Below are positions 1 to 64,000 of a DNA stretch of 64,000 bases, piece after piece (the first letter of the stretch is position 1; each line of letters starts with the position of its first letter). A program made the translations under genes and the position numbers. The stretch is from contig NZ_JARJNR010000005.1 of the NCBI RefSeq assembly GCF_030143255.1, positions 186,068 to 250,067 on the forward strand, written 5' to 3'. The notes beneath the pieces were generated by a model. That model saw nothing but the letters and a program-made list of their open reading frames with translations. It had not been told where the DNA came from and did no database searches. This DNA is from Frigidibacter sp. SD6-1 (GTDB taxonomy: Bacteria > Pseudomonadota > Alphaproteobacteria > Rhodobacterales > Rhodobacteraceae).

Positions 1-2
1 TC

Positions 3-1523
3 CTTGCCCAGCTCGGGATCGGGGCGTTCGACAAGGGGCAGCCGATGGCAGAGGCGCTTGATGGTGCCGGTGTCAAAAGCCCGATCGCCGACATGGCGAT
101 CCTGGCGACCAAGGTGCGCGCAGGCGACTATCCGGGCGTGATCGCGGCACTGGACGCGGGCAAAAGCTCCGGCCCGCTCGCCGACGGGTTCCTGCGCGCC
201 TGGTCGATCCTCGGCAATGGCCAGATGTCGGATGCGCTGGCTGCGTTCGACGCGCTGGTGAAGCAGCCGCAGATCGCATCGCTCGCGCTTTACAACAAGG
301 CGCTGGCGCTTGCCTCCGTCGGCGATTTTGAAGGCGCGGACAGGATCCTGTCGGGCGAAGAGGCCGGGCCGATCAATGCCACCCGCCGTTCGGTCGTCGC
401 GCATGCGCAGGTCCTGAGCCAGCTGGAGCGCAACAAGGATGCGCTGGAACTGATCGACAAGATTTTCGGGGCAGAGACAGCCGATCCGATGATCGCCCCC
501 CTGCGCGCCGAACTCTCGGCGGGCAAATCGGTGCCCTTCGATCTGATCCGCTCGCCGATGGACGGGATTGCAGAGGTCTATTTTGCCATCGCCTCCGCAC
601 TCGCCAACGATCTGCGGCCGGGCGACGTGTCATCCGAGATCGACGTCCTGCTCTTCGCGCGCACCGCGCTTCATCTGCGGCCCGATCTGAGCGAGGCGGC
701 GCTCGTCGCCGCCGACATGCTCGAACGGCAGGAACAGCACGAACTGGCCATCGATGTCTATCAGGCGATCGACCCGGCAAGCCCCGATCATCTGGCGGCG
801 GAACTCGGCCGGTCGGAGGCGCTGCTGGCCGAAGGCAAGACCGATGCGGCCGTCGAGGTCCTTCAACAGCTGTCACGTGCGGCGCCGGACCGGATCGCGA
901 TCTGGGCCTCGCTGGGCGATGTGCTGCGCCGCAACGAGCGTTTCAGCGAAGCCGCCGAGGCTTATGATCGCGCCTTGGCGCTGGTCGAGGGCGATGCGAA
1001 GGACTTCTGGGGCCTCTATTACGCGCGCGGCATCTGCCATGAACGGCTGGATCAGTGGCAGGCGGCAGAGGCGGATTTCCGCAAGGCGCTCGACCTCAGC
1101 CCCGATCAGCCGTCTGTCCTCAACTATCTCGGCTATTCGCTTCTGGAAAAGAAGGTGAAGTTCGACGAGGCGCTTGCCATGATCGAGAAGGCCGCGAAGG
1201 CGCGGCCCGACGATGGCGCGATCAGCGACAGTCTGGGCTGGGCCTTCTACCGGCTTGGCCGCTATCCGGAAGCGGAAGCCGAGATGGAGCGCGCGATCGA
1301 GCTCATGCCGGTCGATCCGGTGGTGAACGATCATCTGGGCGACGTCTATTGGGCGGTCGGGCGCAAGCGCGAGGCGGAATTCCAGTGGAAGCGCGCGCTG
1401 TCCTTCAAGCCCGACAGCGAGGAAGAGGCGAACCGCATCCGCCGCAAGCTGGAAGTCGGGCTGGATCTGGTTCTGAAGGAAGAAGGATCAGAGCCGCTTG
1501 CCGTCACCAAGAATGGCAACTGA
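3..1523 (+). CDS. TPR-repeat protein, 5' end cut by the window
   Basis: The frame is open to the first base, so the protein begins outside the window; an internal ATG at 45 is not necessarily the start. About 506 residues are visible. Several tetratricopeptide repeats can be read, for example [20 protein letters not shown] near the N-terminus and, in the C-terminal half, [20 protein letters not shown] and [20 protein letters not shown]. These A/G/Y-F/P spaced helices are typical protein-interaction scaffolds. No enzymatic domain is seen. The stop overlaps the ispE start by 11 nt, so the two are cotranscribed; TPR proteins upstream of ispE are a common arrangement in Rhodobacterales. The exact role is unknown. 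Confidence 0.85.
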
Positions 1524-2355
1524 GGCCTTTGCCCCCGCCAAGATCAACCTGACGCTTCACGTCACCGGACGGCGGGCGGACGGCTATCACCTGCTGGACA
1601 GCCTGGTCGTGTTCGCGGATGTCGGCGATCTTGTCCGCGCCGGGCCGGCGGAGGATCTCACGCTGGAGATTGCCGGGCCGATGGCGGCCGGGCTGACGGC
1701 GGGACCGGACAATCTGGTGATGAAGGCCGCGCGGATGATGGGTGTGAGTGGCGCGGCCCTGCGGCTGGAAAAGCATCTGCCGGTTGCCTCCGGCATCGGC
1801 GGGGGCTCGTCGGACGCGGCGGCGACACTGCGCGCCATGGCCCGGCTGACCGGCAAGCCGCTGCCGGATGCGGCGGCGATCCTGGCGCTTGGCGCCGATG
1901 TGCCGGTCTGCCTCGACCCGCGCCCGCAGCGCATGAGGGGGGTGGGCGAGCGGCTTGAACCGGTCGATGGCCTGCCGCCGTTCTGGATGGTTCTCGTCAA
2001 TCCCGGCACCGGCGTTCCCACCCCCGCAGTGTTCCGCGATCTTGACCGCCGCGACGGGCCACCGATGGCCGATCCTCTGCCCGCGCTTCGGACATTCGAC
2101 ACTCTCGCGGCCTTTCTGGCCGATCAGCGTAACGATCTGGAGGCGCCCGCGCGCCGGATCGCGCCGGTGATCGGCGAGGTCCTTCAGGCGCTGTCCGCCC
2201 AGCCCGGTTGCCGCCTGGCGCGGATGTCCGGCTCGGGGGCAACCTGCTTCGGCCTTTTCGCCGCGCCGCAGGAGGCCGCCACCGCCCGGGCGCGGATAGC
2301 GGCGACCCGGCCCGACTGGTGGGCAAGCGACACCGGGCTCCTGCTTTGGGCCTAA
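1513..2355 (+). CDS. ispE: 4-diphosphocytidyl-2-C-methyl-D-erythritol kinase
   Basis: IspE phosphorylates CDP-methylerythritol at the 2-hydroxyl with ATP, the fourth step of the MEP isoprenoid pathway in the cytosol. The 280-residue protein has the expected N-terminal signature [20 protein letters not shown] and the GHMP-kinase ATP loop [17 protein letters not shown] near residue 95; a C-terminal glycine motif ([13 protein letters not shown]) is also present. I chose the ATG at 1513 over an upstream TTG at 1498 because family members begin just before this motif. It overlaps the preceding TPR gene by 11 nt. Confidence 0.95.
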
Positions 2356-2366
2356 GGCCCGGGCGA

Positions 2367-2414
2367 GGCAAGATTTTTCGAAAAATCTTGCCAAAATCCT
2401 TCGAAGGATTTTGG
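2367..2414. terminator. Two abutting perfect palindromes after ispE
   Basis: Positions 2367-2392 form a 26-nt perfect palindrome (arm GGCAAGATTTTTC and its complement). Positions 2391-2414 form a second 24-nt perfect palindrome (arm CCAAAATCCTTC and its complement), sharing two bases with the first. Either strand could fold two tight hairpins rich in A/T, so this is probably a bidirectional transcription-end structure for the TPR-ispE operon, although no separate T-run follows. Confidence 0.5.
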
Positions 2415-2487
2415 CCGCAGCCGGGGCAATCCGTCCGGCGAAATGTCGCTTTCCTTCAGCATTCTGCCGCATACCGTCGCATACCCC

Positions 2488-2516
2488 TTGCCTCGTCCCC
2501 CGTTTGTCGGCTATCC
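2488..2516 (+). promoter_or_regulatory. Candidate sigma-70 promoter of the gcv operon
   Basis: TTGCCT (2488-2493), a 17-nt spacer, then CTATCC (2511-2516). The implied start near 2523 falls right before the glycine riboswitch, which supports the assignment; the -10 is a poor match to consensus. Confidence 0.35.
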
Positions 2517-2524
2517 AGCGCCCG

Positions 2525-2705
2525 TCAGGATCGGGAGAATCCGGTCAGGTGTTTACGCCTGTGCCGGTGCCGAAGGAGCAACCGCCCCGGTAAACTCTCA
2601 GGCGCAAGGACCGTCCTGGCAGCGGAACTCTGGAGAGACCCCGGACCTGATCCGGGGCGCCGAAGGGATAACGATCTCAGGCGGAAGGACAGAGGGGGCA
2701 TCGGA
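2525..2705 (+). ncRNA. Tandem glycine riboswitch
   Basis: Two consecutive glycine aptamer signatures are visible. The first has GGGAGAAT (from 2533), GCCGAAGGAGCAAC (about 2569-2583) and AAACTCTCAGGCGCAAGGAC (2592-2611). The second begins with CTGGAGAGACC (2630-2640) and continues with GCGCCGAAGGGATAACG and ATCTCAGGCGGAAGGACAG up to about 2692. The two-aptamer layout upstream of gcvT is the classic arrangement. An additional hairpin at 2707-2727 (CGGACAGG, loop ACAAG, CCTGTCCG) lies between the aptamers and the gcvT start at 2777 and may be the expression platform. Glycine binding normally switches gcv expression on. Confidence 0.93.
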
Positions 2706-2776
2706 GCGGACAGGACAAGCCTGTCCGGAAACGGTGCCGGGGTACTATCGACCGGCGTGACAAGGGGAGGGCGGCA

Positions 2777-3904
2777 ATGGCCGACCTGAAGCGTACGGTC
2801 TTTTACGATCTGCATGTGGAACTGGGCGCCAAGATCGTGCCCTTCGCGGGCTATGAGATGCCCGTGCAATATCCGATGGGCGTCCTGAAGGAGCATCTTC
2901 ACACGCGCTCCGACGCGGGGCTGTTCGACGTCAGCCACATGGGGCAGGTGATCCTGAAGCCGAAGTCGGGCGGCTATGAGGCGGCCGCGCTGGCCTTCGA
3001 ACGGCTGATGCCGGTCGATGTGCTTGGCCTGCCGCAAGGACGGCAGCGCTATGGCCTCTTCACCAATGACGCGGGCGGCATCCTTGACGACCTGATGTTC
3101 GCCAACCGGGGCGATCATCTGTTCGTCGTGGTGAACGCCGCCTGCAAGGATCAGGACATCGCCCATATGCGGGCGCATCTGTCGGATGCCTGCGAGGTGA
3201 TCGCCATCACCGACCGCGCGCTGCTGGCGCTGCAGGGGCCGAAGGCCGAGGCGGCGCTGGAGGCTCTGGTGCCCGGTGTCGCGGCGATGAAGTTCATGGA
3301 TGTGGCGATCCTGCCCTGGTCGGGGGTCGATCTCTGGATTTCCCGCTCGGGCTATACCGGAGAGGACGGATACGAGATTTCCGTACCCGAATCGCAAGCG
3401 GTGGCCTTCGCCCGCGCCCTGCTGGCAGAGCCGGGTGTCGCGCCCATCGGTCTTGGCGCGCGCGATTCGCTGAGGCTCGAGGCGGGCATGTGCCTTTACG
3501 GCCATGACATCGACACAACGACCACTCCCGTCGAGGGCAACCTGACCTGGGCGATCCAGAAGGCCCGCAAGGCAGGCGGCGCACGCGAGGGCGGCTTCCC
3601 CGGCGCCGCGCGCATTCTGCGCGAACTGGCCGAAGGCCCCTCCCGCCGCCGCGTCGGGCTGCGCCCCGAAGGCCGGGCACCGATGCGCGAGGGTACGGTG
3701 GTCTATGCCGGCCCCGAGGGCGGCGAGCCGATCGGCGCCATCACTTCGGGCGGCTTCGGCCCCTCGATCGAAGGGCCGATGGCCATGGCCTATCTGCCGG
3801 CGAACCTCAAGGATGGCGACACGGTCTATGCGGATGTGCGCGGCAAGCGCCTGGCCGCCACACTTGCGCCGATGCCCTTCCATCCGACATCCTACAAACG
3901 CTGA
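2777..3904 (+). CDS. gcvT: Aminomethyltransferase (glycine cleavage T-protein)
   Basis: GcvT transfers the methylene group from aminomethyl-lipoyl-GcvH to tetrahydrofolate, releasing ammonia. The 375-residue protein starts with [20 protein letters not shown] and contains [19 protein letters not shown] and DVSHMGQV, both standard T-protein motifs, and [11 protein letters not shown] in the middle domain. The length is normal. The start is preceded by AAGGGGAGGGCGGCA, a good ribosome binding site. First gene of gcvT-gcvH-gcvP downstream of the glycine riboswitch. Confidence 0.96.
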
Positions 3905-3921
3905 TCCAACAGGAGCTACCC

Positions 3922-4287
3922 ATGACCATGAAGTATACCGAAGACCACGAATGGCTGCGCGTCGATGGCGACGTCGTTGTTGTAGGCATCACCGAACATG
4001 CCGCCGAACAGCTGGGCGATGTGGTCTTCGTCGAACTGCCCGAGGTCGAGACGATGGTCGCCAAGGGCGACGATTGCGCGGTGATCGAAAGCGTCAAGGC
4101 CGCCTCCGACATCCTCGCGCCGCTCGATGGCGAGATCGTCGCGGTGAATGAAAAGCTTGTCGACAGCCCCGGCCTCGTGAACGAGGACCCGCTGGGCGCC
4201 GCCTGGTTCTTCAAGATGAAGATCGACGATCTGTCGGTCCTTGACCAGTACATGGACGAAGACGCCTACAAAGACCTGATCGGCTGA
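3922..4287 (+). CDS. gcvH: Glycine cleavage H-protein
   Basis: GcvH is the lipoylated carrier that shuttles the aminomethyl arm between GcvP, GcvT and the L-protein. The 121-residue sequence begins [14 protein letters not shown] and carries the lipoyl-lysine motif [16 protein letters not shown] (lysine near residue 60). The ribosome binding site AGGAGCTACC precedes the ATG. It lies 17 nt after gcvT and about 95 nt before gcvP. Confidence 0.97.
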
Positions 4288-4382
4288 CGGGCGCGGGCCG
4301 CGCCCCCCGATCCGGCGTCCGGAGTGGACCGGCAATTGGCCCTGCCGACCCTCCGGGCGTCCTACCCCCTCAGGAGCTCAAG

Positions 4383-7232
<2,850 letters not shown>

Positions 7233-7246
7233 GCGGCGTCTGACAG

Positions 7247-7273
7247 GGCCTGCCCCGTACATCGGGGCGGGCC
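7247..7273 (+). terminator. Hairpin after gcvP
   Basis: An 11-bp stem with one G-U pair (GGCCTGCCCCG / CGGGGCGGGCC) and a 5-nt loop lies 15 nt past the gcvP stop. There is no clear T-run, so termination strength is uncertain. Confidence 0.45.
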
Positions 7274-7401
7274 TCTACCCAACGCGGGGCTCGTCGAGCC
7301 CTCCGGGCACTCCTCGCGGGGGCAATCCGACGAGTGCACGAAGTGCTCGAGGAGGTTTTGTCCGATGGTCAAATGCGCCCGGGCGCAGAAGGGGCGACAT
7401 C

Positions 7402-8142
7402 TTGGCCGAAAGCGGGTTTCAATCCTCAGTTTCCTCTGATCCGCGGGCCGGGACCTTCCTTGATGGTCTCTGGGCATCGCTGCCCATTGCCCTTGGCTAT
7501 GTGCCGATCGCCTTTGCCTTCGGCGTCGCCGCGCGCGGTGTCGGTCTGACGCTGGCCGAGGCGGTCGCGCTCTCGGTCATCCTCTATTCCGGCGGCGCGC
7601 AATTCGTGGCGCTGGCGCTGATCGCCAGCGGGGCGCCTTTCCTCGTCTCGGCCTTCACGCTGATCGCCATGGGGCTGAGGCATCTGCTCTACGGCCCGGC
7701 GCTCATGCGCCGCGCCGGTCCCGCTGCCTCCCGGCGCCATGCCTGGGCCTGGGCCTGGGGCCTGACGGACGAGGTGTTCGGCACCGCGCTTGGCGCGCTG
7801 GCGCGCGGGCGGCGCTTTTCCGAGCCCTTCATGTTCGGTCTCGGTCTTGGCGCCTATCTCGCCTGGGGCGCGGGCACGGCGATGGGTGCCTATGCGGGCA
7901 GCGGCGCGCTCGCCGCCTGGCCCGCTGTCGAGGCGGGCCTCGGCTTCATGTTGCCCGCGCTTTTCCTCGCCCTCCTCCTTTCGGTGCTGTCTCGTGCGCA
8001 GCTTCCGGTCCTGGCCGTGGCGGCAGTGGCGACCGTAGCCGTGACGCTCGCCTGGTCGGGCACGGCAGGACTGCTCGCCGGCATGATCGCGGGCGCCGTG
8101 GCGGGGGTGCTGAACCGCAAGGGAGTGAGAGATGCGCCTTGA
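7402..8142 (+). CDS. azlC: AzlC family branched-chain amino acid exporter, large subunit
   Basis: AzlC with AzlD forms an inner-membrane exporter of branched-chain amino acids. The 246-residue protein is strongly hydrophobic with about five to six membrane segments and the family motif SVILYSGGAQFVALALIASG near residue 55-75, followed by MGLRHLLYGPAL. The predicted start is TTG (7402) preceded by AAGGGG; no in-frame ATG precedes the conserved region. It overlaps azlD by 11 nt. The substrate is inferred from the family only. Confidence 0.85.
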   Translation: MAESGFQSSVSSDPRAGTFLDGLWASLPIALGYVPIAFAFGVAARGVGLTLAEAVALSVILYSGGAQFVALALIASGAPFLVSAFTLIAMGLRHLLYGPALMRRAGPAASRRHAWAWAWGLTDEVFGTALGALARGRRFSEPFMFGLGLGAYLAWGAGTAMGAYAGSGALAAWPAVEAGLGFMLPALFLALLLSVLSRAQLPVLAVAAVATVAVTLAWSGTAGLLAGMIAGAVAGVLNRKGVRDAP

Positions 8143-8461
8143 AGTCCTTGCCCTCGCCCTGATCGTCGGCGCCTGCAACTGGGCCTTCCGTTACGTTCCG
8201 ACCCGCGCCAACCTGCATGAACTGCCGTCCGGCAGCCCGGTGACCCGCTTCCTTGCCGCCACCGGTCCCGCGGCCATCGGCACGCTCTTCGTGGCCTCCG
8301 CCCTGCCATTGGTCAACGACCGCTCCGGCCCCGCCACCCTGACCCTCGGCACAGGTGTCGGTGCGGTGCTTCTGATCTATGCCGCCACACGTTCGGTTGC
8401 CGTCGCGACGCTCGCCGGCGCCCTTGCCTATGGCGGCGCCTTCTGGCTTGTCGCCGCCTGA
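8132..8461 (+). CDS. azlD: AzlD family small transport subunit
   Basis: A 109-residue membrane protein with three to four hydrophobic segments and the family features FRYVPTRANL and ALPLVNDRSG. AzlD is the small partner of AzlC; the 11-nt overlap implies translational coupling. Confidence 0.85.
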   Translation: MRLEVLALALIVGACNWAFRYVPTRANLHELPSGSPVTRFLAATGPAAIGTLFVASALPLVNDRSGPATLTLGTGVGAVLLIYAATRSVAVATLAGALAYGGAFWLVAA

Positions 8462-8538
8462 ACCCGATTTGATCTCTGACAAGGTGCGCGCTCCTGTGGC
8501 ATGATCTCCTCAGCCCACAGGAACGAAAGGGCGCGATC

Positions 8539-8856
8539 ATGCTGGAGATAACCCCCGCGACCGTCATCCAGGTCGTCTTTCTTGCGCGCGAGGGCGCGCC
8601 CGCCGAGGCGGAACTGCGCGACTTCATCGCCGGGCTGAACGAGGACGAGAAGGCGCAACTGACCGCCCTCGCTTGGGTCGGACGCGGCGCCTTCGAGCCC
8701 GAGGAGTTCGACGAGGCGGTGGCCACCGCGATGGCGGAGGCCACGACTCCCACAGAGGATTACCTGATGGGCATGCCGCATCTTGCCGAAAATCTCGAAG
8801 CGGGGCTCGATGCCCTCGGCGTGGATGTGGCGGCGGAGGAGGAAGACCTGCTCTGA
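8539..8856 (+). CDS. DUF3775 domain protein
   Basis: A 105-residue acidic soluble protein matching the DUF3775 family by features such as NEDEKAQLTALAWVGRGAFE and LMGMPHLAENLEAGLDALG. The function of the family is not known; members are common in Alphaproteobacteria. It stands alone between azlD and trxC with a purine-rich ribosome binding site (GGAACGAAAGGG). Confidence 0.8.
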   Translation: MLEITPATVIQVVFLAREGAPAEAELRDFIAGLNEDEKAQLTALAWVGRGAFEPEEFDEAVATAMAEATTPTEDYLMGMPHLAENLEAGLDALGVDVAAEEEDLL

Positions 8857-8913
8857 CCTTGCAAGTCGGGCACCGGATGCCGATATATTCCATGCACGGA
8901 ATATGAGAATGCC

Positions 8914-9369
8914 ATGACCGACGCGCCCGCTCCATCGCTGAAACTGACCTGCACAACCTGCGGCCAGATGAACCGCCTGCCCGCCGACCGCCTGTCGCGC
9001 GGCCCGAAATGCGCGATCTGCGGCTCGGCGCTGACCGGCCCCATGGTTGCCGATCTTGACGCGACGACCCACGACAAGGCCGTCCGGGGCGACGACCTGC
9101 CGCTGATCGTCGACTATTGGGCGCCCTGGTGCGGCCCCTGCCGGATGATGGCGCCGGAATTTTCCAAGGCCGCCGCCGCGGCCGGTCCTTCGGTCCGCTT
9201 CGCCAAGATCAACACCGAGGATCACGCCGCCGTTTCGCAGCGGCTGGCAATTCGTGGCATCCCGCTGCTCATCCTGTGGAAGGGCGGGCGCGAGGTCGCC
9301 CGCCTTGCCGGTGCGCGCCCGGCCGCCGATATTCTCACCTTCGTCCGCAATCACGTCCCGACCGAGTGA
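8914..9369 (+). CDS. trxC: Thioredoxin 2 (zinc-binding TrxC type)
   Basis: A cytosolic disulfide reductase. The 151-residue protein has an N-terminal zinc ribbon (CTTCGQMNRLP and CAICGS, two CxxC pairs) followed by a thioredoxin fold with the active site WAPWCGPCRMMAP and the cis-proline motif RGIPLLILWKGG. This architecture distinguishes TrxC from TrxA; the family is often linked to oxidative stress. Confidence 0.94.
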   Translation: MTDAPAPSLKLTCTTCGQMNRLPADRLSRGPKCAICGSALTGPMVADLDATTHDKAVRGDDLPLIVDYWAPWCGPCRMMAPEFSKAAAAAGPSVRFAKINTEDHAAVSQRLAIRGIPLLILWKGGREVARLAGARPAADILTFVRNHVPTE

Positions 9370-9408
9370 ACCGGCCTTGGATTTGCGGTCCGGCGACTGG
9401 CCGAAGCC

Positions 9409-9437
9409 TTGACATTGCCAGCCCTCTCGGCCAAATA
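9409..9437 (+). promoter_or_regulatory. Promoter of the tRNA-Ala gene
   Basis: A consensus TTGACA (9409-9414), an exact 17-nt spacer and CAAATA (9432-9437) sit 13 nt upstream of the tRNA 5' end, as expected for a strong stable-RNA promoter. Confidence 0.7.
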
Positions 9438-9450
9438 GCCGTTCACGGAC

Positions 9451-9526
9451 GGGGCAGTAGCTCAGTTGGGAGAGCGTATCGTTCGCAATGATAAGGTCAG
9501 GGGTTCGATCCCCCTCTGCTCCACCA
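9451..9526 (+). tRNA. tRNA-Ala (anticodon CGC)
   Basis: A complete 76-nt cloverleaf with encoded CCA. The acceptor stem GGGGCAG pairs with CTGCTCC and contains the G3-U70 wobble that identifies alanine tRNAs. The D-arm is GCTC/GAGC, the anticodon stem TATCG/TGATA with loop TTCGCAA (anticodon CGC at 9484-9486), and the T-arm AGGGG-TTCGATC-CCCCT. It reads GCG codons. Confidence 0.96.
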
Positions 9527-9831
9527 GTCTATTACCGCAATCTAATGAAATTTCTATAAAATTTCTGCGTCTCGTGGGTTTGTCCCACCAATTGTCCCGA
9601 CGTCTGACTTAATGTCAGCTCATCGGTGACGCTTAAACTCCAAGATGGCTAGGGAGCCGCCATCGAGCAGATTTCTGAATTCTAGCTTTGGTCCGACGCT
9701 TGGGGCCAGCTTCGACTCTCTCAGTCTGGCATTCTCGTGCACGTTCATTCGATCCCTCGAAAGAGCGTTGGTGCTTGGTAACTTCAACGACTTCAGAAGG
9801 ATTGAAGGGACAAGCTGTTGAAAGCTTACAG
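9527..9831. other. AT-richer gap after tRNA-Ala, possible decayed mobile DNA
   Basis: About 300 nt without a convincing gene and visibly less GC-rich than the surroundings (for example TGAAATTTCTATAAAATTTC just after the tRNA). On the minus strand a 42-codon frame at 9620-9748 begins MNVHENARL, which resembles the usual N-terminus of IS481-family transposases, but similarity is lost after those nine residues. The location directly 3' of a tRNA gene, a frequent integration site, fits a relic of an inserted element. I see no repeat of the tRNA 3' end in the gap. Confidence 0.35.
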
Positions 9832-12800
9832 CTACCCGTAGCCGCCGCCGCCCGGTGTGTGCATGACGAAGATGTCACCCGGCGAAAGCAGTGCCTCGTC
9901 ATTGCCGCCGAGCGGCACGGCACGGCCATCCGTCCGCTCGATCCGGTTTTCCCCGCACTTCCCGGGCTGGCCGCCCGCCGCACCGTGCGGCGGAACCTCG
10001 CGGTGCGAGGACAGGACGGTCACCGTCATCTCTTCGAGAAAGCGCAGGCGGCGGGTGATGCCGTCGCCGCCCCGCCAGCGACCCGCGCCGCCCGAGCCGC
10101 GGCGGACCGAGAATTCCTCGACCCGGACCGGGAAGCGGGTTTCCAGGACCTCGGGGTCGGTCATGCGGGTGTTGGTCATGTGGCTATGAACGGCGCTGGC
10201 GCCGTCGAAGCCCGGACCGGCGCCGGTGCCGCCGCAGATCGTCTCGTAATTCTGCAGCCGCGCATTGCCATAGACGAAATTGTTCATCGTCCCCTGACTG
10301 CCCGCGATCACGCCGAGCGCGCCGTAAAGCGTGTCGGCGATGGCCTGGCTGACCTCGGTATTGCCCGAGATGACGGCGGCGGGATAGGCGGGGTTGATCA
10401 TCGAGCCTTCGGGCGCGCGGATCTCGATCGGTTTCAGGCAGCCTTCGTTCATCGGGATGTCGGCGCCGACGAGCGTGCGGAAGACGTAAAGCACCACGGC
10501 GCGGCAGATCGAGAAGGGAGCGTTGTAGTTGAACCGGTCCTGCGCCGAGGTGCCGGTGAAGTCGATCAGCGCGCTGCGGCTGGCTTTGTCGACAGAGATT
10601 TGCACCTTGATCTGCGCCCCGCTGTCCAGCGGATAGGTAAAGGCGCAATCCTTCAGCACATCGAGGACGCGCCGCACGCTTTCTTCGGCATTGTCCTGAA
10701 CATGGCCCATGTAGGCCTGCACGACCGGAAGGCCGAACTGGCGGGTGATGCGCGTGAGTTCGGCCGCGCCGGTGGCATTCGCCGCGATCTGGGCGGCGAG
10801 GTCGGCCATGTTTTCGTCGATGTTCCGGCAGGGATAGCGGCCCGAGGCGAGAAGCGCGCGGGTCTCTGCCTCGCGCAGCCTGCCCTGATCAACCAGCAGG
10901 AAATTGTCGATCAGAACGCCCTCCTCGTCGATATGACGTGAATCGGGCGGGGAGGAGCCGGGGGTCTTGCCGCCGATGTCGGCATGGTGGCCACGTGATG
11001 CGGTCAGGAAGATGATGTCCTTGCCGCCCGCATCGAAAACCGGGGTGATGACGGTCACGTCCGGCAAGTGGGTGCCGCCGTTATAGGGGTTGTTCATCAT
11101 GAAGACATCGCCCGGGCGGATCTTCCCCGCGTTTTCCCGCAGGACGGTGCGCACGCTATCTGACATGGAGCCCAGATGCACCGGCACGTGCGGGGCATTC
11201 GCCACAAGGTCGCCCGCGGCATCGAAGATCGCGCAGGAAAAATCGTAGCGCTCCTTGATGTTGACCGAATAGGCGGTGTTGGCGAGCGTCGCGCCCATCT
11301 GGTCGGCGATCGACATGAAGAGGTTGTTGAAGACCTCGAGCATCACCGGATCGACCGACGTGCCGATCGCCTCTTTCCGATCAAGCGGAACGGTTCGGCG
11401 CAGGACCAGACCCCCGCAGGGCAGACCCTCGGCCTGCCAGCCGGGTTCGACCACGTTGGTGCCCGTGGGCTCCACGATGATCGCCGGGCCATCGACCCTG
11501 TCGCCCGTACCGAGGGAGCCGCGCCGGACGAGAGGCACGTCCTGCCATTTGCCCTGGGTGAACATCCGTGCCGACAGCGTGGGCGCCTGCTCGGCGGGCG
11601 CTATCGCAAGCGCGGCACCTTCGCCAGTCGAACCCAGGGCCTCTGCGGTCAGAAGGTCTATGATCAGGCGGTCGTAATCGGGGATGAAGCCGAACCGTTG
11701 CTGGTGGGCACGGTCGAAGCCCGCGCGCATTTCGGCCTCCGGCCCGAAGGGAACCGGCAGGGTCTGGTGCGACCCGGGGGTGCGGATATGCGCGGTCTCG
11801 ATCACCGTGACGCGGTCTTCCGCAATCCCCTGCGACAAGACCTCGGACCGTGCCTCGCGCCCGATCCGGTCGAGCATCTCCCGGGCCCGCGCACCTTCGG
11901 TGAGTGGTGCGGCGAACTGATGTTCGCGGATGGTCCGGACGTCGGCCAGGCCCATGCCGAAGGCAGACAGGACGCCCGCGAGAGGATGGATATAGATGCT
12001 TTCCATGCCCAGAACGTCGGCCACCTGGCAGGCATGCTGCCCGCCCGCGCCGCCGAAGCAGTTCATCGTGTATCGGGTCACGTCATAGCCGCGCTGCACG
12101 GAAATCTTCTTGATCGCATTGGCCATATTCTCGACCGCGATGCGCAGGAAACCCTCTGCCAGCGCCTCCACTGCCATTGGCGCTTCGCCTGTCTCTGCCG
12201 CGATCCCGGCGGCAAGCTGGCGGAACTTTTCGCGCGCGGCCTCCGTATCCAGCGGCTGATCGCCGCCCGGGCCAAAGACCGCGGGGAATTGGTCGGGCTG
12301 CAGCTTGCCCAGCACCACGTTGCAATCGGTCACGGTCAGTGGCCCGCCCCGGCGATAGCTGGCCGGGCCGGGATTCGCGCCTGCACTTTCGGGGCCGACC
12401 TGCATCCGCCCCTGCCGGTAGGACAGGATCGACCCGCCACCGGCGGCGACCGTGTGGATGGACATCATCGGCGCGCGCATCCGCACACCGGCCACCTCGG
12501 TCTCGAACGACCGTTCGTAGGTTCCCGCATAATGACAGACATCGGTCGAGGTGCCGCCCATGTCGAAGCCGATGAGCCTGTCAAACCCGGCCTCTTCGGC
12601 GGTCCGCACCATGCCGACAACCCCACCCGCCGGGCCTGACAGGATAGCGTCCTTGCCCTGAAACAGGGCCGCATCCGTCAGCCCGCCGTTCGACTGCATG
12701 AACATGAGTTTGCCGCCGACCGCACCCGCGCCAAGCGCATCGCGCACCTGTTCGACATAGCGCCGCAGGATCGGCGAGAGATAGGCATCGACCACCGTCG

Positions 12801-13425
12801 TGTCGCCGCGCGACACGAGCTTGATCAGCGGGCTCACCTCATGGCTGAGCGAGACCTGCGAAAAGCCGATTTCGCGCGCGACAGCGCCGATTGCCCGTTC
12901 GTGATCGGGGAAGCGGTAAGCATGCATCAGTGCCACGGCGACAGAGCGGAAGCCCCTGCCGCGCGCGAAGGCCAGCGCCTCGCGCGCGGCATCGACATTC
13001 AGCGGCGTGACGATACTGCCATCGGCGGCAAGCCGTTCCTCGACCTCGATCACCTCTTCATAAAGCTGCTCGGGCAGAACGATCTGCAGATCGAAAAGCC
13101 TCGGCCGGTTCTGATAACCGATTCGCAGAAGGTCGCGCAGGCCTTTCGTGATCAGAAGAACCGTGCGGTCGCCCTTGCGCTCCAGAAGCGCATTGGTGGC
13201 GACCGTGGTGCCCATCTTGACCGCGTCGATGGTGCCTGCGGGGATCGGATCGCCCGGCGCGAGGCCAAGAAGGTCGCGAACGCCCTGAACCGCCGCATCC
13301 CTGTAACGCTCGGGATTTTCGGACAGAAGCTTGTGCGATTTGAGTGCGCCATCCGGCCTGCGCGCCACGATGTCGGTGAAAGTGCCGCCCCGATCCACCC
13401 AGAATTGCCATCCGGACTTCAGCAT
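9832..13425 (-). CDS. Hydantoinase A/B fusion, 5-oxoprolinase-like
   Basis: A 1,197-residue protein fusing an N-terminal hydantoinase A-type half (FWVDRGGTFTDIVARRPDG, an ASKHA-type nucleotide fold; FDMGGTSTDVCHY near residue 295) to a C-terminal hydantoinase B half (from about residue 690; MNNPYNGGTHLPDVTVITPV, RGHHADIGG) and ending PGGGGYG. This is the size and order of ATP-dependent 5-oxoprolinases, which open pyroglutamate to glutamate; hydantoin or related cyclic amides are alternatives. It is monocistronic and divergent from a LacI-type regulator, which probably controls it. Confidence 0.88.
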   Translation of the reverse strand: MLKSGWQFWVDRGGTFTDIVARRPDGALKSHKLLSENPERYRDAAVQGVRDLLGLAPGDPIPAGTIDAVKMGTTVATNALLERKGDRTVLLITKGLRDLLRIGYQNRPRLFDLQIVLPEQLYEEVIEVEERLAADGSIVTPLNVDAAREALAFARGRGFRSVAVALMHAYRFPDHERAIGAVAREIGFSQVSLSHEVSPLIKLVSRGDTTVVDAYLSPILRRYVEQVRDALGAGAVGGKLMFMQSNGGLTDAALFQGKDAILSGPAGGVVGMVRTAEEAGFDRLIGFDMGGTSTDVCHYAGTYERSFETEVAGVRMRAPMMSIHTVAAGGGSILSYRQGRMQVGPESAGANPGPASYRRGGPLTVTDCNVVLGKLQPDQFPAVFGPGGDQPLDTEAAREKFRQLAAGIAAETGEAPMAVEALAEGFLRIAVENMANAIKKISVQRGYDVTRYTMNCFGGAGGQHACQVADVLGMESIYIHPLAGVLSAFGMGLADVRTIREHQFAAPLTEGARAREMLDRIGREARSEVLSQGIAEDRVTVIETAHIRTPGSHQTLPVPFGPEAEMRAGFDRAHQQRFGFIPDYDRLIIDLLTAEALGSTGEGAALAIAPAEQAPTLSARMFTQGKWQDVPLVRRGSLGTGDRVDGPAIIVEPTGTNVVEPGWQAEGLPCGGLVLRRTVPLDRKEAIGTSVDPVMLEVFNNLFMSIADQMGATLANTAYSVNIKERYDFSCAIFDAAGDLVANAPHVPVHLGSMSDSVRTVLRENAGKIRPGDVFMMNNPYNGGTHLPDVTVITPVFDAGGKDIIFLTASRGHHADIGGKTPGSSPPDSRHIDEEGVLIDNFLLVDQGRLREAETRALLASGRYPCRNIDENMADLAAQIAANATGAAELTRITRQFGLPVVQAYMGHVQDNAEESVRRVLDVLKDCAFTYPLDSGAQIKVQISVDKASRSALIDFTGTSAQDRFNYNAPFSICRAVVLYVFRTLVGADIPMNEGCLKPIEIRAPEGSMINPAYPAAVISGNTEVSQAIADTLYGALGVIAGSQGTMNNFVYGNARLQNYETICGGTGAGPGFDGASAVHSHMTNTRMTDPEVLETRFPVRVEEFSVRRGSGGAGRWRGGDGITRRLRFLEEMTVTVLSSHREVPPHGAAGGQPGKCGENRIERTDGRAVPLGGNDEALLSPGDIFVMHTPGGGGYG

Positions 13426-13548
13426 ATTTCCCCCGCCCGCCCTTCATCGAAACGCCGCAGGGCGGGACCGTACCCTCCCCAACTCCAAGGTGCAACGCGT
13501 CGGGACATGCGACTGCGCGGTTTCGGCTTGCGTCGCGGGGCCTATCCT

Positions 13549-13567
13549 CATTAGCTAAACGCTAATG
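13549..13567. promoter_or_regulatory. Inverted-repeat operator candidate (LacI-type)
   Basis: CATTAGC-TAAAC-GCTAATG, two perfect 7-bp arms around a 5-bp centre, in the divergent region between the hydantoinase gene and the LacI-family gene. Position and symmetry suit a binding site for that regulator. The repeat overlaps an upstream ATG at 13565, which argues for translation from the ATG at 13586. Confidence 0.5.
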
Positions 13568-13585
13568 ACAGAGAGGGCGGCAGAC

Positions 13586-14611
13586 ATGGCATCCAACGAT
13601 CCGAAACGGACCCTGACGCTCCGCGACGTGTCCGAAGCGTCGGGCGTTTCGGAAATGACGGTCAGCCGTGTCCTCAGGAATCGTGGCGACGTCAGCGAGG
13701 CGACGCGCGAGCGTGTGCTCGAGGCCGCTCGCCAGCTCGGCTATGTGCCGAACAAGATCGCGGGCGCGCTCGCCTCGCAGCGGGTGAACCTCGTGGCGGT
13801 CATCGTGCCGTCCTTGTCGAACCTCGTCTTTCCCGAGGTTCTGGGCGGCATATCGGAGGTTCTCGAAGACACGGGCCTGCAGCCGGTCTTCGGCGTCACC
13901 AATTATTCCGGCGAGAAGGAAGAGGCGGTCCTGTACGAGATGCTGTCCTGGCGGCCGTCGGGGGTGATCGTCGCGGGGCTGGAACATTCGCCCGCCGCCC
14001 GCGCCATGCTGGAAAATTCGGGGATCCCGATCGTCGAGATCATGGATGTGGACGGCGAGGCGATCGACAGCGTCGTGGGGATTTCCCACAAGCGCGCGGG
14101 GCTAGAGATGGCGCGCGCCATAGTGACGGCGGGCTACAAGCGCATCGGCTTTCTCGGCACCAAGATGCCGCATGACCACAGGGCGCGGAAGCGGCTTGAA
14201 GGGTTCGAGGCAGGGTTGGCCGAAGCGGGGATCGAGCTTGCGGACCGCGAATTCTATTCCGGCGGCTCGGCGCTTCTGAAAGGGCGCGAGATGACGGAGG
14301 CGATGCTGAAGCGCACGTCGGACCTCGATTTCCTCTATTACTCCAACGATATGATCGGGGCTGGCGGCCTCTTGTGGTGCTTGGAAAAGGGTCTCGACGT
14401 GCCGGGCAAGATCGGGCTCGCCGGTTTCAACGGCGTCGACCTTCTGGACGGTCTGCCGCGCCGTCTTGCCACGATGGATGCCTGCCGCCGCGAGATCGGC
14501 CGTCAGGCGGCGCAGATCATCGCGGGTCACGGCCATTCCGAAACGATCGGCGGCGAGCGGGTGGAACTGACCCCGGTCCTGCAGCCCGGCGATACGATCC
14601 GTCAGGTCTGA
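13586..14611 (+). CDS. LacI/GntR-type transcriptional regulator
   Basis: A 341-residue regulator with a LacI helix-turn-helix (LTLRDVSEASGVSEMTVSRV, then LRNRGDVSEATRERVLEAA) and a periplasmic-binding-protein effector domain (VAVIVPSLSNLVFPEVLGGI; DFLYYSNDMIGAGGLLWCLE). The ATG at 13586 is preferred over 13565 because GAGAGGGCGGCAGAC supplies a ribosome binding site and the earlier ATG sits in the likely operator. Probably represses the divergent 5-oxoprolinase-like gene; the effector is unknown. Its 3' end overlaps the convergent cobF by 10 nt. Confidence 0.88.
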   Translation: MASNDPKRTLTLRDVSEASGVSEMTVSRVLRNRGDVSEATRERVLEAARQLGYVPNKIAGALASQRVNLVAVIVPSLSNLVFPEVLGGISEVLEDTGLQPVFGVTNYSGEKEEAVLYEMLSWRPSGVIVAGLEHSPAARAMLENSGIPIVEIMDVDGEAIDSVVGISHKRAGLEMARAIVTAGYKRIGFLGTKMPHDHRARKRLEGFEAGLAEAGIELADREFYSGGSALLKGREMTEAMLKRTSDLDFLYYSNDMIGAGGLLWCLEKGLDVPGKIGLAGFNGVDLLDGLPRRLATMDACRREIGRQAAQIIAGHGHSETIGGERVELTPVLQPGDTIRQV

Positions 14612-15357
14612 CGCCTCAGGATATAGATATCCATGATCCAGCCATGACGCGCCCGCGCCTCGGCGCGGGTGGCGACGATCCTGTCGGCCACATCGGACAG
14701 CGGGCCGGACAGCGTGATCTCCTCCGCCATCCCCACATAGGCGCCCCACCAGATCGTCACGCCAGTCGGATCGACAGACCGGAAGGAACAGTCCCCGTCC
14801 AGCATGATCGCCAGCGTATCCGCACCCCGGGGCCAGCCCTGCTCGCGCAGCCGCCTGCCGGTGGTGACGGTGAAGGGAGCGCCGATCTCGTTGATCGGCA
14901 TGGCATGCGCTGCGGTCAGCGCCTGAAGCGAGGTGATGCCTGGAATGACCTTGATCGTCAGTGGAAGGCTGCGCCCGACGCGCTCGGCGATACGCAGCGT
15001 GCTGTCGTAAAGCGACGGATCGCCCCACACGAGCAGCGCAACCCGGCCCGATGAGCCGATTTCGCCAAGAATAGTATCTTTCCAGACGAGAGCGATGGCA
15101 TCGTGCCAGTCGTCCACCCGCGCCCGGTAGCTTTGTGTGGCCTCGTTCCGCACCGGCAGGTCGAACTCGGCGATCCGTGTCGCGGGGTTGGTGACGACAT
15201 CCGCGACGATTGCCCGGCGCAGTTCGGCCAGATCGGCCTTGGTCTCGCCCTTGCGCGGGATCAGGATCAGATCCGCGCTGTTCAGCGCCTTGATCGCCTG
15301 AAGGGTCAGATGGTCGGGGTTGCCGGTGCCGATACCGATGAGAATGAAGTCGAGCAT
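14602..15357 (-). CDS. cobF: Precorrin-6A synthase (deacetylating)
   Basis: CobF methylates C1 of precorrin-5 and removes the acetyl group, a step unique to the aerobic cobalamin route. The 251-residue SAM methyltransferase starts with the tetrapyrrole-methylase motif ILIGIGTGNPDHLTLQAI and contains LLVWGDPSLYDSTLRIAERV and VIPGITSLQALTAAHAMP. It is separated from the upstream cbiM by an intrinsic terminator, so it may have its own promoter. Confidence 0.93.
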   Translation of the reverse strand: MLDFILIGIGTGNPDHLTLQAIKALNSADLILIPRKGETKADLAELRRAIVADVVTNPATRIAEFDLPVRNEATQSYRARVDDWHDAIALVWKDTILGEIGSSGRVALLVWGDPSLYDSTLRIAERVGRSLPLTIKVIPGITSLQALTAAHAMPINEIGAPFTVTTGRRLREQGWPRGADTLAIMLDGDCSFRSVDPTGVTIWWGAYVGMAEEITLSGPLSDVADRIVATRAEARARHGWIMDIYILRRQT

Positions 15358-15369
15358 GGGGTCCCCGCC

Positions 15370-15401
15370 AAAGAAAACGCGGCCCGCAATCGGGGCCGCG
15401 T
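15370..15401 (-). terminator. Intrinsic terminator after cbiM
   Basis: Read on the minus strand, a 9-bp GC stem (ACGCGGCCC / GGGCCGCGT) closing a 7-nt loop is followed by TTTTCTTT. It lies between the cbiM stop and the cobF start. Confidence 0.75.
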
Positions 15402-15422
15402 CAGAGGTTCACGCCGCGACGT

Positions 15423-16100
15423 TCAGGCGGCCTGGTGCAGACGACGCTCGAACAGACGGCCGCCGGTGAGGTCCCGCAGCGACTTCGCAGCTGCAAGGAC
15501 CGCCAGGTCGGCCAGAGGCTCGATCAGGATGACCATCATGTAGGCAGCGCCAAAGCTCGTCACCGCAGCGATATTGGCCGCGCCGAAGCCCTGGCCATAG
15601 AAGGCCCAGAAGCCGACCCAGGCCACGACGCCGCCCTGATAGGCGGTCGACAGTGCGAGGGCCTGCGAATAGCGCAGGTCGACATAGGCCGTATCCGGCG
15701 CGATGATCCGCTTGGCAAGCATTTGCAGCGCAAAGAGCGGCACGAGGATCGTGGTGACGTTCATGCCGTATTGCGGCAGATCGAACGGGGCGAAGAACAG
15801 CCCCTGGACAAGAAGACCCAAGGCGAGGCCGAGCGCCGCCGGCGCGGCCCCGAACATCAGGAAGAGTGTCGATCCGAGGATGAAGTGAACCTCCGAAACA
15901 CCGACCGGGAAGTGCGGCAGGACCTGGAAGAAGGCGAAGACCAGTGCGGTGGCTATGGCCGTGCGCCCGATGACCGACGGCACGCCCACGGCGCGCATGG
16001 CCTTGTAGGCTTCACGGAAAGTCAGGCCACCCGCGGCGGCGGCGGTGGCGTAGCTCAGCACGATCTTCGCGCCGTCGACGATACCCGGTTCGATATGCAT
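15423..16100 (-). CDS. cbiM: CbiM-type cobalt transport membrane protein
   Basis: Substrate-binding membrane component of ECF-type cobalt uptake. The 225-residue protein starts MHIEPGIVDGAK; in CbiM/NikM proteins the Met1-His2 amino terminus coordinates the metal, so the start at 16100 is preferred to an ATG at 16115. AAGGAGG at 16103-16109 gives an ideal ribosome binding site for it. About six hydrophobic segments follow, with VSEVHFILGSTLFLMFGAAP near the middle. Downstream of a B12 riboswitch and closed by its own terminator. No CbiN, CbiQ or CbiO gene is adjacent. Confidence 0.88.
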   Translation of the reverse strand: MHIEPGIVDGAKIVLSYATAAAAGGLTFREAYKAMRAVGVPSVIGRTAIATALVFAFFQVLPHFPVGVSEVHFILGSTLFLMFGAAPAALGLALGLLVQGLFFAPFDLPQYGMNVTTILVPLFALQMLAKRIIAPDTAYVDLRYSQALALSTAYQGGVVAWVGFWAFYGQGFGAANIAAVTSFGAAYMMVILIEPLADLAVLAAAKSLRDLTGGRLFERRLHQAA

Positions 16101-16152
16101 TTGATCCTCCTTCATGCCGTCACACCCGACGGCTGTCGCGTTTCACTCCCGC

Positions 16153-16345
16153 ACGGCCGGTCTCCTGACTCGCGGGTCGAAGCGATGCTTTCCGCCTTCC
16201 CGGGGCGTCTGCCCCAGTGGCTTCGTGGAAAGCCGCTCGCCGCTTACAGTCGCGGGGGCGGTTGGGGCTCCGGGTGCCGCCTTTGGTCCACCCTTCCCCA
16301 TTCCCGTTTCAGCCCCGGACGCTTCGCGCCTTGGGGCACCGTACG
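16153..16345 (-). ncRNA. Cobalamin riboswitch (upstream of cbiM)
   Basis: Read on the minus strand from about 16345: GGTGCCCC, CTGAAACGGGAA, the B12-box region CGCCCCCGCGACTGTAAGCG, GCCACTGGGGC, CGGGAAGGCGGAAAG and finally GAGTCAGGAGACCGGCC near 16155. These are the ordered conserved blocks of the AdoCbl-type aptamer. The cbiM ribosome binding site is about 45 nt downstream, so translation or transcription of cbiM is probably repressed by B12. Confidence 0.92.
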
Positions 16346-16433
16346 AGAACCATCTGCGCCCGGAAGGCCCACAGGGTCAAGGCTGAAAGCGTCGGCAAGA
16401 CGGCACAAAACGACCCTCATCCCGCTTCCGTTC

Positions 16434-16503
16434 ACAAATATCCCCGGGGGAGCGCGAGGGGGCTGGAGGCCCCCTCGCACGGGTCGGCCCGCCGCAGGCG
16501 GGT
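16434..16503 (+). repeat. Dispersed intergenic repeat, copy 1
   Basis: Contains the core AAATATCCCCGGGGG followed by a 10-bp hairpin (16454-16478) and a second small hairpin CCCGC-CGCAG-GCGGG (16488-16502). Related copies occur near 18860, 31020, 31204, 33345/36435 and 55310. It lies just after the stop of the DUF1636 gene and may help end that transcript. Confidence 0.6.
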
Positions 16504-16509
16504 CGACAA

Positions 16510-16827
16510 TTATCCCGGTATCCGCGCGATCGCCTTCAGCCTGAGCCCGCCCAGCACCCGCGCGTCCGGAAAAGTGCCGTCGGCCGAAGCCAGACAGAGC
16601 CGCGCGAAGGCTTCGATCTCGGCCAGGTCCGCCTCGGTGATCTCGCCGAACAGATAGGCCACCTTGCCCGGCGCCCGGAAGGCAAGCGTCGAGGGCCGCG
16701 CGCAACCCGACATGCAATCGACCTCCCGCACCGCAACGCCCAGCGGCTCAAGCCGTTCGCGCACCCGCTCCGCCAGCCCCGCCCGCCCGGCCGGGCAGGA
16801 GGCGCAGATGGTCGCCGCCGTGCTCAT
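16510..16827 (-). CDS. DUF1636 [2Fe-2S]-type protein, B12 cluster
   Basis: A 105-residue protein with ICASCPAG near the N-terminus and REVDCMSGCARP near residue 40, giving the C-x2-C...C-x3-C pattern of thioredoxin-fold [2Fe-2S] or metal-binding proteins (DUF1636). GKVAYLFGEI and a conserved end KAIARIPG match a second copy at 29675-30037. Start ATG at 16827 overlaps the cobA stop by 4 nt. The family is recurrently found with cobalamin genes; its role is not established. Metal or electron supply is inference. Confidence 0.8.
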   Translation of the reverse strand: MSTAATICASCPAGRAGLAERVRERLEPLGVAVREVDCMSGCARPSTLAFRAPGKVAYLFGEITEADLAEIEAFARLCLASADGTFPDARVLGGLRLKAIARIPG

Positions 16828-17543
16828 GGCTCGGCGAGCGGCCCGATCAGGATCAGCGCGGGCCCGTCGGCCGCCTCCTCGGCAATCAGCCGCTCCATCG
16901 AGGCAAGCGTACCGCGCACCAGTTTTTGGGCCGGGGTAGAGACGCTTTCGGCCAGAAGCGCCGGCGTCCCGGGCGACAGGCCCGCCGCCGTCAGCCGTCG
17001 GCAAAGTTCCCCGAAGGTGCGCTTGCCCATGAAGATCACCGTGGTCGCCGTCGCATCGGCCAGGGCCGCTATGTTCAAATCCTCCGGCAGGGCGCCCGTC
17101 ACATCATGCCCCGTCACGAACTGCACCCGCCGCGCCGTCAGCCGACGCGTCAGCGGAATGCCCGCCGCCGCCGCCGCCGCCATGGCCGACGTGACGCCCG
17201 GGATGATCTCATAGCCGATGCCCGCTTCCCGGCAAGCGATGATCTCTTCCTCGAGCCGCCCGAACAGACCCGAATCCCCCGACTTCAGCCGCACCACCCG
17301 CGCGCCCGACCGGGCGTAATCGACCAGCAGTCGGCTCACATGATCCTGCTTGGGCGAAGGCCGCCCCGCCCGCTTGCCTACACCCACCAGATCGGCGCCG
17401 TCACGCGCATGGGTCAGAATCGGACCCGAGGAGAGGTCATCAAACAGGATCGCGTCGGCCTTCTGCAGCCGGTCGACGGCCTTCAGCGTCAGAAGCTCGG
17501 GATCGCCCGGACCGGAAGAGACGAAACTGACAAAGCCGCTCAT
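16824..17543 (-). CDS. cobA: Uroporphyrinogen-III C-methyltransferase
   Basis: CobA makes precorrin-2 by SAM-dependent methylation at C2 and C7. The 239-residue protein shows the SUMT motifs FVSSGPGDPELLTLKAVDRL, VVRLKSGDSGLFGRLEEEI and IIPGVTSAMAAAAAAGIPLT. No CysG dehydrogenase domain is fused, as expected for dedicated B12 synthesis. Four-nt overlaps join it to cobB upstream and DUF1636 downstream. Confidence 0.94.
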   Translation of the reverse strand: MSGFVSFVSSGPGDPELLTLKAVDRLQKADAILFDDLSSGPILTHARDGADLVGVGKRAGRPSPKQDHVSRLLVDYARSGARVVRLKSGDSGLFGRLEEEIIACREAGIGYEIIPGVTSAMAAAAAAGIPLTRRLTARRVQFVTGHDVTGALPEDLNIAALADATATTVIFMGKRTFGELCRRLTAAGLSPGTPALLAESVSTPAQKLVRGTLASMERLIAEEAADGPALILIGPLAEP

Positions 17544-18847
17544 GTCGCCTCCGCGATCAGGTGAAAGAAGGTGCCGGTGGCCAGCCCCCGGCGCGATCCG
17601 GTCTCGGCGACCGGCTCCCCGGTCGCGTCCAAGACGGTGGCGAGCGTCCTATCCGGTTGCTCGAGGATTGTCGAATAGTGGAATTCGTGGCCCCTGAGGC
17701 GCGCGCCCGCCGGATAACCCGGCACAGGCGCCTGCAGCGTCGCCATCCGGTAACCCAGATGCATCCGCCGCTTCTCGTAAGAGGTGACAAGCCCCAGAAG
17801 CCCCGCCATCCGGTGGCGCAGGCCGTCCTTGTCGACGATGGCCTCGCCCATCGCCATATAGCCCCCGCATTCGCCATGCACGGGCCGGGTCTCGGCGAAG
17901 GCCCGCAGCCCGTCCCGGAAATGCTCCGCCGCCGCCAGCCGCCCGCCATGCAGTTCCGGATAGCCGCCGGGCAACCAGCAGCAATCAGCCGTACCATCCG
18001 GCGCTTCGTCGGCCAGCGGCGAAAAAGGCAGGACCTCCGCCCCCGCCCGGCGCCAGCCGTCGAGCAGATGCGGATAGACGAATGAAAAGGCCGCGTCCCG
18101 CGCCAGCGCGATCCGCTGGCCGGGCGGCGCGACCGCCAGCGGCGGCCCGGAAAGCCCCGTCGGCGCCGCTGCGGCAATCAGCGCATCCAGATCGACATGT
18201 TCGGCCACGAACGCGCCCGCTTCGCTGATGATCCGGTCAAGCTCCGGCGTCTCCTCGGCCTGCACGAGGCCGAGATGCCGCTCGGGCATCTCGATCGAGG
18301 CCCGGCGCGGCAGGGCGCCGAGAACCGTGATCCCCGCCGCCGCCATGCCGCCCCGCACCAGAGCCTCATGCCGGGGCGAGGCCACACGGTTCAGCACCAC
18401 CCCTGCCAGCCGCACCCCCTCGCGCATCATGGCAAACCCCCGCGCCACCGCTGCCGCCGACTGCGCCTGACCCGAGACATCAAGGACCAGAACCACCGGC
18501 CAGCCGGTCAGCGCCGCAATATCCGCGCTCGCCCCGGTTCCGGCCTCGCCCGCGCCCGCCACCCCGTCGAAAAGCCCCATCGACCCTTCGGCGAGGATCA
18601 GTCCGGCGCCCGCGGCCTCGCCGATCAGCCCCGCAATGCGCGCCCGACCCATCGCCCAGCTTTCAAGGTTCCACGAGGCCCGCCCCGAGGCCGCGCGATG
18701 AAAGGCCGGGTCGATGTAGTCGGGCCCGTTCTTGAACGGCTGCACCACCATGCCCCGCGCCCGAAGCGCCGCCAGCAGACCCAGCATCAGCGTCGTCTTT
18801 CCCGTCCCCGAGGCGGGCGCCGAAATGATCAGACCGGGCGGCATCAT
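17540..18847 (-). CDS. cobB: Hydrogenobyrinic/cobyrinic acid a,c-diamide synthase
   Basis: CobB amidates the a and c side chains using glutamine and ATP. The 435-residue protein begins PPGLIISAPASGTGKTTLML (P-loop) with PFKNGPDYIDPAFH, and has a C-terminal class I glutaminase domain with the cysteine in PVHGECGGYMAMGEAIV. The start is one of GTG-ATG-ATG at 18850, 18847 and 18844; 18847 is given. It lies about 100 nt after cobM, with a repeat between them. Confidence 0.94.
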   Translation of the reverse strand: MMPPGLIISAPASGTGKTTLMLGLLAALRARGMVVQPFKNGPDYIDPAFHRAASGRASWNLESWAMGRARIAGLIGEAAGAGLILAEGSMGLFDGVAGAGEAGTGASADIAALTGWPVVLVLDVSGQAQSAAAVARGFAMMREGVRLAGVVLNRVASPRHEALVRGGMAAAGITVLGALPRRASIEMPERHLGLVQAEETPELDRIISEAGAFVAEHVDLDALIAAAAPTGLSGPPLAVAPPGQRIALARDAAFSFVYPHLLDGWRRAGAEVLPFSPLADEAPDGTADCCWLPGGYPELHGGRLAAAEHFRDGLRAFAETRPVHGECGGYMAMGEAIVDKDGLRHRMAGLLGLVTSYEKRRMHLGYRMATLQAPVPGYPAGARLRGHEFHYSTILEQPDRTLATVLDATGEPVAETGSRRGLATGTFFHLIAEAT

Positions 18848-18860
18848 CACCTATTCCCCA

Positions 18861-18935
18861 CTTTCTGTCCGGAAATACTCCAGGGGGTCCGGGGGACAGC
18901 GTCCCCCGGCGGGTCGGCCCGCCGCAGGCGGGACG
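18861..18935 (+). repeat. Dispersed intergenic repeat, copy 2
   Basis: CTTTCTGTCCGGAAATAC, then a hairpin CCGGGGGAC-AGC-GTCCCCCGG (18889-18909) and the same CCCGC-CGCAG-GCGGG hairpin (18918-18932) as copy 1. It fills the cobM-cobB gap and may act as an attenuator or processing site in the otherwise tightly packed operon. Confidence 0.6.
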
Positions 18936-18950
18936 AAATGAAGACGCCTC

Positions 18951-19733
18951 TCACGAGACCTCCGGAAAGCGCGGATCGGTGCCCACGGGCCGATAGCGGC
19001 GGTCGTAATCGCCTGCGTAGAGCCTGCTTTCGTCGAAAGCCTCCGCCCCGATCGAATGGCCGACGAAAATCAGCGCCGTCCGCTCCATCTCGGCCCCGAT
19101 CGCGGTCCGCAATGTGCCAAGCGTCGCGCGCACGATGCGCTGATCGGGCCAGGTCGCGCGCCAGATCACCGCGACCGGGCAATCGGCGCCGTAATGCGGC
19201 GTCAGTTCGGCCACCACCTCCTCCAGCACATGGATCGACAGATGGATCGCCAGCACCGCACCGGTGCGGGCGAAAGCCTCCAGGCGCTCTCCCTCCGGCA
19301 TCGCCGTCGCCCGGCCCGAGGTCCGGGTCAGCACCACCGACTGTGCAACGCCGGGCAGCGTCAGCTCTGCCCCGAGCGCCGCCGCGGCGGCGGCGAAGGA
19401 CGGCACGCCCGGCGTCACATCATAGGGAATGCCAAGCGCGCGCAACCGCCGAAGCTGCTCGCCCATCGCCGACCAGACCGACAGATCACCCGAATGCAGC
19501 CGCGCAACATCCTTGCCCTCGGCATGCGCGGCGGCAATCTCCGCGATGATCTCGTCCAAGGACAGGGGCGCGGTATTGACGATCCTCGCACCCGCCGGGC
19601 AGTGCGACAGGATCGCCTCCGGCACCAGCGAGCCCGCATAAAGGCAGACGGGCGAGGCCGCGATCAGGTCGCGGCCCCGGAGCGTGATCAGATCCGCCGC
19701 GCCCGGTCCCGCGCCGATGAAATGCACCGTCAT
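18951..19733 (-). CDS. cobM: Precorrin-4 C11-methyltransferase
   Basis: CobM methylates C11 of precorrin-4. The 260-residue protein opens with [20 protein letters not shown] and carries [33 protein letters not shown] and [20 protein letters not shown], diagnostic for CobM/CbiF. It overlaps cobE by 4 nt. Confidence 0.95.
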
Positions 19734-20092
19734 GCCTCGTCCCTTTCCGCAATCGCCGCCGTCGCCAGCCCGTCGCCCGACACCACGCGCGGCCCCAGAA
19801 GCCGCGCGCCCGGCCCGCAGGCGGCGAGCGCCGCCGCCTCGGCGACCGATCCTGTTCCGAATCGTTCGGCGACCTTCGCCGAACGGGTCAGCGTCGCCTG
19901 CGCCGCCAGATCCGCACGCCCGACCGCCACGAGAGGCAACCCGAGCGTTTCGGCCAGGTTCCGGGCAACCGGCGCTTCGGCTTTTCCCTCCGCAGTCGCC
20001 AGCAGCGCCGCACCGCCGCCCGCTCGCGCCAGCGCATCCTGCAGCGAGGCGACCGTCGCCGCCCCGCGAAAACCGAAGCCCGCGACCCTCAT
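19730..20092 (-). CDS. cobE: CobE/CbiG C-terminal-domain protein
   Basis: A 120-residue protein beginning [20 protein letters not shown] with [13 protein letters not shown] at the end. It matches CobE, which corresponds to the C-terminal domain of CbiG; the role of CobE in the aerobic route is not clearly defined. The ATG at 20092 forms an ATGA overlap with the cobL stop and is preferred over 20107. Confidence 0.85.
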
Positions 20093-21276
20093 CTCTCGAC
20101 GCTCCATTGCACGACCGGTCGAGCAGGGACCCAGCCGCGCAGCCGCCCCAGCGGCGCCGCCGCGGCTAGCTCGATCCGCAGCAATTCGCCGCCAAACCGG
20201 GCCTGCGCCGCGATCAGCACCGCCTCGGAGTCCAGCGTCACCGCATTGGCGACGATCCGCGCCGCCTGTGGGATCGCGCCCAAAACAGTCTCTATTCCCG
20301 CCAGATCAACGCCGCCACCGATGAAAACCGCATCCGGCGCGGGCAACGTGCCCAGCCTCTCGAGCCATTCACCCGTCGTGACCTTAAGCCGGTGCTCTAT
20401 CCCGAAAGCTGACGCATTCCGCCCGATGATCGCGGCCCGGTCGTCGCGTGCCTCGACCGCATGGGCAGTGGCTGCCGGCGCCGCCAGACACCATTCGACC
20501 GAGATCGATCCCGATCCCGCCCCGAGATCCCAAAGAACCTCGCCCGCGCGCGGCGCCAGCGCCGAAAGCGCCAGCGCCCGCACCGGACGCTTGGTCATCA
20601 CCCCGTCGGTTTCGAAGAGATCGTCCGGCAGACCGGATGATCGCGGCAGGCCGCGCGCGCCCTTCACCTCGATTGCGAGCGCAACCGGATGGGCCACGTC
20701 GCTCAGCGCATAATCCCGGGCCGTCGTCCGCCTGACCCGCTCGCGCGGGCCGCCGAGCGCTTCCAGCACGGTCAGGCTTGACGGACCGAACCCGCCGTCG
20801 GTCAGGCTGACCGCCATGTCGGACACCGCCGCGCCGTCTCTCATCAGGCAGATCAGCCGCTGGCCGCGCGACAGGACCTGTCGGACCCGCTCGAGCGGCG
20901 CCGCATGAAGGCCGAAGCACAAGCTTTCCTCGATCCGCCAGCCCAGCCGTGCGGCGGCATGGGAAAAGGTCGATGGCGCCGGATGGCAGGTCCATTCGCC
21001 GGGCGAAAGCGCCTGCGCGAGGCTGCCGCCCGCCCCGAACCAGAACGGGTCGCCCGAGGCCAGCACCACCACCTTCCGGCCCTTTTCAGCCAGAACAGAG
21101 TCTATATTGAACGGCACCGGCCAGTCGCGGCCGCGCGCCCGAGCGCCGACCAGTGCAAGGTGACGCGGCCCGCCGAAGATCACATCGGCCGAGGCAAGCG
21201 CGGCACGGCTTGCCTCGGACAGGCCCGCCGGTCCATCTTCGCCCAACCCGATGATCGTCAGCCAGGGATCAGACAT
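20089..21276 (-). CDS. cobL: Precorrin-6Y C5,15-methyltransferase (decarboxylating)
   Basis: A two-domain enzyme of 395 residues: the N-terminal CbiE-like domain ([40 protein letters not shown]) methylates C5, and the C-terminal CbiT-like domain ([20 protein letters not shown], near residue 250) methylates C15 with decarboxylation. The start ATG at 21276 interleaves with the cobK start on the other strand. Confidence 0.95.
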
Positions 21277-22027
21277 GACGCGCCTCCTCATCCTCGGCGG
21301 CACCACGGAAGCCAGCGCCCTCGCCCGCGCCGTGGCGGCGACAGAGATTGCGGCGATCTTTTCCTACGCCGGGCGCACCGAATGCCCCGTCACCCAGCCC
21401 CTGCCGACCCGGGTCGGCGGCTTCGGCGGCGTCGATGGCCTTGCCGCCTACCTGCGCGACGAACGGGTCACCCATGTCATCGACGCCACTCACCCGTTCG
21501 CCGCGCAAATGAGCCGGAACGCCGTCGAAGCCTGCGCCGGCACCGGCGTCCAGCTGTGCGCGCTCGAAAGGCCAGCCTGGATGGCGGGCCCCGGCGACGA
21601 TTGGTACCATGTCCCCGACATCACGGGCGCCGTCACCGCCCTGCCAGACGATCCGGCCCGGGTCTTTTTGGCCATCGGCAAGCAGACCCTGGCGCCGTTC
21701 GCCGCGAAGCCCCAGCACCACTACCTCTTGCGTCTCGTCGATCCGCCCGATGGCGCGCTGCCGCTTCCTGATGCCCATGCCGTGATTGCCCGTGGCCCTT
21801 TCAGCGAAGCGGGCGACCGCGCTCTCATGCGCGATCACCGCATCAGCCATGTCGTCGCGAAGAACGCGGGCGGCGCGGGGGCCGCGGCCAAGTTGCAGGC
21901 GGCGCGCGCGCTCGGCCTGCCGGTGATCCTGATCGACCGGCCGACGGTGCCGCCCCGGCCCGTGCGCGCAACGGTGGCCGAGGTGATGGGCTGGATTGCC
22001 GATCATCCCGCCCGCCTCGGGGAATAG
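21275..22027 (+). CDS. cobK: Precorrin-6A reductase
   Basis: CobK reduces precorrin-6A with NADPH. The 250-residue protein has RLLILGGTTEASALARAV at the N-terminus, VTHVIDATHPFAAQMS and DHRISHVVAKNAGGAG, all CobK/CbiJ motifs. It is the only gene of the corrin-ring block on the plus strand: its ATG (21275-21277) shares bases with the cobL ATG on the minus strand (CATG), and its 3' end overlaps cobJ by 25 nt. Confidence 0.95.
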   Translation: MTRLLILGGTTEASALARAVAATEIAAIFSYAGRTECPVTQPLPTRVGGFGGVDGLAAYLRDERVTHVIDATHPFAAQMSRNAVEACAGTGVQLCALERPAWMAGPGDDWYHVPDITGAVTALPDDPARVFLAIGKQTLAPFAAKPQHHYLLRLVDPPDGALPLPDAHAVIARGPFSEAGDRALMRDHRISHVVAKNAGGAGAAAKLQAARALGLPVILIDRPTVPPRPVRATVAEVMGWIADHPARLGE

Positions 22028-22737
22028 ACCCAGCGTCCAACACGTCTTGTATCTTCGTTTCCGACGATGACCATCGTCCGCATGTCGGCCATATCTGCCG
22101 TCGCCTCGTCCAGCCGAACGGTCCTGAGCGCCTCTTCCGCCGTCGTCACCGCGCGGGCGAACGAGACCAGCACATGGCCCGGCAGCTCCGCGCGCAGGAT
22201 GTCCAGCACCCGTTCGAACCGCCCGGGTCGCGAGGCGGCGCGCGGGTTGTAGAAGGCCATGGCAAAGCCGCCCTGCGCGGCAAGGCGCAGGCGTTTCTCG
22301 ATCAGGTCCCAGGGCTTGAGGTTGTCCGACAGGTTGATCGCGCAGAAATCATGGCCCAAGGGCGCGCCCAGCCGCGCCGCGGCAGCCAGCATGGCGGTGA
22401 TGCCCGGCAGGATTTCGATGTCGAACGCATCCGGGTCGGACCGCGCCTCCAGCGCTTCGAAAAGCGCCGCCGCCATGGCGAAGACGCCGGGATCGCCGGA
22501 CGAAACGACGACAACCCTCCGCCCCTCGGCGGCCATATCCAGCGCATGGTTCGCGCGGTCGATCTCGACCCGGTTGTCCGACGGATGCAGCCTCAGCCCC
22601 GGCCGTTCCGCCACTCGTGCGACATAGGGAATGTAGCCCACCACATCGGTCGCGTCAGCCAGAGCTGACCGCACCTGGTCGGTGACCATCGCCTCATCCC
22701 CGGGACCAAGCCCCGCGACCTTCACCCATCCGCTCAT
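22003..22737 (-). CDS. cobJ: Precorrin-3B C17-methyltransferase
   Basis: CobJ methylates C17 and drives ring contraction. The 244-residue protein shows VKVAGLGPGDEAMVTDQV, VVVVSSGDPGVFAMAAALFE, ILPGITAMLAAAARLGAPLG and AFYNPRAASRPGRFERVLDI. The start at 22737 overlaps the cobI stop by 4 nt. Confidence 0.95.
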   Translation of the reverse strand: MSGWVKVAGLGPGDEAMVTDQVRSALADATDVVGYIPYVARVAERPGLRLHPSDNRVEIDRANHALDMAAEGRRVVVVSSGDPGVFAMAAALFEALEARSDPDAFDIEILPGITAMLAAAARLGAPLGHDFCAINLSDNLKPWDLIEKRLRLAAQGGFAMAFYNPRAASRPGRFERVLDILRAELPGHVLVSFARAVTTAEEALRTVRLDEATADMADMRTMVIVGNEDTRRVGRWVYSPRRAG

Positions 22738-23456
22738 GGCCGACGCCCCTGTCCATGCACGACGACGATCGAGAAATAGGGGACCTTCTCCGGCACCTGC
22801 GCCAGCCGATGCACCTTCTGGTCGGGCATCGTGCCGCGTTCGACCAGCCAGGCATCCGCCAGCCGCCCCGCCGCCGTCAGGGCCCGTTTCAGCTTGTCGA
22901 GGTTGCGGCCGATCTTCATCACCACCAGCGCGTCGGTTTCCCGCGCCCGCGCGGTCAGGTCGGCCTCGCTCATCGTCGCGGTGACAACCGTCAGCACGTC
23001 GTCGCCCCAGGTGATCGGCTCGCCCGTCGCCGTCCAGCAGCCCGACATGCCGGTGATGCCGGGCACGATCTCGACGGCGCAGCGTTCGCGCAGGCGGGTG
23101 TAAAGGTGCATGAAGCTGCCATAGAAGAACGGGTCGCCCTCGCACAGCACCAAAACAGTCTCTGTTCCGGCCAGATCGCACAGTTTCTCCGCCCAGAGGT
23201 CGTAGAACCCGGCCATGACGCGGTTGTATTCGGGGTCGGAGAAATGGATCTCGGTCGTGACCGGATAATCCATCGCATATTCTGTCGCATCCGCACGCAA
23301 CATCCCCTCGACGATGCGTCGCGCCTGGCCCTCGTAGCCCTTCTTGCGGAAATAGGCGACGTGCGCCGCCCCCCGCACCAAACGGTCAGAGCGCACGCTC
23401 ATCAGCTCCGGATCGCCCGGGCCGAGGCCCACACAGATGATGCGCCCGCCGCTCAT
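22734..23456 (-). CDS. cobI: Precorrin-2 C20-methyltransferase
   Basis: CobI methylates C20 to give precorrin-3A. The 240-residue protein contains IICVGLGPGDPELMSVRSDR, VLVLCEGDPFFYGSFMHLYT and IVPGITGMSGCWTATGEPIT. The ATG at 23456 overlaps the cobH stop by 4 nt; longer upstream frames are not supported. Confidence 0.95.
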   Translation of the reverse strand: MSGGRIICVGLGPGDPELMSVRSDRLVRGAAHVAYFRKKGYEGQARRIVEGMLRADATEYAMDYPVTTEIHFSDPEYNRVMAGFYDLWAEKLCDLAGTETVLVLCEGDPFFYGSFMHLYTRLRERCAVEIVPGITGMSGCWTATGEPITWGDDVLTVVTATMSEADLTARARETDALVVMKIGRNLDKLKRALTAAGRLADAWLVERGTMPDQKVHRLAQVPEKVPYFSIVVVHGQGRRP

Positions 23457-24082
23457 TCCTTGCGACTCGCAAGCGCGTTGACCGCGGCAACGGTGATGGC
23501 GGACCCGCCGAGGCGGCCCTTCACGATGACCGACGGGGCGGGCAGGTCCTGCATCAGCGCATCCTTCGATTCGGCGGCACCGACGAAGCCCACAGGGCAA
23601 CCGATGATGGCGGCGGGGCGCGGGCAGGCGGGGTCTTCCAGCATGTTCAGCAGGTGGAAAAGCGCGGTCGGCGCATTGCCGATGGCGACAACGGCGCCTT
23701 CCAGATGCGGGCGCCACAATTCCAGCGCGGCGGCGGAGCGGGTGTTCTTCATTTCGGCCGCAAGGGCAGGCACCTGCGGGTCGTGCAAGGTGCAGATGAC
23801 CTTATTATCCCTCGGCAGGCGGCTGCGGGTGACGCCTTCGCTGACCATGCGCGCGTCGCACAGGATCGGTGCGCCCGCCTCCAGCGCGGCGCGCGCGGTG
23901 TTCGCCATGCCGGGAGAGAAGCGGACATGCGCTTCCAGTCCGACCATCCCGGCGGCATGGATCATGCGGACGACGACAACCTCTTCTTCGGGCGTGAAGC
24001 GGGCAAGGTCGGCCTCGGCGCGGATGGTCGCGAAGCTTTCAAGGTAGATGGCGGCGCCGTCGGTCTGGTATCTGTGGGGCAT
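23453..24082 (-). CDS. cobH: Precorrin-8X methylmutase
   Basis: CobH moves the methyl group from C11 to C12, giving hydrogenobyrinic acid. The 209-residue protein has the catalytic-histidine motif VVRMIHAAGMVGLEAHVRFS and ILCDARMVSEGVTRSRLP, as well as AAIIGCPVGFVGAAESKDAL. It lies 4 nt downstream of cobG. Confidence 0.96.
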   Translation of the reverse strand: MPHRYQTDGAAIYLESFATIRAEADLARFTPEEEVVVVRMIHAAGMVGLEAHVRFSPGMANTARAALEAGAPILCDARMVSEGVTRSRLPRDNKVICTLHDPQVPALAAEMKNTRSAAALELWRPHLEGAVVAIGNAPTALFHLLNMLEDPACPRPAAIIGCPVGFVGAAESKDALMQDLPAPSVIVKGRLGGSAITVAAVNALASRKE

Positions 24083-24086
24083 CTGT

Positions 24087-25249
24087 CTACTCGGAGAGGA
24101 TGTCAGGGGTCAGCGCCTCGGGGACGAGGCCGGTCAGGGCGGGCGGATCGGCGGCAATGCCGCTCCGGATCAGGTCGAAGGTGCCGCCGGGTCTGCCGAC
24201 AAGCGTCAGCGCGGCAGGGCCGGGATGGGCGCAACCCTTGGCACAGCCCGAAACATGGAGCCGCCGGCCCGGGGCAAGCGAGGAGCCAAGCGCCCGCGCC
24301 ACCGGGCGCGTTGCGACGAGCGCCTGCGGACAGGCGGGCGCGCCGGTGCAGGCGACCACCTTCAGGCGCGGGTCGTCCGGCGCGGTGATCAGGCCGGAAA
24401 TACCGGGCGCGCGGGCTGCCCCTTCGATCAGGAACATGCGCCAGGGCGTGGCGCGCAAAGGGCCCGAATCGGCGAGGATAGACAAGGTTTCGGCCGTCAG
24501 CTGGCCAAATTCGAAGCCGACGAGAATGCCTTGGGCCAGAGGCCCCGGCACGGGGGCCGGGGCGGGTGTTCCGACGGCCTCGGCAAGCGTGAATTCCGGG
24601 GGAAGCCCCGCTCCACGCGCAAGATGCGCGGCCATCCGGCCCCGGCCGCCGGGCGCGCCGCCGCTTGCCAGGAACCACTCTGCCAGACGCAGGGCGATCG
24701 CGGCGGCCGTTTCCTCTGTCGCCGCCGCACCCCGGCTTGCGCCATCGGCCCGGACGACCAGACCGCCCATGGCGCCCTGCTCGATCCGGATATCCGCAGA
24801 GATGTCGCGCAAGACCGGCAGCGGGCCGCAATCGACGGCATAGCCGAACTTGGCCGGCGTCCGGGGGGCATCACCCGCCGCAAGCGCCTCGGTCAGGGCC
24901 CGGGCGAGGTCGGTGGCGCCGTCGCCATCGCGCCAGAGAGGGGTCACGACGATATTGCGCCGCGCCTCGGCCTCGGTCGACGGGTCGATGAGGCCAAGGG
25001 CGCGCAGCCCCTCGATGAGCGCGCCATGCGCCGCCTCCGCCACCCCGCGCAACTGCACGTTGGCGCGCGAAGAGAGGTCGATCAGGCCGTTGCCATGGCG
25101 TGCTGAAAGATCGGCGATGCCCTTCGCCTGCACCGGCGTCAGGCGCCCGCCGCGCGGACGGATGCGGACGACGAGCCCGTCACCCGACATCATCGGGCGA
25201 AGTGCGCCCGGGCACCATCCTTTGATTTCAGGCGACATAGACACGGTTT

Positions 25250-25253
<4 letters not shown>
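24087..25253 (-). CDS. cobG: Precorrin-3B synthase
   Basis: CobG is an iron-sulfur mono-oxygenase that hydroxylates precorrin-3A using O2, a marker of the aerobic route. The 388-residue protein is related to nitrite/sulfite reductases; the [4Fe-4S] ligands are in VVACTGAPACPQAL and HVSGCAKGCAHPGPAALTLV near residues 300-355. It begins SMSPEIKGWCPGALRPMMSG. It overlaps cobN by 4 nt. Confidence 0.93.
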
Positions 25254-28534
<3,281 letters not shown>

Positions 28535-28579
28535 GGGTCAGACCGCCGCAGCAGGGGCCGGACGTGCCCCCCCACCCCA

Positions 28580-28604
28580 TCCCTCCCCCACGAGGGGGGA
28601 GGGA
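28580..28604. terminator. GC hairpin between cobW and cobN
   Basis: TCCCTCCCCC and GGGGGAGGGA flank a 5-nt loop, giving a 10-bp stem in the 109-nt gap between the cobW stop and the cobN start. No T-run is present, so it may be an intercistronic processing or stability hairpin and not a true terminator. Confidence 0.4.
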
Positions 28605-28643
28605 GGTGCCTTGCGATTGATCTGCGCGCCCTGTCTCACCGGT

Positions 28644-29678
28644 TCAGGCCCCCAGCACGGCACGAATGGCGTCCATATCCACATCGTCATGTTCGCCGAT
28701 GACAACAAGCTTCGAGGCGCGGGTTTCCGTCCCCCAAGGCCGGTCATATTGCGCCCGCACGCGTTCGCCCACAGCCTGCACCAGCATCCGCATCGGCTTG
28801 CCCGCGACGGCGACATAGCCCTTCACCCGCAGGATGTTCTGCTCGCGCGCCAGGCGCACGATGGCCGCCTTCAGCGCTTCGGGGTCGGTCACCTCGGGCA
28901 GGTCGATGACGACAGTGTCGAAATCGTCATGTTCGTGATCGTCGTGCCCGTCATGATGCGAGGGGCGCGCGGCAAGGTCATCCTCGGCCGCGGCATTGAG
29001 CCCGAGAATCAGGCGCGGGTCGATCCGGCCTTCTTCCATCGCGACAATCGGCAGTTTGCGCGGCGCTTCCGCCTCGATCACCGCGCGGGCGGCTTGGAGG
29101 CCCGCCTCGCCGGCGAGATCGGCCTTCGACAGAAGCACGATGTCGGCACAGGAAATCTGGTCCTCGAACACCTCGGACAGCGGGGTTTCATGGTCCATGC
29201 TGTCGTCGGCTTCGCGCTGGGCCTGCACGGCCTCCTCGTCCGGTGCGAAGCGGCCCGCCGCCACCGCCTCGGCATCGGCAAGCGCGACGACGCCGTCGAC
29301 CGTGATCTTCGAGCGGATCGCGGGCCAGTCGAACGCCTTCAGAAGCGGTTTCGGCAGGGCAAGGCCCGAGGTTTCGATCAGGATATGGTCGGGGCGCTGC
29401 GGCAGCGCCATCAGCGCCTCGATCGTCGGGATGAAATCGTCGGCCACCGTGCAGCAGATGCAGCCGTTGGCAAGTTCCACGATATTCTCGGCCGGGCAAT
29501 TCTCGTCCGCGCAGGATTTCAGGATATCGCCATCGACGCCCACGGTGCCGAATTCATTGACCAGAACGGCAAGACGCTTGCCTTGCGGGTTCTGCATCAG
29601 ATGGCGGATGAGCGTTGTCTTGCCCGCGCCGAGAAAGCCGGTGATCACGGTGACGGGGATTTTCTGCAGATCGGTCAT
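28644..29678 (-). CDS. cobW: CobW-type GTPase/metal chaperone
   Basis: CobW proteins are COG0523 GTPases thought to deliver cobalt to the chelatase. The 344-residue protein has a P-loop VTVITGFLGAGKTTLIRHLM, the metal motif NGCICCTVADDF near residue 75, and a histidine/aspartate-rich stretch SHHDGHDDHEHDDFD near residue 245 preceding the C-terminal domain. The start at 29678 overlaps the upstream DUF1636 stop by 4 nt. Confidence 0.94.
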   Translation of the reverse strand: MTDLQKIPVTVITGFLGAGKTTLIRHLMQNPQGKRLAVLVNEFGTVGVDGDILKSCADENCPAENIVELANGCICCTVADDFIPTIEALMALPQRPDHILIETSGLALPKPLLKAFDWPAIRSKITVDGVVALADAEAVAAGRFAPDEEAVQAQREADDSMDHETPLSEVFEDQISCADIVLLSKADLAGEAGLQAARAVIEAEAPRKLPIVAMEEGRIDPRLILGLNAAAEDDLAARPSHHDGHDDHEHDDFDTVVIDLPEVTDPEALKAAIVRLAREQNILRVKGYVAVAGKPMRMLVQAVGERVRAQYDRPWGTETRASKLVVIGEHDDVDMDAIRAVLGA

Positions 29679-30037
29679 TCGGCGGGCTCCAAGGGGGGAA
29701 TGCGGGCAAGCGACTGCTTGCGGAAAATGACGGGCCGTTCGCGCCATGGCACAACCCCGTCGGGGGCGTTGGCATAGGCGGCGGCGCCAGTCAGGATGTC
29801 GGCCACATGCAGGTCGGGGTCCATATGGCCATAGACATAGGCCCAGCGGCCGGGGGCAGAGAGCGCGATGCTGCACCCATTGTCGCAGGCCGACAGGCAT
29901 TCGACGCCGCGGATCACCACGCCTTGGGGCGCGCCAGTGGCCTCGAGTGCCGCATAGAGCGCGGCCCCCGGGCGTAGCTCGCCTTCAGACGCCGATCCCC
30001 GGCGACAGGTCAGACAAACGGAGAGCGTGACGGTCAC
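29675..30037 (-). CDS. DUF1636 [2Fe-2S]-type protein, second copy
   Basis: A 120-residue protein with VCLTCRRG near the N-terminus and VECLSACDNGCSIAL near residue 45 (C-x2-C...C-x3-C-x3-C), GRWAYVYGHMDPDL and a conserved KQSLARIPP end. It is a paralogue of 16510-16827 with one extra cysteine. It is the first gene after the second B12 riboswitch and is translationally coupled to cobW, consistent with a metal- or electron-related role; that role is inference. Confidence 0.85.
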   Translation of the reverse strand: MTVTLSVCLTCRRGSASEGELRPGAALYAALEATGAPQGVVIRGVECLSACDNGCSIALSAPGRWAYVYGHMDPDLHVADILTGAAAYANAPDGVVPWRERPVIFRKQSLARIPPLEPAE

Positions 30038-30137
30038 GCGGGCCTTCCTCTCGTTTCGGCGGGGGAATGACCCTGCGAGGGCGGTATACGCCCGAGCCGG
30101 TCGCGGAACACCCCGTCCGCCCTTCTTCTCTCGTCCT

Positions 30138-30326
30138 GCTGGCAGGTCTCCCGGCTTGCGGAGCGGGGCCTGTCACCCCCTGGTTCCCGCCTTCCCGGGC
30201 TTATGCCCAGTGGCCTTGGAACCTCTCCGGTCACGGTCGCGGGGGCGGCTGCGCTTCGGGATCGCGCGCCTGACGGTCGCATTCCCTGTCGCATTCCCTC
30301 TTCGCCTGTCATAGGACAGGAACCAG
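30138..30326 (-). ncRNA. Cobalamin riboswitch (upstream of DUF1636-cobW-cobN)
   Basis: On the minus strand, from about 30326: GGTTCCTGTCC, GGGAATGCGAC, the B12 box AGCCGCCCCCGCGACCGTGA, GCCACTGGGC, CCCGGGAAGGCGGGAA and AGCCGGGAGACCTGCCAG ending near 30138. The order of conserved blocks matches the cobalamin aptamer. It probably represses DUF1636-cobW-cobN and, by readthrough, the cobG-cobH-cobI-cobJ genes beyond. Confidence 0.92.
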
Positions 30327-30380
30327 CAATGCCCACCCTGTGGGCCAAGCCCGCAAAGCTGTCAAGCACGGGAAGGGACC

Positions 30381-31013
30381 ATGACCGACGCGAAAACGAC
30401 GGATACGATCCACGAGGCCCAGCGCCATGCCGTGAAGATGGCCAAGAAGAAGGCCGCGCGCGACAAGATCATGGCGACGAAGGAAGGCGAGAAGGGCCTG
30501 ATCATCGTCCATACCGGGGCGGGCAAGGGCAAGTCCTCTTCGGCTTTCGGCATGATTCTGCGCTGCATCGCGCACGAGATGCCTTGCGCCGTCGTCCAGT
30601 TCATCAAGGGCGCCTGGTCCACCGGCGAGCGCACGCTGATTGAAGCCAACTTTGGCCACCTCTGCCAGTTCCACGCGATGGGCGAGGGTTTCACCTGGGA
30701 AACCCAGGACAAGGAGCGCGACATCGCCGCCGCGCGGAAGGGCTGGGAAAAGGCCAAGGACCTGATCCGGGACGAACGGAACCGGATGGTACTTCTCGAC
30801 GAGATCAACATCGCGCTGCGCTATGACTACCTGCCGGTGGGTGAGGTGGTCGCGTTCCTGACGACCGAGAAGCCACCGATGACCCACGTCGTCCTGACTG
30901 GCCGCAACGCCAAGGAAGAGCTGATCGCCATCGCCGATCTGGTCACCGAGATGACGCTGGTGAAACATCCGTTCCGCTCGGGGATCAAGGGCCAGAAGGG
31001 CGTGGAGTTCTGA
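30381..31013 (+). CDS. cobO: Cob(I)yrinic acid a,c-diamide adenosyltransferase
   Basis: CobO/BtuR adenosylates the corrin cobalt using ATP. The 210-residue protein has a lysine-rich N-terminus, the P-loop IIVHTGAGKGKSSSAFGMIL, VVQFIKGAWSTGERTL and VLLDEINIALRYDYLPV. It is divergent from the riboswitch-controlled operon; the 54 nt between 30327 and 30380 must hold its promoter. Two repeat copies and a hairpin lie downstream. Confidence 0.95.
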   Translation: MTDAKTTDTIHEAQRHAVKMAKKKAARDKIMATKEGEKGLIIVHTGAGKGKSSSAFGMILRCIAHEMPCAVVQFIKGAWSTGERTLIEANFGHLCQFHAMGEGFTWETQDKERDIAAARKGWEKAKDLIRDERNRMVLLDEINIALRYDYLPVGEVVAFLTTEKPPMTHVVLTGRNAKEELIAIADLVTEMTLVKHPFRSGIKGQKGVEF

Positions 31014-31019
31014 TGCAGA

Positions 31020-31060
31020 GGCCGGGGGGCCAGCCCCCCGGACCCCCCGGGATATTTTAA
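31020..31060 (-). repeat. Dispersed intergenic repeat, copy 3
   Basis: In minus orientation: AAAATATCCCGGGGGGTCC followed by the hairpin CCGGGGGG/CCCCCCGG (31022-31041). It is placed directly after the cobO stop. Confidence 0.55.
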
Positions 31061-31135
31061 CCACAATGAAAGGAATTCGTGGTGAATCATCTCTTACGGT
31101 ACAGGCTGGGAAGCCGATGACCGTCCACGGTGAAG

Positions 31136-31176
31136 ACACCCCGTCTGTCCGGTTCATACCGCACGAGGCGGGGTGT
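31136..31176 (+). terminator. Long-loop hairpin with T-rich tail
   Basis: ACACCCCG (31136-31143) pairs with CGGGGTGT (31169-31176); the loop contains its own CGGT-TCAT-ACCG stem. The following TCCTTTTCCTGCTCTTCTTC is T-rich. It probably ends the cobO transcript before the HAD gene. Confidence 0.5.
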
Positions 31177-31203
31177 TCCTTTTCCTGCTCTTCTTCATCG
31201 TGG

Positions 31204-31262
31204 CGCAAATATCCCGCAGGGGGTGCGGGGGACGCGAAGTCCCCCGCTTGTGCGGGAAGGGC
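31204..31262 (+). repeat. Dispersed intergenic repeat, copy 4
   Basis: GCAAATATCCCGCAGGGGG followed by a 9-bp hairpin GCGGGGGAC/GTCCCCCGC (31225-31247). It is inverted relative to copy 3, about 145 nt away. Confidence 0.6.
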
Positions 31263-31273
31263 GCGGCTCTGAC

Positions 31274-31888
31274 ATGCCGGTTCTGTCTTTCGATCTGGTC
31301 GTGTGGGATTTCGACGGCGTGCTGAACCGCAATAGTCGGCAGGGTCGATTTGTCTGGCAGGAGAGGCTGCGCGCCGATCTCGGGCTCGATCCGGAGGGGT
31401 TCAACCGCTTCGTTTTCGGCTCGGAACGCATAGGCGGCGTCGTCCGTGGTGAGAGCGACCTCCGCGAGGTCGTGGCAGGATGGCTGGCCGGACAGGCCGT
31501 TGCGGTCGATGTCGACGACTTTCTTGATTACTGGTTTGCGCATGATGCGCTGCCCGATCCGGACATCGGCCCACTCCTCGATCTTTGCCCCGGCCGCAAG
31601 GTCATCGGCACCAACAACGAGGCGCGGCGCGCGTCATATATCGAGGATGTCATGGGCTTTGGAGCCCGCGTTGAGAGGGTCTTTGCATCGGGGCGGATGG
31701 GCGTGGCAAAGCCCGATGCGGGATTCTTCGCAGAAATCGAGGATTGGGCGGGCGTTCGGCCCGCCAGAATTCTTCTCATCGATGACAGCGCGTCCAACAT
31801 CGCTGCGGCGCATCGGTTGGGCTGGCAGGCCTTTCACTTTACCGACGGAACCCGGCATCGGTTGTCCACTGTTCTGGGGATCGGCTGA
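31274..31888 (+). CDS. HAD-superfamily hydrolase
   Basis: A 204-residue haloacid-dehalogenase-like phosphatase with the nucleophile motif [12 protein letters not shown] (motif I DxDG), [11 protein letters not shown] (motif II), the lysine in [13 protein letters not shown] (motif III) and [20 protein letters not shown] (motif IV). The substrate is unknown. It overlaps cobQ by one base (TGATG), which suggests cotranscription, perhaps as a housekeeping phosphatase in the cob operon. Confidence 0.85.
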
Positions 31889-33330
31889 TGGCGCGGGCCT
31901 TGATGATCCAGGGCTGCGGCTCGAATGTCGGCAAGTCGATGCTGGTTGCGGGCCTTTGCCGGGCGGCGCGGCGGCGCGGCCTTTCGGTCGCGCCCTTCAA
32001 GCCGCAGAACATGTCGAACAACGCCGCCGTCACGGTGGACGGCGGCGAGATTGGCCGGGCACAGGCGCTGCAGGCGCTTGCTTGCGGGCTGGAGCCGCAT
32101 ACGGACATGAACCCGGTGCTTCTGAAGCCCGAGACCGACGTGGGTGCGCAAGTCGTGGTGCAGGGGCGGCGGCTGACGACCGTCAAGGCGCGGGACTATG
32201 CCATCCTGAAGCCGCAGCTGATGGGCGCGGTTCTTGAAAGCTTCAACCGGCTGAGGGCCGCCCATGATCTGGTCATCGTCGAAGGCGCGGGCAGCCCGGC
32301 CGAGGTGAACCTGCGCGCGGGCGATATCGCCAACATGGGTTTCGCCCGGGCGGCCGATGTGCCGGTCATCCTGACCGGCGACATAGACCGTGGCGGCGTG
32401 ATCGCCCAGATCGTCGGTACCCAGTCGGTGCTGGATCCGGAAGATGCCGCGTTGGTCGCGGGCTTCCTCATCAACAAGTTCCGGGGCGATCCGCGCCTGT
32501 TCGACGATGGCTACCGGCTGATCGAGGACCGTACCGGCTGGCGCGGCTTCGGCGTCCTGCCCTGGTTCGGCGAGGCGGGGAAGCTGCCCGCCGAGGACGC
32601 GCTGGACCTGTCCGGCAGCCGAGGCAGCGGTCTGCATATTGCCTGCCTCGCGCTGTCGCGCATTGCCAATTTCGACGATCTCGATCCGCTGAAGCTGGAA
32701 CCGGGTGTACGTCTGACCATGGTGCGGGCGGGTGCGGTACTGCCCGCCGACGTGGACCTGCTGATCATCCCGGGTTCGAAGTCGACGCGCGGCGATCTGG
32801 CCTTCCTGCGGGCGCAGGGCTGGGACGTGGACATCGCCGCCCATGTCCGGCGCGGTGGCCATGTGCTGGGCATCTGTGGCGGATATCAGATGCTCGGCCG
32901 CCTGATCCGCGACCCGGAGGGCATCGAGGGCGCGGCGGGCGATAGCGAAGGCCTCGGGCTGCTCGATGTCGAAACCGTGATGACCCCCGACAAGCGCCTG
33001 ACCCGCACAAGCGCCCTTCACGCCGCAACGGGCGCGGCAATGGAAGGCTACGAGATCCATATCGGCCGCACCGAGGGGCCCGATCGCGCCCGGCCCTTTG
33101 CCCGTGTGGCGGTCCAGCCCGAAGGCGCGGTCTCGGCCGATGGGCGGATCATGGGTTCCTACCTTCATGGCATGTTCACGGGCGACGCCTTCCGCGCGGC
33201 CTTTCTCGAAAGGCTCGGCGCGCCCTCATCGCTCGGCTATGGGGCCGAAGTCGAGGCGGTTCTGGACAGGCTGGCCGACCATGTCGAGGCGCATCTCGAC
33301 CTGGCGGGCCTTCTTGCGCTGGCGCGCTGA
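31888..33330 (+). CDS. cobQ: Cobyric acid synthase
   Basis: CobQ amidates the b, d, e and g side chains of adenosylcobyrinic acid a,c-diamide. The 480-residue protein has a P-loop-like start [60 protein letters not shown] and the glutaminase cysteine in [20 protein letters not shown]. It is the last cobalamin gene before the mobile element begins 30 nt downstream. Confidence 0.96.
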
Positions 33331-33344
33331 AGCCGTGCTCACCT

Positions 33345-33360
33345 TCTGTCCCGAAATACG
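33345..33360 (+). repeat. Dispersed intergenic repeat, copy 5, left part (interrupted)
   Basis: TTCTGTCCCGAAATACG matches the start of copy 2 and is broken by the transposon. It resumes at 36435 with GAAATACGCCCGCCGGAGGC. The last eight bases (33353-33360) are the target duplication. Confidence 0.6.
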
Positions 33361-33384
33361 CGGCATTATGTATCAATCGCACCA
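33361..33384 (+). repeat. Left terminal inverted repeat
   Basis: 24 bp starting CGGCATTATGTATCAATC and ending GCACCA; pairs with 36411-36434 with a single mismatch (T versus C at position 17). Confidence 0.92.
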
Positions 33385-33418
33385 GCCCGAGGGATGAGCG
33401 ATGATTAGGACGTCGCTG

Positions 33419-34276
33419 CTATGTCGCGGAGTTGCCCTCGTCATCTGCGCCCATCTGCTTGAAGCGCAGTTGTTCGGCGGAACCCATGCTAAGCCTAATT
33501 CTAGTTTCTCTTCTTTTCCCCCAAACGTCCTTGTATGTGATCAGTCCGGAAAACCAGATTGCGTGGGTCCCCTTTTCGATGCCGTCGATGAGCTCTTGGC
33601 TCATCACGATCTGGCTCGCGTAGGGCCAGTGGTATTCGTGGCTAGCTCCAAGCTCTCCGCCGTTCGTGAGGCCGTCATCCATCACGGAAAGGCTTTCATT
33701 CAGCGGTTTTGGTCCGAACGCAATCGTTTGCCTCATGCTAACGCCGTATGCCGGAGTTTGACCGCTATTCTTGACAGACAAGGTGAGCGTCAACTTGTCG
33801 CCAGGGCGCTCCCATTCACACTTCATGGCCTTAACCCCGATGTAAGCCCTTACCTGCTTCATACCAATGTCGCGGGTAACTTCGACCGCAGCGACGGCGG
33901 CGCGGTTGGCCTGCCAGGTCAGCCAAAGCGTGATCAACAGCAAGACCGTACCGATGCCGACGAGGCCTGTGGAGTAGAACGCGTAGTCCCGCATATCTTG
34001 CGTGGCGACGTTCATCTCCTGTGCAGCCGTGTTCATTCCTTGCTGGGCGGCAAGGTCCGCTATCTCCCTTTGGCGGGCTTCTTCTTCGCCGCGTTGGCGG
34101 GCATCGGCGGCGGCATGATCCTCGATAATTTCAACAGGGAAAGGAAGTGGAAGCGCTTGGGATGGGCGTTGCTCCTGCTCGGCTTGCCCCTCTGGTTTTG
34201 TTGCTTTTTCTTCGGCTTGCCCTAACGAGGCAATCAGTCCAAGTGCAACAGCGATGATCCAAGAGCGGAGAGGCAT
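33419..34276 (-). CDS. Passenger protein with signal peptide and one membrane segment
   Basis: A 285-residue protein of unknown function. It has an N-terminal signal peptide (MPLRSWIIAVALGLIASLGQ, A), a charged/glutamine-rich linker that may form a coiled coil (residues 50-95), one membrane helix (STGLVGIGTVLLLITLWLTW, near residue 105-125) and a C-terminal beta-rich domain starting QVRAYIGVKAMKCEW that contains VKNSGQTPAYGVS. Similar TM-plus-QVRAYI proteins occur in alphaproteobacterial mobile regions. It overlaps the upstream DUF6471 gene by 43 nt, so translation is probably coupled. Codon use is AT-richer than the neighbours. Confidence 0.7.
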   Translation of the reverse strand: MPLRSWIIAVALGLIASLGQAEEKATKPEGQAEQEQRPSQALPLPFPVEIIEDHAAADARQRGEEEARQREIADLAAQQGMNTAAQEMNVATQDMRDYAFYSTGLVGIGTVLLLITLWLTWQANRAAVAAVEVTRDIGMKQVRAYIGVKAMKCEWERPGDKLTLTLSVKNSGQTPAYGVSMRQTIAFGPKPLNESLSVMDDGLTNGGELGASHEYHWPYASQIVMSQELIDGIEKGTHAIWFSGLITYKDVWGKRRETRIRLSMGSAEQLRFKQMGADDEGNSAT

Positions 34277-34458
34277 TGCAACAAAAACGCCGCCGTGAAC
34301 TTCCCTCGGGATAGCTTATTGCGGACGTTCACTTCCTTTTCTTCGATTCCCATTGCGGCGAGCTTCTCCACAAGTTGAGCGTATGTCACGCCCTTTCGCT
34401 TTAGCTCCGCCTTCAACAGGTTAGCGGCCTTGGTTTCCCACTCCGTCTGGTCGGGCAT
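34234..34458 (-). CDS. DUF6471 domain protein
   Basis: A 74-residue protein with WETKAANLLKAELKRKGVTY, VEKLAAMGIEEKEVNVRNKL and KFTAAFLLQCLSALG, matching the DUF6471 pattern, which resembles a small helix-turn-helix (Cro-like) fold. Its function is unknown; a DNA-binding regulator of the element is my inference. It is divergent from the transposase; its start codon lies within the ATGTATCAC repeat arm at 34457-34465. Confidence 0.75.
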   Translation of the reverse strand: MPDQTEWETKAANLLKAELKRKGVTYAQLVEKLAAMGIEEKEVNVRNKLSRGKFTAAFLLQCLSALGSSLLHLD

Positions 34459-34553
34459 GTATCACCTGTATAGCAAAAAGTAACGCTTGTGATACATATG
34501 CCCTTGCAAGCAGTACGTCAACGCACTATATCCGATACATACGTAACGGATAT
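34457..34553. promoter_or_regulatory. Divergent control region with TIR-like motifs
   Basis: ATGTATCAC (34457-34465) and GTGATACAT (34489-34497) form perfect 9-bp inverted arms 23 nt apart. A third GATACAT lies at 34534-34540 inside a second inverted repeat, ATATCCG (34528-34534) / CGGATAT (34547-34553). The octamer ATGTATCA is also in both transposon ends, so a single protein could bind ends and promoter. Confidence 0.5.
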
Positions 34554-34560
34554 GATGACA

Positions 34561-35523
34561 ATGGCCCAACATTTCCTTCTCTCAGCCGCCGCCCGGACGC
34601 TCAGCCTTCGCAAGATTTACCGCGATGGCGAGGAAGCGGCCTATGAGACATTCTGCAAGATGCGTTGGGCCGAAACCGATGGCGAGGCCGTTTGCCCCGA
34701 TTGCGGTTGCACCGAAACCTACAAGATCGCCACGCGCCGCAAGTTCAAATGCAAGGCTTGCCTGCGTCAATTCTCAGTCACGTCTGGCACGATCTTCGCC
34801 AGCCGCAAGATGGCCTTTGTCGATCTTCTCGCGGCGATCTGCATCACCGTGAATGCCACCAAGGGTCTGTCCATGTTGCAGCTGAGCCGCGATCTGGATT
34901 GCCAGTACAAGACGGCTTTCGTGCTGGCCCACAAGCTGCGCGAGGCGATGGCGCTTGAAGTGCAGACCGGCGAAGTACTGGACGGGCATGTTGAGATTGA
35001 TGGCGCCTATTTTGGTGGTCACATTCGCCCAGAGAACCTGAAAGAGGATCGCGTTGACCGTCGCCTGAAAGAGCACCAGACGGGCAAGCGCCGCGTCGTC
35101 ATCGTGATGCGCGAGCGTCTTGGCCGCACGCTTCCCAAGGTCGCCATGGCGGAAGCCGAAGGCGTGGCGCTGGTCCATGAGAACGTGGGCCGTATGGCCA
35201 CCCTGTCAGCCGATGAAGCCTCGCATTGGGATATGCTGCACGATGGCTGGCCAGTTGATCGCATCAATCACTCGCTGGCCTACAGCGACCACGGCAAGCA
35301 CACCAACTGGGCGGAAAGCTATTTCTCCCGCCTGCGCCGCATGGTGCAGGGCCAGCATCACCATGTCAGCCCGAAGTACCTGCACCAGTACGCGAACCAA
35401 GCCGCGTGGCTGGAAGATAACCGCCGTACCGACAACGGATCGCTGGCCTATGGGCTGGTGGTGAACGCGATGCAGTCGCCGGTCAGCCGTGCGTGGAAGG
35501 GCTACTGGCAGCGGGCGGCGTGA
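34561..35523 (+). CDS. IS1595-family transposase
   Basis: A 320-residue transposase starting AQHFLLSAAARTLSLRKIYR, the standard N-terminus of one IS1595 subgroup, so the ATG at 34561 is preferred to in-frame GTG/ATG codons upstream. A zinc ribbon is formed by VCPDCGC and FKCKACLRQFSVTSGTIFAS (two CxxC-type pairs). The DDE-type core is suggested by VEIDGAYFGG, SADEASHWDMLHDGWPVDRI and KHTNWAESYFSRLRRMVQGQ. The frame is intact and presumably functional. Confidence 0.92.
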   Translation: MAQHFLLSAAARTLSLRKIYRDGEEAAYETFCKMRWAETDGEAVCPDCGCTETYKIATRRKFKCKACLRQFSVTSGTIFASRKMAFVDLLAAICITVNATKGLSMLQLSRDLDCQYKTAFVLAHKLREAMALEVQTGEVLDGHVEIDGAYFGGHIRPENLKEDRVDRRLKEHQTGKRRVVIVMRERLGRTLPKVAMAEAEGVALVHENVGRMATLSADEASHWDMLHDGWPVDRINHSLAYSDHGKHTNWAESYFSRLRRMVQGQHHHVSPKYLHQYANQAAWLEDNRRTDNGSLAYGLVVNAMQSPVSRAWKGYWQRAA

Positions 35524-35599
35524 TAAGCACAACGGCTTGTATGGGGGGAATCGGGAACACCTAGACTCTGCGGCGTAACATATGATATTGCAAAAAATT

Positions 35600-35630
35600 G
35601 GAGCGGTCAGGGTTGCACCCCTGCCGCTCC
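35600..35630 (+). terminator. Strong hairpin after the transposase
   Basis: GGAGCGG-T-CAGGG / CCCTG-CCGCTCC, a 12-bp stem with one bulged T and loop TTGCAC. Outer bases TTGC (35588-35591) and GCAA (35637-35640) can extend the pairing. It lies about 75 nt past the transposase stop and 115 nt before the Cas2-like start; possible terminator, or a structured leader for the next gene. Confidence 0.5.
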
Positions 35631-35746
35631 GATTTAGCAACCCCGGTCGTCGATGGACCGAAGCAATGTGATCACCCTTGCCTTTTGGCATAGGCTGCCC
35701 GCAGGGTCAAGTCCATCGGCGACCTTCCAACCAAGGAAACGCCAAC

Positions 35747-36025
35747 ATGGCAAACTTCATCGTTACCTATGACCTCAACGGGCCAAATCCGTCTCACAAG
35801 AAAATGGATGAGACCATTTCTCGCGTGGCGGCAAAGTATGGCCGGGTGTTAGAAACAGTATGGTGGCTTGACTACGCAGGCACCGCTGCGGGTCTTCGTG
35901 ATCATCTGAAATCCATTCTTGGGCCAGAGGATCTTCTATTGGTGATCGAGTGTAAGAGTGCGGCATGGACCAAGCTCCTTGTGTCTGATCAAGCATTCAA
36001 AGACGCCTTCAATAAGGCGGCGTAA
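35747..36025 (+). CDS. Cas2-like (SinR-type) small protein
   Basis: A 92-residue protein that starts ANFIVTYDLNGPNPSHKKMD and continues RVLETVWWLDYAGTAAGLRD and LGPEDLLLVIECKSAAWTKL. The order beta1 ending in YDL, a variable loop, a TVW/W strand, LRDxL helix and D-LLV-E strand matches the stand-alone 'SinR' group of the Cas2/VapD ferredoxin-like fold; the aspartate of YDL is where Cas2 nucleases place a metal ligand. ATG at 35747 has AAGGAAACGCC upstream. No CRISPR array or other cas gene is present. Nuclease or toxin activity is unproven. Confidence 0.75.
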   Translation: MANFIVTYDLNGPNPSHKKMDETISRVAAKYGRVLETVWWLDYAGTAAGLRDHLKSILGPEDLLLVIECKSAAWTKLLVSDQAFKDAFNKAA

Positions 36026-36043
36026 AGCCCTCGGCCTGGCCCT

Positions 36044-36376
36044 TCATTGGGCCAGCCACCCTTTCCTATCCCTCCGCACCATCCCCGCCGCTTCAAGCCT
36101 GCGCAACGCCATATAGGCGCGCTGCACCGCCTGCCTGCGGCTGATGCCTGGAACAGCCTCCATTACCCTTTGTGCCGCCTCTGCCGTGGTTTTGGGGCCA
36201 TCAGCCAACGCAGCCAACATCAGCCTTTTGCACTTGCCCCGGCAAAGCGGGCGGTCATACAGCATTCGCGGCAACCGGACCCCACGCATGGCCAGTATCT
36301 GCCGTGCCAGCTCCGCTTGTGGGCCACCCGCCCGGTGAAGCGCCAGTAGCGCGTTATCTATCGTCCTGTCCTGCAT
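36044..36376 (-). CDS. Putative winged-helix passenger protein
   Basis: A 110-residue basic protein. The C-terminal half (KTTAEAAQRVMEAVPGISRR, AYMALRRLEAAGMVRRDRKG) has the look of a winged helix-turn-helix with a beta-wing (MVRRDRKGWLAQ). Cysteines are limited to LCRGKCKR. It is convergent with the Cas2-like gene (18 nt between stops) and starts about 35 nt inside the right transposon end. Its function is unknown; a regulator is an inference. Confidence 0.6.
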   Translation of the reverse strand: MQDRTIDNALLALHRAGGPQAELARQILAMRGVRLPRMLYDRPLCRGKCKRLMLAALADGPKTTAEAAQRVMEAVPGISRRQAVQRAYMALRRLEAAGMVRRDRKGWLAQ

Positions 36377-36410
36377 GGGGGTTTAGTACAGGATTCCAGC
36401 GCGTTATGCT

Positions 36411-36434
36411 TGGTGCGGTTGATACATAATGCCG
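36411..36434 (-). repeat. Right terminal inverted repeat
   Basis: Reverse complement reads CGGCATTATGTATCAACC then GCACCA, matching the left end except one base. Confidence 0.92.
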
Positions 36435-36490
36435 GAAATACGCCCGCCGGAGGCGCCCGAAGGTTCCGCGCGCAGGCGCGGGGTCTGAGA
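36435..36490 (+). repeat. Dispersed intergenic repeat, copy 5, right part
   Basis: GAAATACGCCCGCCGGAGGC continuing into a GC-rich palindromic region (CGCGCAGGCGCG near 36470). The first eight bases are the second copy of the target duplication. Together with 33345-33360 it forms one interrupted repeat. Confidence 0.5.
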
Positions 36491-36524
36491 GACAGGCCTG
36501 GCGCCGCAAGGCGCCGCAATCGGA

Positions 36525-37625
36525 TCAGCGGCTCAAGGCAAAAGCCAGCGCGCCGATCATGTCGGTGCGGCTGACGATGCCGGCCAGGCGGTCGCCCTCG
36601 ACCACGGGCACCGCCTGCTGGCCGCCATCGGCGAGAAGCGCCAGAAGCGGCGCGAGCGGCATGGCCGGACCGGCGGCGCGCAGGTCGGTCCGCATCATCT
36701 CGCGCGCCGTGGCCTCGCCGCCGTGCGGCGCGAGGAGACCCTGCTGCGACAGAAGGCCCAGATAGCGCCCGCTCTCGTCGGTGACCGGCAGGGTCTTGAA
36801 ACCATGGCCGAGGAAGAGCCGCGTGAGGTCGGCAAGGCCGGTGTCCGGCCGGATGCTGATCACGTCGCGCGACATAACATCGGCGGCGGTCAGACCACCG
36901 ACATGGCGCGCGGTCGCCTCTGCCTCGGCCGCGCCGATAAGGCGGGCGAGGTCCTCGGGCCCGATGTTGGCGGCAAGCCGCAGATCGGCGAGAATCCGCC
37001 CCAGATCCTCGGCCGAAAGGCCCAAGCGGCGGTCGGGGGCGCGGTCGCGGGTCTGGTGCGTGCCGGCCTCCGCCGGTTGGCGGAACGGGTATTTCCGGCC
37101 CGTGGCCCGGTTGTAGAGGGCGCCGACGAGCACGAGGCAGGCGGTTGCGGCCGCGACCGGATAGAGGGCGAGGCCGAGCCCGTGGGCCGGATCAGGGTTC
37201 AGCGCCAGAAGCAGAGCCACGGCACCGCCGGGCGGATGCATGGCGCGCGCCGCCATCATCAGCAGGACCGCCGCCGCGACCGACAGGGCGACCGCCGCGG
37301 CCGGATCGAGCCCGAGGGGGGCGATTGCCAGCGCCGCGAGGGCCGACAGGCCATTGCCGACGACCGCCGACCAGGGTTGGGCCAGCGGGCTGTTCGGGAC
37401 GGCGAAGATCAGGAAGGCCGAAGCGCCGAGCGGCGCGAAAAGCACGCCTGCGGGCGACCCGATCCGTCCGGCAAGCAGCAGCGTCAAAAGACCGGTGAGC
37501 AGAAGGCCAAGGCCCGCGCCGATGGCGGCCCGCACCATCTCGGAGCTCTTGGGGCGCGCAAGCGCAGGGCCAAGAGCGCGGCCAAGCGCACGGAGGGAGC
37601 GCAGGTATGACCCTTTGCCGCTCAT
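36525..37625 (-). CDS. HPP-family membrane protein with two CBS domains
   Basis: A 366-residue protein: residues 30-170 carry four to five membrane segments with the HPP signature ARAMHPPGGAVALLLA, and residues 235-365 contain a CBS pair (TAADVMSRDVISIRPDTGLA; AGIVSRTDMIGALAFALSR). HPP proteins are proposed transporters, with nitrite transport shown for some plant and cyanobacterial members; CBS domains suggest nucleotide gating. It overlaps holA by 4 nt, so it is the last gene of leuS-lptE-holA. Confidence 0.85.
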   Translation of the reverse strand: MSGKGSYLRSLRALGRALGPALARPKSSEMVRAAIGAGLGLLLTGLLTLLLAGRIGSPAGVLFAPLGASAFLIFAVPNSPLAQPWSAVVGNGLSALAALAIAPLGLDPAAAVALSVAAAVLLMMAARAMHPPGGAVALLLALNPDPAHGLGLALYPVAAATACLVLVGALYNRATGRKYPFRQPAEAGTHQTRDRAPDRRLGLSAEDLGRILADLRLAANIGPEDLARLIGAAEAEATARHVGGLTAADVMSRDVISIRPDTGLADLTRLFLGHGFKTLPVTDESGRYLGLLSQQGLLAPHGGEATAREMMRTDLRAAGPAMPLAPLLALLADGGQQAVPVVEGDRLAGIVSRTDMIGALAFALSR

Positions 37626-38644
37626 CGCCTTGCCAGCATCGCAAGCCGGATCAGCGCCCGCTCCATAAGCGCCATCTGGGGGGCGCGCGAGCTGGAGCGC
37701 AGCGTGAGGTCGGTCTCGACGAGGATCGCCAGCGCCTGTTCCAGCCGGTGCATGCCCCAGCCCTGCGCCTGTTTCAGCATCCGGTCGCGGCGCGGTCCGA
37801 AGACCGGCGGGCGCACGCGGGCGATCCCCGCGCCCGCGCCGCCCGGGTCTGAAGCGGCACTGTGCAGGGTGCGGAAATGGCGCATGGCGCCGATGCAGAG
37901 GGTGACGGGACCGACCCCCTGGCCTTCAAGGCGGCGCAGGAGCTTGCCGACGGCGCTCGCATTGCCCTCGGCGGTCGCATGCAGCACATCGTCCACCTCG
38001 GCCTCGATCGTTGCGGGCGCCATCGCCGCGACATCAGCGGGGGAAAGCTCGGACGGGTCGCCATGTTTGTAGAGCGCGATCTTCTCGATCGTCTGGCGGA
38101 AGTCGCCGGGGTCGAGATCTCGGGACAGGGAGAGAAGATCGGCCATCGCCTCGCGTCCGATATCGCGCAGCCCGGCCTTGGCCAGAAGCGCCTCGATCTC
38201 CTCCCGGCTTGGCGGATCGTCATAGATCGCCACGGCATAGGCGTTGGCGTGATCCTCGAACAGCTTCTTCAGGGCCGATGCCTTGGTGAGCGCTCCCGCC
38301 GTCACGATCAGCGTCGCGTCGCCCGTCTGCCATTCCGCCAGCGCATTCTTGAGAATCAGGGCAATCCCGTCGCCTGCCTCCTCGACGAAAGCCACGCGCG
38401 GGCCGGGGAAGAAGCCCTGCGCCTTCAGCGCGTCCTGCACCAGGGCTGGGTCCTTGCGCAGGTCGGAGGCCGGGATCCGGGTCAGGCGCATTTCCGCCTC
38501 GCCCTCCGGCCCCACAAGCGCCGCGATCACCTCTTGCCGCTTCAGCGCGACGCGCATCGGATCGGCGCCGTGAATCAGCAGGCCCGCGCGGTCGGGTTCG
38601 GGCCGGGCGAAATAGCGCGAGGCGGCGGCCCCGGCGAGCTTCAT
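37622..38644 (-). CDS. holA: DNA polymerase III delta subunit
   Basis: HolA is the clamp-loader subunit that opens the beta clamp. The 340-residue protein has GLLIHGADPMRVALKRQEVI, VAFVEEAGDGIALILKNAL and DVLHATAEGNASAVGKLLRR, in line with the HolA layout. It is translationally coupled to lptE upstream (4-nt overlap), a usual alphaproteobacterial order. Confidence 0.9.
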   Translation of the reverse strand: MKLAGAAASRYFARPEPDRAGLLIHGADPMRVALKRQEVIAALVGPEGEAEMRLTRIPASDLRKDPALVQDALKAQGFFPGPRVAFVEEAGDGIALILKNALAEWQTGDATLIVTAGALTKASALKKLFEDHANAYAVAIYDDPPSREEIEALLAKAGLRDIGREAMADLLSLSRDLDPGDFRQTIEKIALYKHGDPSELSPADVAAMAPATIEAEVDDVLHATAEGNASAVGKLLRRLEGQGVGPVTLCIGAMRHFRTLHSAASDPGGAGAGIARVRPPVFGPRRDRMLKQAQGWGMHRLEQALAILVETDLTLRSSSRAPQMALMERALIRLAMLARR

Positions 38645-39138
38645 GTGCCCGCCCAGGCGGCCGATGTGGCGATGAGGTCGGTGACGATCTGGTCGGCAAG
38701 GATCCGCATCAGCCGTTCATGCGCGTCCTGTTCGGACGCTGCGGTGGAGATGACGGTGCCCGAGGCCGAATAGGAGGTGAAATTCTTCACTTTCCCCTTG
38801 GTTGCGGTGCGGCCCGTCGCCACCTCGGTCAGCCGGTAGGTGACGATGCCGACGACATTGTAGCGGGTGATGGCGTTCGAGGAGGTGATGCCCAGCCCGA
38901 CCCGGCTGACACTGATCGAATAGCCCAGTTGCCAGCGCGGGTTGCGCGAGCGGCCGAGCCGTTCCTGCAGGCGCCCGACCAGATCGAAACTGTCGCGGTC
39001 GGAGGGGTCGGCGATGCCGATCTGGCCGGTCATGCCGCGCGCCGGACCCGCGGGCCCATAGGCGGGCGTGAAGCCGCAGGCCGCGAGCGGCAGGGCGGCC
39101 ATCAGGCCCAGAAAGATGCGGCGATCAGATGACGACAT
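38641..39138 (-). CDS. lptE: LPS-assembly lipoprotein LptE
   Basis: LptE plugs the LptD barrel that inserts LPS in the outer membrane. The 165-residue protein begins [20 protein letters not shown], with a lipobox LAAC at about residue 23-26, then [14 protein letters not shown], typical of alphaproteobacterial LptE. Between leuS (14-nt overlap) and holA (4-nt overlap). Confidence 0.88.
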
Positions 39139-41755
39139 TGACGATGCGGCCCGGAACAACGATCAGCTTCTTCACCGGCTGACCGGCAAGGAACCGGATC
39201 ACAGCTTCATCCGCCAGCGCGATCTTTTCAACCTCTGCCGGCGGCATATCTTTCGGCACGCTGATTTCCGCCCGCCGCTTGCCATTGATCTGGATCGGCA
39301 GGGTGACGGTATCGTCCTCGAGCATCGCCGGATCGGCCTTGGGCCAGGGCGCATTCGCCACAAGCCCCGCGCCGCCTTGGTGCGCCCAGATATCCTCGGC
39401 CAGATGCGGCGTCATCGGCGCCATGAGTTGCGCGAGCACCATGACCGCCCGCCGCTGCGCGGCTTTCGAGGCATCCGAGCGCTGGATCGCGTTCGCGAGT
39501 TCGTAAAGCTTCGCAATCGCCTTGTTGAAGGCAAAGCCCTCGATCCCCTTTGTCACGTCGGCGATGGCGCGGTGGGTGGCGCGCATCAGGTCTTCGTCGC
39601 CGGTGCCGGGCTTGTCCGCAGGCAAGCTGGCGATCCGGTCGCAGAGCGTCCAGACCCGGTTCAGGTGCTTGAAGGCCGCGTCCGCCCCGGCGGCGGTCCA
39701 TTCCACGTCGCGCTCGGGCGGGCTGTCGGACATCACGAACCAGCGCGCGGTATCGGCGCCATACTGGGCGATGATGTTCATCGGATCGACGACATTCTTC
39801 TTCGACTTCGACATCTTGGCCGAAGGGACGACTTCCACCAGAAGTCCTTCATCGCTGAGGGCGCGCATCCAGGCGTCAACGTCGTCAACCAGGTCAAGGG
39901 GCGGGGGCACGTTGCCGCGCACGACGATCCGCCGGTCGGCAACGTTGAAGATGGTGACATCCTCGGGCAGGTGATAGACCGGGCGGCCCTGCGCATCGCG
40001 CGTCATGTAGATCTCGTGCGTCACCATCCCTTGGGTGAAGAGCGCGTTGAAGGGTTCGATCGCCTTCGCAGGCAGATGGCCGGTCTTCATCATCGCCCGA
40101 GCGAAGAAGCGGGAATAGAGCAGGTGCAGGATCGCATGTTCGATCCCGCCGATATATTGATCGACGTTCATCCAGTAATCGGCATCCGCCATCACGGTCG
40201 GCGTCTTGGCATGCGGCGCGGTGAAGCGGGCGAAATACCAGGACGAATCGACGAACGTATCCATCGTGTCCGTCTCGCGCTTCGCGGGCGCCCCGCAGTT
40301 CGGGCAGGCGCAATCGCGCCAGGTGGGGTGACGGTCGAGCGGATTGCCCGGTTTGTCGAACTTCACATCATAGGGCAGCTCGACCGGCAGGTTTTCCTTC
40401 TTCTCCGGCACGATGCCGCAGGCGTCGCAATGGACGACCGGAATCGGGCAGCCCCAGTAGCGCTGGCGTGAAATGCCCCAGTCGCGCAGCCGGTATTTGG
40501 TGACGCCCGCGCCATAACCGTTCGCCTCGGCATGGGCGATGGCGGCGGCGATGGCCTCGTCCCCGGTCTGCAGATCGGCCCCGGCGAAACCGCGCACATA
40601 ATGGACGCGCTCGGATTTCATCGGCACATAGGCTTCCGTGAGGCGCGTATCCTCGGCGCCGTCGGCGATATAGACCGATTCGATCGGCAGGGCGTATTTG
40701 GTCGCGAATTCGAAGTCGCGCTGGTCATGCGCCGGGCAGCCGAAGATGGCGCCGGTGCCGTAATCCATCAGGATGAAATTGGCGATCCAGACCGGCAGTT
40801 CCCATGACGGATCAAGCGGGTGTTTCACCTTGATGCCTGTGTCGAAACCGATCTTCTCGGCGGTCTCGATCTCTTCGGCGCTCGTGCCGCCCTTGCGGCA
40901 TTCGGCGACGAAGGCCGCGACCTTCGGGTCGCTTTCCAAGGCCTTCGCCAGCGGATGGTCGGGCGAGATTGCGGCAAAGGACGCGCCCATCAAAGTATCG
41001 GGGCGGGTCGTGTAAACCTCAAGTTTTTCAAAGCCTTCCGGCGCGCCGACCGTGTCGAAAGCAAACTGCAAACCGCGCGACTTGCCGATCCAGTTGGCCT
41101 GCATCAGCCGCACCTTCTCGGGCCAGTTGGCCAGCCCGTCGAGCGCCTCCAGGAGCTCCTCGGAATAGTCCGAGATGCGGAAGAACCATTGCGTCAGTTC
41201 CCGCCGCTCGACCGCCGCGCCGGAACGCCAGCCCTTGCCGTCGATCACCTGTTCATTGGCCAGAACCGTCATATCGACCGGGTCCCAGTTCACGACTGCC
41301 GCCTTGCGGTAGACGAGGCCCGCCTCAAGGAAATCGATGAACATGGATTGCTGCTGGCCGTAATAGTCCGGGTCGCAGGTGGCGAACTCGCGGCTCCAGT
41401 CGATGGAGAGGCCCAAGGGCTTCATCTGCGCCCGCATGTCGGCGATGTTGCCGTAGGTCCAGTCCTTCGGATGGCCGCCGCGTTCCATCGCGGCGTTTTC
41501 GGCGGGCATGCCGAACGCGTCCCAGCCCATCGGATGCAGGACACTGAACCCCTGCGCGGCTTTGGTGCGCGCCACCACATCGCCCATCGTATAGTTGCGC
41601 ACATGGCCCATGTGGATGCGCCCCGAGGGGTAGGGAAACATCTCCAGCACATAGTACTTGGGCTTCGCCGGATCGCGCAGGGCCCGGAAGGTTCCGGCCT
41701 CGTCCCAGGCCTTCTGCCACTTCGGTTCGATGTTTGCGGGATCGTAGCGCGACAT
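39125..41755 (-). CDS. leuS: Leucyl-tRNA synthetase
   Basis: Class I aminoacyl-tRNA synthetase of 876 residues. HIGH-type motif in [20 protein letters not shown], editing domain with [20 protein letters not shown], zinc-like cysteines in [10 protein letters not shown] and CACPNCGAP, and KMSKS in [16 protein letters not shown]. The start at 41755 ([17 protein letters not shown]) fits family N-termini better than an ATG 12 nt upstream. Confidence 0.96.
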
Positions 41756-41850
41756 GTCAGGCCTCAAGACTGGATCGCGCCGGTTATACAGGCCAAAAGG
41801 CCGAGGTCCAGTGCCTCGGCCCCGTCACTCCTGCCGAAAGTCCGGCGCGT

Positions 41851-42402
41851 CTACAGCTTTCCGTCGCGGATGCGCAGCTGGCGCGCGCGCGTCAGAATCG
41901 CATCCTCGACCGCCCGGACGGTCGCCGCATCGACCGGCCCGCCGCCGCGGTTCACCAAGGCGATCTTCAGCGAGCGGGCGTCAAGGGCGGGGTCCTGCAC
42001 ATAGATCGTCGCGCGATAGGCCCGCCCGCCGCCGGGCGGTGTGCCGTAACCGGTCACGATCACGCCAGAGAACGGATCGACCGATTCGATGGGCAGGAAG
42101 TTCAGAACCTCGAGCGAGGCCTGCCAGAGGTACTTGTTCACCTTGACGGTGGTGTTCGGATCATCCTGGCCCGAGAACAGGTCCCAGATCGTGCGGCGCT
42201 TCTTCACGCCGTTGATCTTGTCGAGATTCGCCCGCTGTTCCAGCGCCACGGCGCGCTTTTCAGCGGTGTCGGCGGTCGGAGCCTTGTTGCGGCGTCCGAA
42301 CAACCCGCTGTCGCCGCTGCCGATCCCGCCGCAGGAAGCGGTTGCAGCAACAAGCGTGCAGAGAATCGCCGCGCGCGTGAGAGACCCTGCCGTTTTCCGC
42401 AT
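41851..42402 (-). CDS. DUF3576 lipoprotein
   Basis: A 183-residue protein with a signal peptide and lipobox (SLTRAAILCTLVAATASCGG; cysteine near residue 24), then KRRTIWDLFSGQDDPNTTVK, VNKYLWQASLEVLNFLPIES and VDPFSGVIVTGYGTPPGGGR, matching DUF3576. These are predicted outer-membrane lipoproteins of unknown function, usually next to leuS. AAGGAG nine bases before the ATG at 42402 supports this start over longer frames. Confidence 0.87.
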   Translation of the reverse strand: MRKTAGSLTRAAILCTLVAATASCGGIGSGDSGLFGRRNKAPTADTAEKRAVALEQRANLDKINGVKKRRTIWDLFSGQDDPNTTVKVNKYLWQASLEVLNFLPIESVDPFSGVIVTGYGTPPGGGRAYRATIYVQDPALDARSLKIALVNRGGGPVDAATVRAVEDAILTRARQLRIRDGKL

Positions 42403-42678
42403 GCCCGCCCGCTCCTTCACTGCCCGCATCATGAGACCCGCTTGCCCGTCCATTTCGTCCTGAAGGCTGTCTAGCCGACGCCCCCGCGCCGGACAAGGCT
42501 TTTCCCGGCCGGGTCCCGCCGGGCAGGACTGTGGCAAGTCTGCACCATCGCCCCCGTTCTTCCCGGCCGTCCGCCCCTTTCGATTGCATTGACCGGGGCG
42601 AGAGGGGAAATAGAAGCCCATACCCAATTCGGATTCCCCTGAGTTGGGCCTACCTTTGACACAACGAGGGAAAACGAA

Positions 42679-43656
42679 ATGAAAAAGATCCTTCTTGCGA
42701 CCACCGCTCTCGTCGGCTTCGCCGGCGCTGCGGCCGCTGAAGTCAGCCTCTCGGGCTACGCCGAAATCGGTATCGCCGGCGGTTCGGGCGATATCGATCC
42801 GCTAACTCCCGGCATTCAGGAGTTCGACACCCAGTTCTGGAATGACATCGACGTCACCGTCACGCTCTCGGGCGAGTCGGACTCGGGCCTGTCGTTCGGC
42901 GCGACCATCGATCTGGACGAACTGAACGGCGACTCGATCGACGCTACGGGTGGCGGCAACGCCGGCCCCAAAGAAAATGACTCGTCCGTCTGGGTTTCGG
43001 GCTCGTTCGGCAAGGTCACCCTGGGTGACACCGACGGCGCGCTCGACTGGGCGGTCTCGGAAATCTACACCGGAACGGCGATCGCTGACGACCACTCGAC
43101 CCATGCTGGCGCTTACTGGAACACCGGCCTTGACGGTCTCTACGACGGTCAGGTCATGCGCTACGAATATTCGTTCGGTGACTTCGGTGTTGCCGTCTCG
43201 GCAGAGCTCGACGACACCGGTACTGGCGATCCGGTTCTCGGCCTCGGTCTGAAATGGTCGGGCGATATGAACGGCACCGAAGTGTCGGCCGGTATCGGTT
43301 ATCAGGCGGCAAGCATCGGTGCGTTCGATGTTGATGCGACCGCTATATCGCTCGGCGCAAAAATGGCGAATGGCTTCTCGGCTAACCTCGGCTGGGCCAG
43401 CTATGACCTCACGGGCGCTGGCGATATCGACTGGTGGGGCCTCGGGCTCGCTTACACCACGGGCGCTCTGACGGTTGGTGCGAACTACGGTTCCTACGAC
43501 CTCGGCGCGACCGATGTTGACGGCTGGGGCCTCGTGGTCAACTACGATCTCGGCGGTGGCGCAGTTGCGATGTTCGGCTACGGTGATGGCGATTTCAATT
43601 CGTCGAACGGTCATGGCGACAAGACCTGGTCGGCTGGTCTCGGCCTGTCGTTCTGA
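42679..43656 (+). CDS. Outer-membrane porin
   Basis: A 325-residue porin with signal peptide KKILLATTALVGFAGAAAA followed by EVSLSGYAEIGIAGGSGDID, and alternating amphipathic strands to a C-terminal phenylalanine (TWSAGLGLSF), the outer-membrane insertion signal. It resembles Rhodobacter-type 16-stranded general porins. The base composition is less GC-biased, as in highly expressed genes. It is followed by a strong terminator. Confidence 0.93.
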   Translation: MKKILLATTALVGFAGAAAAEVSLSGYAEIGIAGGSGDIDPLTPGIQEFDTQFWNDIDVTVTLSGESDSGLSFGATIDLDELNGDSIDATGGGNAGPKENDSSVWVSGSFGKVTLGDTDGALDWAVSEIYTGTAIADDHSTHAGAYWNTGLDGLYDGQVMRYEYSFGDFGVAVSAELDDTGTGDPVLGLGLKWSGDMNGTEVSAGIGYQAASIGAFDVDATAISLGAKMANGFSANLGWASYDLTGAGDIDWWGLGLAYTTGALTVGANYGSYDLGATDVDGWGLVVNYDLGGGAVAMFGYGDGDFNSSNGHGDKTWSAGLGLSF

Positions 43657-43680
43657 TCCTCGGGTCGGATGGACTTCTGG

Positions 43681-43712
43681 AAGAGCGGGCTTCGGCCCGC
43701 TCTTTCTTTTTC
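43681..43712 (+). terminator. Intrinsic terminator of the porin gene
   Basis: AAGAGCGGGC-TTCG-GCCCGCTCTT, a perfect 10-bp stem with UUCG tetraloop, followed by TCTTTTTC. Confidence 0.93.
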
Positions 43713-43793
43713 GCGACCTCATTTTCGGGCCGTGAACTCGACAATAGCAGGGGGGCTAGATAAGGTCCGCGCGACTTTATCAATCGGACCTTG

Positions 43794-45962
43794 ATGATGC
43801 CGCCTCTGACCAACGACCAGCTCAAGAGCTTCTATGCCGCAGCTCTGAAGGATATCGCGGCAAAGCGGTTTGACGAGGCGCTGAAGCGGCTGGAAGCGAT
43901 CGTCGAGACCAACCCGAACCTGGCCGAGGCGCATTTTCAGGTCGGCCGCGTTGCGATCGAATCCAACCGACCGAAACTCGGCCTGAAGCCCCTGCGGTCC
44001 GCCGCCCGGCTGAAGCCAGCCGAAAGCGCGATCTGGCTCAGCTGGGCCGAGGCGCTGGCATTAGGCGGCGCGGCCGAGGATGAGGCCGAATTCCTCACGG
44101 CGATCAAGGGCGCGATGCTTCGTCCCGAGCTGAAGATCGAGCTTCAGGACCGCTTCGCCACCAAACGCGCCAAATCGCACCGCTCCGGAATCGGGCAGAA
44201 GGCCCGTGACACGGCACGGCTTCTCGACTTGATGGGCAAGGGCGACTTCGAGAAGGCCGAAGCACTGGCGTCTGCCCTTCTCAGGCAGGACCCGACACTG
44301 GCGGTGGCTGCGAATGTTCTCGGTGGCACGAAGGCCATGCGTGGCCGTCTCGCGGAGGCCGCCCCGCACTTTCGGCATGCGATCAAGATCGACCCCGGCT
44401 ATGCCGAAGCGCACGACAATCTCGGCCGGGTTCTGATGGAGCTGCATCGCCCCGCCGAGGCAATTCCGCATCTGCGGCAGGCGGTGATCGTCGCACCCTA
44501 CATGGTTTCGGCCATCATCAATCACGCCGCCTGCCTCGCACTCCTCGGGCAGGCGCCAGCGGGCATACCGCCGCTGGAACGGGCGGTCGCGGCCAATCCC
44601 AAATCGCCGACCTGCTGGCTTGCGCTCGGCAATGCACACACACGCGCGCGCAATTATGCGAAGGCAGAAACGGCGCTTGAGAAGGCGGTGGAGCTCAGCG
44701 ACGGCAAGATGGCAGAGGCGCTCGGCATGCTCGCCCAGGCGCAGGCCCGCCTTGGCAAGGACGAATCTGCACTGGAAAACTACGAACGGGCGCTTGTGAT
44801 CGACCCCAACTCGCCCATCGCGACGGGCGGCAAGGCGATGGCACTTCAGACGCTCGGCCGTTTCGAAGAAGCGCGCCCGCTCTTCTTGCGTGCCTTCGAG
44901 ATCGATCCGACCAACGGGGAGAACTACCGCTCCTATATCGCCGCCCACAAGACCAAGGCGGGCGATCCGGTGATCGATCGTATGATCAATATCTATAATC
45001 AGAAAGGCCTCAGCGACTTCGACCGGATGAACCTTGGCTTCGCCATCGCCAAGGCGTTGGAAGATACGAAGGACGATGGCCGCGTATTCGGTTACCTTGA
45101 CGCCGCGAACGCGTTGATGCGCAAGATATTTGCCTATGACCCTCAGAGCCAGTTGCGCGAGCGCGAGGCACTTAGGGCGGCCTATGCCGGCTCAGACTGG
45201 CGCGGCCGTATTGTCGCGGACACCACAAACTACGCTCCGATCTTCGTCACCGGCATGCCGCGATCGGGTACGACGCTTGTTGAACAGATCATCTCCAGCC
45301 ACTCGCGCGTTCGAGGGGCTGGAGAAGTCGGGAAGATCACGGGCCTCGCGCAGAAACTTCTGACTCGTGGAACCGGCCTGCGGGCCGTCCGGACCCTGAC
45401 CGACGCAGAGCTTGCCGGTTTTGGCGATGAATATGCCGCCTATATGCGCGAGCGGTTTGGCGACGATCTCCTTGCCTCCGACAAGTCGATCCAGACCTAT
45501 CTCTATCTTGGCCTGGTAAAGCTTGCGTTGCCAAACGCCCGCATCGTCGTGGTGCGCCGTGACCCGCGCGACAATCTCCTGTCGATGTACAAGAACAAAT
45601 TCCCCGACGGCGCCCATCTTTACGCATACGATCAGCACGATCTTGTCGTGCTCTACGAGACCTTCGTTCAGATCGTCGACTATTGGCGCGAGGTGATGCC
45701 AGGCGGTTTCTACGAAGTCGATTACGACAAGCTCGTCGCCGATCCCGAACCCGAAACCCGCAAGCTGATCGCGGCCTGCGGGCTGGAATGGGAAGATGCC
45801 TGCCTGCGGCCCGAGGACAACGATCGCAAGGTCGAGACGCTAAGCCTCTATCAGGTGAGGCAACCGATCACCAAAAGCTCGGTCAAGGGGTGGAAACGGT
45901 TCGAGAAGGATCTCAAGCCCATGCTCGACGAACTGAAGGCGCGCGGCCTTGTCTCTGACTGA
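43794..45962 (+). CDS. TPR-sulfotransferase fusion protein
   Basis: A 722-residue protein. Residues 1-430 contain about nine tetratricopeptide repeats (for example EAHFQVGRVAIESNRPKLGL, EAHDNLGRVLMELHRPAEAI). Residues about 480-720 form a sulfotransferase domain with the 5'-PSB loop PIFVTGMPRSGTTLVEQIIS and the 3'-phosphate motif VVVRRDPRDNLLSMYKNKFP, both needed to bind PAPS. The acceptor is unknown; protein or polysaccharide sulfation are options. TTG/ATG/ATG occur at 43791-43799; no strong ribosome binding site is visible. It overlaps the next gene by 14 nt. Confidence 0.9.
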   Translation: MMPPLTNDQLKSFYAAALKDIAAKRFDEALKRLEAIVETNPNLAEAHFQVGRVAIESNRPKLGLKPLRSAARLKPAESAIWLSWAEALALGGAAEDEAEFLTAIKGAMLRPELKIELQDRFATKRAKSHRSGIGQKARDTARLLDLMGKGDFEKAEALASALLRQDPTLAVAANVLGGTKAMRGRLAEAAPHFRHAIKIDPGYAEAHDNLGRVLMELHRPAEAIPHLRQAVIVAPYMVSAIINHAACLALLGQAPAGIPPLERAVAANPKSPTCWLALGNAHTRARNYAKAETALEKAVELSDGKMAEALGMLAQAQARLGKDESALENYERALVIDPNSPIATGGKAMALQTLGRFEEARPLFLRAFEIDPTNGENYRSYIAAHKTKAGDPVIDRMINIYNQKGLSDFDRMNLGFAIAKALEDTKDDGRVFGYLDAANALMRKIFAYDPQSQLREREALRAAYAGSDWRGRIVADTTNYAPIFVTGMPRSGTTLVEQIISSHSRVRGAGEVGKITGLAQKLLTRGTGLRAVRTLTDAELAGFGDEYAAYMRERFGDDLLASDKSIQTYLYLGLVKLALPNARIVVVRRDPRDNLLSMYKNKFPDGAHLYAYDQHDLVVLYETFVQIVDYWREVMPGGFYEVDYDKLVADPEPETRKLIAACGLEWEDACLRPEDNDRKVETLSLYQVRQPITKSSVKGWKRFEKDLKPMLDELKARGLVSD

Positions 45963-46602
45963 TATCCTTGCCCGGGTGCGGGCGGCCGAGGCGGCAGCGG
46001 GGCGGGCGGCGGGTTCGGTCCGGCTGATCGCCGTGTCGAAGGTCCAGCCGGCGGAGCGCGTCGAGGCGGTGCTGGGCGAGGGGCACAGGCTTTTCGGCGA
46101 GAATTACGTGCAGGAGGCGGGAGCCAAGTGGCCCGGCTGGCGGGCGCGGTTTCCCGGCGTCGAGGTCCATATGATCGGGCCCTTGCAGACCAACAAGGCC
46201 AAGCTTGCGGTCGAGCTCTTTGAGGCGATCCATACGCTCGACCGGCCGTCGCTTGCGGAAAAACTCGCGCGGCTCGCCGAGGCGCGGGGCGCCTCGCCGG
46301 ACCTGTTCGTGCAGGTGAACACGGGCGAGGAGCCGCAGAAGGCGGGCGTCCTGCCGGGCGATGCGGACGGATATGTCCGCGACTGCCGGGCGATGGGGCT
46401 GCCACTTTCGGGCCTGATGTGCATTCCGCCGGAAGGCGAGGCGCCGACGCCGCACTTCCGGCTTCTGCGGTCGATCGCAGAGGCGAACGGCCTTTCGGGG
46501 CTTTCCATGGGCATGTCGGGTGACTTCGAGGCGGCAATCGCCGAAGGCGCCACCCATGTGCGCGTCGGATCGGCGATCTTCGGCGCCCGCGCCTACGGCT
46601 AG
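45949..46602 (+). CDS. YggS-family PLP homeostasis protein
   Basis: A 217-residue PLP-binding barrel protein with the lysine in VRLIAVSKVQPAERVEAVLG (near residue 31), HRLFGENYVQEAGAKW, HMIGPLQTNKAKLAVELFEA, VQVNTGEEPQKAGV and SMGMSGDFEAAIAEGATHVR. The family keeps free PLP and amino acid pools balanced. The start appears to be TTG at 45949, inside the end of the preceding gene, so coupling is likely. Confidence 0.93.
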   Translation: MSLTDILARVRAAEAAAGRAAGSVRLIAVSKVQPAERVEAVLGEGHRLFGENYVQEAGAKWPGWRARFPGVEVHMIGPLQTNKAKLAVELFEAIHTLDRPSLAEKLARLAEARGASPDLFVQVNTGEEPQKAGVLPGDADGYVRDCRAMGLPLSGLMCIPPEGEAPTPHFRLLRSIAEANGLSGLSMGMSGDFEAAIAEGATHVRVGSAIFGARAYG

Positions 46603-46606
46603 CCGC

Positions 46607-47149
46607 TCATCGGGCCTTGCAGCCCTCTTCGCTGCGAAGACGCCTGTCAGGGCGGATGAGCAGCCGGGTGCCCGGCGCGGCGCGGCCCGCGATCCAGATC
46701 AGATGGTCGCGGCGGAAAGCGAGGCAACCGGCGGTCGGATGGCACATCCGCCGCCATTGATGCAGGAAGATCGCCGATCCGCGATAGGGTACCGCCTCGG
46801 GCCAGTTCCAGTCGGTGATCATCACCAGGTCATAGAGCGGATCGGCGCGGCGCAGGCGTTCATTGGTCTGGCCGAAGGGTTTGGTCACCAGCTGATTATA
46901 GTCGGGATGGTCGGGCGCATCGCACCAGCGGTCCTGCAGGCCGATCGGCGCCGCCCAGGGCGGGATTTCTTGTGGTGACATTCGGTCGGGCCGGTAGAGC
47001 GTGGCGACGATCCTGAGGCTGCCCGACGGGGTGCAAAGGTCGCCCTCCCGCTTCTTATCCGTGATGCCCCTGCGACCCCAGGTGACCGGGAAGCGGCGAC
47101 CGTGAAAGAGAAGGCCGGTCGGTGTCAGCACCATGTCGGCGGGGCTCAC
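46607..47149 (-). CDS. L,D-transpeptidase (YkuD) family protein
   Basis: A 180-residue enzyme with GSAIFLHQWRRMCHPTAGCL near residue 125-145, a form of the HX...S/TxGC catalytic motif (His and Cys visible). DKKREGDLCTPSGSLRI matches the family's 'TP.G' substrate region. No signal peptide is visible, which is typical for this short subgroup. It overlaps ribA by 4 nt, so both belong to one transcript. It would cross-link peptidoglycan or attach lipoproteins; the substrate is unknown. Confidence 0.85.
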   Translation of the reverse strand: MSPADMVLTPTGLLFHGRRFPVTWGRRGITDKKREGDLCTPSGSLRIVATLYRPDRMSPQEIPPWAAPIGLQDRWCDAPDHPDYNQLVTKPFGQTNERLRRADPLYDLVMITDWNWPEAVPYRGSAIFLHQWRRMCHPTAGCLAFRRDHLIWIAGRAAPGTRLLIRPDRRLRSEEGCKAR

Positions 47150-48219
47150 AAGAGGTGCCCCGACTTCTTCGCCTTGGTCGCAAGGTAGGCGGCGTTCTGG
47201 CGCGTTCGGCCCACCTTCAGCGCCACGCGCTCGGTCACGGCGATGCCAGTGCGTTCCATCATCGTGATCTTCGCCGGATTGTTGGTCAGAAGCCGGACCG
47301 CGGCAAAACCCATCCGCCTTAGAATCTCGGCCCCGATGCGGAAATCGCGTTCGTCATCCTCAAAGCCCAGCCGGTGGTTGGCCTCGACCGTATCGAACCC
47401 CTGATCCTGCAGCGAATAGGCGCGCATCTTGTTGGCAAGGCCGATGCCCCGGCCTTCCTGATTGAGATAGAGGAGCACGCCCGCGCCTTCTTCCGCCATC
47501 TGCGCCAGCGCGGCCGCAAGCTGCGCGCCGCAATCGCATTTCAGACTGCCGAGCACATCGCCGGTGAAACAGGCTGAATGGAGCCGCGCCAGAACCGGCC
47601 TGTTGCGGTCGGGGCTGCCGATCTCGATGGCATAATGATCCTCGCCGCCTGCCGCGGGCCGGAAGACATGGACGCGGCCCGCCTCGGCTGCGGCCAGCGG
47701 CACGCGGGCGGCTGCGACCGGATGGAAGGGCGAGGCGGCGGCCAGAAGCGCAGGCAGTTCGGCCAGGTCGAGATGCGTCAGCCCGGCCTCGGCCCCGGTC
47801 AGCGTCACGGCGATGGCGGCGGGCAGAAGATGCGCCGATTTGATCAGCGACAGTGCGGCGCGCATGGGCGCAGCATCACCGGCGCGCTCTGCCCGGAACG
47901 GGCCTTTCATCGGCCGCGACAGATCGTGCGACGGATCGGCAAGGTCGCGGATCCAGCCGATATCGGCGTCCGCGGGCAGCGCGATCCTGACCAGATCGCC
48001 GTCATAGGCAGCGATCTTCAACACCTCGGCCCGGCGCGCGGTCAGCCCGACGACGGGTGGCCCGAGCGCGCGAAGGGCCGCCAGCCGCCCAGGCTCAAGC
48101 GTTTCGGCGGCCGCGACCACCAGCGCCGCCCCGGCCGAGACGATCGCCACCGGCACCCCCATGCGCAGATCGGCGCGGGCGCGGTTCAGCCGTTCGACGG
48201 GAGAGGGGCCGAGCGTCAT
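47146..48219 (-). CDS. ribA: GTP cyclohydrolase II
   Basis: First step of riboflavin synthesis. The 357-residue protein has the zinc ligands in HSACFTGDVLGSLKCDCGAQ, the catalytic region LLYLNQEGRGIGLANKMRAY and RLLTNNPAKITMMERTGIAV. The N-terminal about 150 residues are only loosely related to DHBP synthase and lack its clear acidic active-site motif, so this half is probably a non-catalytic domain. The start at 48219 is the first ATG before the conserved region. Confidence 0.9.
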   Translation of the reverse strand: MTLGPSPVERLNRARADLRMGVPVAIVSAGAALVVAAAETLEPGRLAALRALGPPVVGLTARRAEVLKIAAYDGDLVRIALPADADIGWIRDLADPSHDLSRPMKGPFRAERAGDAAPMRAALSLIKSAHLLPAAIAVTLTGAEAGLTHLDLAELPALLAAASPFHPVAAARVPLAAAEAGRVHVFRPAAGGEDHYAIEIGSPDRNRPVLARLHSACFTGDVLGSLKCDCGAQLAAALAQMAEEGAGVLLYLNQEGRGIGLANKMRAYSLQDQGFDTVEANHRLGFEDDERDFRIGAEILRRMGFAAVRLLTNNPAKITMMERTGIAVTERVALKVGRTRQNAAYLATKAKKSGHLL

Positions 48220-48394
48220 CGGTATTCCAGGGCGCGTGGTTTGCAACAATCGACCCGCCCTAGATAGTCCGCGCTGCAGGAAATTGAAACATAGCGCGGC
48301 TTTTCGACACGACCGCGTGAGACTTATGTCGCATCCCTTGTCGATCAGGGTCCAAGCCGCCAAGTCTCGATCAACGATATAGGCGGAGGGCAGC

Positions 48395-49081
48395 ATGGCG
48401 ACCCTGAAGAAAATCCTGCTTGTCGACGATGACGAGGACCTGCGCGAGGCACTGGCCGAACAGCTCGTCTCGACCGACGACTTCGATGTGTTCGAGGCGG
48501 GCAATGGCGCGGAAGCGGTCGAGAAGACCAAGGGTGCCGCCTATGACCTGATCGTGCTTGACGTGGGCCTGCCCGATACCGACGGGCGCGAGCTGTGCCG
48601 CAAGCTTCGGAAGCTGGGCGTCAAATGCCCGATTCTCATGCTGACCGGGCATGATACGGATGCTGACACAATCCTCGGGCTCGACGCGGGCGCGAACGAT
48701 TATGTGACGAAGCCCTTCAAGTTCCCGGTTCTGCTGGCGCGCATCCGCGCGCAGCTGAGGACGCATGAACAGTCGGAAGACGCGGTCTTCGGCCTTGGGC
48801 CCTATACGTTCAAGCCGGCGATGAAGATGCTAATTGACGTGAAAGACAAGAAAATCCGCCTGACCGAGAAGGAAACCAGCATCCTGAAGTTCCTTTATCG
48901 CGCGGGCGAAACGGTCGTGGCGCGCGATGTGCTGCTGCACGAGGTCTGGGGCTATAATGCCGGGGTGACTACCCACACTTTGGAAACACACATTTACCGA
49001 TTGAGACAAAAAATAGAACCAGATCCGTCAAACGCCCGCCTTCTTGTTACCGAATCCGGCGGCTATAGACTTAACCCATGA
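48395..49081 (+). CDS. OmpR-family response regulator (CenR-like)
   Basis: A 228-residue regulator with a receiver domain (KKILLVDDDEDLREALAEQL; phosphoacceptor aspartate in LIVLDVGLPDTDGRE; threonine in ILMLTGHD; lysine in YVTKPFKFPV) and an OmpR winged helix (EVWGYNAGVTTHTLETHIYR). The final GYNAGVTTHTLETHIYRLRQ resembles the CenR proteins that control cell-envelope genes in Alphaproteobacteria; no histidine kinase gene lies beside it. Two hairpins follow, the second an intrinsic terminator. Confidence 0.9.
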   Translation: MATLKKILLVDDDEDLREALAEQLVSTDDFDVFEAGNGAEAVEKTKGAAYDLIVLDVGLPDTDGRELCRKLRKLGVKCPILMLTGHDTDADTILGLDAGANDYVTKPFKFPVLLARIRAQLRTHEQSEDAVFGLGPYTFKPAMKMLIDVKDKKIRLTEKETSILKFLYRAGETVVARDVLLHEVWGYNAGVTTHTLETHIYRLRQKIEPDPSNARLLVTESGGYRLNP

Positions 49082-49133
49082 GTTCCCCTGGCCGCATCGG
49101 GGTCATGATGCGGCATCCTCCCTGTTGGACTGG

Positions 49134-49160
49134 CCCGGGCTCACGCCCGGGTCTTTTTTT
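49134..49160 (+). terminator. Intrinsic terminator of the response regulator gene
   Basis: CCCGGGC-TCAC-GCCCGGG followed by TCTTTTTTT. A weaker CCGCATC/GATGCGG hairpin precedes it at 49092-49113. Confidence 0.93.
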
Positions 49161-49219
49161 GGCGGAAGGCGCGGGTGGGCGGCCCGGCGAAGGCCCCTGT
49201 CATGGCCGGGCCACGAACC

Positions 49220-49873
49220 TTAAGGCCGCTTGGCGAAGCGCAGGTAGGGCAGCTTGATATCAAGCTTGCCGAACCGTTCTTCCGCCTCCGCGGTCGGCAC
49301 GGAAAGCGCCACGATCACATCCTGGCCGGGAACCCAGTTCGCGGGCGTGGCGAAGGGCACGCCATCGGTCGCGCGCACCGCGTCAAGCGCGCGCAGGATT
49401 TCCGCGAAGTTCCGGCCGATCGACATGGGGTAGGTCATGGTCAGGCGCACCTTCTTGTCCGGCCCGATGATATAGACGGTGCGGACGGTGGCCGAATGGG
49501 CGGGTGTGCGCCCTTCGGTCGGCAGGTAATAGTCGGCGGGCAGCATGTCATAGGCCTTGGCAACGGCCAGCGACGTATCGTCGATGATCGGGAAGTTCGC
49601 GGGCGCACCGGCGAAGGCCTCGATGTCGCGTTTCCATTTGGCGTGGTCTTCGACGGAATCGACAGACACGCCCATCACCTTGGTGCCGCGCTTCTCGAAC
49701 TCGGCCGCAAGCTGCGCCACGGCGCCGAATTCGGTGGTGCAGACCGGCGTGAAGTCGCGCGGGTGGGAAAAGAGGATGGCGTAGCCGTCACCGATCCAGT
49801 CATGGAAGCGGATCGTGCCGTCGGTCGATTCGGCGGTGAAGTCTGGGGCGATGTCATTGATGCGCAGGCCCAT
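49220..49873 (-). CDS. 1-Cys peroxiredoxin (Prx6-type)
   Basis: A 217-residue peroxidase. The peroxidatic cysteine is in FSHPRDFTPVCTTEFGAVAQ (near residue 47), preceded by DFTAESTDGTIRFHDW. The long C-terminus with TYPMSIGRNFAEILRALDAV is characteristic of Prx6-type enzymes; no resolving cysteine is visible, consistent with the 1-Cys mechanism. It reduces hydrogen peroxide and organic hydroperoxides. Confidence 0.92.
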   Translation of the reverse strand: MGLRINDIAPDFTAESTDGTIRFHDWIGDGYAILFSHPRDFTPVCTTEFGAVAQLAAEFEKRGTKVMGVSVDSVEDHAKWKRDIEAFAGAPANFPIIDDTSLAVAKAYDMLPADYYLPTEGRTPAHSATVRTVYIIGPDKKVRLTMTYPMSIGRNFAEILRALDAVRATDGVPFATPANWVPGQDVIVALSVPTAEAEERFGKLDIKLPYLRFAKRP

Positions 49874-50074
49874 GGGACTCTCCTTGTCTGGTGTTGTCGT
49901 TCATGGGCCATGACATAGGTCTTTTGGAACAGAATATCACCTGCCCATGGCTAGGTTCCCGCAAAAGAGGACGAGGTTCCGCAGGAGGCGCAGCTGGGCT
50001 GACGGGCATCCCGGTTTCATGCACGGGCAAGGGGCAAGTCGATCTGTTTGAAGTCTGCCCGGCGCCATGCTAAC

Positions 50075-50086
50075 ATTTGATCAAAT
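50075..50086. promoter_or_regulatory. 12-bp palindrome upstream of the aldehyde dehydrogenase
   Basis: ATTTGATCAAAT, perfectly symmetric, 52 nt before the ATG at 50138, in an AT-rich pocket. The TTGATCAA centre is similar to sites of some GntR-family regulators. No regulator gene is adjacent. Confidence 0.35.
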
Positions 50087-50137
50087 TATTATGCGGCATG
50101 TTCGCCGCGCCCCGGACTCGCAGGAAGGAACGACAGG

Positions 50138-51589
50138 ATGATCGAGAAACGCGACTTCTACATCAACGGTGCCTGGGTGAAGCCCGCCGAGGCGCGCGAC
50201 TGGCAGGTCATCGACCCCTCGACCGAGGAGCCCTGTGCCGTCATATCGCTTGGGTCGGTGGCCGACGCCGACCGCGCGGTGGCGGCCGCAAAGGCGGCCT
50301 TCCCGGCCTGGGCCGCGACGCCGCCCGCCGAACGGCGCGAAATCGTCGCCCGCATCCTCGACCAATACGAGACGCGGAAGGAAGAATTCGCCCAGGCGAT
50401 TTCGATGGAGATGGGGGCGCCCATCGACTTCGCGCGCGAACAGCAGGCGCCCTGCCTGCCCTGGCATACGAACAATTTCCTGCGCGCGTTCGACAAGATC
50501 GACTGGATCAAGCCCCTGGGCGCTCACGCTCCCGGCGCCATGATCGCGCTGGAGCCGATCGGGGTCGCGGTTCTCATCACACCCTGGAACTGGCCGGTGA
50601 ACCAGATCGCGCTGAAGGCGATACCGGCGATGCTGGCGGGCTGCACCTGCGTTCTGAAACCGTCCGAGGAAAGCCCGCTGAACGCGATGCTCTTCGCCGA
50701 GTTCTGCCATGATGCAGGCGTGCCGCCGGGGGTCTTCAACCTGGTGAACGGCGACGGCATGGGCGTGGGCAGCCGCCTCTCGGAACATCCCGATGTCGAG
50801 ATGATTTCCTTCACCGGCTCGACGCGGGCGGGCAAGGCGATTTCGAAGGCCGCGTCGGAGACGCTGAAGCGCGTGACGCTGGAACTGGGCGGCAAGGGCG
50901 CGAACCTTCTCTTCGCAGATGCCGATGAGGGCGCGGTCGAGCGGTCTGTGCGGCGGATGATGGACAACACCGGCCAGTCCTGTAATGCGCCCTCGCGGCT
51001 TTTGGTCGAGCGGTCGGTCTATGAGGATACGGTCGCGAAGGCCGCCGCGATTGCCGAGGGGATCAAGGTCGGTCCGGCAAGTGCCGAGGGCGATCATGTC
51101 GGCCCGGTCGTCAACAAGCGCCAGTGGGAGCAGATCCAGGGCTACATCCAGAAGGGCATCGACGAAGGCGCGCGGCTGGTCGCGGGCGGCCCGGGCCTGC
51201 CGGACGGGTTCAACCGGGGCTTCTATGTGAAGCCCACGATCTTTGCCGATGTGACGCCGGGCATGACCATCGAACGCGAGGAAATCTTCGGGCCCGTCCT
51301 GTCGATCATCCCGTTCGAGAGCGAGGAAGAAGCCGTGCGCATCGCCAATGACACGCCTTACGGCCTGACGAATTACGTCCAGACCGGCGACAGCGCGCGG
51401 GCGAACCGGCTGGCCCGGGTGCTGAAGTCGGGGATGGTCGAGATGAACGGCAAGCCGCGCGGCGCAGGCGCGCCGTTCGGCGGGGTGAAGGCCTCGGGGC
51501 GCGCGCGCGAAGGCGGGCATTGGGGACTTGAGGAGTTCCTGGAAGTGAAGGCGATTTCCGGCTGGACGGCCGATCTGGCGGCCGAATGA
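50138..51589 (+). CDS. NAD(P)-dependent aldehyde dehydrogenase
   Basis: A 483-residue ALDH with VLITPWNWPVNQIALKAIPA, the glutamate in VTLELGGKGANLLFADAD, the catalytic cysteine in NTGQSCNAPSRLLVE, and EREEIFGPVLSIIPF. Substrate cannot be read from sequence; since it precedes an MttB-type and a TMADH-like gene, oxidation of an aldehyde from amine or betaine breakdown is an inference. Ribosome binding site AAGGAACGACAGG. Confidence 0.92.
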   Translation: MIEKRDFYINGAWVKPAEARDWQVIDPSTEEPCAVISLGSVADADRAVAAAKAAFPAWAATPPAERREIVARILDQYETRKEEFAQAISMEMGAPIDFAREQQAPCLPWHTNNFLRAFDKIDWIKPLGAHAPGAMIALEPIGVAVLITPWNWPVNQIALKAIPAMLAGCTCVLKPSEESPLNAMLFAEFCHDAGVPPGVFNLVNGDGMGVGSRLSEHPDVEMISFTGSTRAGKAISKAASETLKRVTLELGGKGANLLFADADEGAVERSVRRMMDNTGQSCNAPSRLLVERSVYEDTVAKAAAIAEGIKVGPASAEGDHVGPVVNKRQWEQIQGYIQKGIDEGARLVAGGPGLPDGFNRGFYVKPTIFADVTPGMTIEREEIFGPVLSIIPFESEEEAVRIANDTPYGLTNYVQTGDSARANRLARVLKSGMVEMNGKPRGAGAPFGGVKASGRAREGGHWGLEEFLEVKAISGWTADLAAE

Positions 51590-51605
51590 GATGACTGACC
51601 AGCCC

Positions 51606-51638
51606 GGATCGCGAGGGGCATCGAGCCCCTTGCGATCC
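51606..51638 (+). terminator. Hairpin between the aldehyde dehydrogenase and mttB-like genes
   Basis: GGATCGCGAGGGGC / GCCCCTTGCGATCC, a 14-bp stem with one G-T pair and loop ATCGA, 17 nt past the stop. It has no T-run; possible terminator or processing site. Confidence 0.45.
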
Positions 51639-51775
51639 GGTCCGGCTGTGCCGGACGGCGCCCGGCCCTCGGGCGAAGTGTCAAAGCGACATTTTCGAGC
51701 CGGTTCATGTCGCCTCCGCGTCTTGTCTGCCCCGACAGGGCTCCTAGCATGTGTGAGGCATGACAGGAGGGTCCG

Positions 51776-53317
51776 ATGAGCGAGGCGGCAAGAGCACGGC
51801 ATGGCGGCCGCGAGGCGCGGCGCAGGGAACGTTCGAGCCACGACCATTCTCACCTGCACCGTCCCTACATCACCCGCAATATCCCGACCTACGACATTCT
51901 GGGCGAGGAAAGCCTGCAGGCGATCGAACGCGCCGCCGACCGTATCCTGGCCGAGGTCGGTATCGATTTCCGCGACGATCCAGAGGCTCTGGCGCTGTGG
52001 AAAAATGCGGGCGCGAAGATCGACGATCTGCGCGTCCGGTTCGAGCAGGGCATGCTGCGCGAAATCCTGAAATCGGCGCCGCCTATCTTTACCCAGCATG
52101 CGCGCAACCCGGCCAATTCCGTGCAGGTCGGCGGCAAGGGCGTGGTCTTCGCGCCGGCCTATGGCTCGCCCTTCGTGATGGACATGGACCGGGGGCGGCG
52201 GTTCGGCACGCTGCAGGATTTCCAGAACTTCATCAAGCTTGCGCAATCCTCGCCCTGGTTCCACCATTCCGGCGGCACCATCTGCGAACCGACCGACGTG
52301 CCGGTCAACAAGCGCCATCTGGACATGGTCTATTCCCACATCCGTTATTCGGACCGGGCGTTCATGGGCTCGGTAACCGCCGAAGAGCGGAGCGAGGATT
52401 CGATCGAGATGTGCCGCATCCTCTTTGGCGCGGATTTCGTCGACCGCAATTGCGTGATCCTCGGCAATGTGAACGTGAACTCGCCGCTCGTCTGGGACGG
52501 GACGATGACGAAATCGCTGCGCGCCTATGCCCGTGCCAACCAGGCAGCGGTCATCGTGCCCTTTATTCTCGGTGGCGCCATGGGTCCGGTGACGAACGCC
52601 GGTGCCATCGCCCAGGCCGTCGCCGAAACCATGGTCGGCTGCGCCCTGACCCAGCTGGAACGCAAGGGCGCGCCTGTGATCTTCGGGAACTTCCTGTCCT
52701 CGACGCAATTGAAGACCGGCTCGCCCACTTTCGGCACGCCGGAACCGGCGATCGGCTCGATGGTCATCGGCCAGATCGCGCGGCGCCTGAACCTGCCCTT
52801 GCGCTGTTCGGGCAACTTCTCCACCTCGAAGCTGCCTGACGCGCAGGCGATGACCGAAGGCACGATGTCGATGCTGGCCGCCGTGCATTGCGGGGCGAAC
52901 TTCATCCTGCATTCGGCCGGCTTCCTCGACGGCCTTCTGTCGATGTCCTACGAAAAATTTATTCTGGACGCCGACCTCTGCGGCGCGCTGCACACTTATC
53001 TCGATGGCGTGAAGATCGACGAAAACCAGCTGGCGGAAGGCGCCTTTGCCGAGGTTGGCCCCGGCAACCATTTCTTCGGTTCCGCCCATACGCTGGCCAA
53101 CTACGAAACCGCCTATTGGGACAGCGAGACGGCCGACAATTCGCCATTTGAGCAATGGGAGGCAGCCGGTTCGCTCGATGCTGCGACGCGCGCCAACAAG
53201 CTCTGGAAAGAACGGCTGCGCGAATATGAGGCGCCGCCCCTGGACGAGGCCACAGACGAGGCGTTGAAGGATTTCATCGCTCGCCGGAAGGACGGAATGG
53301 CGGACGCCTGGTACTGA
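51776..53317 (+). CDS. MttB-family (trimethylamine methyltransferase-like) protein
   Basis: A 513-residue TIM-barrel protein of the MttB superfamily, with NIPTYDILGEESLQAIERAA, TICEPTDVPVNKRHLDMVYS, VNVNSPLVWDGTMTKSLRAY and FSTSKLPDAQAMTEGTMSML. No in-frame amber codon is needed, so it is a non-pyrrolysine member, a group that in studied cases (MtgB, MtpB) demethylates quaternary amines such as glycine betaine with a corrinoid partner. No MttC-type corrinoid protein or activase is encoded nearby. Its stop and the next ATG are one base apart. The substrate is not known. Confidence 0.9.
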   Translation: MSEAARARHGGREARRRERSSHDHSHLHRPYITRNIPTYDILGEESLQAIERAADRILAEVGIDFRDDPEALALWKNAGAKIDDLRVRFEQGMLREILKSAPPIFTQHARNPANSVQVGGKGVVFAPAYGSPFVMDMDRGRRFGTLQDFQNFIKLAQSSPWFHHSGGTICEPTDVPVNKRHLDMVYSHIRYSDRAFMGSVTAEERSEDSIEMCRILFGADFVDRNCVILGNVNVNSPLVWDGTMTKSLRAYARANQAAVIVPFILGGAMGPVTNAGAIAQAVAETMVGCALTQLERKGAPVIFGNFLSSTQLKTGSPTFGTPEPAIGSMVIGQIARRLNLPLRCSGNFSTSKLPDAQAMTEGTMSMLAAVHCGANFILHSAGFLDGLLSMSYEKFILDADLCGALHTYLDGVKIDENQLAEGAFAEVGPGNHFFGSAHTLANYETAYWDSETADNSPFEQWEAAGSLDAATRANKLWKERLREYEAPPLDEATDEALKDFIARRKDGMADAWY

Positions 53318-53318
53318 C

Positions 53319-55292
53319 ATGGATCACCCGCGCCTCCTCTCGCCGATCACGCTGCGCGGGCAGACCCTCAAGAACCGCATCGTCTTCGGCGCCCATACGG
53401 CGAACATGTCCGACATGGGTCAGCCGGGGCCGCGCGCCGCGGGCTACCTATTGGAACGCGCGCTCGGGGGCGCGGCGATGATCGTGGCCGAACCGGTGCC
53501 CGCCCACCGCACCGGCGTGCTGACCCGCGGCAACTACCTGCACGAGACGGACGCGATCATCCCCGCCTTCCGCAAGCTCACCGAACCGGTGAAGGAGGCG
53601 GGCGCCGTCATCCTGCAGCAGATCTACCATGTCGGCGCGCATGGCGATTCCGACCTCAGCTTTCAGCCGCACTGGTCGCCCTCGGGCGGGCCCTCCTATC
53701 ACGACAGCGACGGCAGCCACCGGATGACTGGCGCCGAGATCGAGGACCTGCTCGACGCGCACGCCGCCGCCGCCCGGCGGGCCAAGGCGGGCGGCTTTCA
53801 GGGGGTCGAGCTCTGGGCGGCCTATCATTCGCTGATCGACCAGTTCTGGACCCCCTGGTCGAACGACCGCACCGACCAATGGGGCGGGTCCTTGCAAAAC
53901 CGCACCCGCTTCTCGCGCCTTCTGATCGAGCGTATCCGGCGCGACTGCGGCGAGGATTTCATCGTCGGCCTCGCCGTCAGCCATTCGACCGCCTATCCGG
54001 TGATACTTTCCCCCGACGACCTGTGCGAGGTGGTCGCGCTGCACGATGCCACCGGCCATGTCGATTATGTGACAGTGGGCTATGGGTCCTACCTCGATTT
54101 CGAGGGGATCATCCCGGCCTTCACCGAGGGCGAGAAACTCACGACGCCCTTCACCCGGCAACTGAAAGGGGCGCTCGTCCACGCGAAGGTCACGTCCGAA
54201 GCGGGCATCCGCACGCCCGAGAATGCCGAGACGATCATCGCGAGCGGCGAGGCCGACATGGTCTCGATCGTGCGGGGCCAGATCGCCGACCCGCATCTGG
54301 CAAGGAAGACGATGGAGGGCCGGGCCGACGACATAAGGGGCTGCATCTCCTGCAATCAGATGTGCTGGGGCCGCCGGTCGCGCGACTACTGGATTTCCTG
54401 CCTGATAAATCCGTCGGCGGGGCGCGAATGGGAATGGGGCGGCGACCGGTTTACCCCGGCCGCAGAACCGCGCGATGTCCTGGTCGTGGGCGCCGGCCCG
54501 GCCGGGCTCGAGGCCGCGCGCGCGGCCGCCGAACGCGGTCATCGGGTCGAACTACATGAAGCCGCCCCGCAGATCGGCGGCCAGTTCCGGCTGGCCGGAT
54601 TGCAGCCGCGGCGGGCGCAGATCCTCGACCTGATGGGCTGGTACGAACGCCAGTTCGCCCGGCTGGACGTCACGCTGAAGCTGAACAGTTTTCTCGACGC
54701 CGACGAGATCGCCGCCCACCCTGCTGAGAGCGTGATCCTCGCCACCGGCTCGCTGCCCGACCCGAGCGGTTTCCAGCGCTGGCTGCCGCATCTTGCCCGC
54801 CTGCCGGGGATCGACCTTGGCCATGTCTGGTCGCCCGAAGAGGTGATGCGCCGCGAGGCGCGGCTCGGGCAGACGGTCATTCTTTACGACGAAGGCTCAA
54901 ACTGGCGCGGCGTCGGCACGGCCTGGGCGATGGCCGAACAGGGCAGGCAGGTCGTGATCGTCACGCCCGAACCCTTCGTCGGACGCGAAGTGGCCCGAAC
55001 CTCGGCCGACGGCGCCGCCCGCCGCAAGCTCGCCCGCCTCGGCGCGCGCTTCCTGACCGAGAGTTGCATCGCCGCCTGGCACGGCAACGGCGCCACCGTA
55101 CGCAGCCTGCTGACCGGCGAGGAACAGGTGATCGAAGCCTCCGATCTGGTGATGTCCACGACGAACCGGTCTTTCGACCCGTTCCCCGAAAGCTTCCCCG
55201 GCAAGGACACCCGCCGCATCGGCGACTGCGCCGCCCCGCGCCTGGCCGCCTATGCCTTCCACGATGGCCGCAAGGCAGCGCTCTCTCTCTGA
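53319..55292 (+). CDS. TMADH/OYE-type iron-sulfur flavoprotein
   Basis: A 657-residue protein: an N-terminal FMN old-yellow-enzyme barrel (LLSPITLRGQTLKNRIVFGA; GGSLQNRTRFSRLLIE), a [4Fe-4S] cysteine cluster CISCNQMCWGRRSRDYWISC (spacing C-x2-C-x3-C-x11-C, near residue 345), and a C-terminal FAD/NAD domain (VLVVGAGPAGLEAARAAAER). This is the trimethylamine dehydrogenase and 2,4-dienoyl-CoA reductase layout. It is nearly contiguous with the MttB-like gene. Demethylation of a methylated amine is likely; the substrate is not read. Confidence 0.9.
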   Translation: MDHPRLLSPITLRGQTLKNRIVFGAHTANMSDMGQPGPRAAGYLLERALGGAAMIVAEPVPAHRTGVLTRGNYLHETDAIIPAFRKLTEPVKEAGAVILQQIYHVGAHGDSDLSFQPHWSPSGGPSYHDSDGSHRMTGAEIEDLLDAHAAAARRAKAGGFQGVELWAAYHSLIDQFWTPWSNDRTDQWGGSLQNRTRFSRLLIERIRRDCGEDFIVGLAVSHSTAYPVILSPDDLCEVVALHDATGHVDYVTVGYGSYLDFEGIIPAFTEGEKLTTPFTRQLKGALVHAKVTSEAGIRTPENAETIIASGEADMVSIVRGQIADPHLARKTMEGRADDIRGCISCNQMCWGRRSRDYWISCLINPSAGREWEWGGDRFTPAAEPRDVLVVGAGPAGLEAARAAAERGHRVELHEAAPQIGGQFRLAGLQPRRAQILDLMGWYERQFARLDVTLKLNSFLDADEIAAHPAESVILATGSLPDPSGFQRWLPHLARLPGIDLGHVWSPEEVMRREARLGQTVILYDEGSNWRGVGTAWAMAEQGRQVVIVTPEPFVGREVARTSADGAARRKLARLGARFLTESCIAAWHGNGATVRSLLTGEEQVIEASDLVMSTTNRSFDPFPESFPGKDTRRIGDCAAPRLAAYAFHDGRKAALSL

Positions 55293-55305
55293 CCCTCTTT
55301 CGTTT

Positions 55306-55360
55306 CCAAATATCCCGGGGGAGTCCCGGACAGGGTCCGGGACGGGGGCAGAGCCCCCTC
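55306..55360 (+). repeat. Dispersed intergenic repeat, copy 6
   Basis: CCAAATATCCCGGGGGAGTC with a 9-bp hairpin GTCCCGGAC/GTCCGGGAC (55323-55343) and a second GGGGG-CAGAG-CCCCC (55344-55358). It follows the flavoprotein stop and may contribute to termination. Confidence 0.6.
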
Positions 55361-55419
55361 CGACGACCCCCCGGATGCGCTGCCGCGTCTCGACCTTGTG
55401 CCGGCCCTGAGCGGCGATA

Positions 55420-56319
55420 TCAGAGGTTGAACACCCGGCTCGGGTGAACCTCGCCGCCGCGATATTGGCCGACGGCGATGGGGCGGCCCTGATGGCTGAC
55501 CCAGACCTCCTCGCCGAACTCGGCGCCGGTGATGACCTGCCCTGGGTTGCCGTTCTTCAGCCGGACAGCACCTTCGGCGGTGGCCCGCACCTCGGTCAGG
55601 CCGTCAAGCCCGATCTCCAGCGGCAGAAGCCGCGCGTCCAGCGCCTCGGTCCGGGCCAGCCGGTCCATCTCCTCAAGGCTGATCCCATCCTTGGCCTCGA
55701 ACGGGCCGGACCATTCACGGCGAAGCCACAGAACATGGCCAAGGCAACCCAAAGCTTGCCCAAGGTCGCGCGCAACCGAGCGGACATAGCCGCCCTTGCC
55801 GCAGACCATCTCCAGAAGAACCGTGTCGGCGTCTGGCCGCCCGACAAACTCCAGCCTCTCGACCCAGAGCGGGCGTGCCGCCAGATCAAGCCGTTCCCCT
55901 TCGCGGGCCAGATCATAGGCCCGCTCGCCCTCGACCTTCACGGCGGAAAACTGCGGCGGCACCTGCATGATCTCGCCCCGGAAGGCGGCGAGCGCGGCTT
56001 CGATCTCAGTCTCCTCGGGTCGTTTGTCCGACGTGGCGATGACCTCGCCTTCGGCGTCGTCGGTGGTCGTCGCCGCCCCGAGGCGCACGGCGAACCGGTA
56101 GCATTTCAGCGCGTCGGTGACATAGGGCACTGTCTTGGTCGCCTCGCCCAGAGCCACGGCCAAGACGCCGGTCGCCGCCGGGTCGAGCGTGCCCGCATGT
56201 CCCGCCTTCCTGGCATCCAACGCCCAGCGCACCTTGCCCACAACGGCGGTCGAGGTCACACCCGCCGGCTTGTCGACGATCAGCCAGCCCGAAATGTCGC
56301 GTCCCGTCTTGCGTCCCAT
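55420..56319 (-). CDS. truB: tRNA pseudouridine-55 synthase
   Basis: TruB makes pseudouridine at position 55 in the T-loop of tRNAs. The 299-residue protein has the catalytic motif [20 protein letters not shown], preceded by [20 protein letters not shown], and KYVRS-type [20 protein letters not shown]. The start ATG at 56319 fits the family. Confidence 0.95.
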
Positions 56320-56342
56320 GAGAAATCCGTCTGTAGGCCAGG

Positions 56343-57086
56343 TCAGTTCGAGGGCACGACAAGGCCGACCATCGGCCCCATCGGCAGGCCGAAATCGTCC
56401 CGCCCCAGTTCGGGGGCATAAAGGCGCGAAATGGTGCCATCGAAGAAGAGCGCGTTGGGCAGGTTCAGCCCGTCGCGGAAAAGCCGTGCGAAACGGTGGA
56501 AGTTCACCCGCTGGTCCGAGATCACGAAAAAGGCCCGCCGCCCGTCGCTGCTGACACCGACGCCATTGCGGATGTTCACCGAGGGCGACGCGGGCAGGAA
56601 TTTCGGGTGGATCGCACCGGACAGGACCAGCATCGGCCCCGACTGGCTGGCAAAAAGGCATTCGGGTCGCGCGGCGTCGAAGGCAAGCGTCTCGATGACC
56701 GCAAACCCCTCGGCCGTCACGCAGAACACGCCGTTCGGATGCAGACCGAAATTGCCGGGCCCGGGCTTGCGCTGCAGGGGCGCCTGTTCCTGCCCCTGCT
56801 CGACATAGTAGCCGACCGGGCGGCGGTCGTCGTGATACATGCCCGCGTTCATGGCGAAGGCAAGCCGCTTTCCTTCCGACGCAAGCTGCGCCTGCACCGC
56901 GCCGAACGTGCCCAGGGGCCGCCCGTCCGGGCCATTCAGGAACAGTCGCAGATCCTCGCCCGCCGCGGCCTCGCAGACGGAATAGCGCGCCTCGTCGAAT
57001 TCCATGTCCCGGCATTCGCCGCCGAAAGCGGGAAGGGCGAACAGACCGAAGCCAAGAAGTGCCGCGAGCCTAGTCCAGCTCTTCAT
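56343..57086 (-). CDS. Phosphodiester glycosidase-like (DUF2233) secreted protein
   Basis: A 247-residue protein with signal peptide ([21 protein letters not shown]) and the phosphodiester-glycosidase (NAGPA) features [40 protein letters not shown] and [17 protein letters not shown]. It likely acts in the periplasm on sugar phosphodiesters, but no substrate is known for bacterial members. It is wedged between rbfA and truB, overlapping the end of rbfA by 17 nt. The ATG at 57098 is an alternative start. Confidence 0.8.
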
Positions 57087-57495
57087 CTTCCGGTCCATCC
57101 GTCCGGGCGATGTCGCGTTGCACGCGTTCGTCGGAAAAGAGCCTGCGCGTCTCGTCAAGACGGTCGAAGGTCTCGTCGATCATGAAACGCAGTTCGGGCG
57201 CGAATTTTAGCGTCATCTCGCGCGACACAAGGCGGCGCAGTTCCGCCCGGTTGCGGTTGAGCGCGACAAGCGCCGCATCCGCATCGCGCCCGCCAAGCGG
57301 CAGTACAAAGGCCGTCGCGATCTTGAGGTCGGGCGAGGTGCGCACTTCGCCCACCGTGATCGAAAAGCGGTTCAGGTCAGGGTCGTGCACATCGCCGCGC
57401 GCCAGAACCTGCGAAAGCGTGTGGCGGATCAGTTCGCCCACGCGCAGCTGACGTTGCGAGGGGCCGGAGCCCGAGGAGAAGCGCTTTTGTGCCAT
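57070..57495 (-). CDS. rbfA: Ribosome-binding factor A
   Basis: RbfA assists 30S maturation. The 141-residue KH-type protein has [40 protein letters not shown] and [20 protein letters not shown]. The rbfA-truB linkage is typical. The start ATG at 57495 precedes the conserved N-terminus. Confidence 0.94.
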
Positions 57496-57595
57496 GCGCC
57501 TCCCTGTAGGCCAATCGCCCGGCAGCCGCAACGGGCCTTTGCCAAGGATGGCGCGACCGGCTAAGGAATGCCCAAGCCTGCAAGGAGAGCCACCC

Positions 57596-58414
57596 ATGTC
57601 CGTCACGCCCCCGCTTCCCGGCATCGTGGTCACCGGCGTGTCGGGCCGCATGGGCCAGATGCTGGTCAGCGAAATCGCGCGCTCCGGCAAGGCGCGGCTG
57701 GTCGGAGCGGTGGAGCGCGAAGGTCACGGCTGGGTGGGCATGGACCTTGGTCAGGCGATGGGCGGGGCCGCACTCGGTGTTGCCGTCACCGACGACCCGC
57801 TGCAGGCCTTCGCGAACGCGCAGGCGGTGATCGACTTTACCGCACCCGCCGCGACCGTGGAATTCGCGGCTCTCGCCGCGCAGGCACGCGCCGTTCATGT
57901 CATCGGCACGACGGGCCTGGAAGAGGAGCATCTGAAGAAGATCGCCGCCGCCGCCCGTCACGCCGTGATCGTGCGGGCAGGCAACATGAGCCTCGGCGTG
58001 AACCTTCTCACGCGGTTGACGCGGAAGGTGGCCGAGGCACTTGATGCCGACTGGGACATCGAGGTGGTCGAAGCCCATCACCGGATGAAGGTCGACGCGC
58101 CTTCGGGCACCGCGCTGATGCTGGCCGAGGCCGCAGCGGCGGGGCGCGGCATCTCGCTGGCGGATCACCGCCAGAGCGGGCGCGACGGGATCACCGGCGC
58201 GCGCAAGCGTGGCGACATCGGCCTTTCGGCGATCCGGGGCGGCGATGTCGTGGGCGAACATGATGTGATTTTCGCGGCTGACGGCGAGCGGATCGTGCTG
58301 CGCCATATCGCCACCGACCGCGCGATCTTTGCGCGGGGCGCGCTGAAAGCGGCACTCTGGGGCCAGGACCGCAAGCCCGGGCAGTACGACATGATGGATG
58401 TGCTGGGCCTCTGA
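57596..58414 (+). CDS. dapB: 4-hydroxy-tetrahydrodipicolinate reductase
   Basis: DapB reduces the dihydrodipicolinate precursor in lysine and diaminopimelate synthesis. The 272-residue enzyme has the NAD(P) motif [40 protein letters not shown] and the substrate motif [20 protein letters not shown]. The ATG at 57596 follows CAAGGAGAG. Confidence 0.96.
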
Positions 58415-58550
58415 TCCGGCGACCCGCGCAAACGAGACGAGGCCGCCCCGGCGGGCCCCCTCCTCGATCCCTTCGTGCTCTCGTCGGGGGGGGGTGAGCC
58501 CAGCGGGGAGTGCACGCAGGGCAGGACGAGCGGCCTGCCTGGCCCGTCCC

Positions 58551-59372
58551 TCAGCGGGCGTACCAGCTGAGCGAGACGCGCTGGCGGGTGAAGAAATCGC
58601 CCATCATGCCGATAACGATCAGCGCGAGCGACGCGATCAGCGCATATTCGGCCGAGGAATTGCGCGGCATGTAGTTGATGAAGACCGCCCCGCGCATCTG
58701 GTCGATGACATGGAACAGCGGGTTCCAGCTGAACAGGTACAGAGTGCCAAAGCTCAGGCTGTTGCCGACCACCATCTTGCCCGAGGCGAAGATGTTCACG
58801 CGCTGGACCACAAGCATCATGGTGGGGGCAAGCTTCGGCGCCCAGGGTTTCAGTGCGCGGAGGACCAGGCCGGTGCCGATACCGAACAGCCAGGCAAGAA
58901 GCAGCATGGTGAAGGCATAGACCGGATCGTTGATTTGGACCGGCTTGAAGGCGCAATGGTATCCGAACAGAATCACGGCCGCCGTCGCAATCTGCAGATA
59001 GAGCGAGCTCAAAGCGGCGGCAGCGAGCGCGATTGCAGGATTCATCGGCGCATGCAGCATCATCGGCGATGTCGCGCCTTCGGAGCCGAAAACCGAGCCG
59101 GTGGTCTTCTTGTAGGTCACATAGGACAGCACGCCGGTCATCAGAAACACGACGAAATCCCCGCGCATCGCGTTTGAGCCATAACCCATCAGCGTCATGC
59201 TCAGGTAAAGGGCGAGAACCATGACGATCGTCTGAATGAAGTTGGAGCCAAGCTCGAACAGCGCGTTCGAACCGCCGCCGCGCAGCGAGCGCACCGTGCA
59301 GTGATAAATCAGGTCGAATGTTTCGAGCGTTGCCTCGAAAGAGCTTCGCGCCTTTCGTCCCTGGCTGAACAT
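58551..59372 (-). CDS. ABC-2 type polysaccharide export permease
   Basis: A 273-residue membrane protein with about six helices and the C-terminal YYLF-type region TLYLFSWNPLFHVIDQMRGA, VFINYMPRNSSAEYALIAS. It resembles KpsM/Wzm-type capsular-polysaccharide permeases. Its ATPase partner is not adjacent within the window. It is divergent from cysQ and near kdsB, galU and galE, so a role in surface glycan export is probable. Confidence 0.8.
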   Translation of the reverse strand: MFSQGRKARSSFEATLETFDLIYHCTVRSLRGGGSNALFELGSNFIQTIVMVLALYLSMTLMGYGSNAMRGDFVVFLMTGVLSYVTYKKTTGSVFGSEGATSPMMLHAPMNPAIALAAAALSSLYLQIATAAVILFGYHCAFKPVQINDPVYAFTMLLLAWLFGIGTGLVLRALKPWAPKLAPTMMLVVQRVNIFASGKMVVGNSLSFGTLYLFSWNPLFHVIDQMRGAVFINYMPRNSSAEYALIASLALIVIGMMGDFFTRQRVSLSWYAR

Positions 59373-59508
59373 CGTCTTCCGCCCTGCCTGTCGGCCCGCC
59401 CCGCGGGCTTTGGCCGATACTGATACCAAATTCTTGCCGTTTCCTTTGCGCCGCATCATAAGGACCGAAGGCGCACCAATCAATCTGGCCGGAAAAAGGG
59501 GCGATATT

Positions 59509-60303
59509 GTGGATTTCGAGCGGCTTGCCTTCGTCATGAGACGCCTCGCGCTGGAAGCGGGCGAGCGGATCATGGAAATTTACGAGGCGCCGGATTTCGA
59601 GGTGCGGGCAAAGTCCGATGCGAGCCCGGTCACGGCGGCGGACGAAGCTGCGGATGCGTTGATTTCCGAAGGGCTGGCCGAGGCCTTCCCCGCGATAGCG
59701 CTCGTGACCGAGGAGCAGGCGGCGAGCCATGGACAATCGGTCTCGACCTTCCTCATCGTCGATCCCTTGGACGGCACCAAGGAGTTCGTCCAGCGACGCG
59801 GCGACTTCACCGTCAATATCGCCTATGTCGAGGAAGGCATTCCCCTGCGCGGCGTGGTCTATGCTCCGGCCAAGGGGCGGCTCTTCTACACGCTGGCCGA
59901 CGGACGGTCGGTCGAGGAGATCGGCCCGTTCGACAAGGATCACCCGGGCGAGACGAAGCCGATCGGCGTCTCGACCCCCGACAATCGCGGGCTGATGGTC
60001 GTGGCGTCGAAATCGCACCGCGACCAGGCCACGGACGACTACATCGCCCAATATGCGGTGACCGACATGACAAGCGCGGGATCGTCGCTGAAATTCTGCC
60101 TCGTCGCGACCGGCGAGGCAGACCTCTACCCCCGCCTCGGCAGGACGATGGAATGGGACACGGCGGCAGGAGACGCCGTCTTGCGCGGCGCGGGCGGCGA
60201 GATGGTGCGATTCGACGACCATTCTGCCTTCACCTACGGCAAGCCCGGTTTCGAAAACCCCTTCTTCATCGCCTATGCCCCGGGCGTTCTTCTGGTGAAA
60301 TAG
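59509..60303 (+). CDS. cysQ: 3'(2'),5'-bisphosphate nucleotidase
   Basis: CysQ hydrolyses PAP to AMP, clearing the by-product of sulfation. The 264-residue protein shows the metal-site motifs LVTEEQAASH, FLIVDPLDGTKEFVQRRGDF and TMEWDTAAGDAVLRGAGGEM. GTG at 59509, with AAAAAGGGGCG nearby, gives the usual family length; a longer in-frame start at 59410 (TTG) is less likely. It shares one base with kdsB. Consistent with PAPS-dependent sulfotransfer elsewhere in the window. Confidence 0.9.
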   Translation: MDFERLAFVMRRLALEAGERIMEIYEAPDFEVRAKSDASPVTAADEAADALISEGLAEAFPAIALVTEEQAASHGQSVSTFLIVDPLDGTKEFVQRRGDFTVNIAYVEEGIPLRGVVYAPAKGRLFYTLADGRSVEEIGPFDKDHPGETKPIGVSTPDNRGLMVVASKSHRDQATDDYIAQYAVTDMTSAGSSLKFCLVATGEADLYPRLGRTMEWDTAAGDAVLRGAGGEMVRFDDHSAFTYGKPGFENPFFIAYAPGVLLVK

Positions 60304-61103
60304 TGTCTGTTCTCATTGTCATCCCCGCCCGCTATGCCTCGACCCGCTATCCCGGCAAGCCGCTGGTCGAACTGAAGGGCGCAGGCGGCGAAGCCCGCAG
60401 CCTCGTCCGCCGCAGCTGGGAAGCGGCGATGGCGGTCAAGGGCGTGGACCGGGTCGTGGTCGCGACCGACGACGAACGCATCCGTACCCACGCGCAAGCG
60501 TTCGGCGCCGAGGTTGTCATGACGTCGGAGGCCTGTCGAAACGGCACCGAACGCTGCGCCGAGGCGCAGGCGGTCCTTGGCTGGAAGTACGATATCGTGG
60601 TGAACCTGCAGGGCGATGCGCCGCTGACGCCGGCCTGGTTCGTCGAGGAGCTGGTGGCGGGCCTCAAGGCCGACCGCGGTGCTGACGTGGCGACGCCAGT
60701 CCTGCGCTGCGACGGGCGCGCGCTGAACGGCTTTCTGGAAGACCGCCGCAACGGCCGCGTCGGCGGAACGACAGCCGTATTCACCCGTGACCGCCACGCA
60801 CTCTACTTCTCGAAAGAGGTCGTGCCTTTCACCGCGCGCAGCTACGCCGACGACGAAAATACACCGGTCTTCCACCATGTCGGCGTCTATGCCTACCGGC
60901 CCGGGGCACTCCGGGACTACGCGGGGTGGGACATGGGGCCACTCGAAAACCTCGAAGGGCTGGAACAGCTCAGGTTCCTGGAACGCGGCCGCCAGATCCT
61001 CTGTGTCGAGGTCCAGGCGAAGGGCCGACAGTTCTGGGAACTGAACAATCCCTCGGATGTCCCGAAGATCGAGGCGATGATGGCGGAGATGGGCATGGCA
61101 TGA
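60303..61103 (+). CDS. kdsB: 3-deoxy-manno-octulosonate cytidylyltransferase
   Basis: KdsB makes CMP-Kdo from Kdo and CTP. The 266-residue protein starts with SVLIVIPARYASTRYPGKPL, with VVNLQGDAPLTPAWFVEELV and HHVGVYAYRPGALRDYAGWD further on. The start is GTG, in a TAGTG overlap with cysQ. In this neighbourhood it may serve capsule or LPS core synthesis. Confidence 0.94.
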   Translation: MSVLIVIPARYASTRYPGKPLVELKGAGGEARSLVRRSWEAAMAVKGVDRVVVATDDERIRTHAQAFGAEVVMTSEACRNGTERCAEAQAVLGWKYDIVVNLQGDAPLTPAWFVEELVAGLKADRGADVATPVLRCDGRALNGFLEDRRNGRVGGTTAVFTRDRHALYFSKEVVPFTARSYADDENTPVFHHVGVYAYRPGALRDYAGWDMGPLENLEGLEQLRFLERGRQILCVEVQAKGRQFWELNNPSDVPKIEAMMAEMGMA

Positions 61104-62323
61104 CGGGCCGTGCGACCGTCAGCCTGATCATCGTCTCGCGCCACAGGCCCGACTGCCTGCACCGCTGCCTGACGGCAGTTTCGCTGCTCGATCATCCGGC
61201 GTTTGAGGTTCTGGTCGTTGCCGATCCGGTCAGCCTTGCGGTCGCGGCAGCGTTCCCCGTCAGGGCGATAGCCTTTGACGAGCCGAACATCTCTGCCGCG
61301 CGCAACGCCGGGATCGCAGCCGCAGCGGGCGAGGTGGTGGCCTTCCTCGACGACGACGCAGTGCCCGAGCCCTTGTGGCTGCATCACCTGACCGCACCTT
61401 TTGAAAACCCTCAGGTCGATGCGGCTGGCGGCTTCGTTCTGGGCTGGAACGGACTGTCGTTCGAATGGGCAGGCGGCACGGTCGACCGACTGCTTCGCAC
61501 TGCGCCACTCGAGGTTCCGGCCGACGCGGTCAGCCTGCATCGGTCGTCGACAGATGCGGCCATCGAGATCAAGGGCGTGAACTGCGCCTACCGGCGGCGG
61601 ACCATCGCCGCGCTGGGTGGATTTGACCCAGCGCTTGCCTATTATCTCGACGAGACCGAACTGAACCTGCGGCTGGCGGCACAGGGCGCGCTTGTCGCCG
61701 TGGTGCCGGAGGCGCGGGTGCAGCATCGCAAAGCAGAGGGGCCGCGCAGGCGCGCCGATCGGACGGTGACCTCGCTCGTCGACATTGGCGCCAGCAGTGC
61801 CGTCACGCTGCGCCGCCACGGCGCCACCGGTGAAGAGATCGCCCGAGCGCGTGCCGAGATGATCGTGCGCGAGCGGGGGAGAGCGGCAGCCTACCGGCGT
61901 GCGGGCCAGCTGTCGGCGGCAGCGGCCGAGGCGCTTCTGGCGACGGCGGAGGCAGGTTTCGACGCAGGCCTGACGCGCGATCTGCCGCCCCTTCCAGCCC
62001 TGCCCCCGCCGGACACGGGCGGATTCCGCCCCTACCCGCAGCCGGACCGCCCGCGAGTGATTCTCTCCGGCCGCTCGTGGCAGGCACGTCGATTGCGGCA
62101 AGAGGCACGGGACCTGGCTGCCGCTCGAGCCATCGTCCAGCTCTATCTTTTCTCGCCCACCGCGCTCTTTCACCAACGTCGATTCTCGGACGGCTACTGG
62201 CAACAGACCGGCGGCCTTTTCGGAAAATCCGTCAGAACTGACCGTTTTTTCCGCTTCTGGCGCTTCGCTTCCAGGCTTTTGCGCGAGGAAAGCCGGTTTC
62301 GGTCGGGTTTCCGGAAAACCTGA
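61100..62323 (+). CDS. Family 2 glycosyltransferase
   Basis: A 407-residue GT-A transferase with VSLIIVSRHRPDCLHRCLTA, the DXD motif in VVAFLDDDAVPEPLWLHHL and LGGFDPALAYYLDETELNLR. The C-terminal 150 residues are arginine- and alanine-rich and may form an oligomerising or membrane-associated helix. It overlaps kdsB by 4 nt (ATGA). The acceptor is unknown; it probably builds surface glycan. Confidence 0.85.
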   Translation: MTGRATVSLIIVSRHRPDCLHRCLTAVSLLDHPAFEVLVVADPVSLAVAAAFPVRAIAFDEPNISAARNAGIAAAAGEVVAFLDDDAVPEPLWLHHLTAPFENPQVDAAGGFVLGWNGLSFEWAGGTVDRLLRTAPLEVPADAVSLHRSSTDAAIEIKGVNCAYRRRTIAALGGFDPALAYYLDETELNLRLAAQGALVAVVPEARVQHRKAEGPRRRADRTVTSLVDIGASSAVTLRRHGATGEEIARARAEMIVRERGRAAAYRRAGQLSAAAAEALLATAEAGFDAGLTRDLPPLPALPPPDTGGFRPYPQPDRPRVILSGRSWQARRLRQEARDLAAARAIVQLYLFSPTALFHQRRFSDGYWQQTGGLFGKSVRTDRFFRFWRFASRLLREESRFRSGFRKT

Positions 62324-62495
62324 CTCCCCGGTTTCCGGATTTTCAACTAACCTAGCGTTACCGGGGTGATCTTCCGCAAATTTCCCCCTTCGGCGGCGAC
62401 AATTTGCCGTAGGATTGTCCAAGTCTTGTCCGAGGGTTATGGCGGAACTAGAAGGAACGCCGCGCCTGTCGGGGCGCAGTATATCAGGGTGCAGA

Positions 62496-63389
62496 ATGAA
62501 TCGCAGGGTTACGAAGGCGATATTCCCGGTGGCGGGGCTTGGAACACGGTTCCTGCCGGCCACCAAATCGATCCCGAAAGAGATCATGACGCTCGTCGAT
62601 CGGCCGTTGATCCAGTATGCGATCGACGAGGCGCGCGCGGCGGGGATCGAGGAGTTCATCTTTGTCACCTCGCGCGGCAAGGGTGCGCTTGAGGATTACT
62701 TCGACCATGCGCACGAACTTGAGGCGAACCTCGAGCGCGCGGGCAAGAAAGACCTTCTCGACATCCTGAAATCGACCAACATGGATTCGGGCGCCATCGC
62801 CTATGTCCGCCAGCACAAGGCGCTTGGCCTTGGCCATGCCGTCTGGTGCGCGAGCCGCCTGATCGGCGACGAGCCGTTCGCGGTCCTTTTGCCAGACGAC
62901 GTGATTGCCGCCGAAAAGCCCTGCCTGCAGCAGATGGTCGAGGCCTATCAGGAAACCGGCGGCAACATGGTTGCCGCGATGGAGGTTCCGGCCGAGAAAG
63001 CCTCGTCCTACGGCGTGCTCGACATCCGCGAGGATATGGGCGCGCTCGTATCGGTCAAGGGCATGGTCGAAAAGCCGAAGGCGGCGGAAGCGCCGTCGAA
63101 CCTTGCGGTGATCGGCCGCTACATCCTGTCGCCGGGCGTTCTGCGCAACCTCGAAGCCAAGCAGCAGGGCGCGGGCGGAGAGATCCAGCTGACCGACGCG
63201 ATCGCCCGCGAAATCGCCACGTCGAACAATGTCTATGGCTACCGCTTCCGTGGCCAGCGCTTCGACTGCGGATCGAAGGCAGGCTTCCTGCAGGCGACGG
63301 TTGCCTTCGGGCTTGCGCGGGCCGAGCTTCGTGACGAGTTCCAGCAATTCCTTCTCGAAATGACAGCCATGCGGAAGGCTGCCGAATAA
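62496..63389 (+). CDS. galU: UTP-glucose-1-phosphate uridylyltransferase
   Basis: GalU makes UDP-glucose for glycan synthesis. The 297-residue protein has KAIFPVAGLGTRFLPATKSI followed by PKEIMTLVDRPLIQYAIDEA, LLPDDVIAAEKPCLQQMVEA and YGYRFRGQRFDCGSKAGFLQ. ATG at 62496 matches family N-termini. About 170 nt separate it from the glycosyltransferase. Confidence 0.95.
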   Translation: MNRRVTKAIFPVAGLGTRFLPATKSIPKEIMTLVDRPLIQYAIDEARAAGIEEFIFVTSRGKGALEDYFDHAHELEANLERAGKKDLLDILKSTNMDSGAIAYVRQHKALGLGHAVWCASRLIGDEPFAVLLPDDVIAAEKPCLQQMVEAYQETGGNMVAAMEVPAEKASSYGVLDIREDMGALVSVKGMVEKPKAAEAPSNLAVIGRYILSPGVLRNLEAKQQGAGGEIQLTDAIAREIATSNNVYGYRFRGQRFDCGSKAGFLQATVAFGLARAELRDEFQQFLLEMTAMRKAAE

Positions 63390-63399
63390 GCAGGGCTCG

Positions 63400-64000
63400 A
63401 TGCCACGACCAATTCTGGTGACCGGTGGGGCCGGCTATGTCGGCTCTCACGCTTGCAAGGCGCTTGCGCGTGCGGGTTATCTGCCGGTGACGTTCGACAG
63501 CCTGGTCACCGGCTGGCGCGACGCTGTGAAGTTCGGCCCGTTCGAGGAAGGCGATCTTGCCGACCGCGCGCGGCTCGACGAGGTTTTCGCCAAATGGCGA
63601 CCCGAAGCAGTGATGCATTTCGCCGCCCTGTCGCTGGTCGGCGACGCGATGCGCGACCCGGGGCGGTACTGGCGCGCCAATGTCCTTTCCTCGCTCAATC
63701 TCATCGAGGCGGCGGTGGCGGCTGACTGCCGCCAGTTCATCTTCTCGTCGACCTGCGCTGTCTACGGCGATCAGGACGGCGTTGTCCTGAACGAGGACAC
63801 AGCGGCCCAGCCGATCAACGCCTACGGCAAGTCGAAATATGCCATCGAGCAGATGCTGGGCGATTTCGCCGCCTCCCACGGCCTGAGGCCGGTGATCTTT
63901 CGCTATTTCAACGTGGCGGGCGCCGATCCGGATGGCGAGGTCGGAGAGTTCCACCGGCCCGAAACCCATCTTATTCCCCTGATGCTCGACGCGGTGGACG
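63400..64000 (+). CDS. galE: UDP-glucose 4-epimerase, 3' end cut by the window
   Basis: GalE interconverts UDP-glucose and UDP-galactose with bound NAD. About 200 residues are visible: the Rossmann motif PILVTGGAGYVGSHACKALA at the start, FSSTCAVYGDQDG, and the catalytic YxxxK in NAYGKSKYAIEQMLGDFAAS followed by RYFNVAGADPDGEVGE. It starts 10 nt after galU. The gene runs past base 64000. Confidence 0.93.
   Translation, partial: MPRPILVTGGAGYVGSHACKALARAGYLPVTFDSLVTGWRDAVKFGPFEEGDLADRARLDEVFAKWRPEAVMHFAALSLVGDAMRDPGRYWRANVLSSLNLIEAAVAADCRQFIFSSTCAVYGDQDGVVLNEDTAAQPINAYGKSKYAIEQMLGDFAASHGLRPVIFRYFNVAGADPDGEVGEFHRPETHLIPLMLDAVD

Follow-up and report, generated by a model that had tools for sequence, protein, structure and literature searches.

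The window, a stretch of 64,000 nt from Frigidibacter sp. SD6-1, contains a complete IS1595-family transposon at positions 33361-36434, recognisable by its ends, its target duplication and its transposase. The element comprises the following features, given in window coordinates.

33353-33360, no strand: left target duplication GAAATACG, exact copy at 36435-36442
33361-33384, + strand: left terminal inverted repeat (TIR), family consensus CGGCCTTATGTATCAAACGCACCAAG
33419-34276, - strand: slot A cargo, a 285-aa membrane-type protein with a signal-like N terminus, one hydrophobic segment and a beta-type C-terminal domain, all judged by eye
34234-34458, - strand: core gene for DUF6471 (74 aa; Pfam E 1.2e-31), probable repressor of the transposase gene, in 76/76 elements
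34459-34551, no strand: putative divergent promoter/operator region between DUF6471 and the transposase gene, assigned from covariation with DUF6471
34552-35523, + strand: core gene for the IS1595-family transposase (323 aa; Pfam, NCBIfam)
35590-35638, + strand: terminator-like hairpin with an A-rich 5' side, from the predicted fold and a similar layout in relatives seen by eye
35643-35724, + strand: predicted leader RNA, with a local hairpin (P2) overlapping a 14-bp long-range helix
35747-36025, + strand: slot B cargo, the 92-aa Cas2-like protein P0004, possibly a small nuclease (PHROG 1090, phage homologues, YD motif)
36044-36376, - strand: core gene for a 110-aa protein adjoining the right end and pointing inward, provisionally 'winged helix' (wHTH), in 76/76 elements
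36411-36434, - strand: right TIR, pairing with 33361-33384
36435-36442, no strand: right target duplication GAAATACG, exact copy of 33353-33360

The TIR arms are 24 nt long and 96% complementary with one mismatch, and the 8-bp duplication is identical on both sides, as the original prediction had stated. TIRs flanked by 8-bp duplications are the arrangement of the IS1595 family, and the transposase has the DDE domain and zinc ribbon that define its members (DDE_Tnp_IS1595, E 1.2e-36; Zn_ribbon_IS1595, E 7e-13; both above the Pfam cut-off). It also matched the NCBIfam IS1595 transposase model (E 2.7e-40; 138.5 bits vs. a cut-off of 75). The residues that we take to be the candidate catalytic residues were invariant in 8 sequences, and the ends fit CGGnnTT, presumably the pattern of the ISNha5 subgroup. 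The presence of ends, duplication and transposase domains together confirmed, from sequence, the overall observation of a complete IS1595-family transposon.

The element occurs as a single copy in its own genome. The TIR pattern was found at 55 places in 30 of 394 genomes of the same family and in none of 380 same-class genomes outside it, and a reversed control pattern was absent among the matches listed for the 394 family genomes. When the 80 best named relatives were examined for ends, 71 had a pair and nine did not; the 71 pairs, for which the duplication itself served as one criterion in picking the ends, comprised 63 with an exact 8-bp duplication, two with one mismatch and six in which it was missing or unreadable. 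The search for further copies proposed at the outset thus recovered conserved ends in relatives, and the relatives searched included none in which the five genes lacked terminal repeats. At four loci (L042, L045, L048 and L049), one end was seen alone, with no transposase gene in the stretch examined.

The element interrupts a repeated sequence, other copies of which run through the insertion point uninterrupted; without the element, the target site would match these copies. The predicted insertion between cobQ and HPP was borne out by two of four congeners (G774 and G776), in which these genes lie ca. 120 nt apart with no element. Both also lack the target repeat and are therefore imperfect empty sites; in a third congener (G775), the flank of the insertion site was not found. 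Frigidibacter sp. RF13 (genome G280, locus L062) carries a sister element at the same junction. Between the two strains, the flanks are 84-89%, the transposases 94.3% and the right ends 87.2% identical, whereas slots A and B both fail to align. The duplications at this shared site differ (GAAATACG in SD6-1 and GAAATACT in RF13), an observation equally compatible with two separate insertions at the site and with a single insertion followed by a change of cargo.

A total of 76 complete elements, including that of the window, were compared; L041 was counted despite its broken transposase and missing duplication, and codon-usage gene finding, which was weak, was not used for counts. The transposase, DUF6471 and the end-proximal wHTH gene were present in all 76 elements and in one arrangement in 75, the exception being L101. 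Because every compared element carries both, DUF6471 and the end-proximal gene behave as core genes and not as passengers. Cargo fills two exchangeable slots, A and B, the contents of which vary among elements with the same core; we infer that the slot genes are dispensable for transposition. Of the four passenger genes originally proposed, only the membrane-type and Cas2-like genes therefore stand as variable cargo. Transposases only 3% apart (L089 and L077) accompany different cargo, and those of L100 and L079, 1.9% apart, accompany shared cargo.

Families of toxin-antitoxin type, according to our own labels, occupy slot B in 17 of 76 elements. With nuclease-like, KilA/Bro/RhuM and IrrE proteins and one unnamed cassette, this wider set reaches 43/76, and 29/76 remain unlabelled; for 24 of 50 hand-picked slot-B proteins, no Pfam match had an E of 0.01 or below. 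Searches with queries from other elements matched slot B (65 kb) in 7 of 75 elements, L101 being left out of this side of the comparison, and matched nothing in the flanks (481 kb). The suggestion of a defence, addiction or control module fits the family, through its toxin-antitoxin-type cargo; for the cargo of the window element, in which neither a recognised antitoxin nor a PADLOC match was found, it is no more than a possibility.

Homologues of the wHTH protein were found in five of six distant relatives hand-chosen from plasmid matches, one weak (E 0.001). In L176, the match is weak and lies 0.8 kb from the transposase gene; L172 has the ends, lacks an exact duplication and carries the gene on the other strand; L173 has neither credible ends nor a wHTH gene. 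A search that demanded an exact 8-bp duplication identified elements of 1.5-1.7 kb with a transposase and a wHTH homologue in Limimaricola, Rhodovastum and Skermanella, in which 22, 18 and 22 of 22 end bases match, respectively. The window protein itself matched no Pfam family above cut-off (HTH matches E 0.036 and worse), and neither it nor DUF6471 had a significant match in the PDB (best E 0.22, 0.85 and 0.037). Accordingly, the DUF6471 name assigned earlier stands on its Pfam match, and the membrane and winged-helix names, with no Pfam family above cut-off, are provisional. The element might instead be an ordinary IS1595 transporter, with DUF6471 and wHTH as passengers that happen to be common and with random DNA in the slots. 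IS1595 elements with passengers are known, including transcription regulators in ISNha5 (PMC11891212, in the portion available), and the unlabelled slot-B cargos would suit incidental carriage. Nevertheless, we consider this unlikely, given the constancy and near-uniform arrangement of both genes, the wHTH homologues in distant relatives and the recurrence in slot B of toxin-antitoxin-type families that were not matched in the flanks.

DUF6471 is probably a cognate repressor acting at its own promoter, a candidate role assigned because the promoter region covaries with DUF6471 rather than with the transposase. In partial Mantel tests given the transposase, the correlation with DUF6471 was 0.70 for the 80 nt before the transposase gene, 0.62 for -80 to -41 and 0.74 for -40 to -11, and fell to 0.23 (nt 1-90), 0.24 (nt 91-300) and -0.04 (nt 700-960) inside the gene. 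These tests covered 63 of 76 elements; the 13 left out were L041, L101 and those without a wHTH protein of 100-170 aa or a MAQHFLLS start. Weak correlations of the promoter region with the transposase given DUF6471 remained (0.14, p 0.025), and joint exchange of a single linked block could account for part of the correlation with DUF6471. The mean score of inverted repeats in the promoter region exceeded all 50 shuffled sets, and singly, 7 of 63 elements exceeded their own 95% shuffle level; a consensus promoter scan of 34459-34551 found none. DUF6471 was not mentioned in the literature searched. As a separate observation, matches resembling the TIR core (up to three mismatches, in 39/76 elements) were 13 times denser in the promoter region than in the rest of the elements, a figure calculated without composition control.

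The start of the slot A gene overlaps DUF6471 by 43 nt. Its relatives occupy slot A in 25 of 76 elements, or 32 by single linkage. In slot B, the Cas2-like protein matched the unnamed PHROG 1090 (E 2.5e-13) and, at 30% identity (E 1e-4), proteins of staphylococcal phages, some of which carry a Cas2 annotation. Its YD motif (Y8 D9) is invariant in 6 sequences, and a conserved aspartate after the first strand is typical of Cas2/VapD proteins, so that D9 would correspond to the Cas2 aspartate. Profile matches to a Cas2/VapD-type nuclease and to Cas2 were non-significant (E 0.14 and 0.32), Pfam and PADLOC gave no match, and NCBIfam gave only two meaningless weak ones. The links by sequence to a Cas2-like ferredoxin fold are thus weak. 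Relatives occur in element L063 and at L143, L144 and L145, which lack element ends in the stretch examined; none was found in plasmids at 1e-5 or in viral contigs. Proteins of L116 and L129 considered as a second Cas2-like type share only 18-20% identity with P0004 and lack the YD motif, and the label is weak. No toxin or antitoxin family in Pfam, NCBIfam or PADLOC matched P0001 or P0004 as a type II toxin-antitoxin pair. The Cas2 annotation of some phage homologues might suggest a remnant of a CRISPR system. This origin appears highly improbable, as the gene itself has no Pfam or PADLOC match and the other four genes of the element match no Cas family in Pfam, NCBIfam or PADLOC.

Unexpectedly, a strongly folded predicted leader RNA precedes the Cas2-like gene. 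This leader, the exchange of cargo and the covariation of the promoter with DUF6471 were all absent from the original prediction. The segment 35590-35750 has a predicted folding energy of -78.4 kcal/mol (z -7.8), and its long-range helix pairs 35645-35658 with 35711-35724, with GTGATCAC and GGTCAA as the inner strands. Rfam 15 gave no match in window positions 33300-36500 at E up to 1, and four weak matches on five related loci all lay outside the leader. Our leader model, R1, was trained on a set chosen by eye and is sequence-only: on the MAFFT alignment, in which the stems look misaligned, RNAalifold identified no base pair in common. Covariation was therefore tested by dealing helix partners anew, and none of 20,000 permutations reached the compensation observed in the two overlapping helices, a figure in which relatedness of the rows remains. 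Among rows found after training, L084 and L181 keep the long-range helix and L180 falls below the cross mean (12.8 vs. 15.1); the training rows L140 (13.6) and L144 (16.6) were no better and barely better, respectively, than the cross mean of 16.2.

R1 matched 13 of 76 elements (12 training rows and the new L084), ahead of different small genes, each match being followed 20-41 nt downstream by a start codon; only starts with a Shine-Dalgarno-like 4-mer were listed. It also lies ahead of the Cas2-like genes of L143 and L144 (training rows) and of small HTH genes at L180 and L181, outside any element found. L145, leader-like by eye, was not matched by R1; nor was the leader of RF13, degenerate by eye. 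A match at L182 was false, being within a coding region. None of the 17 toxin-antitoxin-type elements bears the RNA (hypergeometric 0.027), a weak exclusion.

These positions, together with the permutation tests, would suit a single RNA-protein unit formed by the leader and the slot-B small gene, for example an RNA-controlled nuclease or an RNA antitoxin, which would be a cassette employed by several lineages of elements and occurring beyond them as well. We hold this as possible and would sooner expect otherwise: the genes that follow are mostly unrelated, which points to a general leader rather than a specific pair, transcription of the leader is only predicted, and in L063 a zinc ribbon comes first after the leader, ahead of the Cas2-like gene. 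A broader proposal is rather doubtful, namely that the leader is a new class of structured RNA whose overlapping helices form a pseudoknot or switch, and that, paired with an exchangeable small gene (Cas2-like, GIY-YIG-like, zinc ribbon, HTH or basic peptide), it forms a mobile cassette of RNA and protein that replaces classic toxin-antitoxin modules in one slot and controls a nuclease or similar effector. Alternatively, the structured stretch could be only a bidirectional terminator and a DNA recombination site for exchange of slot-B cassettes. Its place where the exchanged segment begins or ends and its terminator-like first hairpin, which a consensus terminator scan did not report, favour this option, but the similar spacing to the next start codon and the compensation in the two overlapping helices agree better with an RNA leader and make it improbable. 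In integrons, gene cassettes likewise bring variable small genes together with a conserved sequence able to fold at a site of exchange; in slot B, by contrast, the conserved sequence lies before the gene, and no integrase family was found among the 50 slot-B proteins scanned with Pfam. With no match in Rfam, the leader is a new object for work on structure and function.

Our preferred explanation, with a probability of roughly 0.7, is an IS1595-family cargo transposon with a fixed core, a DUF6471 repressor and exchangeable maintenance or defence slots. Comparison of sequences shows a unit, defined by its transposase and its matching ends, that inserts with an 8-bp duplication and in which DUF6471 and wHTH are constant while the slots change. 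The transposase would act on the ends of the element, and DUF6471 would bind the divergent promoter and repress the transposase gene, with a separate repressor-operator pair in each lineage. The wHTH protein may aid or regulate transposition. Slot A, with the membrane-type protein, and slot B, with the leader RNA and the Cas2-like protein, could serve as interchangeable modules for maintenance or defence that promote retention of the element, much as toxin-antitoxin cargo would in related elements. What had been an IS with passengers would become a defined platform in which the ends are fixed, the core of three genes includes a probable repressor specific to each lineage, and cargo is exchanged at two slots. 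The slots, up to ca. 2.2 kb, sample toxin-antitoxin-type and nuclease-like modules, mostly in Rhodobacteraceae. This compact system may be suited to studying transposon regulation, addiction-type gene carriage and cargo swapping, and it gives DUF6471 and the wHTH gene testable roles.

The IS1595 family and its ISNha5-type transporter IS were reportedly described by Siguier, Gagnevin and Chandler in 2009. According to the available portions of later sources, these transporters combine a zinc-ribbon transposase, an 8-bp duplication and passengers including transcription regulators (PMC8101967, PMC11891212); the zinc-ribbon IS1595 transposase, duplication and passenger genes are common to the window element. 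The MTnSag1 and tISCpe8 elements, with 25-bp ends, likewise have an IS1595-type transposase, an 8-bp duplication and extra genes, but are described as mobilizable, and the accessible part of that account does not mention a DUF6471/wHTH core (PMC5704250). Tn3-family transposons, as far as the excerpts go, carry toxin-antitoxin pairs at a preferred internal place and exchange them between elements (PMC7157771); their transposase family is different, and toxin-antitoxin pairs are only one of several slot-B cargo types in the present family. The SocA_Panacea domain of Panacea-type toxin-antitoxin systems (PMC8832971, partial text) occurs in slot B of 8/76 elements and is absent from the window element; after it, L079 and L089 encode a related small protein that looks membrane-type by eye. 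BPSL1038, in the part of the report available, is a small Cas2/VapD-type nuclease outside CRISPR with a conserved aspartate near its N terminus (PMC10491678). P0004 resembles such proteins in its size, its N-terminal aspartate and its best, non-significant profile match, but by eye lacks the SST motif of BPSL1038. Within the literature searched, in the portions available, a DUF6471-transposase-wHTH core with two slots, toxin-antitoxin cargo or a leader RNA was not described.

The placement of the transposon in the original prediction was correct: its 24-nt arms at 33361-33384 and 36411-36434 are 96% complementary, and the duplication GAAATACG flanks both. The ends share their first C with the end consensus of the relatives (CGGCCTTATGTATCAAACGCACCAAG). 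The transposase (Tnp) matched both IS1595 Pfam domains and the NCBIfam IS1595 model, and one copy of the element was found in its own genome. It contains five genes, laid out as follows.

33361-33384, left arm of the terminal inverted repeat
33419-34276, membrane-type protein P0001 in slot A (cargo between the left end and DUF6471)
34234-34458, minus strand, DUF6471 gene
34552-35523, plus strand, Tnp gene
35643-35724, leader RNA in slot B (cargo between Tnp and wHTH)
35747-36025, plus strand, Cas2-like protein P0004 (92 aa) in slot B
36044-36376, minus strand, winged-helix gene (wHTH, a provisional name)
36411-36434, right arm of the terminal inverted repeat

A pattern search with these ends identified 55 places in 30 of 394 same-family genomes; the reversed control gave no match among the matches listed for these 394 genomes, and the end pattern occurred in 0 of 380 same-class genomes outside the family. 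From 418 stretches encoding a Tnp relative, the best 80 were compared, and 71 of these had a pair of ends. The other copies with the same ends and an 8-bp duplication, which the original prediction proposed looking for, were thereby found: the duplication was exact in 63 of the 71 pairs, had one mismatch in two and was absent or unreadable in six, including two loci (L063 and L103) that end at a contig edge. The family target was roughly S-A-N-A-T-N-T-S, with an A/T-rich centre.

Several other arrangements of ends were observed. Four loci (L042, L045, L048 and L049) had lone element ends with the transposase absent from the fetched stretch; remnants, larger elements and non-autonomous copies are candidate readings. 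At the left edge of L109 (L033), a second right end directly adjoined the element's left end, and two elements may have been inserted side by side there. Contigs C27, C57, C68, C77, C80 and C84 of genome G044 held seven end-pattern matches in total, which suggests several element copies. The edges of L069, L087, L101, L122, L138 and L007 had a similar target (CAGATCTG, CAGATTTG, CAGATGTG) across several species and similar flanks that look by eye like one conserved coding sequence; L072 and L115 likewise had another one in common.

The window element, four further loci (L007, L032, L038 and L041) and the 71 elements from the best 80 relatives formed a set of 76, no pair of which was nearly identical over > 2 kb. 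Tnp, DUF6471 and the end-proximal wHTH gene were present in all 76, in the order DUF6471 (minus), Tnp (plus) and wHTH (minus) in all except L101. Slot A had a median length of 890 nt (range 624-2239), and slot B one of 793 nt. Six more distant plasmid transposases (44%-64% identity) were examined. The elements of Limimaricola (L174), Rhodovastum (L175) and Skermanella (L177) were 1.5-1.7 kb long and encoded Tnp and a wHTH homologue, with no further annotated gene wholly inside; their matching end bases, from an end search demanding an exact 8-bp duplication, numbered 22/22, 18/22 and 22/22, respectively, and the Skermanella element interrupts an oxidoreductase gene. The Ensifer element (L176) was 3.1 kb long and matched wHTH weakly (E 0.001). 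DUF6471 adjoined Tnp in Methylobacterium (L172), with wHTH on the other strand and no exact duplication, and in Azospirillum (L173), with no wHTH or credible ends. From these six relatives we infer that wHTH might be the older partner of Tnp, and that DUF6471 and the cargo might have been added later.

DUF6471 covaried with the region in front of the Tnp gene. Across 63 of the 76 elements, the 80 nt upstream of this gene correlated with DUF6471 given Tnp (partial Mantel r 0.70, p 0.0005); the correlation with Tnp was small once DUF6471 was controlled for (0.14, p 0.025), and there was hardly any with wHTH (0.05, p 0.11). The DUF6471 correlation was 0.62 at -80 to -41 and 0.74 at -40 to -11, and inside the Tnp gene it was 0.23 (nt 1-90), 0.24 (nt 91-300) and -0.04 (nt 700-960). 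Operator-like repeats common to elements of one DUF6471 cluster were visible by eye. The simplest reading is that DUF6471 acts as a repressor whose cognate operator spans the start of the Tnp gene; alternatively, the covariation may reflect a linked block being exchanged as one.

Pfam analysis of 50 hand-picked slot-B and nine slot-A proteins identified SocA_Panacea, HicA, HicB-like, NYN, IrrE-type M78, KilA-N, Bro-N, RhuM, DUF3800, SDH protease, SNase and DUF2335 families, RelE and DUF4258, each paired with an HTH protein (the one beside DUF4258 just under the cut-off), and a PBECR3 match under the cut-off; 24 of the 50 slot-B proteins had no Pfam family at E ≤ 0.01. With labels extended to all 76 elements by homology, Pfam-named toxin or antitoxin cargo occurred in 12 (SocA_Panacea 8, HicA 2, HicB-like 1 and RelE 1), and the toxin-antitoxin-type count by our own labels rose to 17 once DUF4258 (2) and PBECR3-type (3) cargo was included. 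A wider set of 43 added nuclease-like (Cas2-like, GIY-like, NYN, SNase and DUF3800), KilA/Bro/RhuM and IrrE cargo and one unnamed two-gene cassette; 29 elements had cargo without a label. Compared with other elements only, 11 cargo queries matched 7 of 75 elements within 65 kb of slot-B sequence and had no match in 481 kb of flanking DNA, a yardstick that is biased because the queries come from slots. Elements L089 and L077 carried different cargo with Tnp 3% apart, and L100 and L079 the same cargo with Tnp 1.9% apart. One slot-A protein (L110:3647-4522), with a relative in L069, resembled PADLOC PDC-S42 (E 4.7e-10) and is a candidate phage-defence protein.

Slot B of L067, L085, L103 and L111 held a cassette of two genes, encoding a small protein and one of ~140 aa that is PemK-like by eye; the L067 cassette protein had no Pfam match. 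Slot A of L108 contains a transposase from a different family (DUF772/DDE_Tnp_1; 486 aa, 2844-4304), which is probably an insertion within the element. ARAGORN called a tRNA-Ala (anticodon tgc) in slot B of L076 (6067-6139), just past the Tnp gene, and made no call for a similar tRNA-like stretch seen by eye in L083.

Sequence support for the Cas2-like identity of P0004 is modest. P0004 showed similarity to PHROG 1090 and to phage proteins, some of them annotated as Cas2, and its Y8 and D9 were conserved. In profile comparisons it matched BPSL1038 (E 0.14) and a Cas2 (E 0.32), both short of significance. BPSL1038 is reported as a double-strand DNA endonuclease of the Cas2/VapD type (PMC10491678). 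Of 295 family genomes, 3 contained a relative of P0004, as did 8 of 289 genomes at class level, some of the latter with E near 7e-4; both counts include the own genome. A nuclease role for P0004 is plausible.

The gap between the Tnp and Cas2-like genes (35590-35750) folded at -78.4 kcal/mol, whereas shuffled sequences gave -49.0 (sd 3.8), a z of -7.8. The leader is a ~80-nt unit 3' of a terminator-like hairpin, and its parts are, in order:

AACC
P2, a local hairpin
GTGATCAC
inner part
GTCAA
3' strand, with complementarity to the loop and 3' strand of P2

A sequence model (R1) was built from 14 such units, 12 from elements together with L143 and L144. In 851 kb including flanks, most matches were training rows: the model recovered the 14 units and, beyond them, a single new element (L084, E 1.8e-9), and the only other match listed had E 0.12. 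At E ≤ 0.01, 5 of 149 family genomes matched:

window, the leader itself
L144 place
L180, new
L181, new
L182, false

No element was found around the L180 and L181 leaders, which precede small HTH genes. In a class-wide draw, the model matched the own genome and 0 of 288 others at E ≤ 0.001. Mean scores were 24.2 within sequences versus 16.2 across them for the long-range helix and 15.0 versus 12.3 for P2, and neither within-sequence mean was reached in 20,000 permutations; L180, L140 and L144 scored hardly above cross pairs or below them. All 13 leader-bearing elements had an open frame starting 20-41 nt downstream with a Shine-Dalgarno-like 4-mer, the listing being restricted to such starts (L063 has another at +3). 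The genes 3' of the leader were mostly unrelated, encoding the Cas2-like protein in the window and a zinc ribbon, HTH, basic peptide and others elsewhere; kinship of the L116 product to P0004 is unsure. Those in L077, L098 and L130 are what we take to be GIY-YIG-like genes, and the L077 protein had no Pfam match at 0.01.

The window element splits a copy of a repeated sequence, TTCTGTCCCGAAATAYTCCCGCCGGAGGCGCCC (window 36435-36530). The repeat core GAAATAYNCCCGCCGGAGG had 31 matches at ≤ 2 mismatches in its own genome, one being the element's own edge, versus 1 for a control, and was matched in all five Frigidibacter-genus genomes, with only two matches in G775. The uninterrupted cobQ-HPP junction proposed for comparison was found in part: in G774 and G776 these genes lie ~120 nt apart with no element of any kind, but the junctions also lack the repeat. 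The repeat copies listed run unbroken across the insertion point and act as stand-ins for the empty site.

A sister element occupies the same cobQ-HPP junction in Frigidibacter sp. RF13 (G280, L062), of the same genus. Identity to the window was 84%-89% in the flanks, 94.3% in Tnp and 87.2% in the right end including wHTH, whereas, a 152-nt piece (72%) aside, neither slot could be aligned, nor could most of the DUF6471 block. In RF13, slot B has a leader that is degenerate by eye, followed by a 36-aa open frame, basic at its end, in place of the Cas2-like gene. Either two separate insertions occurred at one spot, as favoured by the differing duplications (GAAATACG in the window and GAAATACT in RF13, each occurring twice), or a single insertion had its cargo changed in place, as favoured by right-end synteny.

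IS1595 elements with passengers were reportedly described by Siguier et al. in 2009. DUF6471, and IS1595 together with Rhodobacteraceae and a passenger, returned no paper in the literature searched, which covers a minority of subscription papers. The leader places matched no Rfam family. Published IS1595 elements include MTnSag1 and tISCpe8 (PMC5704250) and, with transcription regulators as passengers, ISNha5 (PMC11891212), and Tn3 transposons contain toxin-antitoxin modules (PMC7157771). Titles in the literature on ISNha5, IS1595 subgroups and IS1595 toxin-antitoxin named neither the DUF6471-Tnp-wHTH core, the slots nor the leader RNA. Thus, IS1595 passenger elements and transposon toxin-antitoxin modules are known, the core, slots and RNA are without a match in the literature searched, and the leader RNA is the part of the element most likely to be new.
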